Origin: Methylococcales symbiont of Hymedesmia sp. n. MRB-2018
GTDB lineage: Bacteria > Pseudomonadota > Gammaproteobacteria > Methylococcales > Methylomonadaceae
Direction: 5' to 3'
Assembly: GCA_003666385.1 (NCBI GenBank)
Contig: QPIN01000061.1
Span: 1-64,000, forward strand
Length of the DNA stretch: 64,000 nucleotides
Shown: positions 1-64,000 of the stretch, one piece after another
Layout: every line of letters begins with the position of its first letter
Numbering within the stretch: the first letter of the stretch is position 1
Notes under the pieces: generated by a model
The model's database searches: none
What the model saw: only the letters and a program-made list of their open reading frames with translations
What the model was told of the DNA's origin: nothing
Translations under genes and position numbers: made by a program

Positions 1-54
1 AATTTCTCTTGAATGCAGATTAGTTTTTGCATTCGTGTGATAGCCTTGGGACAT
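1..54 (-). CDS. Transposase N-terminus, IS481-like (partial, runs off left edge)
   Basis: An ATG at 54 reads leftward to the window edge with no stop, giving 18 residues starting MSQGYHTNAKTN. An AAGGA ribosome binding site lies just upstream. From memory this start resembles IS481-family transposases, which use a DDE catalytic core. That core lies outside the window, so the family is inferred from a short match plus the IS-like terminal sequence at 119-142, which ends in TGT as IS481 ends usually do. Confidence 0.45.
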   Translation of the reverse strand, partial: MSQGYHTNAKTNLHSREI

Positions 55-118
55 ATTAATTCCTTTGTAGTGAAAGTTTAATATGTTATCAGGGCTGTCC
101 TTTATTATTTTTAAATCA

Positions 119-142
119 GGTATAACGGGGTGAAACTATACA
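119..142 (-). repeat. Terminal repeat of the left-edge insertion sequence
   Basis: Read on the minus strand from 142, the sequence begins TGTATAGTTTCACC and continues into CGTTATAC. The same sequence recurs at 14809-14832, matching at 22 of 24 positions. Its place 65 bases upstream of the transposase start fits the left end of the IS. The other end and the target duplication lie outside the window. Confidence 0.6.
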
Positions 143-158
143 TTTAATTACTACGCCA

Positions 159-407
159 TTACTTCTTTAATTGTTGCTCAATGTCTGCCACACGTGCTTC
201 TAATGCTTCTAGTTTAGTTCGTGTTTTAGTTAAAACCGCTTTTTGTACTTCAAATTCTTCTCGTGTTACTAAATCTAATTTAGCTAATGCACCTTGCAAA
301 ATACCATGGAAGTTTTTTTCTAAATCTTCCTTCATACTACTCAACCCTGAAGGCACTGCATCAGCTAAACGGTTGGCAATCTCATCAATTGATTTTGGAT
401 CAAACAT
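159..407 (-). CDS. ubiK: Ubiquinone biosynthesis accessory factor UbiK
   Basis: This 82-residue protein matches the UbiK/YqiC (BMFP) family in length and pattern. The N-terminus, MFDPKSIDEIANRL, leads into an amphipathic helix. From about residue 50 the rest is a predicted coiled coil rich in E, K, L and A, ending in EQQLKK. Family members are small trimeric proteins that bind lipid and help the soluble Ubi complex make ubiquinone under aerobic growth. Here it stands alone between an IS end and a dehydrogenase relic, so there is no operon context. I am fairly sure of the family; the role comes from the E. coli and Salmonella proteins. Confidence 0.85.
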   Translation of the reverse strand: MFDPKSIDEIANRLADAVPSGLSSMKEDLEKNFHGILQGALAKLDLVTREEFEVQKAVLTKTRTKLEALEARVADIEQQLKK

Positions 408-492
408 GTCTATTTTCTCTTTTAAATTTTCTTAAACAAATTAATTCTTATACGCTGAGCATTCTATCACAGCTAATCATTAGCAATTTATT

Positions 493-612
493 AAGGATAC
501 ACAATACACGAAAGTTGTAATGATCGGTTCAGGTGCAATGGGATCAGCTATGGCAAGAAATCTTGCTAACGTAGGATTTTTAACCACAGCCTCCAATAGA
601 ACCCACTTATGA
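493..612 (+). pseudogene. Relic of an NAD(P)-binding 3-hydroxyisobutyrate/6-phosphogluconate-type dehydrogenase
   Basis: Frame 493-612 reads as a classic N-terminal Rossmann motif: KVVMIGSGAMGSAMARNLAN, followed by a strand and NRT. That is how the beta-hydroxyacid dehydrogenase family starts. It reaches a TGA at 610-612 after about 40 codons and nothing downstream resembles the rest of the protein. The obvious start, ATG 520, lies inside the motif and has no convincing ribosome binding site. I read it as the surviving head of a lost gene, in a spot bounded by an IS end and a MITE. Confidence 0.55.
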
Positions 613-675
613 AAATGGTGAGCGGCTGTAAAAAATGTTTAAAGTAATTGCTGATAGATGAGACAGACATATTAT

Positions 676-817
676 GAGACCTCAGCATAACTCTGGCGAT
701 GAGAAAAAAAGTGATAGAATTTTTCAGGTTTTAGTCAAAATACAAGTGTAATAGTGCGCTATTGTGCGTTATTTTGGCTGACCTTTTTTATCCGTTCATG
801 AGTTATGCTGAGGTCTC
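676..817. mobile_element. MITE copy 1 (142 bp, 18-bp inverted repeats, 5-bp target duplication)
   Basis: The ends are perfect inverted copies of GAGACCTCAGCATAACTC (676-693 and 800-817). The element is flanked on both sides by the same five bases, ATTAT (671-675 and 818-822). There is no coding frame inside. A second copy, nearly identical, lies at 55733-55873 with a different 5-bp duplication. These are the marks of a non-autonomous transposon moved in trans by an unseen transposase. It ends nine bases before the last base of the rarA stop codon, so it may have replaced the native rarA terminator. Confidence 0.9.
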
Positions 818-826
818 ATTATGCAA

Positions 827-2143
827 CTATCCATCTTTTTTAAATTCCCTATTATCCATTTTTAGTAAATGCCTCAATTTCTCAGAAATCTTAATTTCCA
901 ATCCTCGATTCACCGGATGATAGTATTTTGTCCCTATTAATTCATCAGGAAAATAATTCTCCCCGGCGGCGTATGCCTCTGGTTCATTATGCGGATAACG
1001 ATATTCTTTTTTATAAGCCAAATCCTTCATTAATTTTGTCGGCGCATTTCTTAAATGAATCGGTACGCCTAAACTGCCGTTTTGTTTGACATCTCTCATG
1101 GCTTCATTATAGGCCATATACAGGGCATTACTTTTTGGAGCACAGGCCATATATACTACTGCTTGCGCTAATGCCAGCTCACCTTCTGGACTGCCTAGCC
1201 GTTCCTGTGCTTCCCAGGCATTTATGGTTATTTCTAAGGCTCTGGGGTCTGCGTTACCTATATCTTCCGAGGCCATTCTGACAACTCTTCTGGCTAAATA
1301 AGCTAAATCACAGCCACCATCTATCATTCTACAGAGCCAATAGAGTGCGGCATCGGGTGAACTGCCTCTCACAGACTTATGTAAGGCAGAGATCAGATTA
1401 TAAAATTCTTCGCCTTGTTTATCAAATCGCCTGACACCACCAGAAAGCACTTCATTAGCTATATTATCGGTTATGGTCTGAATTTCTTTAGCGGTAGCTA
1501 GTTCTACAGCAATTTCTAATAAATTCAAACACCTTCTGGCATCACCATCTGCGGCTATAGCAAACTGTTGTTTTAATTCTTCAGTAATACTTATTTGTAT
1601 AGCACCTAAGCCTTTGTCTTTATTAACTAAAGCATTATTAATGACTTCAATTAAATCGTCATGATTTAATGCATTAAGCACATAGACTCTGGCACGAGAT
1701 AATAGTGCGTTATTGAGGGCAAATGAGGGGTTTTCTGTGGTGGCACCGATAAAACATACCGTGCCATCTTCTACATGCGGTAAAAAAGCATCTTGTTGGG
1801 ATTTATTAAAACGATGTACTTCGTCTACAAACAAAATAGTGCGTTTGTTTTGCTCTAATTGAAGCTTTTTAGCCTCAGCAACAGCCAAACGAATATCTTT
1901 AACACCAGCTAATACAGCTGAAATTGAGATAAACTCCGCCTTTGAATGATGAGCAATCATTCTTGCCAAGGTAGTTTTTCCTGTGCCTGGTGGTCCCCAA
2001 AAAATCATGGAATGCAATCGCCCTGTGACAACGGCTTCATAAAGTGGTTTCCCTGCTTTTAGAATATGTTTTTGACCGATATAGTCCTCTACAGACTGGG
2101 GTCGCATTCTATCAGCTAGCGGCTTGGTTAAATCATCAAACAT
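827..2143 (-). CDS. rarA: Replication-associated recombination protein A (MgsA/WHIP-type AAA+ ATPase)
   Basis: 438 residues, the usual RarA length. The order is a clamp-loader-like AAA+ module with Walker A GPPGTGKTT near residue 50, Walker B LFVDEVHRF near residue 105 and a sensor-1 GATTENPSF, followed by a helical lid and the C-terminal tetramerisation domain containing YPHNEPEAYAAGENYFPDEL. RarA acts at stalled replication forks and on gaps behind them, and interacts with SSB in E. coli. In many gammaproteobacteria it sits near lolA and serS; here those neighbours are absent and the gene stands alone. The start ATG at 2143 gives the conserved MFDDLTKPLADRMRP opening. Confidence 0.95.
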   Translation of the reverse strand: MFDDLTKPLADRMRPQSVEDYIGQKHILKAGKPLYEAVVTGRLHSMIFWGPPGTGKTTLARMIAHHSKAEFISISAVLAGVKDIRLAVAEAKKLQLEQNKRTILFVDEVHRFNKSQQDAFLPHVEDGTVCFIGATTENPSFALNNALLSRARVYVLNALNHDDLIEVINNALVNKDKGLGAIQISITEELKQQFAIAADGDARRCLNLLEIAVELATAKEIQTITDNIANEVLSGGVRRFDKQGEEFYNLISALHKSVRGSSPDAALYWLCRMIDGGCDLAYLARRVVRMASEDIGNADPRALEITINAWEAQERLGSPEGELALAQAVVYMACAPKSNALYMAYNEAMRDVKQNGSLGVPIHLRNAPTKLMKDLAYKKEYRYPHNEPEAYAAGENYFPDELIGTKYYHPVNRGLEIKISEKLRHLLKMDNREFKKDG

Positions 2144-2466
2144 GGTTACATATAATTCAAGGGGTAGTAGTCTAACAACTTTGGTTTGATTGATGGTTAA
2201 GCACTATTATCGTGATAAACCATGGGAGGACGTTTTTCATACTGAGACGCAAAGAGTCATAATACGCATTCCTACGCAGAGCATGGAAAAGAGAACAATT
2301 GTGTTTATTCCCCCCACCCGACTTTCTCCCATATTGAGAAGGCTATAAGAACAATATCTTTTTTTTAAAACCCATACTGGAAATCGGGTTAGGATATTTT
2401 AAAAAAATACCCTTAACACCTTCTCCATTGGATAATAGAATTTGAATTTCTGTTACTTATACTTGC
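2144..2466. other. Intergenic stretch, nothing firm
   Basis: 323 bases between the start of rarA and the end of acnB. I see no coding frame with a plausible start and ribosome binding site, and no strong hairpin followed by a T run. It should hold the rarA promoter and the acnB terminator, but neither could be placed with confidence. Confidence 0.4.
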
Positions 2467-5007
2467 TTATTGATAAGCTTTCATTTGGTCAAAATTCAAA
2501 TAGCGATAGATATCATCTGCTGTTGCTTCTATCCGTTCAAAATAAGCCATGTATTCAGAAAAAGTAGGTATCTTGCCTAAAATAGAACAAACTGAAGCGA
2601 GTTCAGCTGAACTCAAATAAACATTGGCATTATTACCCAGTCGGTTAGGGAAATTACGGGTAGAGGTTGAAACAACGGTTGCATTGTCAGCAACTCTAGC
2701 CTGGTTACCCATACATAATGAACAGCCTGGCATTTCCATACGTGCACCTGATGCTTCAAAAGTACTGACATAGCCTTCTTCCGCTAACTGTGCCTGATCC
2801 ATTTTTGTCGGTGGTGAGACCCATAATTGAGTCGGTAACTGACCGTCTTGCTTCTCTAATAATTTACCGGCTGCACGGAAATGGCCAATATTAGTCATAC
2901 ATGATCCTAAGAACACTTCATCTATAGTTATGCCCGCTAGGTCTGACAAGGTTTTTACATCGTCTGGATCATTCGGACAAGCCATTAAAGGTTCTTTGAT
3001 TTCATTGAGATCAATTTCTATCACTGCAAAATACTCAGCATCCGTATCGGCTTCTAATAAGACAGGATTGGCTAACCATTCCTGCATTTGTTCAATTCTA
3101 CGATTTATGGTTCTGGCATCACCATAGCCTTCTGCTACCATCCATTTCAACAGAGTGATATTTGAATTAATATATTCTCTAATGAGAGCTTCGTTCAAAC
3201 GAATAGTGCAACCGCTCGCCGAGCGTTCTGCCGATGCATTTGATAACTCAAAAGCTTGTTCTACTTTTAAATCAGGCAAGCCTTCAATTTCTAAAATCCG
3301 TCCTGAAAAGACATTCTTCTTACCTTTTTTCTCAACCGTTAACAAACCTCTTTGTGTAGCGGCATAAGGGATCGCATTAACCAGGTCACGTAAAGTAATT
3401 CCAGGCTGCATTTCTCCTTTAAATCTAACCAATACAGATTCCGGCATATCCAGAGGCATTACCCCTGTTGCAGCTGCAAAGGCAACCAACCCCGAACCTG
3501 AGGGAAAAGAAATACCCAGAGGAAAACGGGTATGTGAATCTCCCCCTGTACCGACTGTATCAGGCAAAAGCATTCTATTTAACCAAGAATGGATAATGCC
3601 ATCGCCAGGACGCAAGACTACGCCACCACGATTCATGATGAAATCCGGTAAGCTATGCTGCATTTCTACATCTATCGGTTTCGGATAAGCGGCTGTATGA
3701 CAAAAAGACTGCATCACCAAATCAGCTGAAAAGCCCAAACAAGCTAAATCTTTTAATTCATCGCGTGTCATTGGACCTGTGGTATCTTGCGAGCCAACCG
3801 TTGTCATTTGTGGTTCACAATATGTATCAGCACGAACACCTGCTACACCACAGGCCTTACCAACAATTTTTTGAGCCAATGTGTAGCCTTTTCCACTGTC
3901 CGCTTTATCTTGTGGTCTTTGGAAAACATCTGAAGCTTGCAAACCTAAAGATTCTCTGGCTCTGTCCGTTAGCCCTCGCCCAATAATTAAAGGAATACGT
4001 CCACCAGCACGAACTTCATCCAAAATGACATTGGTTTTTAAAGAAAATGTTGAAATAAGTTTTTCACTATTATGTCGTTTAACTTCGCCTTGATAGGGAA
4101 AAATATCGATGATATCGCCCATTGCCATATTTTCAACATCACATTCAAAGGGTAAGGCACCAGAATCTTCCATAGTATTAAAGAAAATAGGGGCAATTTT
4201 CCCACCGATACAAACCCCACCTGTTCTTTTATTAGGGACAAATGGAATGTCATTTCCAGTGTGCCACAATACTGAATTAGTCGCTGATTTACGTGATGAA
4301 CCTGTACCGACCACATCACCAACATAAGCGACTGGAAAACCTTTGGTTTTTAAATCTTTGATTTGTTGCTCTGCATTAGTAATCCCTTCTCTAGGAATTT
4401 TAAGCATAGCTTTCGCATGTAAAGGAATATCAGGACGTGACCAAGCATCGGGTGCTGGCGATAAATCATCGGTATTGGTTTCTCCCGTGACTTTAAATAC
4501 GGTAACAGTTAGCTTTTTTGGTACTTCTGCTTTGCTAGTAAACCATTCCGCTGCTGCCCAAGAATTAATGATTTGATGGGCAAATTCATTGCCAGCATTA
4601 GCTTTTTCTTTAATATCATGAAAGGCATCAAAAACCAATAAGGTATGTGATAGGGCTTTAACAACAATGGGTGCTAATATCTTGTTATCAAGTAGCTCTA
4701 TCAGTGGAGCAACATTGTACCCGCCCAGCATTGTTCCTAATAATTCTGTCGCTCTTACTGCATCTAAAACAGGTGATAAAACCTCACCTTTTGCAACAGC
4801 AGCCAAAAATCCAGCTTTAACATAAGCCGCCTCGTCCACACCTGCTGGAATCCGATTGACCAGTAAATCAAGTAAAAATTCTTCTTCACCTGCAGGTGCT
4901 TGTTTGATTAGCTCAATCAGTCCTGCAACTTGTTCAGCATTTAATGGTTGAGGAACGATTCCTTCAACTGCCCGTTCGGCAACATGTTTCCAGTATTGCT
5001 CTAGCAT
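2467..5007 (-). CDS. acnB: Aconitate hydratase B / 2-methylisocitrate dehydratase
   Basis: 846 residues with the AcnB arrangement: an N-terminal HEAT-like domain (about residues 1-155), then the swivel domain moved to the front ([20 protein letters not shown] near 175), then the 4Fe-4S aconitase core. The cluster cysteines are visible in GSCMTN near residue 705 and in [10 protein letters not shown] near 765. It interconverts citrate and isocitrate in the TCA cycle and may also act on 2-methylisocitrate. In E. coli the apo-protein binds mRNA when iron is scarce; whether this one does is unknown. The gene is monocistronic, with an isocitrate dehydrogenase elsewhere in the window (35820). Confidence 0.97.
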
Positions 5008-5132
5008 TATTTACCCTTTGTATAAGCAAAAATTATAATTTAGTAATTCTATCATATACTTAAAAGCAACAGTCTAAATCGTTGAATACTGTTTAGTGAT
5101 GAAGAATATAGTGCGTCATTTAATTATTTTTT

Positions 5133-5205
5133 ATAAATGGTATAAGGTAACGTGCAATAAATAAACACCCTAGGTTGCAACGCCTAAGATGGATAAAAAG
5201 ACCCG
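5133..5205. repeat. Dispersed repeat, family R2 (copy 1)
   Basis: This stretch begins AAATGGTATAAGG and includes GTTGCAACGCCTAAGATGG. The same words occur at 36861-36950, where the second block is inverted (CCATCTTAGGCGTTGCAAC), and in part at 20025-20095. No coding capacity. It looks like a rearranged copy of a short intergenic repeat. Confidence 0.55.
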
Positions 5206-5244
5206 TAAAAATGTTAAATTAATTATGCCTAGGTACTTAGACCC

Positions 5245-6009
5245 TTAATTTTTAATACCTATTCCCTTATGTAATAAAAACAGGCTTAACAACATTAAAA
5301 ATAAGATACAAGCCCCTGTCATGGCAAAAGCAATGCGTATATCAATATCCGTAACCCCAATTAATCCATATCGAAAAGCATTAATCAAATAGAGAATAGG
5401 ATTCGCTAATGAAATTTTCTGCCATATCTCAGGCAACATGGATACCGAATAAAAAATTCCGCCCAAATAACTCAAAGGGGTTAACACAAAGTTAGGAATA
5501 ATAGAAATATCATCAAAACTATCAGCAAAAATGGCATTGATAAAACCCGCTAAAGCAAATAGGGTTGATGTCAAAATATAAATGGCAACGGCAATACCAT
5601 AGTGTTTCACTGGAATATCGGTAAAGAGTAAAGAAATCAGAGTGACCACACAACCAACCAATAAGCCACGAGCAATACCACCACAGACATAGCCCCATAG
5701 AATCACCCAGTTAGATAAGGGGGCAACCAGTAACTCTTCAATATGATGCTGGAATTTAGTGGAATAAAATGAGGAAACTACATTGGAATACGAATGACTA
5801 ATGACTGACATTAATATAATGCCTGGCACAATATATTGCATGTAACTGACTCCGTCTATACTACCCACACGGTCACCAATCAAGCGCCCAAAAATCATAA
5901 AATACAGTGAAGTGGTAATCGCTGGGGGTACTAAAGTCTGTGGCCATATTCGGGAAAATCGACGTATTTCTTTGAACACGATGGTCTTAAATGCAATGCG
6001 ATTATTCAT
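5245..6009 (-). CDS. yadH: ABC-2 type transporter permease, YadH-like
   Basis: 254 residues with six hydrophobic segments and the ABC-2 membrane fold. The first segment follows a basic N-terminus (KTIVFKEIRRFSRIWPQT), and the conserved stretch LTPLSYLGGIFYSVSMLPE lies near residue 180, as in YadH and NodJ-type permeases. It would form the membrane half of an exporter with the ATPase encoded upstream at 6149-7072; the two genes are 139 bases apart on the same strand. The substrate is not known for YadGH and cannot be read from the sequence. Confidence 0.88.
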   Translation of the reverse strand: MNNRIAFKTIVFKEIRRFSRIWPQTLVPPAITTSLYFMIFGRLIGDRVGSIDGVSYMQYIVPGIILMSVISHSYSNVVSSFYSTKFQHHIEELLVAPLSNWVILWGYVCGGIARGLLVGCVVTLISLLFTDIPVKHYGIAVAIYILTSTLFALAGFINAIFADSFDDISIIPNFVLTPLSYLGGIFYSVSMLPEIWQKISLANPILYLINAFRYGLIGVTDIDIRIAFAMTGACILFLMLLSLFLLHKGIGIKN

Positions 6010-6148
6010 TAATGGACCTTAATATTAATTCTGAGCAAAATAGACTCCGTTTGAATATTTAGATTCAAAGCAAAAATTGCAGCTAATAGCGAACTATTGT
6101 GAAAATTTTTAACACAGAAGCTGGAAATTCTTAACATAAGGTACGAAA

Positions 6149-7072
6149 TCATGAGTTAATCTGGGGTTCTTTAACTAAGTCCATAAATAGCTGTTCAAGT
6201 CGATTGGTTTTATTTTTAAGACTTAGCACTTTAATATTTTTTTCTGTCAGTTGTTGAAACAAAGGGTTCAAACTCTTATTTTTGGGCACCGTGACATTTA
6301 ACGACTTACTGTCTGATAAAGCAAACTCATATCCTTCTATGCTGGGTATTTCTGAAATGGGACTATCCAGATTCAGTACAATTTGATCTTTGTTAACCCG
6401 CGCTAATAATTCAGACATCCCTGATTTTTCTATAATGACACCTTCATTAATAATGGCGATATTACGACATAAACTTTCGGCTTCTTGCAGATAATGTGTG
6501 GTTAATATAATGGTGGTACCTTGTTGATTGATTTGTTCCATCATCTCCCACATAGAACGCCGTATTTCTATATCCACACCCGCTGTCGGCTCATCCAGAA
6601 TTAATAACCTGGGTTCATGAACCAAGGCTCTGGCTATCATGACTCGCCGTTTCATACCGCCTGACAAGCGTCTCGATACGGTATCCTTTTTATCCCAAAG
6701 TGACATTTGCTTTAAGCATTTCTCAGTACTTATTTTTGCCTGTTTTCTGGGGATGCCATAATAACCTGCTTGATTCAGTACAATATTTCTAACTGTTTCG
6801 AACTGATTAAAGTTGATTTCCTGCGGTACCAGACCTATACAATTTTTTGCCCTAGCATTGTCTTTTTGCAAATCATGTCCAAATATTTTGACTGAGCCAC
6901 TTGTTTTATTAACCAGAGAACTAATAATACCAATAGCTGTTGATTTACCCGCACCATTAGGACCCAACAAAGCAAAAAAGTCGTCCTTCTCTACATCCAA
7001 ATTAATTCCCTTTAGGACTTCAAGGCCATTCTTATAGGTCTTTTTAAGATCTCGGATAGATAATGCATTCAT
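6149..7072 (-). CDS. yadG: ABC transporter ATP-binding protein, YadG-like
   Basis: 307 residues. The nucleotide-binding domain shows Walker A LLGPNGAGKST near residue 35, the signature LSGGMKRR near 137, Walker B LLILDEPTAGVD near 157 and the switch histidine in TTHYLQEAE. A C-terminal extension of about 80 residues follows, as in YadG and other ABC-2 drug or polysaccharide exporters. It pairs with the permease at 5245-6009. The gene is divergent from ppx, and the 182 bases between them (7073-7254) must carry both promoters. Confidence 0.9.
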   Translation of the reverse strand: MNALSIRDLKKTYKNGLEVLKGINLDVEKDDFFALLGPNGAGKSTAIGIISSLVNKTSGSVKIFGHDLQKDNARAKNCIGLVPQEINFNQFETVRNIVLNQAGYYGIPRKQAKISTEKCLKQMSLWDKKDTVSRRLSGGMKRRVMIARALVHEPRLLILDEPTAGVDIEIRRSMWEMMEQINQQGTTIILTTHYLQEAESLCRNIAIINEGVIIEKSGMSELLARVNKDQIVLNLDSPISEIPSIEGYEFALSDSKSLNVTVPKNKSLNPLFQQLTEKNIKVLSLKNKTNRLEQLFMDLVKEPQINS

Positions 7073-7254
7073 ATCAATATGTATTTAACAAAATAACAAA
7101 TTATGTTTTCTAAAGGTTGCGATTTTCATTATTGTTTATTTAATCCCAAAACCCACTTGAAATAAGCAATCATACTGGCTTAAACTGACCGTTATTTTAT
7201 CAGAATTTGATTTAATGCCATTTATTAATAATGGTATAAAAACAGGAAATAACC

Positions 7255-8754
7255 TTGGCAGAAGAATTACCCACTAGCGTAGCAGCTATAGATTTAGGCT
7301 CTAACAGTTTCCATATGATTGTTTGTAAGCTTGAAAAAGGAAAACTACGCACCATTGACCGTTTACGAGAAATGGTGCGTCTTGCTTCTGGACTGGATGA
7401 TCATAAAAAACTGGATAATAAAACACAGATTAAAGCGCTGGAATGTCTAGAGCGATTTGGTCAACGTATTCGTAATTTCCCGCCAGGCAGTGTAAGAATT
7501 GTGGGTACAAATACTCTACGTACTGCAAAAAACTCTCAAGAATTCATCCGTAAAGCAGAAAAAGCATTAGGTCATCCCATAGATATCATCGCTGGTATTG
7601 AAGAAGCCCGTTTAATTTACCAGGGAGTTGCCAACAACTTAGGCAGTAATGTCAACTCTCGCTTCGTTATGGATATAGGTGGTGGTAGCACTGAATATAT
7701 TATTGGTAGCAATGATATAGCCCATACCAAAGAAAGTTTAAGAATGGGCTGTGTCACGGTCAGCAATAAATTTTTTAAAGATGGAATTATCAGTAAAAAA
7801 TCTTTTAAAAAAGCGACTTTGTATGCACAGCAAAAACTAGAACCTTATCAACGACAATATAATATCCGACACTGGGATGAAGCCATCGGAGCCTCTGGTA
7901 GCTTGCGTTGTATTGATAAAGTGTTAGTGGCTAGTAAATGGAGTAAAAATGGTATTACCAAAAAAGGTTTAGAAAAACTGGTTTCACATATTTTAAAATG
8001 TAAGCATGTGGATGATTTAAACCTACCTGCATTAGCTGATGAACGCCTCCCTGTTTTTTTAGGCGGTGTGGCTATCATTTATGCGACTTTTCTAAAACTC
8101 GGCATTGAACAAATGACTGTATCAGATGGTGCATTGCGCGAAGGTCTGGTTCATGATCTATTAGGTCGAATTTATAATGATGACATTCGTTCACAGACTG
8201 TTAAAACAATAGCCGAACATTACCTGACCGATCAGGAACACTGCAAACGCATACAACAAACAGTCAATTACATGCTTAATCAACTGGATAGTAGTTGTTG
8301 TACTGAAAACAGCAAGATCATCACTCAATTTTTATTATGGGCTGTCAGCTTGCACGAGATAGGTCGGAATATTGCACATAGTCAATATCACAAGCATGGT
8401 GCTTATATCATTGAGAATGGTGATTTTGCTGGATTTTCTCGACAAGACCAACAATTATTAGCAACCCTAGTTTTATCTCAGCATAAAAAGTTTTCAATCT
8501 CAATGTTTAAAAAATTACCTGAACCTTGGAATGTTTACACGCCTTATCTGGCCATTATTTTACGTCTTGCTATTTTATTGCATCGAAATCGACACACACT
8601 TGAAGCACCTAAGTTTAAAATTTCAATACAAGCTACTTTAATTACACTTACTTTTAATAATGACTGGTTGAACAACGCACCTTTGACAGAAGCTGATCTT
8701 AAATCCGAAGCCCACTATTTAAAAGATGCGGGATATACTTTGATTTATAGTTAA
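7255..8754 (+). CDS. ppx: Exopolyphosphatase (Ppx/GppA family)
   Basis: 499 residues. The ASKHA-fold N-terminus shows AAIDLGSNSFHMIV near residue 10 and the phosphate-binding DIGGGSTEYI near 141. A C-terminal HD-like domain follows (HEIGRNIAHSQYHKHG near 370). The protein releases phosphate from polyphosphate, or pppGpp to ppGpp if it behaves as GppA. The start is TTG 7255, which gives the normal family N-terminus and lies after an AGGA motif; no in-frame ATG fits. The next gene begins four bases after the stop, so the pair is probably cotranscribed. Confidence 0.93.
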   Translation: MAEELPTSVAAIDLGSNSFHMIVCKLEKGKLRTIDRLREMVRLASGLDDHKKLDNKTQIKALECLERFGQRIRNFPPGSVRIVGTNTLRTAKNSQEFIRKAEKALGHPIDIIAGIEEARLIYQGVANNLGSNVNSRFVMDIGGGSTEYIIGSNDIAHTKESLRMGCVTVSNKFFKDGIISKKSFKKATLYAQQKLEPYQRQYNIRHWDEAIGASGSLRCIDKVLVASKWSKNGITKKGLEKLVSHILKCKHVDDLNLPALADERLPVFLGGVAIIYATFLKLGIEQMTVSDGALREGLVHDLLGRIYNDDIRSQTVKTIAEHYLTDQEHCKRIQQTVNYMLNQLDSSCCTENSKIITQFLLWAVSLHEIGRNIAHSQYHKHGAYIIENGDFAGFSRQDQQLLATLVLSQHKKFSISMFKKLPEPWNVYTPYLAIILRLAILLHRNRHTLEAPKFKISIQATLITLTFNNDWLNNAPLTEADLKSEAHYLKDAGYTLIYS

Positions 8755-8758
8755 ATTG

Positions 8759-10045
8759 ATGCAAAAGTTAATACTGCTAATCCTTACACCACTACGGATG
8801 ATCTTTTTTGTTATAGCAATTCCCGTTTTATTTTGTACTATTATCCTGCTATTTACACTGGATAATAAAGCAACAACAAAAAGCATTTGGCCATTAACTC
8901 AAGTCGAACTCCAACGTGCTAAAAGTATCGTTAGTGATCCTCTTTCTAAAACCAGAAATACCATACATCTCAGTGAAAATGACCTGAACATCACTTCCAG
9001 CTACTTATTAAATCAATACATTTCCTGTGCATCTAAAATCACTATTACCGATCAACAACTCGCTTTTACCCTATCCATCCCATTAAAGGACAATAATTTT
9101 GGAAACTATGTAAATATTGGCTTTAAGCTGGCTAAACAGCAGGGCTATCCAGACATCCATACATTGCAAATAGGAAAAATAATCATTGCTGATGAATTCG
9201 CAGGTTTAATCATTGAAAGCATTATTAAATACACACCTTTAAAAGATTATTATATTCTTGCGGTAAAACATATCAAAAACATACAAATTAATATCGATGG
9301 TTTAGCTATTACTTATAACCCATCCCCTGATTTAAATTTAGCGTTAAGACTCAATCTGGAAAAGAACAATTATCAATCTGTTCTTTTTTACCAACAACTC
9401 ATCAGCCAAATTATTGCTAAACATGATCCTAAATGGCGGTTATCGCTGAGTGACTTATTACAACCCTTATTTGAATCTGCATATAAGCGTTCAACAGGTA
9501 AAACAGCAAAAGCAGAAAATCGTGCTGTTTTAATTGCCGTCAGTACCTATGTTAATAAACATGAAATAGAAAGCTATTTACCTTTTGATATTAGTCCAGC
9601 TACAAATCAACAATATCCAGCTTCTTTATATAAAAGAACGGATATGGCAAAACATTTTATAGCTTCTGCCGTTTTAGCTGCAACGGGCGGTAAAGCATTA
9701 GCCACTATTCTTGGTCAGGAAAAAGAACTCAATGACGCAAAACAAGGCAGTGGTTTTAGTTTTATTGACCTGGCAAGCAATAAAGCTGGACTGTATTTTG
9801 GCAAAATGGCCGCTACAAGATCAAAAAACAAGGCAAGACGATTACAATTGGCGATGAGTAAAATCAAAGACTATAGTGCATTCATGCCCGATGTCAGGGA
9901 TTTACCAGAAAACTTGAGTGAAAAGGATTTTAAACGTGATTTTGAATCTATCTATAGTGTTAAATATCAAAATATGTTGAAAGCCATTGATCAACGCATA
10001 TCTGCTTTAATTATCTATAGAAAAAGACTAAAGACTAAGGATTAA
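8759..10045 (+). CDS. Membrane-anchored protein of unknown function
   Basis: 428 residues from ATG 8759, four bases after the ppx stop; a TTG one codon earlier is the alternative. A single N-terminal transmembrane helix (about residues 3-35, rich in I, L, F and V) is followed by a soluble body with no motif I can name, ending in a basic tail. The helix, with few positive charges before it, suggests an anchored protein whose body faces the periplasm. The tight spacing implies cotranscription with ppx, but I cannot connect it to polyphosphate by sequence. Confidence 0.8.
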   Translation: MQKLILLILTPLRMIFFVIAIPVLFCTIILLFTLDNKATTKSIWPLTQVELQRAKSIVSDPLSKTRNTIHLSENDLNITSSYLLNQYISCASKITITDQQLAFTLSIPLKDNNFGNYVNIGFKLAKQQGYPDIHTLQIGKIIIADEFAGLIIESIIKYTPLKDYYILAVKHIKNIQINIDGLAITYNPSPDLNLALRLNLEKNNYQSVLFYQQLISQIIAKHDPKWRLSLSDLLQPLFESAYKRSTGKTAKAENRAVLIAVSTYVNKHEIESYLPFDISPATNQQYPASLYKRTDMAKHFIASAVLAATGGKALATILGQEKELNDAKQGSGFSFIDLASNKAGLYFGKMAATRSKNKARRLQLAMSKIKDYSAFMPDVRDLPENLSEKDFKRDFESIYSVKYQNMLKAIDQRISALIIYRKRLKTKD

Positions 10046-10135
10046 TAACTTCCTGAAACTATTAAATTTCTCAATCTATTCAACATAGAGCCAAAAATTT
10101 TGTGCTGAGATATAGACAAAGAGTGTACCTAAAGC

Positions 10136-10750
10136 CTAGGACTCATCAACTGAAACCTCATCAATTTTAGGTGCATCTGTTGCAGCTTCAGTAAATAGAG
10201 TGCTTAAATCTAATGCCAGCATAACCGCATCTTCTCTAACACCATCTACAGCAGGATAATAACCTTTACGCACACCAATTTCGTTAAAACCTCTTTTGTT
10301 ATAAAGCGAAATAGCGGTTTCATTTGACGGTCTGACTTCGAGGAATATTCTTTCCGCTTTTTTTCTGGCACGGTCAATCATGTTTTCTAATAATTTAGCA
10401 CCTACGCCTTGCTTTTGCACATCAGGATCTACGCAAATATTCATGATATGCGCTTCACCCACGGCCATAGAGACAATACTGTAACCCACAATGACATCCA
10501 TTTCTTCGCAAATCCAACAACTATAATTATCAGCACTCAAACAATCTTTAAATATCTGCTCACTCCAGGGAAAATTGTAATTTTTACTTTCAATTTTATC
10601 TATCGCAGACAAATCTTGCAGACGCATTCTGCGTAACCGCATTAAATCTTTTCTATCAACTGAATCAGGGAAAACTTTTGCATAAAATTCTTTATCGGCA
10701 TCATAAACGACAAAATCTTTAACGGTATCCAATATTTTCCATATATTCAT
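10136..10750 (-). CDS. rimI: Ribosomal protein alanine N-acetyltransferase RimI, with N-terminal extension
   Basis: 204 residues. A GNAT domain occupies about residues 40-185, with the acetyl-CoA loop VDPDVQKQGVGAKLLE near 115 and ERIFLEVRPSNETAISLY, the usual RimI signature. E. coli RimI has about 148 residues, so there is an extra N-terminal segment of about 38 residues and an acidic tail. RimI acetylates the N-terminal alanine of ribosomal protein bS18. It overlaps the uracil-DNA glycosylase gene by four bases, so the two are translationally coupled. An internal start at a downstream methionine would remove the extension. Confidence 0.85.
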   Translation of the reverse strand: MNIWKILDTVKDFVVYDADKEFYAKVFPDSVDRKDLMRLRRMRLQDLSAIDKIESKNYNFPWSEQIFKDCLSADNYSCWICEEMDVIVGYSIVSMAVGEAHIMNICVDPDVQKQGVGAKLLENMIDRARKKAERIFLEVRPSNETAISLYNKRGFNEIGVRKGYYPAVDGVREDAVMLALDLSTLFTEAATDAPKIDEVSVDES

Positions 10751-11406
10751 AATGTTTTTACTTTTTGATATACTTCATTCGCTAGCAGTAAATCTTGCCA
10801 TGCCTTACGTTTTTCCAGCAAAGATCGTAATAAATAAGCGGGATGATACACTACAACTAGCGGAACATCATTTATTTGATGAGCAATGCCTCTGAGTTTT
10901 GATAATGGCTCATTAGTCTTCAGTAAGGCTTGAGCAGCCACTCGTCCAACAGCAACAATAATTTTAGGTTTGACCCATTCAATCTGCCGCTGAATATATT
11001 GATTACAACTGTTTATCTCTTCGACTTTAGGATCTCTGCTATTCGGCGGTCTACATTTAAGGATATTGGCAATATACACAGATTCTCTTGTTAACCCAAT
11101 TGCCTGAATCATTTCAGTCAATAACTTTCCTGTTTGCCCAACAAAAGGCTGTCCTGCCAAATCTTCTTGTTGCCCTGGTGCTTCACCAATAAACATCCAT
11201 TCTGCATTAATATTGCCAGTCCCGAAAACGGTTTGGGTTCTAGTATTACAGAGTTCACATTTTATACAATCTATTACCTGCTTTTCTAAAATAGACCACG
11301 CATTCTCATTAATTGATAATGCAACATCGGCTTGCTTACTATTTCTAGAAACCCAGACATCAATTCCCATAGTCTGCAAATATTGTAACCGAGTTGCATT
11401 ATCCAT
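10747..11406 (-). CDS. Uracil-DNA glycosylase, family 4
   Basis: 219 residues. Four cysteines expected to hold a 4Fe-4S cluster are suggested by CIKCELC near residue 45 and later cysteines. Motif A is GEAPGQQEDLAGQPFVG near 73, and the motif B region is VVYHPAYLLR near 185. Family 4 enzymes remove uracil from DNA to start base excision repair. The gene heads a two-gene unit with rimI, which it overlaps by four bases, an arrangement common in Gammaproteobacteria. Confidence 0.92.
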   Translation of the reverse strand: MDNATRLQYLQTMGIDVWVSRNSKQADVALSINENAWSILEKQVIDCIKCELCNTRTQTVFGTGNINAEWMFIGEAPGQQEDLAGQPFVGQTGKLLTEMIQAIGLTRESVYIANILKCRPPNSRDPKVEEINSCNQYIQRQIEWVKPKIIVAVGRVAAQALLKTNEPLSKLRGIAHQINDVPLVVVYHPAYLLRSLLEKRKAWQDLLLANEVYQKVKTL

Positions 11407-11437
11407 TTTTAATCAATGCTATTGACCAATAGTTGAT

Positions 11438-12982
11438 TTAAACATTGCCCTTTTGAGGGTGCTTCTTCAATTCCAAGGCTTGCAATTTACTAACGGCATT
11501 AATGTAGGCTTTAGCAGATGCAATTACAATATCGGTGTCTGCACCTTGTCCATTGACAATACGTCTGGTTTTTTCCAGACGAACAGTCACCTCACCTTGT
11601 GCATCAGTACCACTAGAAATACTATTCACTGAATATAGTTCTAATGTAGCTTCTGATTTAACCAAACTTTCAATGGCTTTTAAGCTAGCATCAACGGCAC
11701 CACTGCCTATCGAACTTCCTGTAACTTCTTCATTATCAATACAAAGCGTCACTGTTGAATTAGGCATTTCTCCTGTTTCAGAGCACACTTTTAAAGCAAT
11801 GAGCTTAATACGTTCTTCTTCAGCATCAGAATTGACCTCTGAAATCAATGCTTGTAAATCTTCATCGACAATTTCATGCTTCTTATCAACCAACTGTTTA
11901 AATCGAAAAAAAGCATCATTCAACTCTTGCTCCGTGTTGAACCCATGCCCCAATTCAGTCATTCGGCTTTTAAATGCATTTCTCCCCGAATGTTTACCTA
12001 AAACTATTCTATTAGCAGACCAGCCCACATCCTCTGCCTTCATAATCTCATAGGTTTCAGGATTTTTTAGAACGCCATCCTGATGAATTCCAGCTTCATG
12101 GGCAAAGGCATTCGCCCCCACAATCGCTTTATTTGGTTGAACAGGAAAACCCGTAATGGATGAAACCAGTTTGGAACAGGCTAAAATTTCACCAGTATTT
12201 AGTCCAGCTTCACAGTCAAACACGTCATGGCGAGTGCGCACAGCCATAACAATTTCTTCTAAAGAGGCATTTCCCGCTCGTTCGCCTAAACCATTAATGG
12301 TACATTCAACTTGTCTAGCACCATTTATTACCGCAGCCAGTGAATTAGCCACAGCCAGACCCAAATCATTATGACAATGAACTGAAAAAATGGCTTTGTC
12401 AGAATTTGGAATACGTTGCATTAAATTAGCAATGGTGGCTCCGAATTGTTGAGGCACGCTATAACCTACAGTATCTGGTATATTCAGTGTGGTTGCACCT
12501 GCATTAATGACAGCTTCTAAAATTCGGCACAAAAAGTCTTCCTCTGAACGCCCTGCATCTTCCGCTGAAAATTCTACATTATCGGTAAATTGTCTGCCAC
12601 GTTTTACTGCTCTGACTGCATATTCAATCACCTGCTCAGGTTCCATATTGAGTTTCATTTTCATATGGATAGGTGAAGTCGCTATAAAGGTATGAATACG
12701 GCAACTATTAGCACCTTTTAGTGCTTCCCCTGCTCGATCTATATCTTTATCTAAGGCACGAGCCAATCCACATACTGTACTGTCTTTTACTGCATTAGCG
12801 ACAGCTTGAACGGCTTCAAAATCACCGACACTTGCGATAGGAAAGCCCGCTTCAATCACATCTACTTTTAAACGCTCAAGTGCTTTAGCTATTCTGACTT
12901 TTTCCTCTCGCGTCATCGACGCACCAGGACTTTGTTCGCCATCACGCAAAGTAGTATCAAATATTATTAGTTTATCTTTCAT
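11438..12982 (-). CDS. leuA: 2-isopropylmalate synthase
   Basis: 514 residues from the ATG at 12982, which has GGAG seven bases upstream; an ATG five codons earlier has no such site. The TIM barrel shows [16 protein letters not shown] near residue 7 and the metal site HCHNDLGLA near 200. The C-terminal third is the allosteric LeuA dimer domain that binds leucine. The enzyme condenses acetyl-CoA with 2-oxoisovalerate, the committed step to leucine. Upstream lie a good promoter and a leucine-rich small frame (13071-13187), so attenuation is likely in addition to feedback inhibition. Confidence 0.96.
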
Positions 12983-13005
12983 GACAACTCCATTCATGAA
13001 ATATG

Positions 13006-13023
13006 TTCAACATCTTTGTTGAA
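13006..13023 (-). promoter_or_regulatory. Hairpin before the leuA ribosome binding site
   Basis: TTCAACA and TGTTGAA form a perfect 7-bp stem around a 4-base loop, 24 bases upstream of the leuA start. No T run follows on the transcribed strand, so it is not an obvious terminator. It may be part of the leader folding or of start control. Confidence 0.4.
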
Positions 13024-13056
13024 ACGGGGAAAAGGGATTTATTTTTTAAGAAGATC

Positions 13057-13082
13057 AAAAATTTATGCCGCTAGGGCAATAA
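13057..13082 (-). terminator. Possible attenuator hairpin at the end of the leuA leader
   Basis: On the minus strand, TTATTGCC pairs with GGCATAA (one bulged T, 5-base loop) and is followed directly by ATTTTTG. The 5' arm contains the last two leucine codons of the leader frame, and its stop codon lies in the loop. This is the place expected for a leucine-responsive terminator, though the stem is only seven pairs. Confidence 0.45.
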
Positions 13083-13187
13083 TCTTAAAATCAAACTCAG
13101 AGAGGATAATAAAATGACACGCACAGAAGTTTGACCAAGATTTGGTCTGGGAAGTGAATGCTGCGCCCTGTTAGAAAAAATATTCAT
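13071..13187 (-). CDS. Putative leucine-rich leader peptide of leuA
   Basis: A 38-codon frame lies on the leuA strand, 88 bases upstream of its start. Its last 15 residues read VILLSSLSLILRLLP, with seven leucines in fourteen residues, like ribosome-stalling leader peptides of branched-chain amino acid operons. A sigma-70 promoter at 13196-13224 predicts a transcript starting about two bases before the ATG, so translation would be leaderless; no Shine-Dalgarno sequence is visible. TTA and TTG are also common by chance in AT-rich DNA. The case rests on position, orientation and the hairpin that overlaps its end. Confidence 0.5.
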   Translation of the reverse strand: MNIFSNRAQHSLPRPNLGQTSVRVILLSSLSLILRLLP

Positions 13188-13195
13188 AGTTGATA

Positions 13196-13224
13196 ACTAT
13201 ACTGTAATATTTTAATCCACTCAA
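13196..13224 (-). promoter_or_regulatory. Sigma-70 promoter for the leuA leader
   Basis: Minus strand: -35 TTGAGT (13224-13219), 17-base spacer, -10 TATAGT (13201-13196). Each box differs from consensus at two positions or fewer and the spacing is ideal. The predicted start is near 13189. The remaining intergenic sequence up to 13337 shows nothing else I can name. Confidence 0.7.
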
Positions 13225-13337
13225 GTAATGTTTAGCACAAAGTCAGGGCAATCGGGCTTAAAAGCAGTTGGAATTATAATTTAGATAAGCTATTAACTCT
13301 ATTATTTTGATTTTAAATCAGCATAAGGCAGGCGAAT

Positions 13338-14039
13338 TCAAGAAACTATAGTTTGCCATGAATTATTGATATAGCCTTGTATTGGTTGATACTGGGTTTT
13401 ATAAGACATTTTTTGACAGTGTTTAATCCAAAAACCAAGATACAGATAATCAAGTTTTAAAGCTTTTGCATGGTTTTGTTGCCATAAAACAGCATAAGTA
13501 CCTAGGCTATAGAATGAAAATTTAGGTTCAAAAAATGTGTAGACTGCGGATAGAGCATTATCCAGTAAATCAACAATGGCAATCGCTGCCAGTTCATTGT
13601 CTATGGAGAACTCAATAAATAAAGTATGGCACCAATGGCTGCCAAAGAAGTTAATATATTCTTCTTCCGTGGAGTTAGCCATACCGCCTTGTTGATGTTT
13701 ATGTTGCTGGTAGCGCATATACATATGGTAATGGGCTTGTTCAAATTGCGCAGGTTTTACAATGACTGTAGTTTGCTGGTTCTTTTTAAGGCAGCGTTTT
13801 TGATTTCTACTGAGAATAAATTGTTCTACCAATAAACGACTTGCAATACACTCTGAACAGTTTATGCAGTGTGGTCTGTAAACTTCATTACCACTCCGTC
13901 TAAAACCTTGTTCTATTAATTGGCTATATATCGCTGTGTTTAAATGGAAAGAAGGATGAACAAAGGCTGATTGTGAATTTCGCTTATCCAAGTAGTTACA
14001 TGAACTTTCGGGGGTTAAAAATAAAGGAATAGAAATCAT
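13338..14039 (-). CDS. bpt: Aspartate/glutamate leucyltransferase (Bpt, ATE-type)
   Basis: 233 residues from ATG 14039, whose ATGA overlaps the aat stop; a longer frame would add 13 unconserved residues. It opens ISIPLFLTPESSCNYL, with the N-terminal ATE domain cysteines in HCINCSECIASRL near residue 50 and the C-terminal domain around FWIKHCQKMSYKTQYQP. Bpt transfers leucine from leucyl-tRNA to proteins starting with Asp or Glu, marking them for ClpS/ClpAP. It is translationally coupled to aat, so both bacterial N-degron transferases are made from one message. Confidence 0.93.
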   Translation of the reverse strand: MISIPLFLTPESSCNYLDKRNSQSAFVHPSFHLNTAIYSQLIEQGFRRSGNEVYRPHCINCSECIASRLLVEQFILSRNQKRCLKKNQQTTVIVKPAQFEQAHYHMYMRYQQHKHQQGGMANSTEEEYINFFGSHWCHTLFIEFSIDNELAAIAIVDLLDNALSAVYTFFEPKFSFYSLGTYAVLWQQNHAKALKLDYLYLGFWIKHCQKMSYKTQYQPIQGYINNSWQTIVS

Positions 14040-14731
14040 TTTGTTTGCCAGGCTTTGTCGTGAGGTTGTAGACAACAATGGCGTTTTAATAAACTGCTAA
14101 ACTCTTTACGATCAATTTCTTGGGCTCCTAAACTACTGAGATGATTGCTCTGTACCTGACAATCTATTAATTGATAGCCCCATTGTGAAAGCTGTATAGT
14201 CAAATAATAAAAAGCAACTTTTGATGCATCTGTTTTTTTATGAAACATAGATTCACCAAAAAACACTTGGCCAATAGCTACACCGTACAAACCACCGACC
14301 AGTTCATTGCTAAACCAGACCTCCACAGAGTGGCTAATACCTTGTTGATGGAGATGATTATAGGCTTGATAAATTTCTTCAGTAATCCATGTGCTTGTTT
14401 CTTTATCTCTGGGAGCAGCACAATATTGCATGACTTGGGGAAATGCCTGATCGAAAGTAATTCGGAATTGTTCTTTGCGAATGGTTTTTTTAAGGCTGCG
14501 CGAGGTTCTTAGCTTGTCTGGAAATAAAACCAAGCGAGGGTTTGGAGCCCACCATAATATGGGTTCTTCTGGGCTATACCAAGGAAAGATGCCAAGTTGA
14601 TAAGCGTTGATAAGCCGTTGTGAGGAAAGACAACCACCAGCAGCTAATAATCCATCAGGGTCTTTAAGCGCAGTTTCAATGGCTGGAAAATCTTGATTGG
14701 GATTAGATGGATCAAGAATAGGTAGTTGCAT
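14036..14731 (-). CDS. aat: Leucyl/phenylalanyl-tRNA--protein transferase
   Basis: 231 residues, normal for Aat. Visible hallmarks are LLAAGGCLSSQRLINAYQLG near residue 29, FPWYSPEEPILWWAPNPR near 49, SVEVWFSNELVGGLYGVAIG near 140 and GESMFHKKTDASK near 163. The enzyme adds Leu or Phe to N-terminal Lys or Arg and so creates a primary N-degron for ClpS. It lies first in a two-gene unit with bpt. An IS terminal repeat relic sits 77 bases upstream of its start and may have altered the promoter. Confidence 0.96.
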   Translation of the reverse strand: MQLPILDPSNPNQDFPAIETALKDPDGLLAAGGCLSSQRLINAYQLGIFPWYSPEEPILWWAPNPRLVLFPDKLRTSRSLKKTIRKEQFRITFDQAFPQVMQYCAAPRDKETSTWITEEIYQAYNHLHQQGISHSVEVWFSNELVGGLYGVAIGQVFFGESMFHKKTDASKVAFYYLTIQLSQWGYQLIDCQVQSNHLSSLGAQEIDRKEFSSLLKRHCCLQPHDKAWQTK

Positions 14732-14808
14732 ATTAGATTACTATAAAGCAACCACCTGTATTTTGTATAGACAGATAAACACTAGCACAGCCCATCATGA
14801 TATATAAG

Positions 14809-14832
14809 TGTATAGTTTCACCACGTTATACG
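14809..14832 (+). repeat. Solo terminal repeat matching the left-edge IS
   Basis: Starts TGTATAGTTTCACCACG and matches the repeat at 119-142 at 22 of 24 positions, in the opposite orientation. No transposase sequence of that type follows. It is best read as the remaining end of a lost copy, or a scar, at the left border of the accessory island. Confidence 0.55.
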
Positions 14833-14928
14833 GACTCTGAGTCCCTGATGAGCGTTCGAGTTATTACTTTAATGAATTATGTTACGCTCTCACTTGTTAT
14901 CGGTTTTACCTTCTTAATAAAGAACAAA

Positions 14929-14978
14929 GCTAACGTTCCAGCCGACCGCTAACGCAGCCACTGAATTTTAGCGTTAGC
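14929..14978. other. attC-like folded site (integron cassette recombination site?)
   Basis: GCTAACG (14929-14935) is complementary to CGTTAGC (14972-14978). Between them lie AGCCGACC and a further GCTAACGC that can pair with GCGTTAGC (14971-14978). The outer GCTAACG/CGTTAGC pairing with an inner CCGAC-type segment resembles short attC sites, and TA modules like the one that follows are common integron cassettes. The core-site bases do not match the GTTRRRY consensus exactly and no integrase is in the window, so this is tentative. Confidence 0.3.
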
Positions 14979-15159
14979 AATATAAAAAAGTCGGCAATAT
15001 TTTTTAGTAAAAGCTAAAATCATCAAATGCCTATAATATTAACTAAAGTTTCGGAGTTCAAATAAACAAATAAGCCATTGATTATTAAATAAAATAGTGC
15101 CCTAAAAGAGTATAATATAGGTTGACTTGAAATTAAACCCTAACTCTAATAGGACACCG

Positions 15160-15381
15160 ATGAATCATACCTCAAAACAGCCTGCATTACCCGCTTTAAC
15201 AGTTGACCTTCTGCAAGAAAGTGGCGTTCTGATTGATAATGTTTTTGCCACACTCTGGAAACAAGTGGGGATGAAATCAATTCTACGCCGAGCAGGATTC
15301 AATAAACGTTCAGGTCTGCCAATAGGTGAAGTGATTTTTACCTTATCCCTTTGGTTATGGTTAAAAAAGGATTCCCGATAG
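15160..15381 (+). CDS. Transposase, N-terminal part (frame 1)
   Basis: 73 residues from ATG 15160, with AGGA just upstream. It encodes the N-terminal helical domain up to LSLWLWLKKDSR and then stops at a TAG. The rest of the protein continues in the -1 frame from about 15360. The overlap holds A AAA AAG in the right phase (15363-15369), a classic bacterial -1 slippery heptamer. A simple 1-2 base indel just after it is the alternative: joining KKDS to IGMFARDSLQ would need two bases removed. Confidence 0.7.
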   Translation: MNHTSKQPALPALTVDLLQESGVLIDNVFATLWKQVGMKSILRRAGFNKRSGLPIGEVIFTLSLWLWLKKDSR

Positions 15382-16643
15382 GCATGTTTGCCCGCGACAG
15401 CCTACAAAGCATGGGTAAAGATGTGCTTTATGACACCATGAACCGAGAAGACCTAAACTGGCGAAAGTGTCATGAGCTTATTGCTTATAAAACGGTCAGA
15501 ATATTTCAGACAGGCATAAAGAAAGCCTTTGTAGTCGATGATTCGGTTGTTCAAAGGTTTGGTAAAAAAATGCCTGGCATTTCCAGTCACTTTGATCACA
15601 CTACGGGACGGCATATGATGGGACAACAAGTTCTCACATTGGGTTTAAGCTGTGAATATGGATTTGTTCCTTTAGACAATGAATTATTTACCAGCCAAAC
15701 AAAAGTTCAGGGATTAGCCAAGCTCTTTCACGATGGACGCAACACCGTAGCCAAACGTCATCGTGTTGCTGTCCAGCAGACAAAACCAGGCATGGTTGCC
15801 AGTATGATACGCCGAGCTTTACGAGCGGGTATTGAAGGCCACTATTTGTTAGCAGATGCTTGGTTTGGTAGTAAAGCCATGATTCGTCTTTGTCAGGAAA
15901 CAGCATTAACTGCCATTCTCAGAATGAAGAAAAGTAAGCTGAAATATCGAGTCAGCGAGACTATTGATGACAAAATCATTCACAGCGACAGGAATATTAA
16001 AGCACTTTATCAACAAAGTGTTCGTAAACAATGGCAAAAGATACCCGGTCAGAAATACCAAGCTAAAGTGGTTGATGTAGAGCTTAATCTAGCACAAACC
16101 CCTAAAGACGATGCGCAATGGATCCAAATTTGCTTATTATTTGTTCGAGGAGCAGATAAAGAAACCAAAGCCCAAACAGGAAAGCACGACTGGGCTGTCT
16201 TTTTATGTACCGATACGGGGCTGGCAGCAGCAGAAATTCTGGAGCTTTATGCTATGCGCTGGGTCATTGAAGTGTATTTTAAAGAAGCCAAACAACATCT
16301 AGGTTTATTGAAAGAACAAAGTAATCACTATGCCGCCTATATTGCATCAATACATTTGACTGCGATACGGTTTTGTCTACTGGTCATTGCTAAACAAACG
16401 CAGGGCTGTAAAAACACAGCTCAAGTCCGCCAGAACCTTTGTCATAACAGTGCCAATATAAGCTTTTCCGCTAAACTATGGCAAGTGTTCCGTGCAATTA
16501 TTACTGGGGCTTTGGATGTTTTAAAAACGATATTAGGTGATGCAGTTTCTTTGGTTCTGGAAACCATTGAAATACACATACAATGCTTTTTTGTGCAAGT
16601 CCTTCAACTTGACCTCAAGACTCTCAGGCTTGAGGCTTTATAA
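15351..16643 (+). CDS. Transposase, catalytic part (frame 2), DDE-type
   Basis: The frame contains the whole catalytic core. The first Asp lies in AFVVDDSVVQRFGKKM, the second in LLADAWFGSK, and the Glu in the YREK-like EVYFKEAKQHLG, as expected for the DDE_Tnp_1 (IS4-like) fold. The catalytic residues are intact. Whether active enzyme is made depends on reading across from the upstream frame. The ATG at 15351 is probably not a real start, because it lies inside the overlap and has no ribosome binding site. Confidence 0.8.
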   Translation: MVMVKKGFPIGMFARDSLQSMGKDVLYDTMNREDLNWRKCHELIAYKTVRIFQTGIKKAFVVDDSVVQRFGKKMPGISSHFDHTTGRHMMGQQVLTLGLSCEYGFVPLDNELFTSQTKVQGLAKLFHDGRNTVAKRHRVAVQQTKPGMVASMIRRALRAGIEGHYLLADAWFGSKAMIRLCQETALTAILRMKKSKLKYRVSETIDDKIIHSDRNIKALYQQSVRKQWQKIPGQKYQAKVVDVELNLAQTPKDDAQWIQICLLFVRGADKETKAQTGKHDWAVFLCTDTGLAAAEILELYAMRWVIEVYFKEAKQHLGLLKEQSNHYAAYIASIHLTAIRFCLLVIAKQTQGCKNTAQVRQNLCHNSANISFSAKLWQVFRAIITGALDVLKTILGDAVSLVLETIEIHIQCFFVQVLQLDLKTLRLEAL

Positions 16644-16675
16644 ATTGGCGCATTATGATTAAGTTTACGAGTAAA

Positions 16676-16921
16676 ATGAACTCCGAAACTTTAGTATTAA
16701 CAATTGGATCATTTAGATTTTTCTTTTATAGTAATGAGAATGGTGAGCCTGCACATATCCATATTCAAAGAGATAATATGTTGGCTAAGTTTTGGTTACG
16801 TCCAGTAATACTAGCAAGTTCAACTAGGTTTTCCTCCAAAGAACTAAGAAAGTTAGAGACACTGGTTTTAGAAAATAAAGAACTATTCTTGGAGACGTGG
16901 AATGAATACTTTAGCAGTTGA
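16676..16921 (+). CDS. DUF4160 protein, start re-formed by an IS end (interrupted gene)
   Basis: The body matches DUF4160: LTIGSFRFFFYSNENGEPAH, then HIHIQRDNMLAKFWL and a C-terminal KELRKLETLVLENKELFLETWNEYF. The original gene began at ATG 15027 as MPIIL, but the IS at 15042-16695 split it after codon 5. The present ATG at 16676 overlaps the IS terminal repeat and gives MNSETLV before the native sequence resumes. Thus 76 of about 80 native residues survive and the gene may still be expressed. DUF4160 and DUF2442 genes are commonly paired and have been suggested to be toxin-antitoxin modules; activity here is unproven. Confidence 0.8.
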   Translation: MNSETLVLTIGSFRFFFYSNENGEPAHIHIQRDNMLAKFWLRPVILASSTRFSSKELRKLETLVLENKELFLETWNEYFSS

Positions 16922-17147
16922 GCTTCATCCTCAAGCACAGAGTATAAAATGCACTGATGCTTCGTTAATTGTAGAATTAGTTGATGGTCGAACCATATCG
17001 GCACCTTTAATTTGGTTCCCACGTTTAGCTCAAGCAAAAAAAGAACAACTGGAAAATTGGGTACTTTTAGGCGATGGTGAAGGGGTTCACTGGCCAGATG
17101 AAGATGAAGATCTAAGTATTAATGGTTTATTAGTTGGTACACATTAA
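16902..17147 (+). CDS. DUF2442 protein, partner of DUF4160
   Basis: 81 residues. The DUF2442 pattern is visible: LIVELVDGRTISAPLIWFPRL near residue 24, then WVLLGDGEGVHWPDEDEDLSI, ending NGLLVGTH. It overlaps the DUF4160 gene by 20 bases, so the two were one coupled module. By analogy it is the putative antitoxin or DNA-binding partner. The stop is followed six bases later by GCTAACAAG, which resembles the start of an attC site. Confidence 0.85.
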   Translation: MNTLAVELHPQAQSIKCTDASLIVELVDGRTISAPLIWFPRLAQAKKEQLENWVLLGDGEGVHWPDEDEDLSINGLLVGTH

Positions 17148-17221
17148 AATTGCTAACAAGTGACTGTGGTTAAAAGTCAATTTTTCATGCTAATTTTTCA
17201 CCCCAAGCAGTGTTGTTTTTA

Positions 17222-17326
17222 ATTATCGTATTAAGGGTAATTTTAGAAAAAGGCGATTCAAGTTATGGTGCTTTTGTGCCAGATATACTAAGTTGTATCG
17301 CAGTTGGTGAAAGCCAAGAAGAATAA
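17222..17326 (+). pseudogene. hicB antitoxin relic (N-terminal domain only)
   Basis: The frame reads RVILEKGDSSYGAFVPDILS then CIAVGESQEE and stops at TAA 17324-17326. This is the N-terminal RNase-H-like fold of HicB antitoxins (EKG..YGA.VPD..GC.A.G.). No ATG with a ribosome binding site precedes it, the C-terminal DNA-binding domain is missing, and no hicA toxin is present. It lies in the gap between DUF2442 and the lipoprotein. Confidence 0.6.
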
Positions 17327-17331
17327 TTGTG

Positions 17332-17775
17332 ATGATGAAAATTTTGTTTCTAGTTGGAATTGCCGTATTGATGTCTGGTTGCACAACTACCAAAGAATCA
17401 GCCTATAACGGTAAATACATGGAATATCAATTGTTTACTGGCGATATTACTGGTAAACAAAAAATAGTTAATGAAATATATAGAGTGAGGTTATTTTTTG
17501 GATTATCCCTTCCGAATGGTGGTGCTGTTTCCTTATATGATTGGGAAATGTTTCAAAACGAACAGATTTCACAAGCATTTAAAGGATACAATATTGTAGA
17601 TTCAACAGGGTTTTATAAAGGAAAGCCAGAACGCTCTAAAATTGCAACATTTATAGTCGAAAAAAAGGATCTTTTGACACTCAAGGAATTAGCAAAATCT
17701 TACGCTCAAGAATTTCAGCAAGAGTCGGTAATGATGGTTGTAATTCCAGTGTTAGAGTGGAGTTTTATAGAATAA
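17332..17775 (+). CDS. DUF3574 lipoprotein
   Basis: 147 residues. It starts MMKILFLVGIAVLMSGC, a lipoprotein signal with lipobox LMSGC, so the mature protein would be anchored at Cys17. The body matches DUF3574: VRLFFGLSLPNGGAVSLYDW, then ERSKIATFIVEKKD and a final AQEFQQESVMMVV. Function is unknown. The start is ATG 17332 (ATG 17335 and GTG 17329 are possible). It stands in the accessory island, next to toxin-antitoxin remains, and may be a passenger gene of a cassette. Confidence 0.75.
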   Translation: MMKILFLVGIAVLMSGCTTTKESAYNGKYMEYQLFTGDITGKQKIVNEIYRVRLFFGLSLPNGGAVSLYDWEMFQNEQISQAFKGYNIVDSTGFYKGKPERSKIATFIVEKKDLLTLKELAKSYAQEFQQESVMMVVIPVLEWSFIE

Positions 17776-18232
17776 TTAGGGTTAGAGGGCAATCTAAGCA
17801 GTTACGGAGTACGCTGAGTAGTTACAAATTTTATAAAAACAGCTCACAAAGCCATCCAGCGAACTCCCAGTCGCTGATGCAGGCGTTATAGTCATGAGAA
17901 TAAGTGCTAAAAGAAAAAACCAAATCAATAATGTTGCTTAAGTAAATAATGAAAACCAAATGTTTTTCTGTTTTTTCCATGCAGAAAACAGGGGCAGTTT
18001 TAATCAGATTTAATTGCAATCGCTGTTTGGGTTTAAAAAACCTAAACCCCTTGATCTCTTTATTTTCTTGATTGGAAATTTCAGTATAGTGAATTCAATC
18101 ATAAAAACTATAGATTAACCTCTGGTTTTTAATATTCTTAAACAGTGCCATAATTAAATAATTGTTATACAATAATCAGTTGTTGTTTTTTGCGGTTTTT
18201 TAAGGTCGCATTCCAAATAGGTATATTTATAA
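17776..18232. other. Intergenic region before deaD
   Basis: 457 bases. 17783-17825 is the right end of repeat family R1. At 18029-18049, GGGTTTA and TAAACCC form a 7-bp hairpin. The last 110 bases are AT-rich and should hold the deaD promoter and a long 5' leader, as for cold-shock helicase genes, but I could not fix the boxes. No convincing gene is present. Confidence 0.5.
17783..17825 (+). repeat. Dispersed repeat, family R1 (partial copy)
   Basis: Contains TAGAGGGCAATCTAAGCAGT and ends GTACGCTGAGTAGTTAC. It matches the right end of the copies at 24578-24685 and 39284-39438. Confidence 0.7.
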
Positions 18233-19987
18233 ATGTCCAAAAACCCTTCCAATGCTCTATCTTTTAATGATTTAGCTTTAGCTGGCCCTGTATTAAAGGC
18301 GATTGAAAATGCTGGCTATGAAACGCCTTCCCCTATACAGGCTCAAATCATTCCTTTTATGCTGGAAGGTAGAGATGTATTAGGTCAGGCACAAACAGGA
18401 ACAGGGAAAACAGCAGCTTTTGCCTTACCTATTTTATCCAACATAGATTTAACTAAAAAAGACCCTCAAGTACTGGTACTGGCACCAACACGTGAATTAG
18501 CGATACAAGTTGCGGAAGCCTTTCAAGGTTATGCATCTCAAATTAAAGGTTTTCATGTCCTACCCATCTACGGCGGACAAGATTATGGCATTCAATTAAA
18601 ACAGCTTAGACGTGGTGTTCACGTTATTGTGGGAACACCAGGGCGGGTGATGGATCATATGCGCAAAGGCACCTTAAGGCTGAACCAGTTAACCACCTTA
18701 GTTTTGGATGAAGCCGATGAAATGCTACGTATGGGCTTTATTGATGATGTGGAATGGGTGCTTGAACAATTACCTCAGCAAAAACAGATTGCTCTTTTTT
18801 CTGCGACCATGCCCACTGTTATTCGCAAAATAGCACAAAAATACCTGCACAATCCTGAGCAAATCACCATTAAAGTAAAAACCGCTACAGCAGATAATAT
18901 TCGCCAACGCTACTGGTTGGTGAGTGGAGTACATAAACTGGATGCCTTAACTCGCATATTGGAGGCTGAAAATTTTGACGGCATGATTATTTTTGTACGC
19001 ACCAAAACAGCCACTATTGAGCTAGCCGAAAAACTAGAAGCCAGAGGACACTCCGCCTCTGCGATTAATGGCGATATGTCTCAGCAATTAAGAGAACGTG
19101 CAATTAATCATTTAAAACAGGGCAAACTAGATATTCTAATAGCTACCGATGTGGCAGCCAGAGGCTTGGATGTAGACCGCATTACTCATGTTGTTAATTA
19201 CGACATCCCTTATGATACCGAATCCTATATTCACCGAATTGGTAGAACAGGTCGTGCAGGACGTAGCGGTGATGCTATCTTATTTGTCTCTCCCAGAGAA
19301 AGGCGTTTGCTAGGTAACATAGAACGCGCAACAAAAAAGAAGGTTGAGGAAATGCAGTTGCCTTCAACTGAATATATCAATAACGCACGTATTTCACGCT
19401 TTAAACAACGTATTACTGATACTTTATCAACTGATGAGTTAAGTTTCTTCACTCAGATCATTGAGCAATACCAGTCAGAACATGATGTGCCTGCTGTTGA
19501 TATTGCCGCAGCATTAGCTAAAATTTCCCAGGGTGACACACCTTTAATACTGAAAGAAATCCCCAAAAGATCACGCAAAGAACGACCTGAGCGTCACGAC
19601 CGCAATGATCGCTCTGCTCGACGAGGAGAGCGAGAACGCAGACCTAAACGTAATAGAGATGCTCATTCCGATATTAAAATGGAATTGTATCGCATTGAAG
19701 TAGGTAATAGTCATGGCGTTAAACCTGGTAATATTGTCGGTGCTATTGCTAATGAAACTGGTATTGATGGCGATCATATTGCTCGTATTAGAATTGAAGA
19801 AAACTACAGTACTGTTGAATTACCTGCGGGTATGCCAAAAGAGCTGTTTCAGGAATTAAAAAAAGTAAGAGTAGCCGGCCAGCAACTGAATATCACATCG
19901 ATGGATAAAACTTTAATTAAAAAAGCAAAAAGAAAAAAACGAGTGACCTCCTCTTCCACAAGAAACAAACGGAAAACCGTCGAATAG
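18233..19987 (+). CDS. deaD: ATP-dependent DEAD-box RNA helicase DeaD/CsdA
   Basis: 584 residues. Motifs in order: Q motif near residue 35, AQTGTGKTAAF near 55, PTRELAIQ near 85, DEADEML near 160, SAT near 190, ATDVAARGLDVDRITHVVNY near 305 and HRIGRTGRAGR near 333. A charged RNA-binding linker (RPERHDRNDRSARRGERERR) and a DbpA-like RNA-binding domain follow, then a Lys/Arg tail. This layout is that of CsdA/DeaD, which unwinds structured RNA in ribosome assembly and mRNA decay, especially in the cold. The long AT-rich region upstream suggests 5'-leader control. Confidence 0.95.
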   Translation: MSKNPSNALSFNDLALAGPVLKAIENAGYETPSPIQAQIIPFMLEGRDVLGQAQTGTGKTAAFALPILSNIDLTKKDPQVLVLAPTRELAIQVAEAFQGYASQIKGFHVLPIYGGQDYGIQLKQLRRGVHVIVGTPGRVMDHMRKGTLRLNQLTTLVLDEADEMLRMGFIDDVEWVLEQLPQQKQIALFSATMPTVIRKIAQKYLHNPEQITIKVKTATADNIRQRYWLVSGVHKLDALTRILEAENFDGMIIFVRTKTATIELAEKLEARGHSASAINGDMSQQLRERAINHLKQGKLDILIATDVAARGLDVDRITHVVNYDIPYDTESYIHRIGRTGRAGRSGDAILFVSPRERRLLGNIERATKKKVEEMQLPSTEYINNARISRFKQRITDTLSTDELSFFTQIIEQYQSEHDVPAVDIAAALAKISQGDTPLILKEIPKRSRKERPERHDRNDRSARRGERERRPKRNRDAHSDIKMELYRIEVGNSHGVKPGNIVGAIANETGIDGDHIARIRIEENYSTVELPAGMPKELFQELKKVRVAGQQLNITSMDKTLIKKAKRKKRVTSSSTRNKRKTVE

Positions 19988-20024
19988 TCTATTAAAGAGT
20001 ATGTTAGTCTAGGTTGGCTTAATT

Positions 20025-20095
20025 AAGCCAACTCGCAACAAATAACCCACCGTCTTGCTGGTCTTTTTATCCATTTTCGGTCACATAGCCTGCTA
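20025..20095 (+). repeat. Dispersed repeat, family R2 (copy 2)
   Basis: Contains CCAACTCGCAACAAATAAC, CCGTCTTGCTGGTC and TTTTTATCCAT. The same words occur in order at 36871-36930. It lies between deaD and fbp with no coding frame. Confidence 0.65.
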
Positions 20096-20199
20096 TGTTC
20101 TTTTCGTTGTGCCTTAGCTAAGAAAAAATACAAGTTAGCCTGTCATTAACATTCAACGCCTTCGCTGCAAATCAATTTATTTAAATTTGAGATAATTCT

Positions 20200-21228
20200 A
20201 TGCACCTGAATTCAAGTCATAAAATCAGCTTATCTCAATTTATTACTGAGCAACATCGACAATCATCATTAGTCAATGAAGACTTATCATTTTTGTTAAA
20301 TGATATTGCTACCGCTTGCAAACAAATATCTCACTTAGCTAACCAAGGTGATTTAATTGGTACCTGGGGTAATTCTGGTTCTGAAAATATACAGGGAGAA
20401 GTACAAAAAAGACTGGACATCATCAGTAACGATTATATGTTTGATGCCCTTAACTGGACTGGACATTTAGCCGGCATGGTATCAGAAGAAGAAGATGAAC
20501 CGATGGATATACCGAACATTTATCCCCGAGGAAAATACCTTGTATTATTCGACCCTTTAGATGGCTCCTCCAATATTGATGTCAATCTCACCGTAGGTAC
20601 TATATTTTCAATTCTCTGTTGTGAACAAGGAATTAAACCAAGCCACCAGGATTTCTTGCAAAAAGGAGGCAAACAAGCCTGTGCGGGGTTTGTACTTTAT
20701 GGTCCGTCAACCATGCTGGTTCTGACAACAGGCCAAGGTGTTAATGGCTTTACCCTTGATCAGGAAATTGGTGAGTTTTATCTGACCCATTCCGAGATGA
20801 AAATTCCTCAAGATACCCAGGAATTTGCTATTAATATGTCTAACCAACGCTTCTGGGAAGCACCTGTGCAACAATATATTGCAGAGTGTATTGAAGGTAG
20901 CGATGGTATCCGTGGTAAAGATTTTAATATGCGCTGGATTGCTTCATTAGTTGCTGAGGTTTATAGAGTATTAACCCGTGGCGGTATTTTTATCTACCCT
21001 TATGACTTAAAAGACCCCACTAAAGAAGGTCGATTACGTCTTATGTATGAAGCCAATCCCATCGCTTTTATAGTAGAACAAGCTGGCGGACTCTGCTCCA
21101 CTGGACGTGAACGCATGCTGGATATTGCCCCTAAAGAAATTCATCAACGTGTGCCTGTTATCTTAGGTGCTAAAAATGAAGTCAATCGTCTTGACTCATA
21201 CCATAAGGAATTTGACGCATGCAAATAG
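20200..21228 (+). CDS. fbp: Fructose-1,6-bisphosphatase, class 1
   Basis: 342 residues, the usual class 1 length. The metal-binding signature LVLFDPLDGSSNIDVNLTVG lies near residue 108, with upstream acidic ligands in SEEEDEP and a late GGIFIYPYDLK...GRLRLMYEANP. It hydrolyses fructose-1,6-bisphosphate to fructose-6-phosphate. In a methylotroph this can serve gluconeogenesis or the regeneration arm of the ribulose monophosphate cycle. It overlaps the next gene by 10 bases, so the two are coupled. Confidence 0.95.
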   Translation: MHLNSSHKISLSQFITEQHRQSSLVNEDLSFLLNDIATACKQISHLANQGDLIGTWGNSGSENIQGEVQKRLDIISNDYMFDALNWTGHLAGMVSEEEDEPMDIPNIYPRGKYLVLFDPLDGSSNIDVNLTVGTIFSILCCEQGIKPSHQDFLQKGGKQACAGFVLYGPSTMLVLTTGQGVNGFTLDQEIGEFYLTHSEMKIPQDTQEFAINMSNQRFWEAPVQQYIAECIEGSDGIRGKDFNMRWIASLVAEVYRVLTRGGIFIYPYDLKDPTKEGRLRLMYEANPIAFIVEQAGGLCSTGRERMLDIAPKEIHQRVPVILGAKNEVNRLDSYHKEFDACK

Positions 21229-22175
21229 ATGTTTTTAACGGTGATGCCGATGGCATTTGTGCATTAATCCAATTACGTTTAGCTAAACCCTTAAAATCAC
21301 AATTAGTAACGGGGGTTAAGAGAGATATCCAATTACTCAATGAAGTAAAAGTACAACATGGCGATAAAATCACCGTGCTTGATATATCATTTGCTAAAAA
21401 CGAGGCTTCAGTTAATCACCTACTTGAACAGGGCGCAAAAATATTTTATGTGGATCATCACCAGGCGGGTGAAATACCTGAACATAAAAATTTACATACC
21501 CTGATTAACACCGATGCCAATACCTGCACCAGTTTGTTGATTAATGATTATCTACAAGGAAAATATAGAGGATGGGCGGTTACAGCGGCCTTTGGGGATA
21601 ATTTATTTGATAGTGCAAAACAAGTGGCATATCCTTTATCTTTATCTAAAAATCAGCTACAACAACTAAAAACACTCGGCATATGTATTAACTATAATAG
21701 TTACGGCAGTAGTATTGCTGATTTACATTTTGCACCCGACCTGCTTTATCATGAATTACAACCGTATCATTCCCCATTTGATTTTATGACTGATAATTCA
21801 AAAGTCTATGAAAAATTATTAAGCGGATATAGTGATGATATGGCCGCAGTAAAAGATATTAAAGCTGAATATAAAACTGATAAAGTCGCTGTTTTTATCC
21901 TAACTGATGAAATATGGGCCAAAAGGGTCAGCGGTGTATTCGGTAATGAACTTGCTAGCAACAACCCTGATTACGCCCATGCTGTAGTCAGCTTTAATGA
22001 CCAAAATGCTTATCAAGTCAGTGTACGTGCACCATTAAATAATAAAACAGGAGCCGATGAACTATGCGCATCATTTCCTACAGGCGGAGGTAGAATGGCA
22101 GCCGCAGGTATTAACCATCTACCCTTTGAGGATCTTCCTTCTTTTATTTCAGCTTTTGAGAAAAAATACAGTTAA
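21219..22175 (+). CDS. DHH-family phosphoesterase
   Basis: 318 residues. N-terminal DHH motifs: VFNGDADGICAL near residue 5, TVLDISFAKN near 51 and FYVDHHQAGE near 76. The C-terminal DHHA1 domain has FPTGGGRMAAAGIN near 288. Such proteins hydrolyse phosphodiester bonds in oligonucleotides or cyclic dinucleotides, or polyphosphates, using two Mn ions. The substrate cannot be told here. It overlaps the fbp end by 10 bases, in a different frame. Confidence 0.85.
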   Translation: MQIDVFNGDADGICALIQLRLAKPLKSQLVTGVKRDIQLLNEVKVQHGDKITVLDISFAKNEASVNHLLEQGAKIFYVDHHQAGEIPEHKNLHTLINTDANTCTSLLINDYLQGKYRGWAVTAAFGDNLFDSAKQVAYPLSLSKNQLQQLKTLGICINYNSYGSSIADLHFAPDLLYHELQPYHSPFDFMTDNSKVYEKLLSGYSDDMAAVKDIKAEYKTDKVAVFILTDEIWAKRVSGVFGNELASNNPDYAHAVVSFNDQNAYQVSVRAPLNNKTGADELCASFPTGGGRMAAAGINHLPFEDLPSFISAFEKKYS

Positions 22176-22300
22176 TTGTTTGAACAATCAGCCACCAAAG
22201 AACAAAGCAAGATGGTATATTGATCAGCTTAAAACTGAATCCACATTAAAGTCACGGGTTCAGGTTAAAATCAGTTGGTGCTCAAAACTCAGTATAAATA

Positions 22301-23191
22301 ATGACAAACGAAATCAACACGCTTTCCTGGAAAAATTATCTAGCGTTATGCAAGCCTAAAGTGGTCGTGCTCATTATCTTTACTGCTATTGTTGGAATGT
22401 TACTCGCTGTTCCTGGCTGGCCACCCATAGATAGTTTCATATACGGTATCATAGGTATCGGTCTGGCTTCTTCATCTGCCGCTGCAATCAATCATTTTAT
22501 TGATCAAAAAGCAGATGCGGAAATGGTCAGAACACAGAACCGCCCACTACCTACTGGAGATCTTAATTCTAAAAATGTTCTGCTTTTTGCAGCGACTTTA
22601 GGCGTGCTGGCCATGTTGATTCTCATCTTCTTGGTAAACACATTAACTGCTGTTCTAACTTTCCTTTCACTGATTGGCTATGCTGTTATATATACTCTGT
22701 ACCTCAAGCATATGACACCACAGAACATTGTCATAGGCGGTGCTGCAGGAGCAGCTCCTCCTGTTCTTGGCTGGTGTGCCATTAGCGGTGAAGCGCACCC
22801 CTATTCTTTATTACTTTTTCTAATCATTTTCGTCTGGACTCCCCCACATTTTTGGGCACTTGCTGTTGCCAAACGTGAAGAATACGCTAAAGCACAAATC
22901 CCCATGTTACCAGTAACACATGGTGCTAAATTTACCCGTCTGCAAATATTGCTATATACCGTATTATTACTCATTGTCACCTTACTACCCTACTTGACAG
23001 GAATGAGTAATTTGATTTACTTAAGCACTGCATTATTACTCGGCTTTGCATTTATTTATTATGCCATTCAGATGATGCGTAATGATGATGATAAATTAGC
23101 CATGAAGACTTTTTTCTTTTCTATTAACTATCTTATGATTCTGTTTGCTGCCCTGTTAGTAGATCATTATTTTCCGCTTTCTTTGTCATGA
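22301..23191 (+). CDS. cyoE: Protoheme IX farnesyltransferase (heme O synthase)
   Basis: 296 residues with about nine hydrophobic segments. The UbiA prenyltransferase motif reads NHFIDQKADAEMVRTQNRPL near residue 65, and a second Asp-rich region near the end includes MMRNDDDKLAMKTF. It converts heme B to heme O for terminal oxidases. No oxidase genes lie in the window; a possible ferrochelatase relic is 1 kb downstream. It overlaps the following gene by four bases. Confidence 0.95.
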   Translation: MTNEINTLSWKNYLALCKPKVVVLIIFTAIVGMLLAVPGWPPIDSFIYGIIGIGLASSSAAAINHFIDQKADAEMVRTQNRPLPTGDLNSKNVLLFAATLGVLAMLILIFLVNTLTAVLTFLSLIGYAVIYTLYLKHMTPQNIVIGGAAGAAPPVLGWCAISGEAHPYSLLLFLIIFVWTPPHFWALAVAKREEYAKAQIPMLPVTHGAKFTRLQILLYTVLLLIVTLLPYLTGMSNLIYLSTALLLGFAFIYYAIQMMRNDDDKLAMKTFFFSINYLMILFAALLVDHYFPLSLS

Positions 23192-24174
23192 GCACCGAAC
23201 ACCCCTTTGCTGAATTTATTAAAATTTTAGGAAAAGGCAAAAAAGGTTCACGCCCTCTCACTCAAGATGAAGCTTATCGAGCCATGAGCATGATTCTTGA
23301 CAACAAAGTCGAAGCCATTCAGCTCGGTGCATTTTTAATGTTAATGCGAGTTAAAGAAGAAACGGCAGAAGAGCTAGCAGGATTTGTACAGGCTGCACGA
23401 GAATCATTTATCAGCCCCACCCAACAAATAGACGTTGATCTCGACTGGTCTTCCTATGCTGGGAAGCGTCGCCATTTACCTTGGTTTTTATTATCCACTT
23501 TTTTATTAGCAGAAAATGGTGTCCGTGTTTTTATGCACGGTGCTGGTGGGCATACTGAAGGCCGAATTTATACCCATAACATTTTAAAATACCTAGGCTA
23601 TCAGTGTGCAAACAATATAGATGAGTCCATCATACAAATACAAGAAAATAACTTCAGTTATCTTTCTTTGCAACATATTTGTCCACCCTTGTACGATATG
23701 ATTAACCTGCGTCCTCTGATGGGCTTACGCTCTCCAGTACACACTTTAGTCAGGCTGCTTAACCCATTAGATGCAACACATACTATCCAAGGGATTTTTC
23801 ACCCCAGTTACCGACAAGTACACCAAAATGCAGCACTGCTATTGAATCAAACGAGTATGGCTGTCATTAAAGGTGAAGGTGGTGAAACTGAACGAAACCC
23901 TGACATGGATTGCCTAGTTCAAACAGTAAAAAATAGTCAATTATCTGATGAACAATGGCCTGCACTTTTTGCCCGTCGTCATGTTAAGTCAGATAACATG
24001 GAGCCACAGCAGCTGGCTGATTTATGGCAAGGTAAAATTAATAATGAATTTGCAGAAGCAACAATTATCGGAACAACAGCTATCGCTCTTCAGTTAATTA
24101 ATAAAGTAGACTCACAACAACAAGCACACGAACTAGCGACCTCTCTCTGGTTAGAAAGAAAAGCGAGAATATAA
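23188..24174 (+). CDS. ybiB: TrpD2/YbiB-like protein (glycosyltransferase family 3 fold)
   Basis: 328 residues related to anthranilate phosphoribosyltransferase. The helical N-terminal domain (residues 1-75) contains LTQDEAYRAM and IQLGAFLMLMRVKEETAEEL. The barrel-like body has FMHGAGGHTEGRIYTHNILK and IKGEGGETERNPD. The phosphoribosyl pyrophosphate motif GTGGD of true TrpD is absent; where it should be there is SSYAGKRRHLPWFLL. This matches the YbiB group, which in E. coli binds nucleic acid and is LexA-controlled. It is unlikely to work in tryptophan synthesis despite being only 730 bases from trpF. Confidence 0.85.
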   Translation: MSTEHPFAEFIKILGKGKKGSRPLTQDEAYRAMSMILDNKVEAIQLGAFLMLMRVKEETAEELAGFVQAARESFISPTQQIDVDLDWSSYAGKRRHLPWFLLSTFLLAENGVRVFMHGAGGHTEGRIYTHNILKYLGYQCANNIDESIIQIQENNFSYLSLQHICPPLYDMINLRPLMGLRSPVHTLVRLLNPLDATHTIQGIFHPSYRQVHQNAALLLNQTSMAVIKGEGGETERNPDMDCLVQTVKNSQLSDEQWPALFARRHVKSDNMEPQQLADLWQGKINNEFAEATIIGTTAIALQLINKVDSQQQAHELATSLWLERKARI

Positions 24175-24180
24175 ACTGAA

Positions 24181-24288
24181 AAAAATCATATTGCCAATAA
24201 AATTTCTAGCTTTTTAGTCAACCTAGGAGGCCCGTCCGAGAATAGAAACCGTGATGCCCGAGTGCTGATTCATCCTTCAATTGGCTGA
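24181..24288 (+). pseudogene. Possible ferrochelatase N-terminal relic
   Basis: A frame ending at TGA 24286-24288 reads FLVNLGGPSENRN and then loses likeness. Ferrochelatases open with a LLVNLGGP-type strand, and the neighbour cyoE is a heme gene. The match is only about ten residues and there is no clear start, so this is a weak call. Confidence 0.3.
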
Positions 24289-24577
24289 CTTCATTTCTTA
24301 CTGTGGTTTTGTCTAAGCTCGCCATTAACAAAGGATATAATTTGCTACAGTAAAGCTATCATATCATTGGTTTTTTCGACAGCCTGTGTTACTCAGGTCA
24401 AAAAAACAACTTTTTAAGACAAAACCGTCAGACTAATTGATTAACAGTTCTGGCATGTCATCAGTAGTCCTTATGGCTAAATTTTATAGGCTTGCAAAAA
24501 ATACAAATTTTTTAGCCAAAAAAACTGTCAAGGCTTTTTTACCTATTTTCTACGGGGAGTGGGTAGTTGCCAGGTTT

Positions 24578-24685
24578 CACCGCGTTGAAAGTACTCATTT
24601 ACACCTGTAAACTCCGCGCTTTCTCCTTGCTCTTCAACAAAATAGAGGGCAGTCTAAGCAGTTACGAAGTACCCTGAGTAGCTAC
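24578..24685 (+). repeat. Dispersed repeat, family R1 (copy lacking its left end)
   Basis: Runs through CCGCGTTGAAAGTACTCATT, CACCTGTAAACTCCGCGCTT, AAAATAGAGGGC and ends CTGAGTAGCTAC. It has the same order and orientation as 39310-39438. The expected left inverted end (GTAACTACTCAG) is missing. Confidence 0.75.
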
Positions 24686-24768
24686 TTTTTATAAAAGCTA
24701 AAGACTGAGGGTTTAAGTAAGTAGCCACAGATTTAATGAATAATTGACCTAGGAAATGTTTGGGGTGG

Positions 24769-24789
24769 AAAACCTCATCTGAGGTTTTT
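24769..24789 (+). terminator. Rho-independent terminator-like hairpin
   Basis: AAACCTC pairs with GAGGTTT around ATCT and is followed by a T run of five in total. It lies 115 bases upstream of trpF and before its promoter, so it would stop read-through from the left. Confidence 0.5.
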
Positions 24790-24842
24790 GCACAGATGAC
24801 TGGCAAGGGCTATTTTTTAAATGAAAGCGTTGCACTTATGGG

Positions 24843-24871
24843 TTGAATTCGCCTAAGCCTTATTCTATGTT
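24843..24871 (+). promoter_or_regulatory. Candidate trpF promoter
   Basis: -35 TTGAAT (24843-24848), 17-base spacer, -10 TATGTT (24866-24871). A second -10-like TATTCT begins at 24871. I see no Trp-codon leader frame between this promoter and trpF. Confidence 0.5.
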
Positions 24872-24902
24872 ATTCTAGCAAGCTTGTTTTTAGAGAGGAC
24901 TT

Positions 24903-25526
24903 ATGCGTACTCGCATTAAAATTTGTGGTTTTACTCGGGTAGAAGATGCAGTGGCTGCTGCAAAACTGGGTGTAGATGCGATTGGTTTGGTTTTTTATCC
25001 ACCTAGCCCCCGCTCTATCAGCATTGAACACGCGAGAAATATTGTTAATGCATTACCTGCATTTGTCTCTGTCGTTGCATTATTTGTTGATGGGCAAGAA
25101 TCTCAAATAAAGCAAGTATTAAATAAGCTGGCAATAGATGTTATTCAGTTTCATGGCGACGAGCCAGCAAACCAATGTAACATTTATAACAAGCCTTATC
25201 TGAAAGCGATTAAAATGACGAAACAGATGGATGTATTGCAAATAGCAGAACAATATAATGATGCTTCTGCGTTATTATTAGATACATATCAGCCAGGAAT
25301 TAAAGGTGGCAGTGGGCACCAATTTGACTGGGATTTAATTCCAAAGCAGTGTGCTTTACCGATTGTTTTGGCGGGAGGTTTGCATGCGGATAATGCAAGA
25401 CTGGCAGTACAATCAGTTAGGCCTTACGCATTAGATGTTAGTAGTGGAGTTGAGACTGAGAAGGGTATTAAGGATGTAGCAAAAATGGCTGCATTTATTC
25501 AACAGGTAAAGGAAGGCGATAATTAA
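24903..25526 (+). CDS. trpF: Phosphoribosylanthranilate isomerase
   Basis: 207 residues. The TIM barrel starts RIKICGFTRVEDAVAAAKLG with the catalytic Cys7. The FHGDE motif is near residue 81, LLDTYQPGIKGGSGHQFDW with the catalytic Asp near 125, and the phosphate-binding LAGGLHADNA and SSGVE at the end. It catalyses the Amadori rearrangement in tryptophan synthesis. It is the first gene of trpFBA-accD-folC, with AGAGAGGA as ribosome binding site. Confidence 0.96.
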   Translation: MRTRIKICGFTRVEDAVAAAKLGVDAIGLVFYPPSPRSISIEHARNIVNALPAFVSVVALFVDGQESQIKQVLNKLAIDVIQFHGDEPANQCNIYNKPYLKAIKMTKQMDVLQIAEQYNDASALLLDTYQPGIKGGSGHQFDWDLIPKQCALPIVLAGGLHADNARLAVQSVRPYALDVSSGVETEKGIKDVAKMAAFIQQVKEGDN

Positions 25527-25540
25527 GGTGAACAATTAAC

Positions 25541-26743
25541 ATGACTGACATGTATAACATGCCTGATGAAAGAGGTCATTTTGGACCTTATGGTGGGGTT
25601 TTTGTCGCAGAAACATTAATGCCTGCTATTACAGAATTAAATGAAGCGTACCAGCGTTACCTGAAAGATCCTGGTTTTATGGCAGAGCTGGATGATGATT
25701 TAAAGCATTATGTGGGTCGTCCTTCACCGCTTTATCATGCGCAACGATGGAGCAAGGGACTAGGTGGTGCCCAGATATATTTAAAACGTGAAGATTTGAA
25801 TCATACCGGTGCCCATAAAGTTAATAATACGGTGGGACAGGCTTTGCTGGCAAAGCGTATGGGTAAAACACGTATTATTGCCGAGACGGGGGCAGGGCAA
25901 CATGGTGTGGCAACGGCGACAGTCGCGGCAAGACTGGGTTTGGAATGTGTGGTCTATATGGGTGCTGTTGATGTGAAACGGCAAAAACTCAATGTGTATC
26001 GGATGAAATTATTGGGTGCTACAGTGATTCCTGTTGAATCGGGTTCTCGTACTTTGAAAGATGCATTAAACGAAGCGATGAGGGATTGGGTTACTAATAT
26101 TGATGACACCTTCTATATTATTGGTACCGTTGCCGGACCGCATCCTTATCCAGCTATGGTCAGAGATTTTCAAACCATTATTGGGCGTGAAGCTAAACAG
26201 CAATGCCAGGAGCTGACAGGGAAACTGCCTGATGCATTAGTAGCTTGCGTGGGTGGTGGTTCAAATGCTATTGGTTTGTTTCATCCTTTTATTGATGATA
26301 GTTCTGTCAAAATATATGGTGTTGAAGCAGCTGGAGATGGTGTTGAAACAGGAAGACATTCGGCACCTTTATGTGCAGGTAGACCAGGTGTATTACATGG
26401 TAACCGAACTTATTTGATGGCGAATGATGATGGTGGAATCATTGAAACCCATTCAATTTCTGCGGGTCTTGACTATCCTGGCGTAGGGCCTGAGCATTCC
26501 TGGTTAAAAGATATTGGGCGAGTAGATTACGTTAATATTAATGATAATGAAGCATTAGAGGGTTTTCATGCCTTGACTAAATTGGAAGGCATTATTCCTG
26601 CATTGGAATCGAGTCATGCTTTAGCTTACACCATGAAATTGGCACCGACTATGAGTCATGATAAAACTATCATTGTTAGCTTATCTGGACGTGGTGACAA
26701 AGACATGCATACCATGGCGGAACGTGAGGGAATTCAGATATGA
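25541..26743 (+). CDS. trpB: Tryptophan synthase beta chain
   Basis: 400 residues. The PLP lysine lies in [14 protein letters not shown] near residue 90, the phosphate-binding loop is [12 protein letters not shown] near 235, and [13 protein letters not shown] near 113. It joins indole and serine to form tryptophan, and receives indole through a tunnel from TrpA. It is 14 bases after trpF and overlaps trpA by four bases, the usual coupled arrangement. Confidence 0.97.
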
Positions 26744-27543
26744 GTCGTTTAAAAACGCGTTTTGAAGCACTGGCTGAATCCGGTCGCAAAGCACTCATCC
26801 CTTTTATCACCGCAGGTGATCCAAACCCTGATTTTACTGTACCTATGCTACATGCCTTGGTTGCAGCAGGAGCAGATGTTATTGAAGTTGGGGTGCCATT
26901 TTCAGATCCCATGGCTGATGGTCCTGTGATTCAGCGAGCAAGTGAGCGTGCTTTAGAACATAATATGGGGATGTCTAGTGTATTGGCACTGGTAACAGAA
27001 TTTAGAAAAAAAGATCAATTAACACCGATTGTCTTAATGGGCTATTTGAACCCTATTGAAATTATGGGCTATGAGGCTTTCGCCAATACAGCACAACGTG
27101 CTGAAGTGGATGGGGTGTTAACCGTTGATTTACCGCCAGAAGAGGCTGAAGAATGTGTTGCTTTACTAAAAGCTAGAAATATTGACCCGATTTTTTTATT
27201 AGCACCAAACAGTCCACCCGAAAGAATAAGGAAAATAGATGCGGTCGGTAGTGGCTATCTATACTATGTTTCTTTAAAAGGCGTTACTGGAGCGGGTCAT
27301 TTGGATATGGAAGATGTTAAGCGTAAACTGGCTGAAATTAGAGAAAATACAGATTTACCGATAGGTGTTGGTTTTGGTATTAAAGATGCTGAAACAGCAA
27401 AAACCATTTCAGCATTAGCTGATGGTGTTGTGGTAGGAAGTGCATTTATTAAAAAAATTGAAGAAAATCTGGATAACGTAGAAAAAGTAAAAGCAGAAAT
27501 TATTGCATTAACAAAATCCATGCGTCAGGCAATGGATAGTTAA
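26740..27543 (+). CDS. trpA: Tryptophan synthase alpha chain
   Basis: 267 residues. Catalytic Glu and Asp lie in [19 protein letters not shown] near residue 47, with PLPEE-type DLPPEEAEE near 130 and the phosphate-binding [10 protein letters not shown] near 211. It cleaves indole-3-glycerol phosphate to indole, which passes to TrpB. Its start overlaps the end of trpB (ATGA). Confidence 0.97.
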
Positions 27544-27560
27544 GTTCGGAGTATATAGCG

Positions 27561-28493
27561 ATGAATTGGTTTAAAAAATTAATCCCAGCAACGATTAGAA
27601 CAGATGTATCTAATAAAGGTTCTGTTCCAGAAGGCTTATGGAACAAATGTCCCAGTTGTGATGCAATTTTGTATAACGCAGAATTAGAAAAGAATTTTAG
27701 TGTTTGCCCCAAATGTGATCATCATATGCGGATTTCAGCAAGAAATCGCTTGAATATGTTTTTGGATGCTGATGGCCGTATTGAGTTAGGTTTGGGTTTA
27801 AAAGCCAATGACCCTTTGAAGTTTAAAGATAGTAAAAAATATAAAGATAGATTGACGCAAGCGCAAAAATCTAGCCAGGAGAATGATGCATTGGTGGTTA
27901 TGCAAGGTACTTTAAAGGGACAAGGTATTGTGGCCACAGCTTTTGACTTTGGTTTTATGGGTGGATCAATGGGTTCAGTGGTAGGTGAGCGTTTTGTCCG
28001 TGGTGTTAATAAAAGTCTGGAATTGGGTGTGCCGTTTATTGTATTTACTGCCAGTGGCGGTGCCAGAATGCAAGAGTCTTTGTTCTCTTTATTTCAAATG
28101 ACTAAAACCAGTGCAGCTTTAACTCAATTATCAGAAGCATGTATCCCTTATATCTCATATATGACTGATCCAACGATGGGTGGTGTCTCTGCAAGTTTGG
28201 CGATGTTAGGTGATATTAATGTCGCTGAGCCGAAAGCATTAATTGGTTTTGCAGGGCCTCGCGTTATAGAGCAAACAGTAAGAGAGAAGTTACCTGAAGG
28301 TTTTCAAAGAAGTGAATTTCTGCAAGAGCATGGTGCTATTGATATGATTATTGATCGCCGTGAAATGAGAGAGAAAATAAGCAGTATTTTATCTATGTTG
28401 ATGGCTGCAAATTATAAAAAAAGAGAAGCCGAACCAGAGACTGTTGAGATGATTCAATCAGATATAGAAACTGAGAATATAGACGGTCAATAA
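27561..28493 (+). CDS. accD: Acetyl-CoA carboxylase carboxyltransferase subunit beta
   Basis: 310 residues. The N-terminal four-Cys zinc finger is [13 protein letters not shown] followed by CPKCDHH (about residues 26-52). The crotonase-like body has [18 protein letters not shown] near 165 and [20 protein letters not shown] near 200. It works with AccA to carboxylate acetyl-CoA, the entry to fatty acid synthesis. The trpA-accD-folC order is shared with Pseudomonas and other gammaproteobacteria. Confidence 0.97.
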
Positions 28494-28513
28494 GCGAGTA
28501 ATAAATCAGTAAA

Positions 28514-29794
28514 ATGGCGCGTTTTGATTCGCTTAAAGATTGGTTAAGTTGGCAGGAAGGCTTTCACCCCCGTTCCATTGATTTAGGTTTGGAAAGAGCA
28601 ACCCATGTTTTTAACGCACTTCAGGGCGACGCTTTAAAACCGCCTACTATTATTGTTGCTGGGACAAATGGGAAAGGCTCATGTATTGCTTTCTTAGAAG
28701 AAATTTATCGTGCCCAAGGCTATAGAGTAGGCAGCTATACTTCACCTCATATTCTAAGATACAACGAAAGAATTAGAATTGATGGGCAGTCTGTTTCTGA
28801 CACGGAAATTTGTGATGCTTTTGAAAGAATTGATGCTGTTCGTGATGAGGTATCTCTTAGTTATTTTGAATTTGGAACCTTAGCCGCACTTGATGTTTTC
28901 TCTCATTCAAATTTGGATTTGCAAATACTTGAAGTGGGTTTGGGCGGGCGTCTTGATGCCGTCAACATTATTGATTCTGATGTTTCTTTGATTACCAGTG
29001 TATGTATAGATCATATTGATTGGTTAGGGGAGACCCGTGAAGCGATTGCTTATGAAAAAGCAGGTATTTTTCGAACAGATGTACCTGCAATTATCGGTGA
29101 CATGGATCCACCTTGTTCTTTGCTCAATTGTGCAAATGAAGTAAACACCCCCTTATTTTGTATCAATCAAGAATTTAGTTATCAAGTGAATGAAAATGGT
29201 TGCTGGGATTGGAGTGGTTGTTTAAAAAACAAGTCTTTGCAATACCATTTCTTTCCTGCACCTGCCTTAAAAGGAAAACATCAGTATGGTAATGCGGCAA
29301 CGGTGATTATGGCTATTACACAAATGCAAAGTCTAATGCCTGTCAGTGAATATTCTATTAGAAAAGGTCTTAAAACTGTCCAGCTAAAAGGGCGGTTTCA
29401 ATTGATTGAAGATGATGTGCCTATTTTATTAGATGTTGCTCATAATCCTCAAGCAGTCACGGCTTTATTCAATTATATCAACGATGCTTTTTCAGGCAAA
29501 AATATTCATGCGGTATTTTCTATGATGAAAGATAAGGATATTGTCGCTGTTATAGATATAATTAAGCCGGTTATCAGTCATTGGTATTTTGCCTCTCTTA
29601 GTATTTCAAGAGCCGTCAGTGAATCAGTTATTCAGCAGTGTTTCACCCAATGTGGTATTAAAAATGTTACTTTAGATGGTAATGATACGGCGGCAGCTTA
29701 TAATGCAGCAAAGACTAATGCTAAGCTCGGCGACTTAATACTCGTTTTTGGTTCTTTCTTTTTGGTTTCAGAGTTTTTAGAGCTTCGTCAATAG
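28514..29794 (+). CDS. folC: Dihydrofolate synthase / folylpolyglutamate synthase
   Basis: 426 residues of the Mur-ligase type. The P-loop is IVAGTNGKGSCIAFLEE near residue 48, followed by YTSPHILRYNERIRIDG. Later motifs are LEVGLGGRLDAVNII near 142, IDHIDWLGET, and the C-terminal DVAHNPQAV. It adds glutamate to dihydropteroate and then to folates. It lies 20 bases after accD. C1 carriers matter in a methylotroph, but the gene is universal housekeeping. Confidence 0.95.
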   Translation: MARFDSLKDWLSWQEGFHPRSIDLGLERATHVFNALQGDALKPPTIIVAGTNGKGSCIAFLEEIYRAQGYRVGSYTSPHILRYNERIRIDGQSVSDTEICDAFERIDAVRDEVSLSYFEFGTLAALDVFSHSNLDLQILEVGLGGRLDAVNIIDSDVSLITSVCIDHIDWLGETREAIAYEKAGIFRTDVPAIIGDMDPPCSLLNCANEVNTPLFCINQEFSYQVNENGCWDWSGCLKNKSLQYHFFPAPALKGKHQYGNAATVIMAITQMQSLMPVSEYSIRKGLKTVQLKGRFQLIEDDVPILLDVAHNPQAVTALFNYINDAFSGKNIHAVFSMMKDKDIVAVIDIIKPVISHWYFASLSISRAVSESVIQQCFTQCGIKNVTLDGNDTAAAYNAAKTNAKLGDLILVFGSFFLVSEFLELRQ

Positions 29795-29830
29795 GATATT
29801 GACTGAATTTGGAAAATAGTGAGGTAACAG

Positions 29831-30334
29831 ATGGATCAGGATTTAAAACAACGCTTAGTAGGTACTGTGGTCATCACTGCATTAGCAGCAATATTTGTAC
29901 CTATGCTTTTTGACGAGCCGATCGATGATGATGGTGAAAATATAAGGTCATTAAAAATTCCAGATGCGCCTGTTCAAGCTTATGCTTCAACTTCTCTGCC
30001 TGACAGTATTGAAGATGTTATTGCATTACCAGATCCAGTAGCCATTAAAATAAGAGTACCTGCCCCTGTCCCAGCAGTTCAACATGCTTCAAAAAAGCAG
30101 AGTTGGTTTATTCAAGTAGGTATTTTTGGGCAAGAAAGTAATGCCCAGACACTAAAAAATACAATTATAAAACAAGGTTTTCCAGTTGTTGTAACCCAGG
30201 TATCGACTGAGGAAGGGCTTTTATATAGAGTCAGAGTAGGGCCAGAACTGGATAAAAAAAGAGCGGAATCGATCAAAGCAAAAGTGGATAAGATCAATGG
30301 AATTAAAGGTATCTTAGCTCTTTCAGAGGATTGA
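29831..30334 (+). CDS. dedD: SPOR-domain cell division protein, DedD-like
   Basis: 167 residues. There is one N-terminal transmembrane helix (RLVGTVVITALAAIFVPMLF, residues 8-27), then a Pro/Ala-rich linker. The C-terminal SPOR domain runs from about residue 92 (SWFIQVGIFGQESNAQTLKN) to the end. SPOR domains bind denuded glycan at the septum. Position between folC and cvpA matches dedD in E. coli and Pseudomonas. Confidence 0.88.
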   Translation: MDQDLKQRLVGTVVITALAAIFVPMLFDEPIDDDGENIRSLKIPDAPVQAYASTSLPDSIEDVIALPDPVAIKIRVPAPVPAVQHASKKQSWFIQVGIFGQESNAQTLKNTIIKQGFPVVVTQVSTEEGLLYRVRVGPELDKKRAESIKAKVDKINGIKGILALSED

Positions 30335-30355
30335 GTAGATTTTTTTGGTAATTTT

Positions 30356-30478
30356 GTAACTACTCAGATTGCCCTCTATTTTGTTCAAGAGCAAGGCGAA
30401 AGCGCGGAGTTTACAGGCGTAAATGAGCACTTTCAACGCGGCTATTGGATAAAATAGAGGGTAAGCTGAGTAGTTTAC
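30356..30478 (-). repeat. Dispersed repeat, family R1 (complete, inverted copy)
   Basis: Starts GTAACTACTCAGATTGCCCT and ends AGAGGGTAAGCTGAGTAGTT plus TAC. The inner part, AAGCGCGGAGTTTACAGGCG and GAGCACTTTCAACGCG, is the reverse complement of the copies at 24578 and 39284. It lies inside the folC-dedD-cvpA run and may affect cotranscription. Confidence 0.8.
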
Positions 30479-30520
30479 GTAATTTTTTGCAAAAATATTG
30501 ATAATAGAGGCTAAATTAAA

Positions 30521-31009
30521 ATGATCTGGATTGATTATACTATTATAGGTTTAGTGCTGATTTCTTCGATAATCGGGTTATTACGTGGGTTTATTAAAGA
30601 AGCTTTTTCACTCATTATTTGGATGATAGCAATATGGGTGGGATTAACATTTAGCAGAGAATTTTCAGTTTTTCTTGAGCAGTTTATTACTTATCCCTCG
30701 GCCAGAATTGCTGCTGCATTTGCTATATTATTTATTCTAACCCTGATTATAGGCGCAATGATTAGTTATTTATTAGGAGAGCTGGTCAAAAAAACAGGAT
30801 TAACAGGGTCTGACCGATTTGCCGGCATGATTTTTGGTATAGCACGTGGATTAGTTGTTGTCTCTGTTGTTGTTATGCTGGCAGGACTTACGCCTTTACC
30901 AGAAGATTCTTGGTGGAAAGAATCTGATTTAATTCCCCCGTTTCAATCATTAGCCGTTTGGCTACGCGAACATATTCCGTCAGGTTTGGCGAGGTATATA
31001 AAGTACTAG
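30521..31009 (+). CDS. cvpA: Colicin V production protein CvpA
   Basis: 162 residues with four hydrophobic segments. It opens MIWIDYTIIGLVLISSIIGL and continues LRGFIKEAFSLIIWMIAIW, the CvpA family pattern. GLTGSDRFAGMIFGIARG follows near residue 97. CvpA is an inner membrane protein linked to envelope homeostasis and needed for colicin V export in E. coli; its biochemical role is unsettled. It lies 26 bases before purF, as in E. coli. Confidence 0.92.
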   Translation: MIWIDYTIIGLVLISSIIGLLRGFIKEAFSLIIWMIAIWVGLTFSREFSVFLEQFITYPSARIAAAFAILFILTLIIGAMISYLLGELVKKTGLTGSDRFAGMIFGIARGLVVVSVVVMLAGLTPLPEDSWWKESDLIPPFQSLAVWLREHIPSGLARYIKY

Positions 31010-31035
31010 TTTTCATTTAATACAGGTTTATAAAT

Positions 31036-32544
31036 ATGTGTGGTATTGCTGGCATTGTATCTCATCAAAATGTTAATCAAGAGCTTTATGATGCACTGAC
31101 AGTGCTACAACATCGCGGACAAGATGCAGCAGGTATTGTAACTTGTGAGAAAGGTCGTTTTTATCTGCGTAAGGATAATGGCTTAACACGTGATGTATTC
31201 TCAGCCGATCAAATGGTGAAACTGAGAGGGAATATGGGAATAGCTCATGTCAGATACCCCACTGCTGGTTGTTCAAGTTCAGCAGAGGCACAACCCTTTT
31301 ATGTGAACTCTCCTTTTGGATTGACTTTAGCCCATAATGGTAATTTAACCAATATGGAAGCCTTAAAAAAACAGCTTTTTTTAGAAGACCAGAGACATCT
31401 TAATACCGATTCTGATTCTGAAATTTTATTGAATATTTTTGCGCATGAATTACAGCAATTAGGTAAGCTACGACTGGATGTTGATGATGTGTTTCGTGCG
31501 GTATCCGCAGTACATAAGCGCTGTCGGGGTGCTTACGCTGTCGTTGTTATGATTGCTGGTTTTGGCGTACTGGCATTTCGTGATCCAAATGGCATTAGAC
31601 CTCTGGTTTTTGGTGAGAGAAAAACAGCACAAGGCTCTGATTACATGGTGGCTTCTGAAAATGTAGCACTGAATGGATTAGATTTTGATTTAATTAGAGA
31701 TATAGATCCTGGAGAAGCAGTATTTATTGAAGCTAAAGGTGGTTTGCATACTAAGCAATGTGCTGAGTTTGTGAATCATTGTCCCTGTATTTTTGAATAC
31801 GTCTATTTTGCCAGACCTGATTCAACTATTGATGATATTTCTGTTTATAAAGCACGTTTAAGAATGGGCGAGAAATTAGCCGATAAAATTTTACGTGAAT
31901 GGCCTGATAATGATATTGATGTAGTGATTCCTATTCCTGATACCAGCCGAATCTCTGCATTACAGATGGCTTTTAGGCTGAAAGTAAAGTTTAGAGAAGG
32001 TTTTATGAAAAACCGGTATATCGGTCGAACTTTTATTATGCCAGGTCAGCAAATGCGTAAAAAATCAGTCAAACAAAAACTCAATGCAATTGACCTAGAG
32101 TTTGAGGGAAAGAATGTATTATTGGTTGATGATTCAATTGTGAGAGGCACAACTTCTGAGCAAATAATTCAAATGGCAAGAGATGCGGGTGCTAAGAAAG
32201 TCTATTTTGCATCCGCAGCACCACCAGTTAGATATCCCAATGTCTATGGCATTGATATGCCAGCAGTTGAGGAATTAATTGCGCATAATCGGACGGATGA
32301 AGAGGTGGGGGTTGCCATTGGTGCCGACAAAATATTTTATCAAGACTTGGAAGACTTGATTGATGCAGTACAAAAAGGAAACTCTAAAATCAAACATTTT
32401 GATACCTCTTGTTTTAGCCGAGATTACATTACAGGCGATATAGATGATGCTTATCTGGAACGTATTAATAAATTAAGAAATGATGATGCACAAGCTGAGT
32501 GTAATGCGGATAATTTTATTATTGATATACAAAACGCGGATTAA
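31036..32544 (+). CDS. purF: Amidophosphoribosyltransferase
   Basis: 502 residues. The N-terminal nucleophile Cys is in [11 protein letters not shown], so the enzyme needs only Met removal. The glutaminase domain continues with [11 protein letters not shown] and HVRYPTAG. The phosphoribosyltransferase domain has the PRPP loop [17 protein letters not shown] near residue 360. It catalyses the first committed step of purine synthesis. The cvpA-purF-metZ order is typical of gammaproteobacteria. Confidence 0.97.
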
Positions 32545-32558
32545 TTTTTTGCAAGAAT

Positions 32559-33740
32559 ATGGCAGATTTTAATTGGAAAGACTATTCACTAGAAACACAA
32601 GCAATACGGGCAGGGCATAATCGTACGCATGAAGATGAACATAGCATGCCTATTTTTGCAACATCCAGCTATGTTTTTAAAAGTGCAGAAGAGGCAGCCT
32701 TAAGGTTTACTGGAAAACAAGCGGGTAATATTTATTCGCGTTTTACTAACCCTACGGTTGATGCATTTCAGAAACGATTAGCTTTGATGGAAAAAGGAGA
32801 ACGTTGTCTGGCTTTTTCATCGGGAATGGCTGCCATTATGGCAGTAGGTATGGGCTTGCTTAAGTCAGGTGATCATGTGGTTTCGTCTCGTAGTGTATTT
32901 GGAAATACCGTGTTATTGTTTCAGAATTATTTTGCTAAATTTGGTGTTGAAGCTGATTTTGTTAAACTCACAGAACCTTCAGAGTGGGAAGCAGCAATAA
33001 AACCAAATACGCGGTTTTTATTTTTGGAAACTCCGTCTAATCCGTTGATTGAAATAGCAGATATTCAGCTTATTGCAGATATAGCGCATAAACACGGTTG
33101 TTTGTTAGTAGTCGATAATGTGTTTTGTACTCCAGTTTTACAAAAACCGCTGGAGTTAGGTGCAGATATTATTGTTCATTCAGCAACCAAATATATTGAT
33201 GGTCAAGGTCGCTGTGTAGGGGGAGCCGTTATTGCTAGTGATGAAATCATAGAAAATAATATATACCCTTATTTGCGAACAGGGGGTGCAACCATGAGTC
33301 CTTTTAATGCTTGGGTGTTTTTATCAGGTTTAGAGACTTTAGCTGTCAGGATGAAAGCGCATTGCGACAGTGCTTTTGAATTAGCTAAATGGTTGGAGTT
33401 ACAGCCTGCTATCGCAAAGATGCATTATCCTGGCTTAAAATCCCATGCTCAGCATAAGTTGGCAAAGCAACAACAAAGCCACTATGGTGGTGTAGTGAGT
33501 TTTGAGTTAAAAGGAGGCAAAGAAGCAGCATGGAAATTAATAGATGCGACTAAAATGCTTTCAATTACTGCAAATTTAGGCGATGTTAAGTCGACTATTA
33601 CGCATCCGTCTACAACAACACATGGGCGACTGCCTCCAGAAGTTAGAGCCGAAGTAGGCATAAAAGATAGTTTAGTTAGAATCTCAGTAGGATTGGAAAA
33701 TGGTGATGATATCAAAAAGGATTTATTGAATGGCTTATAA
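32559..33740 (+). CDS. metZ: O-succinylhomoserine sulfhydrylase
   Basis: 393 residues of the Cys/Met-metabolism PLP family. The PLP lysine is in VHSATKYIDGQGRCVGG near residue 210. The start LETQAIRAGHNRTHEDEHSM and the motif YSRFTNPTVDAFQKRLA near 63 are as in MetZ. It uses hydrogen sulfide to convert O-succinylhomoserine directly to homocysteine, bypassing cystathionine. Adjacency to purF is the same as in Pseudomonas metZ, which supports this over CGS or MetY. Confidence 0.92.
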   Translation: MADFNWKDYSLETQAIRAGHNRTHEDEHSMPIFATSSYVFKSAEEAALRFTGKQAGNIYSRFTNPTVDAFQKRLALMEKGERCLAFSSGMAAIMAVGMGLLKSGDHVVSSRSVFGNTVLLFQNYFAKFGVEADFVKLTEPSEWEAAIKPNTRFLFLETPSNPLIEIADIQLIADIAHKHGCLLVVDNVFCTPVLQKPLELGADIIVHSATKYIDGQGRCVGGAVIASDEIIENNIYPYLRTGGATMSPFNAWVFLSGLETLAVRMKAHCDSAFELAKWLELQPAIAKMHYPGLKSHAQHKLAKQQQSHYGGVVSFELKGGKEAAWKLIDATKMLSITANLGDVKSTITHPSTTTHGRLPPEVRAEVGIKDSLVRISVGLENGDDIKKDLLNGL

Positions 33741-33875
33741 AAGGGGGTAGACAATATGGGGTCTATGGCTAATTCTCGATTGAATAAAAAATCCTGTGCA
33801 AGCGGGGTAGCCTGAGTTTGTATAATAAGCATAAGCTCTGAATCCAGCTAAGCATCAAAAGATTGGGTAAAAGAA

Positions 33876-34772
33876 TTATACGAGTTGCTGAGCTTCAATA
33901 AAAGCTTCTCTAAAGTCAAGATATACAGGTTTGTCTGTCTCCAAAATACGCTTTAATAATTTGTGCTGTACTTTGTATTTAATATTACCAACGGCTAGTG
34001 CACCTATTCCTAATGCACCTTTTGAACCTTTTAATGGTGTTCCTGAATCTTTTGTAGCGATCCCTTCAATACCTGATGGGGGGACAGCGTTAACATCACC
34101 TGCTACTTTAAGTTGTTTGGCTTGACCAAGCACTTCTGTGCTGATCACTTGAATACTTGCTTTAGCAGCACAGAAAATGATGTCCACATCTTCTAATAAA
34201 GCTATTTTTTCTTCATCAGAACCTGCTAAAGCACCTGATAAAGTACATTTACAGCGACGATTATATTCTTTAGCGGCATCATTAGCTGCATCGTATGAGA
34301 TATGATCGACTAACTGTGTATCTGTACCTGCCAGTGAAGCAATAACGCCTGTAGCAATACCAACTGGACCGGTACCACCAAATACGGCTGCTTTACAATC
34401 TTTTAGTTTTTTATTATGCTTTTCTTTTAGTTCTTTTTCTACGCTGGCAACCAATGCTGCTGCCGTTGTAAAGGCACCGCTTGGATCAGCTAGGACTGAT
34501 ACCTCAAAAGGTGGAACCATGGCTTGTTTAGCACTATTCATCATATCCATTGCCAAGCCAATATCTCTACCACCGATAAAAATACCCGTGCGTTTAATAC
34601 CAGCAGGGCTACGCGAAAAAATGGTATCTTGGGTGAGGGCATGAACACTGTCTAACTTTACGTTGCTATAAGGCATTAATATATCAAAGTTTTGATCCAA
34701 TGCCATGTTGATATCAAATGGACTATTGTTTGGCATGGGGTCAAACATGTGAAGAATACTGCGCTTGATCAT
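33876..34772 (-). CDS. mtdB: Methylene-tetrahydromethanopterin dehydrogenase, MtdB-like
   Basis: 298 residues. The opening SILHMFDPMPNNSPFDINMA and FSRSPAGIKRTGIFIGGRD are close to MtdB as I recall it. The NAD(P) fold has AAVFGGTGPVGIATGVIAS near 130, and VNAVPPSGIEG lies near 235. It oxidises methylene-H4MPT to methenyl-H4MPT in formaldehyde oxidation. The residues after the second beta strand (LVDHISYDAANDA) lack the Arg and Lys expected to bind the 2'-phosphate of NADP, so NAD or dual use is likely. It lies 10 bases after a paralogue, convergent with metZ. Confidence 0.88.
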   Translation of the reverse strand: MIKRSILHMFDPMPNNSPFDINMALDQNFDILMPYSNVKLDSVHALTQDTIFSRSPAGIKRTGIFIGGRDIGLAMDMMNSAKQAMVPPFEVSVLADPSGAFTTAAALVASVEKELKEKHNKKLKDCKAAVFGGTGPVGIATGVIASLAGTDTQLVDHISYDAANDAAKEYNRRCKCTLSGALAGSDEEKIALLEDVDIIFCAAKASIQVISTEVLGQAKQLKVAGDVNAVPPSGIEGIATKDSGTPLKGSKGALGIGALAVGNIKYKVQHKLLKRILETDKPVYLDFREAFIEAQQLV

Positions 34773-34782
34773 TGTATATTCC

Positions 34783-35691
34783 TTATTTAGCTGATTTTAC
34801 TATTTCACGAGCGACTTCGAAGGCATGTTCAAAATGTAAGTAAAGGGGTTTGTCACTATCGATCATATTTTTCAATAAACGATTTTGTGTTTGATATTTA
34901 ATGTTACCGATAGCCAATGCACCGACACCTACAGCACCACTTGGACTATTGGCAAATTTCTTGCCATTATCAAAAGGGTCAAGACCCGCAACACCTGAAG
35001 GTGGAATAGCATTAACATCGGCCACCACTTTAAGTTGTGAGGCCGAGGCTATGTGCTCACTGTTGAGTAATTCGATACCAGCAGCACCTGTTGAAAAAAC
35101 CACATCGGCTGTTTTAATTAATTCCGCTATATCATTATTTGTGGCTGTTTTAATGGCAATTTGTCCATCAGCAAATTCATCGTTACACAGTTCAGCAATT
35201 CGTTCTGCTTTATCTAATTGTCTACCAATAATTTTTACATTAGCACCCACTTGCGCAGCTAGAACGCTGGCTGCTTGACCTACCGGACCCGTGCCTCCCA
35301 ATGCTAGCAGGTTTTTACCTTTAAGCGTTGTATTGAATTTATCTTTTAGTTCTTTTTCTACGGCGGTTACCATGCTCGCTGCGGTAGTAAAGGCACCACT
35401 AGGGTCTGCAAAAACAGAAACTTCAAAGGGAGGAAGCATGGTGTTTTTTGCTGTTTTAAGCATATCCATAGCTTGTTTGGTATCTCTACCACCAATAAAT
35501 ATGCCTGTTTTTTGCAAGCCTTTTGGACTACGAGAAAAGATAACATCTTGAACCAAACCTTTCGTTTCACTCGGTTCAACGTTGATATAGGGTATGGCTG
35601 AAACCCAGCCAGCATCAACAGCCATATTGACATCAAATGGACTCAAGTTTTTTGCGGTGGTTAGCAAGTGTAGAATGTAAGGTTGTTCCAT
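34783..35691 (-). CDS. Methylene-tetrahydromethanopterin dehydrogenase paralogue (MtdB/MtdA family)
   Basis: 302 residues from ATG 35691; a GTG-type longer frame adds 11 unconserved residues. It shares the family frame: NLSPFDVNMAVDAGWVSAIP, FSRSPKGLQKTGIFIGGRD, LLALGGTGPVGQAASVLAAQ and VNAIPPSGVAG. After the second strand it reads IIGRQLDKAERIAEL, like the GRKLDKAQ segment that binds NADP phosphate in MtdA of Methylorubrum. So this copy is probably NADP-specific. By eye about half of the positions agree with the downstream copy. It is first in the two-gene unit and divergent from the isocitrate dehydrogenase gene. Confidence 0.85.
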   Translation of the reverse strand: MEQPYILHLLTTAKNLSPFDVNMAVDAGWVSAIPYINVEPSETKGLVQDVIFSRSPKGLQKTGIFIGGRDTKQAMDMLKTAKNTMLPPFEVSVFADPSGAFTTAASMVTAVEKELKDKFNTTLKGKNLLALGGTGPVGQAASVLAAQVGANVKIIGRQLDKAERIAELCNDEFADGQIAIKTATNNDIAELIKTADVVFSTGAAGIELLNSEHIASASQLKVVADVNAIPPSGVAGLDPFDNGKKFANSPSGAVGVGALAIGNIKYQTQNRLLKNMIDSDKPLYLHFEHAFEVAREIVKSAK

Positions 35692-35819
35692 GTTTTTCTC
35701 TATCTTTAAAGTACCAACCCGCAATTATAGAATATTTATTCCTATGATTACACTGTATCCAGCAAAAAATAGTTAAAATGTGTATTATTTGTAGCCTAAT
35801 TAATTTGGAGAACTAGAAA

Positions 35820-36827
35820 ATGCATAATGTTACATTAATAAAAGGTGATGGTATTGGGCCTTCTATTATGGAGGTGGCTGTCAAAATTATTGATGCGACT
35901 GGGGTGAAAATTAATTGGGAGGAAGCTGATGCAGGTATGGCAGCTTTTGATAAACATGGAACACCGATTCCTGATGTAACATTAAAATCTATTGATAAAA
36001 ACAGAATCGCATTTAAAGGGCCATTAACAACACCTGTCGGTGGTGGATTCAGAAGTATTAACGTGGCTTTGCGTCAAAAATATGATTTATATGCCAATAT
36101 CAGACCTGCAAAAACCTGGAAAGGCGCACAAAGCCGTTTTGAATGTGTTGATATTGTGGTGGTGAGGGAGAATACTGAAGGCTTGTATTTAGGGCTTGAG
36201 CATTATTTAACCCGACAAAAAGATGTGGCAGAAAGTTTGGCAGTGATTACTAAAGAAGGCTCTGAGCGCATTGTGGAGTATGCCTTTAAATATGCTATTG
36301 AAAACGGTCGAAAAAAAGTAACGGCTTGTCATAAAGCGAATATTTTAAAATATACATCAGGCTTGTTTTTAGATACTGCCAGGGAAGTGGCTAAAAAATA
36401 TCCTGAAATTGAATTTGATGAAAAAATTGTTGATGCAGCCTGTATGCATTTAATTATGGATCATAGTCAATTTGATGTCATTGTTACCACTAATATGTTT
36501 GGTGATATTTTATCTGATTTAACCGCAGGTCTGGTGGGCGGTTTAGGTTTGATTCCCGGTGCTAATATCGGTGAAGATGCAGCATTGTTTGAAGCGGTTC
36601 ATGGTAGTGCCCCTGATATTGCAGGTAAAAATATTGCTAACCCAACCGCTGTTATTATGGCAGCTGTGATGATGTTAAATCACTTGGGTGAAACAGAGGC
36701 GGCCAGTAGAATCAAAGCAGCGGTAGAAAAGGTGGTTGAAGAGGCAGAGTTTGTTACTCCTGATCTAAACCCAGCCTCTAAAGCGGGTACAGTCGAAATG
36801 GGTGATGCCATTATAGCTGCACTATAA
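35820..36827 (+). CDS. icd: Isocitrate dehydrogenase, NAD-type
   Basis: 335 residues, close to bacterial NAD-linked isocitrate dehydrogenases and much shorter than the NADP enzyme of E. coli. Visible motifs: LIKGDGIGPSIMEVAVKI near residue 5, the substrate loop TPVGGGFRSINVALRQKYDL near 69, NIRPAKTW, VVVRENTEGLYLG near 112, and MFGDILSDLTAGLVGGLGLI near 224 with metal-binding Asp. The cofactor loop HGSAPDIAGKNIANPTA is like NAD-dependent members. It turns isocitrate into 2-oxoglutarate. A good GGAG ribosome binding site precedes ATG 35820. Confidence 0.9.
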   Translation: MHNVTLIKGDGIGPSIMEVAVKIIDATGVKINWEEADAGMAAFDKHGTPIPDVTLKSIDKNRIAFKGPLTTPVGGGFRSINVALRQKYDLYANIRPAKTWKGAQSRFECVDIVVVRENTEGLYLGLEHYLTRQKDVAESLAVITKEGSERIVEYAFKYAIENGRKKVTACHKANILKYTSGLFLDTAREVAKKYPEIEFDEKIVDAACMHLIMDHSQFDVIVTTNMFGDILSDLTAGLVGGLGLIPGANIGEDAALFEAVHGSAPDIAGKNIANPTAVIMAAVMMLNHLGETEAASRIKAAVEKVVEEAEFVTPDLNPASKAGTVEMGDAIIAAL

Positions 36828-36843
36828 TTTTTCATGGCTATTG

Positions 36844-36950
36844 ATACCATTTATTCTTGAAAATGGTATAAGGCAACTCGCAACAAATAACGCATCCGTC
36901 TTGTGGGTCTTTTTTCCATCTTAGGCGTTGCAACTTCGGTACTTATGACC
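36844..36950 (+). repeat. Hairpin repeat plus R2 element (copy 3)
   Basis: 36844-36869 is ATACCATTT, an 8-base loop, AAATGGTAT: a perfect 9-bp stem also found at 57264 and 61234. It runs on into the R2 words AACTCGCAACAAATAACGCA, CCGTCTTGTGGGTC and CCATCTTAGGCGTTGCAAC. It lies 17 bases after the icd stop and could act as a transcript end. Confidence 0.7.
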
Positions 36951-37105
36951 GCTTATTGCAAGAAGTCAGGGACGATACCTTACTCATAGCTATCTATTTT
37001 GAGTCTCAAATAGTTGAAAAAGTGCTTATGGAAGATCATGACGTTAGGATGGACAAAGTCATTTCAGAACTTAACTGTTATCGCTGTGTAGAGAATGGAT
37101 ATTAA
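36951..37105 (+). pseudogene. Coding-like frame of unknown origin, overlapping nspC
   Basis: An open frame runs to TAA 37103-37105 and reads TYDRLLQEVRDDTLLIAIYF, then ESQIVEKVLMEDHDV and a final CYRCVENGY. It overlaps the nspC start by 11 bases. The only good internal start, ATG 37028, leaves 25 codons. The composition looks protein-like and the left edge is cut by repeat R2. I suspect the tail of a lost gene that once preceded nspC, but I do not recognise it. Confidence 0.35.
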
Positions 37106-38252
37106 ACAACTAAAAGCTAATTTGCCTTCGACCCCCGCATTTGTTTTGGATGAGGATCAATTACTTGCTAATTTAACAGAACTGAAAACAATAAAGCAGC
37201 AAGCCGCTTGCAAGGTTTTATATTCTGTTAAGGCATTACCCTTAGTATGGTTCATGAATTTAACTAAAGGTTATCTGGATGGCTTTTCGGTCAGTTCTTT
37301 ATTTGAAGCGCGTTTAGCTAAGGAAATAGCAGGGGATGAACGTAGTATTCACATCACCACACCTGGCTTAAGGGATGAAGAGTTTCTAGAAATCTCTCAA
37401 CTGTGTTCTCATATCAGTTTTAACTCAATTAACCAGTATCAGCGTTTAACAAATACAGCAGGACATAGCTCATTGGGTTTGCGATTGAATCCAGGGCGTT
37501 CTTTTGCCAATGATCTACGTTATGACCCTTGTCGTCCAAATTCAAAATTAGGGATTCAAATATCTTCGCTTAAAACTGTACCAGATAACATTGAAGGCTT
37601 ACATTTTCATAATGTATTTTCCCGTACAGATTATCTCTCCTTAGATGAAACTGTTGCACATCTTAAAAAAGTTCTACGATTTAATTTATCTGATTTTAAA
37701 TGGATTAATCTAGGTGGCGGTTATCTTTATCATCAAATTAACAATCATCAAACTTTAATTGATTTGATTCAACAGTTGATTATTGAGTATAAACTTGAGG
37801 TGTTTATTGAGCCTGGGAAAGCATTAGTAGGTAATGCTGGCTTTATCGTCAGCACAATTATTGATTGCTTTGATAGTGATGACCTGCAAGTGTGTGTTTT
37901 AGATACTTCAGTTAATCATAATCCCGAAGTTTTTGAATACCAGAGAAAACCTGATTTGCTAGAACATAATAATGAGGGGCAGTATCCTTGTTTATTAGCA
38001 GGATCAAGTTGTTTGGGTGGTGATTTATTTGGTGAATATAGATTTGATACTATACCCGAAGTGGGTGATCGCCTAGTATTTGCCAATGTGGGTGCTTATA
38101 GTTTAGTTAAAGCAAGCCGCTTTAATGGCTATAATTTTCCTGATCTATATAGCGTAGATAAATTAGGCGATATAAAATTGATTAACAGCAGTCATTATCA
38201 AGATTTTGGTAAACAATGGGGGAATAATGAAAGCAATATTAATGACAGATAA
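37095..38252 (+). CDS. nspC: Carboxynorspermidine/carboxyspermidine decarboxylase
   Basis: 385 residues of the alanine-racemase-fold PLP decarboxylases. The PLP lysine is in KVLYSVKALPLVWFM near residue 45. Further motifs: LRLNPGRSFANDLRYDP near 138, GLHFHNVFSR, WINLGGGYLYHQ near 209, VFIEPGKALVG near 236 and the active-site LLAGSSCLGGDLFGEY near 305. It makes spermidine or norspermidine by the alternative pathway. The partner carboxynorspermidine dehydrogenase is not in the window, which is unusual because the two genes are usually adjacent. It overlaps the next gene by 26 bases. Confidence 0.92.
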   Translation: MDIKQLKANLPSTPAFVLDEDQLLANLTELKTIKQQAACKVLYSVKALPLVWFMNLTKGYLDGFSVSSLFEARLAKEIAGDERSIHITTPGLRDEEFLEISQLCSHISFNSINQYQRLTNTAGHSSLGLRLNPGRSFANDLRYDPCRPNSKLGIQISSLKTVPDNIEGLHFHNVFSRTDYLSLDETVAHLKKVLRFNLSDFKWINLGGGYLYHQINNHQTLIDLIQQLIIEYKLEVFIEPGKALVGNAGFIVSTIIDCFDSDDLQVCVLDTSVNHNPEVFEYQRKPDLLEHNNEGQYPCLLAGSSCLGGDLFGEYRFDTIPEVGDRLVFANVGAYSLVKASRFNGYNFPDLYSVDKLGDIKLINSSHYQDFGKQWGNNESNINDR

Positions 38253-39237
38253 AGGTTCATCTGATGTATTACAGATCGCAGAGATTGCAGAACCAAAAAT
38301 AAAACAAGCAACTGAAGTTAAAATTAAAATAAAAGCGGCGGGCATTAACCCTATTGATACGAAAGTACGCAGAAATGGACTATTTTATGCAGAACCATTA
38401 CCCGTTATATTGGGTTGTGATGGCGCAGGCGAGATAGTTGAAACAGGTGATGCAATATCCGAATTTAACATAGGCGATGAAGTCTGGTTTTGCCATGGTG
38501 GATTAGGTAAAGAACCAGGAAATTATGCGCAATATACTGTGATAGATGGTCGCTGGCTGGCCTTAAAACCTAAAAACATCCGCTTTTTTGAAGCAGCAGC
38601 CATGCCCCTAGTTTTAATTACTGCATGGAATGCATTATTTGTTAAAGGAAGCCTTCAACCAGGAGAAACAGTACTGATTCATGCAGGTGCTGGTGGTGTC
38701 GGACATATTGCTATCCAGTTAGCAAAATTAAAGGGTGCGAAAGTTATTGTCACCGTAAGTTCAAATGAGAAAGCATCGTTTGCAAAATCACTGGGTGCTG
38801 ATCATAGTATCATTTATAGTCAAAATGACTTTGTAGAAGTGCTTGACCATTTAACCGCTGAAAAAGGTGCGGATTTGGTTTTTGACACCGTAGGGGGAGA
38901 GGTTTTTAGCCAAAGTATATTAGCAACGCGTTATTTTGGTCGTCTGATCACATTATTAGATCCCAGTGAACAGAACCTACAAGAAGCCAGAATAAGAAAT
39001 TTGTTAATCGGTTTTGAGTTGATGTTAACACCATTACTAAAAGGTCTGGATGGCGAACGAGATAAACATATTAATATTCTTAAACAATGTGTTCCATGGG
39101 TTGAGCAGGGGCTTTTAAAAGTACATGTTTCGGAGCGGTTTTCTATGCAGAAAATTACACAAGCTCATGCATTAATAGAGCAGGGGCATACAGTGGGGAA
39201 AATAGTGTTGGATATCGCTACAGACTCCTCAAGCTAA
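38227..39237 (+). CDS. Zinc-independent quinone oxidoreductase-like alcohol dehydrogenase
   Basis: 336 residues from ATG 38227, which follows GGGGGAA; a GTG 21 bases upstream is less likely. The MDR fold has a GroES-like N-terminus (AAGINPIDTKVRRNG near 42) and a Rossmann segment with LIHAGAGGVGHIAIQLAKLK near 155. The cysteines and histidines of zinc-dependent ADHs are lacking, so it belongs to the NADPH:quinone reductase or zeta-crystallin group. Its substrate is unknown. It overlaps the nspC end by 26 bases, but a link to polyamines cannot be shown. Confidence 0.85.
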   Translation: MKAILMTDKGSSDVLQIAEIAEPKIKQATEVKIKIKAAGINPIDTKVRRNGLFYAEPLPVILGCDGAGEIVETGDAISEFNIGDEVWFCHGGLGKEPGNYAQYTVIDGRWLALKPKNIRFFEAAAMPLVLITAWNALFVKGSLQPGETVLIHAGAGGVGHIAIQLAKLKGAKVIVTVSSNEKASFAKSLGADHSIIYSQNDFVEVLDHLTAEKGADLVFDTVGGEVFSQSILATRYFGRLITLLDPSEQNLQEARIRNLLIGFELMLTPLLKGLDGERDKHINILKQCVPWVEQGLLKVHVSERFSMQKITQAHALIEQGHTVGKIVLDIATDSSS

Positions 39238-39283
39238 AAAAACCAGCTTATGGCGCAAGCTATTGATTTTACATATTTTTTGT

Positions 39284-39438
39284 GTAACTACTCAGCTTAC
39301 CCTCTATTTTGTCTAATAGCTGCGTTGAAAGTGTGCATTTACACCTGTAAACTCCGCGCTTTCGCCTTGCTCTTGAACGCCTTTATCTTGAACAGAACAG
39401 AGGGCAATCCAAGCAGTTACAGAGTACGCTGAGTAGTT
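39284..39438 (+). repeat. Dispersed repeat, family R1 (complete copy)
   Basis: 155 bases with inverted ends: it starts GTAACTACTCAGCTTACCCT and ends GTACGCTGAGTAGTT. Inside are CTGCGTTGAAAGTGTGCATT, CACCTGTAAACTCCGCGCTT and CAGAGGGCAATCCAAGCAGT. It includes an extra internal segment relative to the copy at 30356. No coding frame. Confidence 0.8.
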
Positions 39439-39574
39439 CTTTTTTGTTAACAGTTAAGGGGCTATTACTGTAGTTTATACCTGTGAAAAGGCTTCGCACC
39501 CTAAAACGCAGAGCAACACAGAATACAAACGAGAAGAAAGCTTAATGGGTATAAAATTAAACGACGATTGACTC

Positions 39575-40102
39575 TTAGCTATTGTCTTTGGGTTTTGTAA
39601 GAAAGCCTTTGGCACTCACAGGAATAGCGTCAGGGACGATGATAGCACCTAATTCTGTCATGGCTTTTTTGTAAACCTTTCGTTTAAAGTAAATGATATC
39701 CTTGAGTGGATGCCAAAAATCAACCCACTTCCAGCCATCAAATTCTTGTTTTTTACCGCAATCAAAGCGCACATGTTTTTCATCACTGACTAGACGCAAA
39801 ATGAACCAAATCTGTTTTTGACCTATACAGAGAGGTAAAGATTTTTTGCGAATATATTTTTCTGGTAATTTATAGCGTAGCCAATAACGACTGCGGCCTA
39901 GCAACTGAACATGCTCAGTTTTGAGGCCTGTTTCTTCCCATAATTCACGATACATTGCAGTTTCTGGATCCTCATTGCAATCAATTCCACCTTGTGGAAA
40001 TTGCCACGAGTTAACGCTTTTACGTTTAGCCCAAAAAACACGACCCTCGTCATTACAAAGGATAATGCCGACATTAGACCGGTACCCTTTAGAGTCTATC
40101 AT
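39575..40102 (-). CDS. rppH: RNA pyrophosphohydrolase
   Basis: 175 residues. The Nudix box reads GGIDCNEDPETAMYRELWEE (residues 38-57), followed by TGL. The N-terminus MIDSKGYRSNVGIILCNDEG and FWHPLKDIIYFKRKVYKKAM near 130 are typical of RppH. It removes pyrophosphate from 5' triphosphate RNA and so starts RNase E-dependent decay. Its ATG overlaps the stop of a 38-codon ORF (ATGA), which suggests translational coupling. Confidence 0.94.
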   Translation of the reverse strand: MIDSKGYRSNVGIILCNDEGRVFWAKRKSVNSWQFPQGGIDCNEDPETAMYRELWEETGLKTEHVQLLGRSRYWLRYKLPEKYIRKKSLPLCIGQKQIWFILRLVSDEKHVRFDCGKKQEFDGWKWVDFWHPLKDIIYFKRKVYKKAMTELGAIIVPDAIPVSAKGFLTKPKDNS

Positions 40103-40215
40103 TTAATTGCCATGTTTTTAAACCCTTCTTTTTTTGAAGCTGGTTGCATATTTTGTAAAATACGAAGAAACCACTCTTGCTGGGCTTTAGAGATCTGGTT
40201 TACTGGGTGTTTCAT
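40099..40215 (-). CDS. Small ORF coupled to rppH (38 residues, unknown)
   Basis: ATG 40215 opens a frame MKHPVNQISKAQQEWFLRIL, then QNMQPASKKEGFKNMAIK, ending in a TGA that overlaps the rppH ATG. The first half would form an amphipathic helix and the second is basic. The exact four-base overlap is typical of coupled genes, but no Shine-Dalgarno sequence is obvious upstream. It could be a real small protein, a coupling leader, or a short remnant of a fused upstream gene. I do not recognise the family. Confidence 0.4.
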   Translation of the reverse strand: MKHPVNQISKAQQEWFLRILQNMQPASKKEGFKNMAIK

Positions 40216-40268
40216 TGTAAGCTATGTTTTAATGGGAACACTGATGAGAAATATAATGTTTCCCTGTC

Positions 40269-42011
40269 TCAAAATGCCTTTATTGCTATACCTCTATTGC
40301 TAACCTCAATGATTTGGTCGCAATTTTTTAACGTAGTCAATCGGTGTGCAATAATAAGAATGGTTAGTTGACTGTCCAGATCATCAATTGCATTCATTAC
40401 TTGAGCCTCAGTATCATTATCCAATGCACTGGTGGCCTCATCAAAAACCAACACATTCGCCTTTTTGTATAACGCGCGGGCAATACCAATGCGTTGGCGT
40501 TGCCCGCCTGAAAGTTGTATGCCATGTTCGCCGACTTTGGTGTTGTATTTATCAGCCCATTGCTGGATTAAATTGAACAGTTGGGCATGCTTAGCCGCTT
40601 GTTCAACTTGACTGAAATTAATATCTTGTTTAGATATGCCAAAGGCAATATTTTCCGCGATAGTAGAATCGGATAGATAAATATTTTGCGGTACATGGGC
40701 AATATGTGCTTGCCAAGATCGATACTCTTTGGGGGTAGTAAGTTTCTTGCCATCAATCGCTAAATTCCCTTCTGTTGGCGATAGTAAGCCCATCACAATA
40801 TCTAGTAAAGTGCTTTTTCCATTACCAGTTGTACCAATAACACCAATGCGCATACCTTTGGCTATTGTCAAGTTAATATTTTTAAGAATGAATGGCGTAT
40901 CTGAACGGTAGCGAAAAGAAATGTTATTTAACTGAATTTCTCGACTAAATGCTATAGGTTTAACGAGAATATTGGCATAATTAGGCAAAGGCTGACTAAG
41001 CAAATTTAACACATCCATTGACGATTGTTGTTCGCCTCTCATAGTTATAAAAGCAGTATAACCTTGTTGTAATGCAGGCAATAAACGCTGGGAGCCTAGT
41101 GCTAGTGCGCCACATACTGGGATTAAATCAATTAAATCACCCGTCTGACTCATGAAATAAGCCAAACCTGCAATCAACACCATGCCCAGTGTTTCTATGC
41201 TATAACGAGGGGCTTGAGCAATAAAGCGATTGTTGCCCTGTGATAATTTGAGTGGAATATCGGCTCGACGATAGGTTTGGCAATAAAATTCTTGACTACC
41301 ATCAATCAGCACATCGCGTATGCCACCCAATCCTTCTTGCACAGATTTGATTAACTGGGTTGAATTATTGGCAATGCACTGACTGTTTTGCTTGATGCGG
41401 TTTCGTGTCAGTTGCATAATCGCCCAGTAAATAATCCCAAATCCAATAAGGGCACTCGTTGCCACTATGGCATTAATCATCATCAAGGCAGACCCAATAC
41501 CGAGCAATAAAAAAACGGAACAAATCAATGTCATTATTGGCACTAATAAAAAATTAACTATTCCGCTTGTTTTAGCGGTAATGCCAGCGATAATTTCACT
41601 ACTATTACGTGCGATATGTACGGTATAGTCCTGATACAAAGTGCGTCGGTAAATATCAATACTCAAATCAGCACATACTGCATGGGAAAAACGCATTATC
41701 GTATAAGCAAGCAACAAACGCACCGCGCCAGAGATTATTACCGCAGTAACAAAAATACCCAAAAGTGGCAATAGTAGCTGCTTTGGTTCCGTTATGCCTA
41801 AAAATTTAACAACGGGTTGTGCCAAAGCGTGATAATAGACCTGTTCAGGTGTAGTTAAGACTGCAAGGAAAGGCAACATTGTGCCTATACTCATCATTTC
41901 AGCAAAGGTGGCGATAAGCCCCAATGCCAATGTTAAGAAATATTGTTTTTTTCGTTTTAGGGTTAAATGTCGCCATAATCTGGCAAAAATATTATTTTTA
42001 TTGATGAGCAT
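40269..42011 (-). CDS. ABC exporter, fused membrane and ATPase domains (PglK-like)
   Basis: 580 residues from ATG 42011; TTG 42056 would add 15 residues. Six membrane segments lie in the first 325 residues, starting FLTLALGLIATFAEMMSIGT. The nucleotide-binding domain has GVIGTTGNGKSTLLDIVMGL near 395, LSGGQRQRIGIARALYKKA near 500 and VLVFDEATSALDN. The N-terminal sequence and the middle LPALQQGYTAF are like PglK/WlaB lipid-linked sugar flippases rather than MsbA. No glycan genes are near, so the substrate is open. Confidence 0.85.
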   Translation of the reverse strand: MLINKNNIFARLWRHLTLKRKKQYFLTLALGLIATFAEMMSIGTMLPFLAVLTTPEQVYYHALAQPVVKFLGITEPKQLLLPLLGIFVTAVIISGAVRLLLAYTIMRFSHAVCADLSIDIYRRTLYQDYTVHIARNSSEIIAGITAKTSGIVNFLLVPIMTLICSVFLLLGIGSALMMINAIVATSALIGFGIIYWAIMQLTRNRIKQNSQCIANNSTQLIKSVQEGLGGIRDVLIDGSQEFYCQTYRRADIPLKLSQGNNRFIAQAPRYSIETLGMVLIAGLAYFMSQTGDLIDLIPVCGALALGSQRLLPALQQGYTAFITMRGEQQSSMDVLNLLSQPLPNYANILVKPIAFSREIQLNNISFRYRSDTPFILKNINLTIAKGMRIGVIGTTGNGKSTLLDIVMGLLSPTEGNLAIDGKKLTTPKEYRSWQAHIAHVPQNIYLSDSTIAENIAFGISKQDINFSQVEQAAKHAQLFNLIQQWADKYNTKVGEHGIQLSGGQRQRIGIARALYKKANVLVFDEATSALDNDTEAQVMNAIDDLDSQLTILIIAHRLTTLKNCDQIIEVSNRGIAIKAF

Positions 42012-42372
42012 ATAAGGACAGGAACTCCAAGTAGCGGATAAGAATGGGGAATTCAAGCCACAAAGTCAAGCTATTATTCACGATAGCGGAAAGGTTTTAA
42101 ATGATCAGGATTAATTCGTTCTTAGGCTAGGCACTAAGCTAAACAAGGCTTTGCTTTGTTATTTGTAATCTTTAAATAATCCAGAGCTGCTCTCATTTTC
42201 TTGTTCATTTGCCTCATTTTTTTGAAACACCCTTGATTGCCTTTGCTTTAATGAGTCCAATTGTAAATCGTCTGAAGTGGATCCTGTTTTCAGAGCCAAA
42301 GCCCGATTGCCCTGTTTTCTATGGCAAACGGCTATTGACGAAAGTAGTTTATACAATTAAAATTGCACAGTT
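42012..42372. other. Divergent intergenic region before yceD
   Basis: 361 bases. A 65-codon frame on the minus strand (42159-42356) has no recognisable motif or ribosome binding site and I do not call it. The TTTATACAATT sequence near 42350 may belong to the yceD promoter. Confidence 0.4.
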
Positions 42373-42888
42373 ATGTTAGATCGATTACCTGTTCTTCTTG
42401 ATCCATTGAGTTTTTCTGAAAGAGGAAAGAAACTTGTCGGGTCAATTAAAATCAGTGAGTTGACTCGTTTATCTGATGTTCTTGTAAATGACTTTGGGCT
42501 GGTAGATATTGATTTTTCTTTCGATAAGGAAGGAAGGGTACCTACTCTTACGGGGCAAATAAAAGCAAATTTAATATTGCAATGTCAGGCTTGTTTAGAG
42601 CAAGTTGAATTACCAATTAATAAGCATTTTAAATTGGGTATGGTGACATCTTTGGAGCAAGCGGACAGATTGGCGAGTGATTGTGAGCCATTGATGTTGG
42701 AAAGTGAAAAGATTTCAGTGAATGATCTTGTAGAAGATGAATTATTGCTGGCATTACCTGATTTTCCTAGGCACAAAGAACAATGTGTAGAAGAAAATGA
42801 AGAAGGTATAAACGATGACAATAAAGAGCAGTTGAATTCTAACAACCCGTTTTCTGTTTTAGCTGAATTTAAAAATACTGGAGATTAA
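42373..42888 (+). CDS. yceD: YceD/DUF177 family protein, 23S rRNA accumulation factor
   Basis: 171 residues. DUF177 features: an N-terminal segment rich in beta strands, the two cysteines in [16 protein letters not shown] near residue 73, and an acidic stretch [19 protein letters not shown] near 117 with a second Cys. Members are needed for normal 23S rRNA levels and almost always precede rpmF, as here, with two bases between them. The biochemical role is not settled. Confidence 0.92.
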
Positions 42889-42890
42889 TA

Positions 42891-43070
42891 ATGGCTGTAC
42901 AAAAAAGCAAAGTAACACGATCAAGAAGAGGTCAGCGTCGTTCGCATGATTCATTAACAAGCAAGACTTTGTCTCAGGATCCAATGACAGGTGAAACACA
43001 TTTGCGTCATCATATGACATCTGAAGGTGTTTTTAAAGGTCGTCAAGTTATTCTTGTAGACGAAGACTAA
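42891..43070 (+). CDS. rpmF: 50S ribosomal protein L32 (bL32)
   Basis: 59 residues from ATG 42891, [20 protein letters not shown], then [20 protein letters not shown]. This is standard bL32. It is of the cysteine-free form, without the CxxC zinc pair seen in zinc-ribbon L32, so it does not depend on zinc. It lies between yceD and plsX in the conserved cluster. GGAG lies 7 bases before the start. Confidence 0.96.
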
Positions 43071-43136
43071 ATTGTTCTTAGACTATTGGTATTTAAGTTT
43101 AAATATTAATCTGTTTTTGATTTGGTTTATATGCAT

Positions 43137-43161
43137 AACTGGCTTAGGTTTGTGGCCAGTT
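43137..43161 (+). terminator. Hairpin between rpmF and plsX
   Basis: AACTGGC pairs with GCCAGTT around an 11-base loop, followed by CTTCTT. It is a weak terminator or processing site that could lower plsX-fab expression relative to rpmF. Confidence 0.4.
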
Positions 43162-43190
43162 CTTCTTAATATTCCGGAGTTATCCAAAGC

Positions 43191-44219
43191 GTGAGTTCAA
43201 CAATTGCAATTGATGCTATGGGCGGGGATTTTGGTCCCGAGGTTACCATTCCTGCATCCTTGGAATGCTTAAAAGCAAATCCCAAGTTAAAGCTTATTCT
43301 AGTTGGCAACGAGACAATTTTAAATGAATTGTTGGTTCAAAATCAAAATGAGTTTGCTGATAGACTTCTTGTTCATCATGCATCTCAGCAAGTTGAGATG
43401 GACGAAAAACCACAACACGCTTTAAAACGTAAAAAAGACTCCTCAATGCGTGTTGCTATTAATTTAGTGCGAGATAGGGAGGCTGATGCCTGTGTCAGTG
43501 CTGGTAATACTGGAGCATTGATGGCGACTGCTCGCTTTGTTTTAAAGATGATTCCAGGGATCGACCGTCCTGCCATTATTTCGGCACTACCTTCTACTTT
43601 TGGACATACTCATATTCTTGATTTAGGTGCTAATGTTGACTGTACAGCCGAGCACTTATATCAATTTGCCATTATGGGTGAAGAAGTGGTTAAAGCAGTT
43701 GAAAATGTGGAGTTCCCAAAAATTGGCTTGTTGAATATTGGTGAAGAAGATACTAAGGGTAATGAGCAAGTTAAAGCGGCTTCGGTATTGTTGGAAGCTT
43801 CAGAACTCAATTATATTGGTTATGTAGAAGGTAATTCAATTAATGCAGGTAGCGTTAAAGTAGATTTAATTGTGACAGATGGTTTTGTCGGTAATGTGGC
43901 ACTTAAATCTATAGAAGGTGCGGCAAAAATGTTTGTTACTAAGTTGAAAGAAGCTTTTGAGAAAAATATTTTTACAAAAATTGCAGCCATTATTGCGTTG
44001 CCTGTTTTGAAAGCCTTTAAAGCAAGTATTGATCCTCGAGTTTTTAATGGTGCCAGTTTGATTGGTTTGAGAGGGCTGGTTATTAAAAGTCATGGAGGAG
44101 CTGATCAATTAGCGTTTAAATGTGCAATACAGCTGGCAGAAATAGAAATTACAAAAGATGTGACCAGTAAAATTAATGCTAAAGTTGCAGCTACTTTGGA
44201 AAATAGAGAAAGTGTATGA
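43191..44219 (+). CDS. plsX: Phosphate acyltransferase PlsX
   Basis: 342 residues. The start is GTG 43191; the N-terminus SSTIAIDAMGGDFGPEVTIP is diagnostic. Other family motifs are MRVAINLVRDREADACVSAG and NTGALMATARFVLK near 95, and LLNIGEEDTKGNEQVK near 178. PlsX makes acyl-phosphate from acyl-ACP for phospholipid synthesis. Its stop overlaps the fabH start by four bases. Confidence 0.96.
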   Translation: MSSTIAIDAMGGDFGPEVTIPASLECLKANPKLKLILVGNETILNELLVQNQNEFADRLLVHHASQQVEMDEKPQHALKRKKDSSMRVAINLVRDREADACVSAGNTGALMATARFVLKMIPGIDRPAIISALPSTFGHTHILDLGANVDCTAEHLYQFAIMGEEVVKAVENVEFPKIGLLNIGEEDTKGNEQVKAASVLLEASELNYIGYVEGNSINAGSVKVDLIVTDGFVGNVALKSIEGAAKMFVTKLKEAFEKNIFTKIAAIIALPVLKAFKASIDPRVFNGASLIGLRGLVIKSHGGADQLAFKCAIQLAEIEITKDVTSKINAKVAATLENRESV

Positions 44220-45184
44220 AGCGTTGTGCAAGAGTCATTGGAAGCGGAGGATATTTACCCGAAACAATCCGTACTAATGAAGATATTTCAAAGTTGGTAG
44301 ACACTTCGGATAGCTGGATTGTTGAGCGCACTGGAATTAAAACGCGACGCATTGCTGGAGAGGATGAAACAGCGGCCAGTATGGCGGAGATAGCGGCAAG
44401 GCAAGCCATAGAAATGGCGAGTATTGAAGCGGGTGAAATCGATTTAATTATTGTAGCAACGGGTTCACCTGACAGAGTCTATCCCAGTACAGGATGTATA
44501 TTACAACATCGACTTGAAATCCAGCAATGTGTAGCATTTGATGTACAGGCGGCTTGTTCGGGTTCGATTTTTGCGATGAGTATTGCTGATCAATATATTA
44601 AAACTGGTGCAGCCGATAAAGTTTTAATAATAGGTTCTGAAATTTGTTCCCGTTTAATAGATTGGACTGATAGAGGCACATGTATTTTATTTGGTGACGG
44701 TGCTGGTGCTGTGCTTTTGGAGTCAACTGATGAGCCTGGTATTTTATCAACCCATATTCATTCTGATGGTGGCTTTGAAGATTTACTTTATTGTCCAAAT
44801 CCACAAGTTGCTACTGCTTCTGCTAAAGATGAAAAAGGCGTAATTACCATGAAGGGCAATGAAGTGTTTAAAGTTGCGGTGAATACCTTAGGCAGGATAG
44901 TGGATGAAACTTTAGCTACTAATAATCTGGATAAATCTGATATTGACTGGCTAGTACCTCATCAGGCAAATACCCGAATCATTGCGGCGACCGCAAGAAA
45001 GTTAAAAATGTCAATGGATCAAGTGGTCTTAACCTTGGAAAACCAAGGTAACACTTCTTCTGCCTCTGTTTTATTGGCTTTTAATGAAGCGATAAGAGAC
45101 GGCAGAATTAAACGCGATCAAATTGTATTATTAGAAGCCTTTGGCGCAGGATTTACTTGGGGTTCGGCATTAATAAAGTATTAG
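44216..45184 (+). CDS. fabH: Beta-ketoacyl-ACP synthase III
   Basis: 322 residues. The catalytic triad is visible: Cys in VQAACSGSIFAM near residue 114, His in WLVPHQANTRII near 248 and Asn in ENQGNTSSASV near 278. It condenses acetyl-CoA with malonyl-ACP to start fatty acid chains. The order plsX-fabH-fabD-fabG-acpP-fabF matches E. coli. Confidence 0.97.
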   Translation: MKRCARVIGSGGYLPETIRTNEDISKLVDTSDSWIVERTGIKTRRIAGEDETAASMAEIAARQAIEMASIEAGEIDLIIVATGSPDRVYPSTGCILQHRLEIQQCVAFDVQAACSGSIFAMSIADQYIKTGAADKVLIIGSEICSRLIDWTDRGTCILFGDGAGAVLLESTDEPGILSTHIHSDGGFEDLLYCPNPQVATASAKDEKGVITMKGNEVFKVAVNTLGRIVDETLATNNLDKSDIDWLVPHQANTRIIAATARKLKMSMDQVVLTLENQGNTSSASVLLAFNEAIRDGRIKRDQIVLLEAFGAGFTWGSALIKY

Positions 45185-45261
45185 CAAAGAAGATTTAATG
45201 GGTGCGTTAAAAGTAAGACCTGAATCTCTTTTGAATCTGATTTTTTAGATAAAAATATTCT

Positions 45262-46212
45262 ATGAGTGTGCAAAAAAATAATTTAGCCTTTGTTTTTCCT
45301 GGGCAAGGGTCTCAAGCAATCGGCATGATGGCTGATTTGGCCGATTCATTTTCTGTGGTCAAGCAGACGTTTGAACAGGCTTCAGATGTTTTGAGTTTTG
45401 ATTTATGGCAATTAATTCAGCAAGGGTCAGTGCAAGATTTAAACCAAACACATAATACTCAACCGGCCATGTTAGCCGCTGGAGTCGCAATGTGGCGCGT
45501 CTGGAGTGATCAGTCAGCAATAGTACCTGCTTGGATGGCTGGGCACAGCTTAGGTGAATATTCTGCTTTGGTTTGTGCCGAATCAATGAGTTTTGAAGAT
45601 GGTATTGCACTAGTTGCTGAAAGAGGTCGTTTGATGCAACAGGCTGTCCCGACTGGTGTCGGTGCAATGGCTGCTATTATTGGTTTGAACGACCAGCAAG
45701 TGATAGCTGTTTGTGCAGATAGCGCGGGCAATGAGGTGGTGTCTGCTGTTAATTTTAACGCACCTGGGCAAGTGGTTATTGCTGGACATGCTGAAGCTGT
45801 TGAAAGAGCAATGGCTGCGGCAAAAGAAGCGGGTGCAAAAAGAGCATTGCCTCTACCTGTTAGTGTACCTTCTCATTGTGCATTGATGGAATCTGTAGCA
45901 GAAAAATTGTATGAAAAATTAGAACAAATAGATATCAGTGAGCCACAAGTGGCATTGATTCATAATGCAGATGTGTTGTTACATACATCTGCCGCTGAGA
46001 TACGTATAGCTTTAAAAGAGCAGTTGTTTAAACCCGTGCGCTGGGTTGATAGTATCATTCGTATGGATGAACAAAATGTGACAAGTTTTGTTGAATGTGG
46101 TCCAGGAAAAGTTTTGATGGGCTTGAATAAGCGTATAGTAAAAGGTGCGGATCATCAGGCTATGTATGATTCAGTAACATTAGAAAAAGTGTTGGAGCAA
46201 GTCAATGGATAA
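45262..46212 (+). CDS. fabD: Malonyl-CoA:ACP transacylase
   Basis: 316 residues. FVFPGQGSQAIGMMADL opens the domain, the nucleophile Ser lies in AGHSLGEYSALVCA near residue 95, and the catalytic His in PVSVPSHCALM near 203. It loads malonate onto ACP. It overlaps fabG by eight bases. Confidence 0.97.
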   Translation: MSVQKNNLAFVFPGQGSQAIGMMADLADSFSVVKQTFEQASDVLSFDLWQLIQQGSVQDLNQTHNTQPAMLAAGVAMWRVWSDQSAIVPAWMAGHSLGEYSALVCAESMSFEDGIALVAERGRLMQQAVPTGVGAMAAIIGLNDQQVIAVCADSAGNEVVSAVNFNAPGQVVIAGHAEAVERAMAAAKEAGAKRALPLPVSVPSHCALMESVAEKLYEKLEQIDISEPQVALIHNADVLLHTSAAEIRIALKEQLFKPVRWVDSIIRMDEQNVTSFVECGPGKVLMGLNKRIVKGADHQAMYDSVTLEKVLEQVNG

Positions 46213-46933
46213 GAAGGTAGCTTTGGTAACGGGAGCTAGTCGTGGAATAGGGCGAGCTATTGCAGAACAATTAGTTGCTGATGGTTTTTTTGTTATTGGA
46301 ACAGCCACCAGTGATGGTGGGGCCGATTCTGTTTCTGCTTATTTATCGAGTAACGGTCAGGGGCTGAAGTTAAATGTTACTGATGCTGAGTCAATTGCAG
46401 GTGTCATTAAACAAATTGGTAAAAATTTTTCTGCACCTGCTGTACTGGTGAATAATGCAGGTATTACCCGCGATAATTTACTTATGAGAATGAAAGACGA
46501 AGAGTGGGATGATATTATCAATACCAATTTGGGGTCTATCTTTCGTATGAGTAAAGCGGTATTGCGTGGCATGATGAAAGCTAAAACAGGGCGTATTATC
46601 AATATTTCTTCAGTCGTTGGTGCAACAGGTAATGCAGGACAAACTAATTATGCGGCATCAAAAGCGGGTATGGTTGGGTTTGCTAAGTCAATGGCTAAAG
46701 AAGTAGGATCTCGTAATATTACTATTAATACAGTAGCTCCCGGTTTTATTGATACGGATATGACCAAAGAATTGGCTGATGAGCATAAGAATGCATTGAT
46801 GAGCTCAATCGCGTTAGGTCGTTTAGGTGATCCCAAAGAAATTGCCTATGCGGTTTCATTTTTAACTTCTGAAGGTGCCTCCTATATAACAGGTGAAACA
46901 ATTCACGTCAATGGTGGCATGTTTATGTCATAG
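46205..46933 (+). CDS. fabG: 3-oxoacyl-ACP reductase
   Basis: 242 residues, short-chain dehydrogenase. The cofactor site is LVTGASRGIGRAIAEQL near residue 6, NNAGIT is near 82, and the catalytic Ser-Tyr-Lys is in INISSVVGATGNAGQTNY followed by AASKAG near 133-155. It reduces beta-ketoacyl-ACP with NADPH. Confidence 0.97.
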   Translation: MDKKVALVTGASRGIGRAIAEQLVADGFFVIGTATSDGGADSVSAYLSSNGQGLKLNVTDAESIAGVIKQIGKNFSAPAVLVNNAGITRDNLLMRMKDEEWDDIINTNLGSIFRMSKAVLRGMMKAKTGRIINISSVVGATGNAGQTNYAASKAGMVGFAKSMAKEVGSRNITINTVAPGFIDTDMTKELADEHKNALMSSIALGRLGDPKEIAYAVSFLTSEGASYITGETIHVNGGMFMS

Positions 46934-46935
46934 TG

Positions 46936-46965
46936 TTGTGCCTTTGTATTGATTTCAAGTATAAT
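46936..46965 (+). promoter_or_regulatory. Promoter upstream of acpP
   Basis: -35 TTGTGC (46936-46941), 18-base spacer, -10 TATAAT (46960-46965), a consensus -10. It gives acpP its own promoter inside the fab cluster, as known in E. coli, where ACP must be made in large amounts. Confidence 0.6.
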
Positions 46966-47073
46966 TCCATCCAGTCTCTGGGTTAGCCAGTGGCGGATTC
47001 TAATAATTTTAATAACGCAATACAGTCTAGTGTATTCAATAGCGGGCACTGGCTTTGTATGAGGAAAAATAGT

Positions 47074-47307
47074 ATGAGTAACATTGAAGAGCGAGTAAAA
47101 AAGATTGTTGCAGAACAGTTGGGTGTTAAAGATGACATCGCAAATGATTCATCTTTTGTAGATGATTTAGGTGCTGATTCTCTTGATACAGTAGAACTCG
47201 TTATGGCACTTGAAGAAGAATTTGAATGTGAAATTCCAGACGAAGAAGCTGAAAAAATAACGACTGTTCAGCTTGCTATTGATTATATTAATACTAATTT
47301 GGATTAA
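47074..47307 (+). CDS. acpP: Acyl carrier protein
   Basis: 77 residues from ATG 47074, with GAGGA 8 bases upstream; an upstream in-frame start would add 28 residues not found in ACPs. The phosphopantetheine Ser is in [14 protein letters not shown] near residue 37. The protein is strongly acidic, as expected. It carries the growing acyl chain for the Fab enzymes around it. Confidence 0.97.
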
Positions 47308-47318
47308 TATATTTATTT

Positions 47319-47371
47319 CTAGTGGGTGATCTCTCATCCGCTAGAACTATTTCTTAGATTATTTTAAGAAA
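47319..47371 (+). terminator. Two hairpins between acpP and fabF
   Basis: 47319-47344: CTAGTGGGTGA pairs with TCATCCGCTAG (11 pairs including GU, TCTC loop). 47350-47371: TTTCTTA pairs with TAAGAAA. Neither has a strong T run directly after it. They may stop part of the transcripts after acpP or stabilise its message. Confidence 0.45.
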
Positions 47372-47415
47372 TCCCTCCTATTTTTGCTTACATATGTTTC
47401 TAACAGGTCATTACT

Positions 47416-48660
47416 TTGAGTGAACGTCGAGTTGTAATTACTGGATTAGGTGCAGTGACACCTTTAGCTAATAACGTTACAGATACTTGGAATGGTATTA
47501 TCAACGGTAAAAGTGGTATAGGTACTATTGATTCCTTTGATATTTCGCTCTTTGCAACGACTTTTGGCGGAGTCATTAGGGATTTTGATATCAGCGAATA
47601 TTTTCCCGCCAAAGATGCAAAGAGAATGGATGGGTTTATCCATTACGGTCTTGCAGCAGGTTGTCAGGCGATTGATGATTCTGGTATAGAAGTGACGGAG
47701 CAAAATGCCGAACGAATAGGTATAGCGATTGGAGCGGGTATTGGTGGTATAACGGGTATTGAAGAATGTTATGCAAGCTATAAAAAAAGTGGCCCTCGCA
47801 GGATTTCCCCTTTCTTTGTGCCTGGTAACATCATCAATATGATTTCGGGCAATTTGTCGATTAAATATGGCATGAAAGGGCCTAATTTTGCTATTGTCAC
47901 TGCTTGTGCCACAGGTACGCATAATATTGGCGATGCTTCACGGTTAATCAAATATGGTGATGCCGATGTGATGGTTGCAGGTGGAGCCGAACGATGTACT
48001 ACTTCACCAACAGCAATGGGTGGTTTTGCATCTGCAAAAGCCTTATCACGTAGAAATGATGATCCTCAGCATGCCAGTCGCCCTTGGGATAAAGATAGAG
48101 ATGGTTTTGTATTAAGTGACGGTGCAGGTGTGGTTGTTCTTGAGGAGTTGGAACATGCAAAAGCACGTGGTGCCAAAATTTATGCAGAAGTTGTCGGTTA
48201 TGGTATGAGTGGAGATGCTCATCACATGACCACACCTTCTGTTGGTGGTGAAGGTGCTGCTCGATGTATAAGAAATGCCTTGCGTGATGCAAAATTGAAT
48301 GCTGATCAAGTAGATTACATTAATGCCCATGGTACATCTACACCCGCAGGTGATGTGTGTGAAACACAGGCAATGAAATCTGCATTAGGTGATCATGCTT
48401 ATAAAGTTGCGGTCAGCTCAACAAAATCCATGATTGGACATTTACTAGGTGCTGCAGGTGGTGTTGAGGCTGTTTTTTCAGCATTAGCTTTAAAGCACCA
48501 AATTGCTCCTCCCACTATTAACTTAGACACACCAGACCCTGAATGCGACTTGGATTATGTGCCTCATACAGCGAGAGAGATGAAAATGGATATTGCCATT
48601 TCTAATTCTTTTGGCTTTGGCGGAACTAATGGATCATTAGTGTTTAAGCACTACGAATAG
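47416..48660 (+). CDS. fabF: Beta-ketoacyl-ACP synthase II
   Basis: 414 residues. The start appears to be TTG 47416, giving [20 protein letters not shown]; no ATG fits. The triad is Cys in [13 protein letters not shown] near residue 164, His in [11 protein letters not shown] near 304 and His in [10 protein letters not shown] near 341. It elongates acyl-ACP chains. A 108-base gap with hairpins separates it from acpP. Confidence 0.96.
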
Positions 48661-48678
48661 AAATAATAGTGTTTGCTG

Positions 48679-49509
48679 ATGTACCTGCTTAATGGTGAAA
48701 ACAAACAAACATTAGATTTTTCTGATAGAGGGTTTCAATATGGTGATGGGCTATTTGAAACAATTAGCGTTGAAAACGGTATTCCTCTTTTTCTTGATCT
48801 GCATCTTCAGCGCTTAATCACAGATTGCAAAAAACTGCTGATTCCTCCTCCAGATAATCATCTTCTTCAAACAGAAGCTTTTCAACTTGCTAAGGGTGTA
48901 GATTGTGCTGTATTAAAGCTGATTGTCACACGAGGATTGGGTGGGCGTGGATATCGCCAACCTGAAAAAATTTCACCGACTCGTCTTTTTTCTTTACATC
49001 CTTTTCCTGTTTATCCTGAAAATTATTTTCAAAGTGGTATTTCTGCATGTTTTTGTAATGTCCGATTAGGTTTAAACCCCATGCTGACGGGTATTAAACA
49101 TTTGAATCGTCTTGAGCAAGTGATGGCTAGAGCAGAATGGGAAACATTAGATATTCAGGAAGGACTCATGTTGGATTTGAATGAAAATATCATTGAGGGA
49201 ACCATGAGCAATTTTTTTCTTATCAAAGATAATATATTAATGACACCTATTCTTGATTTGTGTGGAGTAGAAGGTGTTTTAAAAAAAATCATAATAAGTT
49301 TAGCTAGGGATCATAATATTGAGGTTGTGGAAAAAAAAATCAGTAAAAATGAGGTGCTGATAGCAGATGAATTATTTGTAACAAATTCAATAATTGATAT
49401 TTGGCCGATTAAAAAAATAGAAAGTAAACGATTTGAAATAGGGGGAGTGACCAAAAAATTACAGTCTTCATACCTAATATTAAAACAAGAGGCTATTCAT
49501 GTGGTTTAG
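48679..49509 (+). CDS. pabC: Aminodeoxychorismate lyase
   Basis: 276 residues from ATG 48679; TTG 48673 is an alternative. PLP fold type IV: RGFQYGDGLFETISVENGIP near residue 15, the PLP lysine in LTGIKHLNRLEQVMARAEW near 138, and NIIEGTMSNFFLI near 173. It makes p-aminobenzoate for folate. It lies between fabF and mltG as in E. coli, overlapping mltG by 11 bases. Confidence 0.93.
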   Translation: MYLLNGENKQTLDFSDRGFQYGDGLFETISVENGIPLFLDLHLQRLITDCKKLLIPPPDNHLLQTEAFQLAKGVDCAVLKLIVTRGLGGRGYRQPEKISPTRLFSLHPFPVYPENYFQSGISACFCNVRLGLNPMLTGIKHLNRLEQVMARAEWETLDIQEGLMLDLNENIIEGTMSNFFLIKDNILMTPILDLCGVEGVLKKIIISLARDHNIEVVEKKISKNEVLIADELFVTNSIIDIWPIKKIESKRFEIGGVTKKLQSSYLILKQEAIHVV

Positions 49510-50500
49510 ACTGGGATTTATTGTTTTGTTGTTGATAAGTGCATCTTTTGTAGCGGTGTGGAATGTATATCAACAGGTAATTACAGAAGCTGTAGTTTTA
49601 GAGTACCCTCGGGTCATAGAGATTGCTAAAGGTGATAGTTTTAACAAAATTACTAATAAATTGCTAGAACAGGAGGTTGAGATTAGCCCCCTATGGTTTA
49701 AATTAATTGCTTATGAAAGAAAAATTAGTAATAAACTTAAAGCGGGTGAATATGCGTTAAAAGTTGGCTTAACCATGCCACAAATATTAGCCTTGTTTGT
49801 TGAAGGTAAAACGCGGCAATATTCTATTACTTTTCCTGAGGGCTGGAATTTTAAGCAAATTTTTGAACGAATCCAAAATCACCAATATCTTGAAAAAACA
49901 CTGACAAGTGGTGATTTTAAAACCATAATGTCAAAGCTGGGCTCAGATTATAAGCGCCCTGAAGGTTTGTTTTTTCCTGACACCTATTTTTTTGATAAGA
50001 ATGCTAGCGATTTTTCGTTGTTAAAAATGGCTTATCATAAAATGCAGCGAATTTTAGCAACAGAATGGGATAATAAGGAAAAAGATTTACCATTAAAGAG
50101 TGCCTATGAAGCACTAATCCTGGCTTCGATTATTGAAAAAGAAACTGGAGCAGTAGAAGAGCGACCTCAAATTGCTGGTGTTTTTACCCGTAGACTAAAA
50201 ATAGGCATGTTATTACAGGCAGATCCCACAGTTATATATGGTATGGGAGATGGTTACAAAGGTAATATACGACGTAGTGATTTAAGACGAGCGACGACAT
50301 ATAACACTTATGTTATTAAAGGCTTACCTCCAACACCTATAGCCATGCCAGGCAAAGCGGCTATCAATGCGGCATTACACCCCGAAAAAGGAAAAAGCCT
50401 GTATTTTGTTGCAGAGGGTAAAGGCAGAGGGACGCATATATTTTCTGCAACACTGAGAGCGCATAATAATGCGGTAATAAATATCAAAAGAACCAAGTGA
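49499..50500 (+). CDS. mltG: Endolytic murein transglycosylase
   Basis: 333 residues, YceG-like. An N-terminal membrane helix (residues 2-20) is followed by a LysM-like region (VIEIAKGDSFNKITNKLLEQ). The catalytic Glu is in LILASIIEKETGAVEERPQI near residue 218, and LLQADPTVIYGMG near 240. It cleaves nascent glycan strands at the inner membrane and sets their length. Confidence 0.95.
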   Translation: MWFRLGFIVLLLISASFVAVWNVYQQVITEAVVLEYPRVIEIAKGDSFNKITNKLLEQEVEISPLWFKLIAYERKISNKLKAGEYALKVGLTMPQILALFVEGKTRQYSITFPEGWNFKQIFERIQNHQYLEKTLTSGDFKTIMSKLGSDYKRPEGLFFPDTYFFDKNASDFSLLKMAYHKMQRILATEWDNKEKDLPLKSAYEALILASIIEKETGAVEERPQIAGVFTRRLKIGMLLQADPTVIYGMGDGYKGNIRRSDLRRATTYNTYVIKGLPPTPIAMPGKAAINAALHPEKGKSLYFVAEGKGRGTHIFSATLRAHNNAVINIKRTK

Positions 50501-50510
50501 TTGGTAAGCA

Positions 50511-51140
50511 ATGAAACAAGGTCAATTCATAACAGTAGAAGGTGGTGACGGCTCAGGTAAGTCAACGAATTTATCTTTTGTAAAACAATTACTAGAAAAA
50601 AGTAATATAAATATTATTATTACAAGAGAGCCTGGTGGAACAGTTGTTGCCGAAAAAATACGCAAGTTATTACTCGATAAAAATGAAGAAACTATTTCAG
50701 AGCAGGCAGAATTGTTATTAATATTTGCCGCTAGAGCACAGCATATTCATCATGTAATTAAACCCGCTTTAGCACAGGGGAAATGGGTTTTGTGTGATCG
50801 TTTTACGGATTCCACCTATGCCTATCAGGGAGGAGGACGAGGAATGGATGGCAAATTGATTGAATTGCTAGAGCATAAAGTGCAAAGCGGATTAACACCT
50901 GATCTGACATTGTTATTAGATATTCCGGTAATGATCGGTATGAATAGGGTAAAGAAACGTGCCGATCTTGACCGTTTTGAGTCAGAAAAGAAACTTTTTT
51001 TTGAGAAAGTGAGGTCAGCATATTTAACAAGAGCAGAAAATAATCCACAACAAATTAAGGTGATTGATGCCAGTCAGTCATTAAAAAAAGTACAAAAAGA
51101 TATAGTTCAAATTCTTAGCGTGCTTACCGATAGAATATGA
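50511..51140 (+). CDS. tmk: Thymidylate kinase
   Basis: 209 residues. The P-loop is VEGGDGSGKSTNLSFVKQLL near residue 8, TREPGGT near 39, and the DR(F/Y) motif CDRFTDSTYAYQGGGRGMDG near 94. It phosphorylates dTMP to dTDP. It overlaps holB by four bases. Confidence 0.96.
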   Translation: MKQGQFITVEGGDGSGKSTNLSFVKQLLEKSNINIIITREPGGTVVAEKIRKLLLDKNEETISEQAELLLIFAARAQHIHHVIKPALAQGKWVLCDRFTDSTYAYQGGGRGMDGKLIELLEHKVQSGLTPDLTLLLDIPVMIGMNRVKKRADLDRFESEKKLFFEKVRSAYLTRAENNPQQIKVIDASQSLKKVQKDIVQILSVLTDRI

Positions 51141-52138
51141 TGAATGATCTTGAGCAATTATTACCTTGGTTAGATGAATACTGGAACCAACTTGTTCAAG
51201 TTATTAAACAACAACGCATCCCTCAGGCACTATTATTTAGCGGGAATAAAGGTGTAGGAAAACATGTTTTGGCAAGGCGTTTTGCACAAGCCTTACTTTG
51301 TTTGTCACCTAGCTTGGATGGCAATGGTTGTGGACAATGCCGAAGGTGTAAATTATTTCTGGCGGGTACACATCCAGATTATAAAATGCTTGCACCCGAT
51401 GAAACAGGTAAAGCAATTACGGTATCAATGGTTCGGCAACTAACAACACAATTATCGTTAAAACCCCAATTTGATGGGCAGCGAGTAGTTATTATTAATC
51501 CTGCGGATAAATTAAATAATGCGGCGGCTAATGCCTTTTTGAAATATTTGGAAGAGCCGACAGAACGAACCACACTTATTCTTATCGCCGAAAAGCCAAC
51601 TAAGCTGCCAGCGACTATCTGTAGTCGCTGTCAAAAGTTATTTATTTCAACCCCAAACCAAAGTGATATTGAACCTTGGTTAAAAAAGCATGGTTTGTTA
51701 GAAAACAGCAAGATCATATTAAGTTTATCAAAAGGATCGCCTCTTTTAGTTCAGCAGTTTTCAGAAAATACGACTTTAGAGTTGAGACAACAATGTTTTG
51801 TTAACTGGAAAAAATTAAGTTTAGCAAAAACAAACGCTGTTGAAATTGCCGCTGTTTGGTGCAAGCTTGAAAAAATTGAAGTGGAGTATTTGTTGTTTTG
51901 GATAACTAGCTGGGTGATGGATATAATCAAATTGGCACATATTTGTCAGTCTGAGAAACTATATAATCCAGATTTGTTAGCAGACTTGCAAGAAATGACA
52001 CAAAAGCTAGACTTAAAGTGTTTATATAAATACTATGATTTTTTATTACTTAGCCAAAAACAACTAGATACACAAATAAATAAACAGCTTATGTTTGAAG
52101 AAATCTTAATCCAATGGTCGGCACTGAATAAAAAATAA
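51137..52138 (+). CDS. holB: DNA polymerase III subunit delta'
   Basis: 333 residues. The Walker A-like FSGNKGVGKHVLARRFAQAL lies near residue 35. The zinc cysteines are in CGQCRRCKLFLAGTHPDY near 60, and KYLEEPTERTTLILI near 135. The arginine finger is seen in ATICSRCQ. It is the clamp-loader stator that works with the dnaX product at 57517. The tmk-holB-pilZ-tatD order is the Pseudomonas type. Confidence 0.92.
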   Translation: MMNDLEQLLPWLDEYWNQLVQVIKQQRIPQALLFSGNKGVGKHVLARRFAQALLCLSPSLDGNGCGQCRRCKLFLAGTHPDYKMLAPDETGKAITVSMVRQLTTQLSLKPQFDGQRVVIINPADKLNNAAANAFLKYLEEPTERTTLILIAEKPTKLPATICSRCQKLFISTPNQSDIEPWLKKHGLLENSKIILSLSKGSPLLVQQFSENTTLELRQQCFVNWKKLSLAKTNAVEIAAVWCKLEKIEVEYLLFWITSWVMDIIKLAHICQSEKLYNPDLLADLQEMTQKLDLKCLYKYYDFLLLSQKQLDTQINKQLMFEEILIQWSALNKK

Positions 52139-52142
52139 AACG

Positions 52143-52496
52143 ATGGCAGAATCATCAGCACCTAGACAGGGAATCCTTTCTTTGTCTATCAAAGATAAAA
52201 ATGCACTTTATGCGGCCTATATGCCGTTTATAATCAATGGTGGTTTGTTTATTCCTACTCAACGTGATTATGAAATGGGCGAGGAGGTTTTTATGTTGCT
52301 TAATTTAATGGAAGAAACAGAAAGACTGCCTATTGCAGGTAAAATAATATGGAAGACACCTGTGGGTGCAGAAGGTTATCGGGCAACAGGTGTAGGCGTG
52401 CAATTTAGTGATCAGGATGGCGGTGCAGCAAGAAATAAGATAGACACATACTTGGTTGGTGCTTTAGAATCTGAAAGGTCTACCCATACGTTTTAA
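52143..52496 (+). CDS. PilZ-domain protein
   Basis: 117 residues. The PilZ fold is seen in FIPTQRDYEMGEEVFMLLNL and GKIIWKTPVGAEGYRATGVG followed by VQFSDQDG. The RxxxR motif that binds cyclic di-GMP is absent at the N-terminus, as in Pseudomonas PilZ itself, which does not bind it and works through PilB and FimX in type IV pilus assembly. No pilus genes are nearby. Confidence 0.88.
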   Translation: MAESSAPRQGILSLSIKDKNALYAAYMPFIINGGLFIPTQRDYEMGEEVFMLLNLMEETERLPIAGKIIWKTPVGAEGYRATGVGVQFSDQDGGAARNKIDTYLVGALESERSTHTF

Positions 52497-52514
52497 GTTC
52501 ACTGAATTAAATTA

Positions 52515-53312
52515 ATGTTTATAGATTCCCATTGTCATCTGGATAGAATTGACCTTATACCCTATCAAAATAATTTCGATCTGTTTATGCAAGAAGTCAA
52601 GCGTTGCGAGATTGAACATATGCTTTGTATTTCAATTGATTTGGAAGCGTATCCTGCCATGGTTGACCTTGTTAAAAACTACCCATCAATATCATTGTCT
52701 GTAGGCGTTCATCCCAATGAAAGTGAGGGTAAGAATCCTTCCGTTGATGACTTGCTAAAATTAGGAAAAAACCCCAAGGTGATCGCGATAGGTGAAACGG
52801 GTTTGGATTATTTTCGGAGTGAAGGTGATCTTGAGTGGCAACATCAGCGATTTCATAATCATATAGAAGTGGCTAAACTGTTAAATAAACCTTTGATTAT
52901 TCATACTAGAGAAGCAGGACAGGATTCATTGGATGTTTTAAAAGAACAAGGCGCGGATCAGGTAGGTGGAATCATTCATTGTTTTACTGAAGATTGGGCT
53001 TATGCAAAAAAAGCATTGGATTTGGGTTTTTATATTTCTTTTTCAGGTATTGTGACATTTAAAAATGCTCAGGAAATTAAGGATGTGGCAAAGAAAGTGC
53101 CTGCGGATCGATTTTTAATTGAAACAGATTCTCCTTATTTGGCACCTGTCCCTTATAGAGGTAAACCTAATTATCCTCTGTATATTTCTCATGTTGCAGA
53201 ACATATTGCTGAATTACGCAATACCACGGTAGAGGAAATAGCCAGATTTTCAACAGAAAATTTCCAGACATTATTCAAATTAAACAAAGACTGTCAGCCG
53301 ATAAATTCATAA
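52515..53312 (+). CDS. tatD: TatD-family metal-dependent hydrolase
   Basis: 265 residues. The metal sites appear in order: FIDSHCHLDRID near residue 2, AIGETGLDYFR near 91, PLIIHTREAG near 129, GIIHCFTE near 153 and LIETDSPYLAPVPYRGKPN near 203. TatD/YcfH proteins are 3'-5' DNA exonucleases or deacylases; the substrate is not clear from sequence. Last gene of the fab-holB-pilZ run. Confidence 0.92.
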   Translation: MFIDSHCHLDRIDLIPYQNNFDLFMQEVKRCEIEHMLCISIDLEAYPAMVDLVKNYPSISLSVGVHPNESEGKNPSVDDLLKLGKNPKVIAIGETGLDYFRSEGDLEWQHQRFHNHIEVAKLLNKPLIIHTREAGQDSLDVLKEQGADQVGGIIHCFTEDWAYAKKALDLGFYISFSGIVTFKNAQEIKDVAKKVPADRFLIETDSPYLAPVPYRGKPNYPLYISHVAEHIAELRNTTVEEIARFSTENFQTLFKLNKDCQPINS

Positions 53313-53316
53313 TTGG

Positions 53317-53397
53317 GTTGTAGCGTTGGTAAGAGAGCTAGAGTGTGAGGGGAAAATTGAGCGAGTTCCCAGTACTAAACATTGGCGTTTAAAATAA
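53317..53397 (+). pseudogene. Tail of a winged-helix-like protein (relic)
   Basis: The frame VVALVRELECEGKIERVPST then KHWRLK ends at TAA 53395-53397, overlapping the yafQ end by 9 bases. The pattern (helix, EGKIERV, hairpin) looks like the last third of a winged helix domain. There is no start before tatD ends. I cannot name the parent family. Confidence 0.35.
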
Positions 53398-53658
53398 ATC
53401 ACTGTGATATCCAAGCCTAGCCAATTGGAGTTCGTCAGAATTTGCTTTATAAATTAATAGTAAGTCTGGCTTTATATGGCATTCATGAAATTTTGCCCAA
53501 TCGCCAGATAACGCATGATCTTTATATTTTTTATCAAGGATTAAGTTTTTTTCTAGAGTGGAAATTACTTCAAATATGGTTTTTAAATCTGGTAATGGTA
53601 AGTTTTGTACTTTTTTAAAATCTTTTTTGAACTGGTTTGTGTATCTAATTTTAAGCAT
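53389..53658 (-). CDS. yafQ: YafQ-family mRNA interferase toxin
   Basis: 89 residues of the RelE fold. YafQ features: MLKIRYTNQFKKDFKKVQNL at the start, the DHALSGDWAKFHECHIKPDL segment near residue 47 and LLIYKANSDELQLARLGYHS near 68. The catalytic histidines of YafQ (HxxxxW, HxHxxP) can be matched, so the toxin looks intact. YafQ cleaves mRNA in the ribosome at AAA-type codons. Encoded after the antitoxin with an 8-base overlap. Confidence 0.92.
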   Translation of the reverse strand: MLKIRYTNQFKKDFKKVQNLPLPDLKTIFEVISTLEKNLILDKKYKDHALSGDWAKFHECHIKPDLLLIYKANSDELQLARLGYHSDLF

Positions 53659-53926
53659 TGCTTAGTTTAACCTGAAGGTCATTAAAAAGTTCAGCCGCAT
53701 TATCCACTGTATGTCCATTGCCCTTTTCAAGCTCTTGAATAGCTTGTATTGTAATAGGGTTCGGTTGTTTAGCTTTTAGTTCAAATGGAATCCCACCATA
53801 GTTGATAACTGCTTTTGCAAATAGTTTTATGGCTTGAGATGGGCTTAGTCCTATTCCTTCACAAACATGAGCAAACTGTGTTTTCATGTCGTGATCAATG
53901 CGTGTGCTAATAATGTCTGTTTTCAT
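53651..53926 (-). CDS. dinJ: DinJ/RelB-family antitoxin
   Basis: 91 residues. It has an N-terminal ribbon-helix-helix (KTDIISTRIDHDMKTQFAHV, then CEGIGLSPSQAIKLFAKAV) and the RelB/DinJ IPFELKAKQPNPITIQAI segment near residue 52. It would bind YafQ and repress the operon together with it. A 14-bp palindrome lies 43 bases upstream. Confidence 0.92.
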   Translation of the reverse strand: MKTDIISTRIDHDMKTQFAHVCEGIGLSPSQAIKLFAKAVINYGGIPFELKAKQPNPITIQAIQELEKGNGHTVDNAAELFNDLQVKLSNA

Positions 53927-53969
53927 TTTTGTACTCTAAAGTAGTTTTTATTGAACACAATTGTAATAC

Positions 53970-53983
53970 AAATACATGTATTT
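53970..53983. promoter_or_regulatory. Operator-like palindrome for dinJ-yafQ
   Basis: AAATACATGTATTT is a perfect palindrome located just upstream of dinJ, where ribbon-helix-helix antitoxins bind to autoregulate. Binding is inferred from position and symmetry. Confidence 0.55.
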
Positions 53984-54009
53984 TGGTGTTAATAGTTGAA
54001 ACTCATATA

Positions 54010-55440
54010 ATCGGGTAGCCAAGGGTCTCTCACCCTCCAGCCCCCACAACACCCTGCGTGCGGCTCCGCACAGGGGGTTTCACTAACCGTAGTGATACTT
54101 AATCCAGCCATCTCTTAATGAGTATAGCCCTTGCTTTTCCAGATATTCTTTTCCTAACCCCTTATTAATACAAGGGGTTTTTGCGTTTCTCCAGTAGGAT
54201 TTACTGCTTAATCCAGCTAAAATTGCAGCCTGTTTTTCAATCCCTAATTTCATTAGCTTGCGTATTTTCGTCCGTGGTTTTCGCCACTGCTTCCAATAAC
54301 ACATCCTAATTCTGCACCTTATCCAGCCGTCTAATTCAACGGTTTGTTGATATTGATTCGCTATGCCAAAGTAGTTTATCCAGTCTCGTAAATAAATACT
54401 TAACTTTTGGATTTTGACTTGCATTGACACGCCCCATGTTCGATTGCTCAGTTCTCGCACTCGGTGTTTGAACTTTTCCAAACTTTTGGGATGCCAAACA
54501 ATAGTTTTGCCTTTAAAGCTGAAGCCTAAAAACTTGGAAAGAATTTTGACAGGTCAATATCAACTGCAATCTGGCGTTTTTGTTGACAAAATCCTTGGAC
54601 TTCTTGCACCGCATGTTTCGCGGATAAGTTAGGTCGAAACCCTAACTATGTTGAGAAAATGTGCGGTCGAACAAGGGACTTAGGACTTGTACAATCGACT
54701 GTTGTATCAAGCAGTCTAACACGGTGGGAATACCTAATATGCGTTTAGAACCGTCATCTTTTGGAATGCGGGCTTAGCTTAAGGCTGGGGACGATAGCGA
54801 CCACTGAGTATTTCAGCTTTAATAGTGTGCCACTGCGGACGCATTATCTCGGCAAAATCATCAATAGAAACACCGTCTATTCCTGCAACACCTTTGTTTC
54901 TCTTAACTTGTTTCCAAGCCTCGTGAACATTGACGGTTGCTACTACCTGATTTAACAAGTTTTCATTTAAGGCTGGGGTTTTGTTTGCCCGCTGATAATG
55001 ACCTTCTTCTGTCGGAAAATGTGGCTTATTCAAGTTAAACACTCCTCTTACCTTAGTTAATGTTTAGCCGCAACACCTAAGTCCCAACCATTACGATGGG
55101 CGTTTGCACCTATGACTTCTGCTGATTTCTGCTTAAACAATCAGTCCATTGCTGAACTAACCGCCGTCGATTTTCCATCTAATTCGCTCAACTTTGGCTG
55201 ATGGATTCCAAAGAGCCAAGACATTTTCTAACCCTGCGCCTTTTACAGGTTTCTTATCGACTGCCTGTTAAGCAGACCTCCCCAGATAAGAACATGAACT
55301 GTCACGCCACAACCTCATCATTTACGCTATCTCACAGACCTTGGGTTTCGTTATCTTGTGCTAACTCACTTCAGAGACTACGCCTAATATGATATTTCTG
55401 TTCGTAGGCTTGTCGTTTTGCGCTTAGGCTTCCTTCTCAC
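54010..55440 (-). mobile_element. Degenerate group II intron (bacterial class C type)
   Basis: On the minus strand the element begins GTGAGAAGGAAGCC at 55440, matching the GUGYG 5' rule, and ends near CTACCCGAT at 54010. Just before the end is a GC-rich region (GTGCGGAGCCGCACGC near 54060) like domain V/VI of this class. It encloses fragments of a reverse transcriptase-maturase. A 13-bp perfect hairpin lies 9 bases upstream of the 5' end, the kind of target used by class C introns. The ends are estimated within a few bases. Confidence 0.75.
54083..55042 (-). pseudogene. Group II intron reverse transcriptase/maturase, broken and internally deleted
   Basis: The N-terminal part (55042 downward) reads KPHFPTEEGHYQRANKTPAL, then KQVKRNKGVAGIDGVSIDDF. 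A frame break follows near 54780, where RIPKDDGSKRILGIPTVLDC is still readable to about 54640. The C-terminal maturase part, 54481-54083, reads RVRELSNRTWGVSMQVKIQK and MCYWKQWRKPRTKIRKLMKL. The central domain with the YADD catalytic motif is missing. The intron cannot move by its own enzyme. Class C likeness is from the C-terminal motifs. Confidence 0.85.
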
Positions 55441-55449
55441 AAATCCTCA

Positions 55450-55494
55450 AAAATCAAAGGGGTAAGATACAAGAATGAAGTCCCCTTTGATTTT
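55450..55494. terminator. Perfect 13-bp hairpin next to the intron 5' end
   Basis: AAAATCAAAGGGG (55450-55462) pairs perfectly with CCCCTTTGATTTT (55482-55494) around 19 bases. It resembles a bidirectional terminator. It lies where class C group II introns choose their target. Confidence 0.6.
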
Positions 55495-55599
55495 CTAAAG
55501 ATCGAAACAGTCCTTTGGAGAGTAATAGGAGATAGGCACAAATTGGCTTTTTTACCAAAGGTATGGATAAATAGCCATATCTTTGTTATCCTATAGTTT

Positions 55600-56036
55600 A
55601 TGAGTAAATTGAACTTTGAGTGGGATGAAATCAAAAATATTGAAAACCTATGAAAGCATGGTGTTTCTTTTAACGAAGCTCAATATGCATTTATGGATGA
55701 AAAGCGTGTAATTGCTGAATACTTAATTCATAGAGACTTCAGCATAACTCTGGCGATGAGAAAAAAGTGATAGATTTTTTCAGGTTTTAGTCAAAATACA
55801 AGTGTAATAGTGAGCGATTGCACGTTATTTTGGCTGACCTTTTTTATCCGTTCATGAGTTATGCTGAGGTCTCTCATAGACAAAAAGAAAGTCGTTATTA
55901 TTGTTTTGGTTTAAATCAAGATAAAACAGCAATTCTAACTGTTCGTTTTACTTATCGTTCTGGGTGTATCCGAATTTTCGGTGCAGGTTATTGGCGAAAA
56001 GGCAAAAAAACTTATGAGCAAACAAATTCAATATAG
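55600..56036 (+). pseudogene. brnT: brnT toxin gene, disrupted by a MITE and a stop codon
   Basis: From ATG 55600 the frame reads SKLNFEWDEIKNIENL, then an in-frame TGA where an Arg or Lys codon is usual, then KHGVSFNEAQYAFMDEKRVI and AEYLIH. The MITE at 55733-55873 interrupts here. Deleting it with one TCATA copy rejoins LIH to RQKESRYYCFGLNQDKTAIL and the rest to IFGAGYWRKGKKTYEQ. These are BrnT (DUF497) motifs: WDE, KHGVSFEEA, R.IGA..A...E. The toxin is a ribosome-dependent RNase in Brucella. Two independent lesions make it dead here. Confidence 0.85.
55733..55873. mobile_element. MITE copy 2, inserted in brnT (141 bp)
   Basis: Ends: GAGACTTCAGCATAACTC at 55733-55750 and its inverse GAGTTATGCTGAGGTCTC at 55856-55873 (one mismatch). 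Flanks: TCATA at 55728-55732 and 55874-55878. The interior matches 676-817 with a few substitutions and one A fewer in the left A run. Excision with one flank restores the brnT frame, which proves a 5-bp duplication. Confidence 0.93.
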
Positions 56037-56268
56037 TAATGAACCCATTGGTGAGTTTAAGTTGGTAACAGATTTTTTACCTTCTCCCTCTGAACTGGCT
56101 TTAAAAAATAAAAATACGAAAATCACTATTTCACTGAGTTCTGATAGTCTTTCTTATTTTAAAGACATTGCCGAAACATACGATATGCAATATCAAAAAA
56201 TTATTAGGCAATTACTTGATGAATATGTTGCAAATCAAAGGAAAATGCTAACAAAAAAATCCAGTTGA
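56014..56268 (+). CDS. brnA: BrnA-family antitoxin
   Basis: 84 residues from ATG 56014, overlapping the brnT end by 23 bases. The C-terminal half is a ribbon-helix-helix of the CopG/BrnA type: NTKITISLSSDSLSYFKDIA, then YQKIIRQLLDEYV. The N-terminal half would wrap the toxin. It appears intact although its toxin is broken, so it may remain as a free DNA-binding repressor or be decaying. Confidence 0.85.
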   Translation: MSKQIQYSNEPIGEFKLVTDFLPSPSELALKNKNTKITISLSSDSLSYFKDIAETYDMQYQKIIRQLLDEYVANQRKMLTKKSS

Positions 56269-56330
56269 CCATTTAAAGCGTCATGGCCTTCTTTTGCAAA
56301 AAACCGCAAAAGCCCTGCCACTTTAAATGG
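56269..56330. terminator. Nested palindrome after brnA
   Basis: The outer arms CCATTTAAAG (56269-56278) and CTTTAAATGG (56321-56330) are perfect. Inside, CTTTTGC pairs with GCAAAAG. It starts directly after the brnA stop. It may end the brnTA message or be a small mobile repeat. Confidence 0.5.
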
Positions 56331-56376
56331 TATCTGATTGGGTCGTTATTGACACAAATAGACACAATATTCTTGA

Positions 56377-57264
56377 ATGACTAAATCTTTGGCACTGATT
56401 GATCTGTTTTTAGATTCTTTATGGGTTGAGTCTGGTTTAAGTGAAAACACGCTTTCAGCTTATGGCAGTGATTTAAAAATTTTTTTAAAGTTTCTTAAGT
56501 CTAAATCTTTGCTTGCTGTGAGCGAGTATGACATTGCTTCATTTTTAGCAAGTCGTTATAAAGAGGGTGTAAGTAGTCGTTCATCAGCCAGAATTTTATC
56601 TACGTTGCGTCGTTTCTATGGCTATTTACAGAGAGAAGGTACACTAGAAATTGATCCTACGGTATTGATTGAGGCACCTAATATAGGTAAAAAATTACCG
56701 CTGTCACTTTCTGAAACAGATGTTGATTTGTTACTTGCTGCCCCTGAAGTTACTGATATCCTCGGCTTTCGAGATAAGGTGATGCTAGAACTACTTTATG
56801 CGACGGGTTTAAGAGTCACTGAACTGGTGGGTTTAAAGTTTGAGCAAGTCAGTTTTAGGCAAGGCTTGGTTCGCGTTGTGGGTAAAGGTAATAAAGAGCG
56901 TTTGGTACCTGTTGGAGAGCAGGCTATGGATTGGCTTGAACAATACATTAGTGGTGTCAGAGCTGATATTTTAGCGAGCAGACAAAGTGATTTTTTGTTT
57001 GTTACTAAACGAGGGTCAGGTATGACACGACAGGCATTTTGGCATATTATTAAACGCTATTCTGTCAAGGCTGGGATACCTAGCTCATTGTCTCCACATA
57101 CACTACGACATGCATTTGCCACGCATTTATTGAATCATGGAGCCGATTTACGTGTTGTACAGTTATTATTAGGTCATTCTGACTTGGCGACGACCCAAAT
57201 ATATACCCATATTGCACAACAAAGACTAAAGCAATTGCATACTCAATTTCATCCTAGGGGGTGA
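56377..57264 (+). CDS. xerD: Site-specific tyrosine recombinase XerD
   Basis: 295 residues. The N-terminal SAM-like domain (residues 1-90) holds FLDSLWVESGLSENTLSAYG. The catalytic residues are Arg in ATGLRVTELVGL near 146, HTLRHAFATHLLNHG near 243, GHSDLATTQIYTH near 266 with His and the nucleophile Tyr. XerD with XerC resolves chromosome dimers at dif. XerD is favoured over XerC by overall match from memory. Confidence 0.92.
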   Translation: MTKSLALIDLFLDSLWVESGLSENTLSAYGSDLKIFLKFLKSKSLLAVSEYDIASFLASRYKEGVSSRSSARILSTLRRFYGYLQREGTLEIDPTVLIEAPNIGKKLPLSLSETDVDLLLAAPEVTDILGFRDKVMLELLYATGLRVTELVGLKFEQVSFRQGLVRVVGKGNKERLVPVGEQAMDWLEQYISGVRADILASRQSDFLFVTKRGSGMTRQAFWHIIKRYSVKAGIPSSLSPHTLRHAFATHLLNHGADLRVVQLLLGHSDLATTQIYTHIAQQRLKQLHTQFHPRG

Positions 57265-57289
57265 TACCATTTTCAAAAATAAATGGTAT
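57264..57289 (+). repeat. Hairpin repeat ATACCATTT/AAATGGTAT
   Basis: Perfect 9-bp stem with an 8-base loop, starting on the last base of the xerD stop codon. The same stem is at 36844 and 61234; the loop here (TCAAAAAT) is nearly that at 61234. It may be a transcript end or a REP-like element. Confidence 0.7.
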
Positions 57290-57380
57290 AAAGTGAATTT
57301 ATTAAAATGAATGGTTGCCTAAATCGTCTGATTACAGCATAATCGCTTCTTTCAGTCATTGACTGAAAACATTATGGTTA

Positions 57381-57480
57381 CTGTGTCGGTTCTCTCGCAA
57401 CGATACGCTGTAAACCCCGCCAGACTCGGAAGGGAGCAACGGTAGCAGCAGATTCGTGTGCCGGGATGCGGCTGGCACAG
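57381..57480 (+). ncRNA. ffs: 4.5S signal recognition particle RNA
   Basis: CTGTG at 57381 pairs with CACAG at 57480 to close a long hairpin. Conserved SRP features are GGTTCTCTCGCAACG, then CAGACTCGGAAGGGAGCAAC with the GGAA tetraloop and the Ffh-binding AGCA loop, and GTGTGCCGGGATGCGGCTGG. It resembles E. coli 4.5S RNA almost throughout. It guides membrane protein translation with Ffh and FtsY. It lies just before dnaX, as in many gammaproteobacteria. Confidence 0.95.
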
Positions 57481-57516
57481 TTTCCGCCCAATCTTTTATT
57501 TTTCCTCAGAGTCTCT

Positions 57517-59169
57517 ATGGCTTATCAGGTTTTAGCCAGAAAATGGCGCCCTCAGAATTTTAACCAGCTTGTCGGTCAGGAACATGTAAGCCAATCGCTT
57601 GCTAATGCATTGCAGCATGATCGACTGCATCATGCCTATTTGTTTACTGGTACTCGCGGTGTAGGCAAAACCACAGTGGCCAGGATTTTGGTCAAAGCAA
57701 TGAACTGTGAAAACCTGACAGACTCTAACCCCTGTGACAGTTGTCAGGTTTGTCTGGCTTTTAATGAGGGTCGATTTCTGGATTTAATAGAGGTAGATGC
57801 GGCTTCGCGTTCAAAAGTAGAAGAGACCCGTGACTTATTGGATAATGCACAATATGCACCGCACCAAGGTAAATATAAAGTTTATCTGATTGATGAAGTA
57901 CATATGCTTTCTGGACATAGTTTTAATGCCTTGCTTAAAACGCTGGAAGAACCTCCCCCACATGTTAAGTTTTTATTAGCCACCACTGACCCTCAGAAAA
58001 TCCCAGTGACGGTTCTATCTCGCTGTTTGCAATTTAATCTTAAACGATTAATGCCAGAGCAAATTACTGCACAGATGCGTTTTATTTTGGAACAAGAACA
58101 AATCAAGTTTAATGTGGCTGCGCTTAAGTTGATTTCCAGAGCTGCGGATGGCAGTATGCGAGATGGTTTAAGTCTATTGGATCAGGCGATTTCTTTTGGT
58201 AACGGTGAGGTAGTATTAGAAACAGTGAACACTATGCTGGGCACAGTTGCGCAACAACCTGTGGATGATATTTTATTGGCATTAGCTAATAATAACGCGG
58301 CAGAATTATTACAGAGAATAGAGGATGTTTCACAATTAACACCTGATTTTTCAGCAATTTTGCAACAGGTTTTAGCCGTTTTACATAGAGTAACCATTAC
58401 CCAAGCAGTACCTAGTTTTGTGGATAATGCGTTTGATTCGGATATTATTCCCCAACTATCAGAACTTCTTGTTACAGAAGAAGTGCAATTGTTTTATCAA
58501 ATAGCTTTAATAGGACAAAATGATTTAGATTTGGCACCCGACCCACGTAGTGGCTTTGAAATGGTCATGTTGAGAATGCTGACTTTCAGACCTGATAATG
58601 GGGAAATACCTGAGAAAAAGAATCCCCCCGTTGTAGCTAAAGAAAAAAAACCAAAAATTGAAAACCCAAGACAGCAAGTTTCTACGCCAACTGTCAAAGA
58701 AAATATAGAGCCTGAAAATAACAGTCAGAAAAATAGAACAGAAGAAATCAGTGCTATTAATAACTGGTCTGTTATTGTTTCCAAAATGAAGTTAAGGAGT
58801 TTTTCACTACAATTAGCCAATAACTGTGTATTGATAAGTATGGATGATAACGTCTGTCATCTATTGCTGGATTCTGGACATGCACAGCTTAAAAGTACAC
58901 GGGCTGAGGAAAAATTACAAAAAGCATTGCAGGTCTATTGCTCTTGTCCAATAAAGTTAAAGATTGAACTGGGTAAGACAGATGTTATGACACCCGCCAG
59001 AAAAATCATTCAGAAGGGTGAACAAAGACAACAGGATGCAGTAGACTCTATTAATAATGATGGAAATGTTCAAGCCTTGAAAGAACATTTTGATGCCAGA
59101 ATTATGCCTGGAACGACGGAATCTATAGATATAAAATTGAACAATACAACAAGTTCGGAGAAGTTATGA
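57517..59169 (+). CDS. dnaX: DNA polymerase III subunits gamma and tau
   Basis: 550 residues from ATG 57517, [19 protein letters not shown]; an upstream in-frame start would lie inside ffs. Walker [15 protein letters not shown] is near residue 45, the zinc cysteines in [16 protein letters not shown] near 63, and [20 protein letters not shown] near 126. Domain III ends near residue 365, then a linker and the tau-specific C-terminus. An A8 run at 58643-58650 would, after a -1 slip, end the protein within three more codons, giving a gamma-length product of 381 residues. It overlaps ybaB by four bases. Confidence 0.95.
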
Positions 59170-59489
59170 AAAATGCACTGGGTAATATAATGCAACAAGC
59201 CCAAAAAATGCAGGAAAATGTAAAAAAAGTACAAGATGAATTAGCTGCTATGCAAATTCAAGGAGAAGCGGGTGCTGGTCTGGTCTCAATCTTGATGACA
59301 GGTAAACACGAAGTCAGAAAAGTGACAATTGATGATTCATTGTTAGCTGATGATAAAGACATGTTAGAAGACTTGGTTGCTGCTGCAATAAATGACGCTG
59401 TACATAAAGTATCTAAAATGAAAAAAGAAAAAATGTCAGAAGTGACAGCGGGTATGCCACTACCTCCAGGTTTTCAAATGCCCTTCTAA
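59166..59489 (+). CDS. ybaB: Nucleoid-associated protein YbaB/EbfC
   Basis: 107 residues: [20 protein letters not shown], then the beta-rich [20 protein letters not shown] and the final [13 protein letters not shown]. These are standard YbaB features. It binds DNA as a dimer. It lies between dnaX and recR, the conserved arrangement, overlapping recR by one base. Confidence 0.96.
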
Positions 59490-60100
59490 TGCAAGGAAAA
59501 GGACTGTTAGGTCAGCTCATACAAAATTTGTGTTGTTTGCCGGGTGTGGGGTCAAAATCGGCGCAGCGCATGGCTTTTCATTTATTACAAGGTGATAAAC
59601 AAGGCGCTCGGCATTTAGCTGATACTATACGGCGTGCTATTGATGAAATTGGACATTGCCAGCAATGTAGAACACTGACAGAGCAAGATTTATGCGAAAT
59701 TTGTGCCCATACGGCCAGAGACTCATCTACGCTATGTGTGGTAGAAAGCCCAGCAGATGTCTGGGTAGTTGATCAAGCAGTTGTTTTTAAGGGACTCTAC
59801 TACGTGTTACATGGGCGATTATCACCTTTAGATGGTATTGGGCCTGATGAAATAGGAATGGAACAGTTAGAACAACGCTTGGCCCAAGGTCTAATTAAAG
59901 AAATTATTTTAGCGACTAATTCAACCGTAGAAGGTGAGGCAACGGCACATTTTATTGCAGAGGTAGCTAAAAAATATGATATTCAAGCCAGTAGAATTGC
60001 TCATGGAGTACCTATGGGAGGAGAGCTTGAGTTTACTGATAGCGGTACCTTGTCTCATGCTTTTGATGGGCGTAAAAATATGCTGCAGATTGATTTTTAA
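59489..60100 (+). CDS. recR: Recombination protein RecR
   Basis: 203 residues. Helix-hairpin-helix LPGVGSKSAQRMAFHLL near residue 14. Four-Cys zinc site CQQCRTLTEQDLCEIC near 56. Toprim domain with CVVESPADVW near 80, and the C-terminal ATNSTVEGEATAHFI and ASRIAHGVPMGGELEFTD. It acts with RecF and RecO to load RecA on gapped DNA. Confidence 0.97.
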   Translation: MQGKGLLGQLIQNLCCLPGVGSKSAQRMAFHLLQGDKQGARHLADTIRRAIDEIGHCQQCRTLTEQDLCEICAHTARDSSTLCVVESPADVWVVDQAVVFKGLYYVLHGRLSPLDGIGPDEIGMEQLEQRLAQGLIKEIILATNSTVEGEATAHFIAEVAKKYDIQASRIAHGVPMGGELEFTDSGTLSHAFDGRKNMLQIDF

Positions 60101-60109
60101 AAGAATTTT

Positions 60110-60832
60110 ATGGAAAACTTTGATGACAAGTTGCTTGCTGAATATATGGATGGTTTTTGGGGTTATGGTGCCGAAAATGCAGAATATTGGTTTGTTGGCA
60201 TGGAAGAAGGTGGAGGCGATTCTTTTGATGAAATTAATCGAAGGATTTATCACTGGGAAAAAAGAGGTAGAAATGCGTTAGAAGATATATATGGTTATCA
60301 TGTGGATATTAACATTACTAAATGGTTTCAAAATAAAGCTCCACTACAGCCTACTTGGAACTGGTTAATTAGGGTTTTACTTTCTTTTAAAGGAGTTATT
60401 CATGAAAAAGAGAATGTTAGAACATACCAAATTGAACAGTTAGGACGATCAAATGGTGAAGTTTGTTTATTAGAACTACTACCATTACCATCACCTACTA
60501 CAAGTCATTGGCTTTACAATGAACATTCAAATATTCCAGTTTTGAAAAGCAGGGAAATATATACACAAAAGATTGGAGTAAAAAGAGTAGGTAAAATTAC
60601 TCAATTAATTATAAAGCATCAACCTAAATTTGTAATGTTTTACGGTATTGGTTATTTAGACTGGTGGCGAAGGATAGTGAACATAAAACTTACTCCTAAA
60701 ACTTTGCAAAATAAAAGTGCCTACTTTGGTAGGCTAGATAATACTGTAATTGTAATATCTCAACATCCTGTTGCAACAGGAGTTTCATTAGATTACTTTC
60801 ATGAAATTGGTAAAACTTTAATAGAAATTTGA
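60110..60832 (+). CDS. Unknown protein with a possible uracil-DNA-glycosylase-like fold
   Basis: 240 residues. I do not recognise the family for certain. AEYWFVGMEEGGGDSFDEIN near residue 20 and VIVISQHPVATGVSL near 213 are placed like motif A (G.EPG) and motif B (HP) of the UDG superfamily, but the pattern is loose. Many aromatic residues and basic residues lie in the middle (NITKWFQNKAPLQPTWNWLI). It follows recR by nine bases and precedes the HIT gene, so it is inserted in a conserved block and may be a recent arrival. No signal peptide or membrane segment. Confidence 0.65.
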   Translation: MENFDDKLLAEYMDGFWGYGAENAEYWFVGMEEGGGDSFDEINRRIYHWEKRGRNALEDIYGYHVDINITKWFQNKAPLQPTWNWLIRVLLSFKGVIHEKENVRTYQIEQLGRSNGEVCLLELLPLPSPTTSHWLYNEHSNIPVLKSREIYTQKIGVKRVGKITQLIIKHQPKFVMFYGIGYLDWWRRIVNIKLTPKTLQNKSAYFGRLDNTVIVISQHPVATGVSLDYFHEIGKTLIEI

Positions 60833-60867
60833 AAACTAAGAGCATCGCAGAAAAGTGAGAATAAAAA

Positions 60868-61206
60868 ATGTCTGATTGTTTGTTTTGTAAAATGGTAACG
60901 GGTGATATTAAAGCGGATGTGGTTTTTGAAGATGAGAATGTTTTAGCTTTTAGAGACATCAATCCACAAGCCCCGGTTCATATTTTGATTATTCCTAAAG
61001 TTCATGTTGCTACCTTGAATGATCTGGATGATGTATCACTTAGCGGTTATTTATTGCAAACGGCTATTAAATTAGCTAAACAGGAAGGATTGGCTGAAGA
61101 TGGCTATAGAACAGTTTTTAATTGCAATAAAAAAGGTGGGCAGGAAGTGTATCACCTACATCTGCATTTATTGGGTGGTAGACAATTAACCTGGCCTCCA
61201 GGTTAA
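60868..61206 (+). CDS. hinT: HIT-family nucleotide hydrolase (HinT)
   Basis: 112 residues. DCLFCKMVTGDIKADVVFED at the start includes the Cys pair, and the histidine triad is YHLHLHLLGGR near residue 96. HinT hydrolyses purine phosphoramidates such as AMP-lysine. It lies 35 bases after an unknown gene and 78 before the convergent pyrF. Confidence 0.93.
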   Translation: MSDCLFCKMVTGDIKADVVFEDENVLAFRDINPQAPVHILIIPKVHVATLNDLDDVSLSGYLLQTAIKLAKQEGLAEDGYRTVFNCNKKGGQEVYHLHLHLLGGRQLTWPPG

Positions 61207-61233
61207 AAATGAATAGTTGCCTACGCTGGATTA

Positions 61234-61259
61234 ATACCATTTTCAAGAATAAATGGTAT
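61234..61259 (+). repeat. Hairpin repeat ATACCATTT/AAATGGTAT
   Basis: Perfect 9-bp stem with loop TCAAGAAT, between the convergent ends of hinT and pyrF. The flank AAAAATGAATAGTTGCCTA (from 61205) also occurs, with one change, at 57303 next to the other copy, so the repeated unit is longer than the hairpin. Confidence 0.7.
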
Positions 61260-61284
61260 AAACTTTCTTGGAAATAATGACTAT

Positions 61285-62049
61285 CTATTCTGTATATTTG
61301 AAACTAACTGAATTATGGTGAGTTGTTACAAATTGAGAAGCGATCTGTTTCTGAATTTTTTCAGCCATTGCTTTGCGGTTTTTAGCATCACGAATAGGTC
61401 GGCCAACCACAATATAGTCTGCACCATTTTGAAAAGCCTGTTCAACACTAACTACACGTTTTTGGTCGTCATCTGCGCGATTATCAATGGGTCTGATGCC
61501 TGGAGTGATGACTAATAAGCGATGATCCAGTTCTTCCCTTAACATGGAGACTTCAAGTCCAGATGAAACAATGCCATCGCAGCCAATCTGTAAAGCGCGT
61601 TTAGCTCGAGATAATACCAGATCTCTTACATCACATTTAAAGCCTAAATCATCAAGGTCGCCTCGATCAAGGCTAGTCAGAGCCGTTACGGCTAATACTT
61701 TTAACTCGCCTTTGTTTGCTGCCGCCGCTTCCATAATGGCATCATTACCATGAATGGTAGCAAGGTCTACACCTTTGTTGCTTAATGCTTTAATTGCACC
61801 TCCTACGGTGGCAGAAATATCAAAGAACTTTAAATCAACAAAGACTTTTTTATCGCGTTCTTTAAGCCATTCAATAAAACCGAAATAATCACCCGACATG
61901 AAAAGTTCCATGCCGACTTTATAGAAAATGACGGAGTCTCCCAGTTCTTCAACCATGGTTTGGGCCTCAGATATGCTGGGAAGATCTAGAGCCATAATCA
62001 ATCTTTCGCGTACAGGAATAGCTTTGGTGGATAGAAAAGGGGTGGTCAT
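61285..62049 (-). CDS. pyrF: Orotidine 5'-phosphate decarboxylase
   Basis: 254 residues. The catalytic Asp-Lys-Asp cluster lies in VFVDLKFFDISATVGGAIKA near residue 69, with RLIMALDLPSISEAQ at the start of the barrel, ITPGIRPIDNRADDDQKRV near 190, and VVGRPIRDAKN near 223. It makes UMP. There are about 15 extra N-terminal residues compared with E. coli; ATG codon 19 in RLIMALD is too far in to be the start. Confidence 0.95.
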   Translation of the reverse strand: MTTPFLSTKAIPVRERLIMALDLPSISEAQTMVEELGDSVIFYKVGMELFMSGDYFGFIEWLKERDKKVFVDLKFFDISATVGGAIKALSNKGVDLATIHGNDAIMEAAAANKGELKVLAVTALTSLDRGDLDDLGFKCDVRDLVLSRAKRALQIGCDGIVSSGLEVSMLREELDHRLLVITPGIRPIDNRADDDQKRVVSVEQAFQNGADYIVVGRPIRDAKNRKAMAEKIQKQIASQFVTTHHNSVSFKYTE

Positions 62050-62106
62050 TAAATAGGCTCCGAATAAATTAAACAGGGGCTTGTAGGATAGGTTTTCTTG
62101 TAGGTA

Positions 62107-62132
62107 TAAAAAAAGCCCACTTAAAGCGGGCT
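62107..62132 (-). terminator. Rho-independent terminator, minus strand
   Basis: On the minus strand AGCCCGCTT pairs with AAGTGGGCT (one GU/mismatch) around a tiny loop, followed by seven or more T. It is among the strongest terminators in the window. It lies before pyrF, so it must end a transcript that starts further right. Confidence 0.8.
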
Positions 62133-62289
62133 CGCGTTTTAATTATTTTTATTATTATGTTGTTGTATACGCTTATGCCTTTTTGGCAAAGTAAACCAAG
62201 CAATTATTATTTTTTATTATTATATGACTTTACTAGAAGTCATTCCTCCTCATTGCGGCATAGAGCCGTGCCATCCATAAGCTGGACAT
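62107..62289 (-). ncRNA. Candidate small RNA or micro-mRNA
   Basis: Minus strand: -35 TAGACA (62321-62316), 16 bases, -10 TATAAA (62299-62294), predicted start near 62287, terminator at 62107. The transcript would be about 180 bases. It has a CGGC/GCCG hairpin, then the unusually strong Shine-Dalgarno sequence GAGGAGGA directly before ATG 62243, which opens only MTSSKVI and is itself in an ATGACTT/AAGTCAT hairpin. A second frame (62289-62233) reads MSSLWMARLYAAMRRNDF and would be leaderless. Function unknown. Confidence 0.45.
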
Positions 62290-62554
62290 GAAGTTTATAA
62301 TAAAAAAAACAAAATTGTCTATAAAAAATATTACATTTATATTGGAAAAAATGAACTTTTTTATTAAGGGTTAAAAAACATGTGCTTAGTATTCTACTAG
62401 AACTTGTAGGTTTATTTGAAAACAGGCATTTACTGACTATTATTTTGCTCCGATATTTTATTGTAACTTGGAAAATCACGTCCTATGGGCATGGTTATTG
62501 AATAAAATTATACGATGTGAGTGTTCAGACCTTTAAAAAATGTTTAATTGCAGT

Positions 62555-64000
62555 TTACTGATTCAATTTACGTTCTCTTTCTTCATTTATAAAGAACTGT
62601 AGACGTTCATCAAGAATAGCTTGCAGATAAAAATTAATACCTTTGGCTTTTTTCGCCAGCTTGATTTGTAAAATAGCTGATTGAGTATGACCCATAGCAT
62701 AATAATATTCTGCTAAATAGTGGCGTGATTCAGCAGCTTGGTCGGATTTTGCATAGCTTTGAGCCATTAACTCATAATATAGTGGTCGTTTCTTGCTTGC
62801 ATAATCTAAAGATTGCAATATTGTTTTCGCTTTTTCTATATTTCCAGTTTCTAATAAAATAGAAATGTATTTGATTTTTATCGCCTGATTAGAAGGAAAA
62901 TGAGTCACATATTTATGTAGTAGTTTTATTGCATCTGAATAGTTGTTGCTCGCAATAGCTAAATTTATAAAGGCATAGGCATATTGCGCCTGGTTAGGGT
63001 ATTCTGTTGTTAATTGCTGAAGAATATGTTTGGCTGAGCTAAAGTTTTGTAATTCCATTTGTGCAAGAGCAACGCCATAGCGAGTAATAGCTCTTTGTTC
63101 TTTAGTCCCTTGTTGTTCTCTGATTTGAAAATATTTAAGTACTTGTTTTGAGTCAGTCGCTATCATAACTCTAAGTTTGACTCGGGTTAATAAATAGTCA
63201 TGAGAGTCAGGGTATTGTTTATAGCCATATTTATTGGCTCTGCCCCGTGTATCAGCAATGCGTGAAGAGGAAACAGGGTGGGTACGTAAAAACTCAGGAA
63301 GACCTTGACTGTAATAACGGGTTGATTGCTGTAGTCGTTCAAAGAAAGCAGGCATACTGCGGGGGTTGAAACTAGATTTTGATAAGGTTTTCATACCCAC
63401 GCGATCCGCTTCTTTTTCATTATCCCGAGTGAAATCTATTTGAAATTGAACACTACCTGCTTGAATAGCAACTAAAGCTGCTTGGCCCAAAGCGTGAGAT
63501 TGTGTGCCTAATAAAATGGCAGCTAATGTAACTGCTACAGTGGGTATCGATAATTTACTGGTTGCTTCAAAGGCTCTATACAAATGACGTTGAGTAACAT
63601 GAGCAACCTCATGTGCGATAACGGAAGCTAATTCACTTTCAGCTTCTGTTAATAAAAATAAACCGGCATTAATGCCAATATATCCACCTGGGCCAGCAAA
63701 AGCATTGATTTTCTTGTCCAGCACCACAAAAAAATGAAAAGGGCTAGAGGGTAAGTCGCTGTTAGCGACTAATTGTCTGCCAATGGATTGAATATAGTGT
63801 TGTATTTCAGGGTCTTGATTGATTTTTATTTTAGAATGCAGACTTCTGAAAAATGCGTCGCCTAACTCCTTTTCTTGTAATGGTGATATTAGAGTGCCAG
63901 AAGAGTCTCCCATATCAGGTAGCTGAATATCTTCAATATTAATAGCCTGTAGTGATAATGGAAAAAAGATAAGGAATAGTGCTGTGACAAATTTTTTGGG
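62555..64000 (-). CDS. bepA: BepA-like M48 metalloprotease with TPR tail (partial at right edge)
   Basis: The frame is open to the window edge and reads KKFVTALFLIFFPLSLQA just inside it, a signal peptide, so only the first few codons are missing. The protease motif is VIAHEVAHVTQRH, with the third ligand in NEKEADRVGM. The C-terminal half holds tetratricopeptide repeats. BepA/YfgC is periplasmic and helps LptD assembly while degrading stalled outer membrane proteins. An internal ATG at 63913 is not the real start. Confidence 0.92.
   Translation of the reverse strand, partial: PKKFVTALFLIFFPLSLQAINIEDIQLPDMGDSSGTLISPLQEKELGDAFFRSLHSKIKINQDPEIQHYIQSIGRQLVANSDLPSSPFHFFVVLDKKINAFAGPGGYIGINAGLFLLTEAESELASVIAHEVAHVTQRHLYRAFEATSKLSIPTVAVTLAAILLGTQSHALGQAALVAIQAGSVQFQIDFTRDNEKEADRVGMKTLSKSSFNPRSMPAFFERLQQSTRYYSQGLPEFLRTHPVSSSRIADTRGRANKYGYKQYPDSHDYLLTRVKLRVMIATDSKQVLKYFQIREQQGTKEQRAITRYGVALAQMELQNFSSAKHILQQLTTEYPNQAQYAYAFINLAIASNNYSDAIKLLHKYVTHFPSNQAIKIKYISILLETGNIEKAKTILQSLDYASKKRPLYYELMAQSYAKSDQAAESRHYLAEYYYAMGHTQSAILQIKLAKKAKGINFYLQAILDERLQFFINEERERKLNQ

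Follow-up and report, generated by a model that had tools for sequence, protein, structure and literature searches.

Paired MtdB-type dehydrogenase genes of Methylococcales carry opposite cofactor-site motifs and probably encode NADP- and NAD-linked isozymes

The structurally solved methylene-H4MPT dehydrogenase MtdA is NADP linked and also acts on folate. Another NADP-linked enzyme, MtdC, was reportedly described by Vorholt et al. in 2005 as doing the job of MtdB; MtdC is closer to MtdA. MtdB of Methylorubrum (Methylobacterium) extorquens has been described, in a passage of PMC3227643, as using either cofactor. Isozymes that split the cofactors of one reaction are a known phenomenon, and the presence of two mtdB genes in Methylocaldum is already in print, where a section of PMC10974252 lists them as redundancy. 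In the open-license literature, as far as its text was available, we saw no mention of a cofactor split between paired mtdB genes; subscription papers, which contain the bulk of MtdB and MtdC biochemistry, fell outside this scope, and prior notice there is possible. What is new here is an order-wide MtdB pair that comes with a sharp prediction.

We analyzed a stretch of 64,000 nucleotides (the window) from a genome of 2.22 Mb and 99.1% completeness, where it lies on contig C33. Based on the presence of a pmoA/amoA-family gene, mch, and genes of the Mpt_N family (PF09176), the source is most likely a methane oxidizer with the H4MPT pathway. The genome contains three PF09176 genes, namely, an adjacent pair in the window and an MtdA-like gene on another contig, where it adjoins a glyA-like open reading frame (named by sequence reading, without a family search). 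The upstream member of the pair, copy 1, occupies 34783..35691 on the minus strand (302 amino acids; ATG at 35691), and copy 2 occupies 33876..34772 on the same strand (298 amino acids). The two proteins are 45% identical over 299 columns. The intergenic gap from the copy 1 stop to the copy 2 ATG is 10 nt (34773..34782, minus strand), which is consistent with a single transcript, and both the gene order and this short spacing suggest that the genes probably form one operon. Copy 1 is separated by 128 nt (35692..35819) from a divergent isocitrate-dehydrogenase-like gene, and this interval likely contains the promoter of the pair. Consensus scanning for promoters and terminators at the locus was uninformative, with signal near the level of shuffled sequence. 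No further H4MPT genes were recognized beside the pair in the window, a point against the reading favored below.

Mpt_N exceeded the Pfam cutoff of 27 bits in each copy (124.2 and 117.5 bits), and an NCBIfam search returned no Mtd-specific match. In a tree of 95 rows, computed without the motif columns, a branch with 100/100 support parted 92 MtdB-side rows from 3 MtdA rows, and the MtdA clade excluded both copies. An earlier note on this DNA had placed both proteins in the MtdB family from their N termini, and this assignment held; their activity with H4MPT as methylene-H4MPT dehydrogenases is what their MtdB-type membership predicts. We then compared the window genome and 60 relatives from its order, of which 53 of 61 carry a PF09176 gene. 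In 51 of the 53 Mtd-bearing genomes (the window genome and 50 that were fetched), the two copies sit next to each other on the same strand, with copy 1 always first. The remaining two Mtd-bearing genomes, for which no pair is listed, are G026, which has one MtdA-type gene, and G038; of these, only G026 was fetched.

In the AlphaFold models of both copies (pLDDT, 91.6 for copy 1 and 94.9 for copy 2), β2 of the nucleotide domain comprises residues 151 to 156, and the motif begins at the tip of this strand. As the earlier note had pointed out, copy 1 carries the MtdA-like segment GRQLDKAE here (residues 156 to 163; 35203..35226, minus strand, calculated from residue numbers), so that Gly156-Arg157-Gln-Leu-Asp-Lys161 faces GRKLDKAQ of the solved, NADP-linked MtdA in the alignment. 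The corresponding segment of copy 2 is DHISYDAA (residues 156 to 163; 34284..34307, minus strand, likewise calculated), in which Asp156, followed by His157, is the final residue of β2. Across the order, Gly-Arg was found in 50/50 copy 1 proteins and Asp at the β2 tip in 53/53 copy 2 proteins (48 Asp-His and 5 Asp-Pro), a contrast beyond chance. A Lys or Arg at the fourth position after the Arg (Arg+4) occurs in 50/50 copy 1 proteins, which have no acid at the β2 tip and thus an NADP-type site. The same basic residue is present in 13/13 GR-type proteins of other Gammaproteobacteria and in 26 of the 27 MtdA-type rows. No copy 2 protein (0/53) has a basic residue within the six-residue stretch, and all 53 show the NAD-type Rossmann signature, an Asp or Glu at the β2 tip. 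Four alphaproteobacterial MtdB rows have Gly-His (three rows) or Gly-Tyr (one row) at this place. The five copy 2 proteins with Asp-Pro instead of Asp-His (L071, L078, L080, L082, and L084) all come from one family, f4. The sole MtdA-type protein without a basic Arg+4 residue is the MtdA-like protein of the window genome (L003:1438-2313, G000:C2), with the motif SRQLTS.

According to a portion of PMC4777477, an acid at the β2 tip contacts the two hydroxyls of the adenosine ribose, as seen in 145 of 155 NAD Rossmann structures; the acid excludes NADP and, as described there, has to be lost before NADP can be used. The same rule is given in part of a review (PMC5817062). Based on the Asp at its β2 tip and these established structure rules, copy 2 is predicted to be NAD linked and poor with NADP, and copy 1 bears the marks of an NADP enzyme, as judged from sequence. 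This agrees with the split in likely cofactor use that the earlier note had suggested. We conclude that the pair probably comprises two isozymes of one step, one NADP linked and the other NAD linked, encoded in one probable operon, with separate supply of NADPH and NADH. Both copies would serve the conversion of methylene-H4MPT to methenyl-H4MPT within formaldehyde oxidation. Copy 1 would transfer the hydride to NADP+, with Arg157 and Lys161, just past β2, predicted to clamp the 2'-phosphate as in MtdA; copy 2 would transfer it to NAD+, with Asp156 predicted to hold the two free ribose hydroxyls and repel the 2'-phosphate. The same C1 intermediate could then supply biosynthesis with NADPH and respiration with NADH, and the cell could choose the carrier. 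We infer in this way the cofactor preference, activity with H4MPT, co-transcription, and physiological role of the pair.

A rather unlikely alternative is that only copy 2 is specialized, for NAD, and that copy 1 uses both cofactors, making the pair a generalist and an NAD specialist. The described use of NAD or NADP by M. extorquens MtdB (PMC3227643, in part), together with the Gly-His of its relative L094, indicates that neither the basic nor the acidic residue is needed for activity in the family, so copy 1 could also be dual; it lacks the β2 acid, as NADP use requires under the rule above. However, both MtdA-type clamp residues are present in every one of the 50 copy 1 proteins, and L094 has no Arg at the site.

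Only 8 of 309 columns were diagnostic for the two copies, i.e., at least 90% fixed for differing residues in each copy, with no overlap between the leading residues. Columns 156 and 157 are both among these, and because the earlier note had named them in advance, they do not represent a post hoc choice. The other six lie away from the β2 tip, e.g., at Ala203/Lys204 and, within the N-terminal half, at residues 11 and 29, as would fit copies that differ mainly in substrate or regulation, whether by use of methylene-H4F, formation of a mixed oligomer, or different timing. We regard this as quite improbable, given that no known cofactor positions are more direct than the two adjacent β2 columns and that a folate enzyme is already present in the form of the MtdA-like gene (FolD was not detected over the cutoff in the window genome). 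The MtdA-like gene is likely a second NADP enzyme of this genome, which counts against the favored reading of an NADP- and NAD-linked pair. Residue 204 of copy 2 (34161-34163), located after β4, is Lys in 50 of 53 copy 2 proteins and Ala in 50/50 copy 1 proteins.

For a broader view, we sampled 370 genomes of the class, 49 of which had a match, and took 60 stretches from among the class-level matches, including two from genomes in the order of the window. Outside the order, two matches within ∼2 kbp of each other were found in only three genomes (L201, L204, and L213), each combining an Asp-type with an MtdA-type gene, and within both samples the tandem of a GR-type and an Asp-type gene was found only in the window's order. 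Before the counts were made, two short G014 rows were left out, and removal of rows that were >92% identical took the set from 287 to 219; the set was cut to 144 rows by removing 28 listed loci (nearly all alphaproteobacterial, one of them a repeat of a copy 1 row) and genomes outside a list of 23, and then, for the tree, to 95 by taking out rows with long branches, the majority of the MtdA rows, and additional rows from Methylococcales. Analyzed together with MtdA and MtdB, the copies fall into separate, well-supported clades rather than a single tight one, which the earlier note had named as part of a refuting result. Copy 1 of the order forms one clade (99/98), nested with the 13 GR-type proteins of other Gammaproteobacteria (94/99), and copy 2 of the order forms another (99/93), nested in an Asp clade (100/100) to which one further gammaproteobacterial family contributes three proteins. 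Support is only moderate (83/94 and 88/81) for the deeper branches by which the Asp clade connects with MtdB of Alphaproteobacteria.

A recent tandem duplication private to the order was rejected, as a tree joining the order's two copies alone had a p-AU of 2e-58; a tree in which the complete GR and Asp clades are sisters was not rejected (p-AU, 0.075). The copies derive from two older subfamilies that are now held together. In one respect, this result corrects the framing of the earlier note: the split between the copies did not follow a tandem duplication at this locus. We consider it extremely improbable that the genes do the same job twice for gene dosage. A section on redundant C1 pathways in PMC10974252 does list two mtdB genes per Methylocaldum strain, but dosage would not account for opposite cofactor-site residues being fixed in 51 genomes or for two clades remaining separate. 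Both copies are under purifying selection in the nine of ten comparisons with five congeners that were computable, with dN/dS values of 0.05 to 0.17 for copy 1 and 0.05 to 0.12 for copy 2 (four pairs; dS was saturated in one).

Several genomes carry further members of the family. G009 has a second adjacent pair (L088:619-2555) that belongs to a third subfamily with CQL(L/V)ADDD at the β2 tip, single relatives of which occur in other Gammaproteobacteria (L239, L241, and L249). G046 has two extra Asp-type copies (L085 and L086) apart from its pair. Among the 52 stretches compared, the pair has no fixed neighbor; recurrent neighbors are genes for 5-formyl-H4F cyclo-ligase (14 stretches), an isocitrate-dehydrogenase-like protein (14), and a carboxynorspermidine-decarboxylase-like protein (15). 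A gene with a RibD_C reductase domain adjoins the pair in 8 of the 52 (e.g., L070:6491-7345) and might have a role in pterin synthesis.

PntB, a subunit of the proton-driven transhydrogenase, was matched in 55 of the 61 genomes, including that of the window, and exceeded the cutoff in 54. A separate NADPH source is therefore not strictly needed in most of these genomes, and the pair is not the sole route. Because the copies would share a substrate couple, electrons could pass between the NADP and NAD pools through methylene- and methenyl-H4MPT, and the pair may also act as a two-piece soluble transhydrogenase that needs no membrane enzyme, with one copy running forward, the other backward, and the H4MPT pool serving as a redox hub. 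We consider this additional role unlikely; if true, it could account for the lasting adjacency of the two genes. The soluble transhydrogenase SthA was over the cutoff in 0 of 53 Mtd-bearing genomes; of the 8 genomes lacking Mtd, 5 exceeded it, all of them from genus g35. This single-lineage contrast fits such a role weakly.

The supply of NADPH and its balance with NADH in methane oxidizers that use the RuMP cycle bear on metabolic modeling and on methane-fed biotechnology. In one model of this kind, as described in part of PMC4658805, free interconversion of NADH and NADPH is allowed on the grounds that a transhydrogenase is expressed. If the favored assignment of NADP to copy 1 and NAD to copy 2 is correct, the order-wide pair would be a direct and genetically accessible control point. 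It predicts that the two purified enzymes will have opposite preferences, switchable through residues 156, 157, and 161.

Both copies share family, length, and predicted reaction with MtdB of M. extorquens. The near-identical relative of that enzyme from Methylorubrum, L094, is 43% identical to copy 1 and 45% identical to copy 2, and unlike both it has Gly-His at the β2 tip. The two mtdB genes of each Methylocaldum strain belong to separate orthogroups, and the relevant passage of PMC10974252 gives no cofactor difference between them. MtdA (1lu9, 1lua, 6tlk, and 6tge) has the same fold as both copies (TM score of 0.89 between the copy 1 model and 1lu9; Z score of 40.4 and root mean square deviation of 1.6 over 287 residues for the copy 2 model) and has Gly-Arg-x3-Lys in common with copy 1. 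It nevertheless forms a separate clade (100/100), with 33 to 34% identity to copy 1 and 29% to copy 2. Copy 1 lies on the MtdB side, while MtdC is closer to MtdA. A parallel in cofactor use is M. extorquens, in which MtdA and MtdB likewise provide one organism with methylene-H4MPT dehydrogenases of differing cofactor use (NADP and NAD(P), respectively); those enzymes are distant relatives rather than an adjacent MtdB pair.
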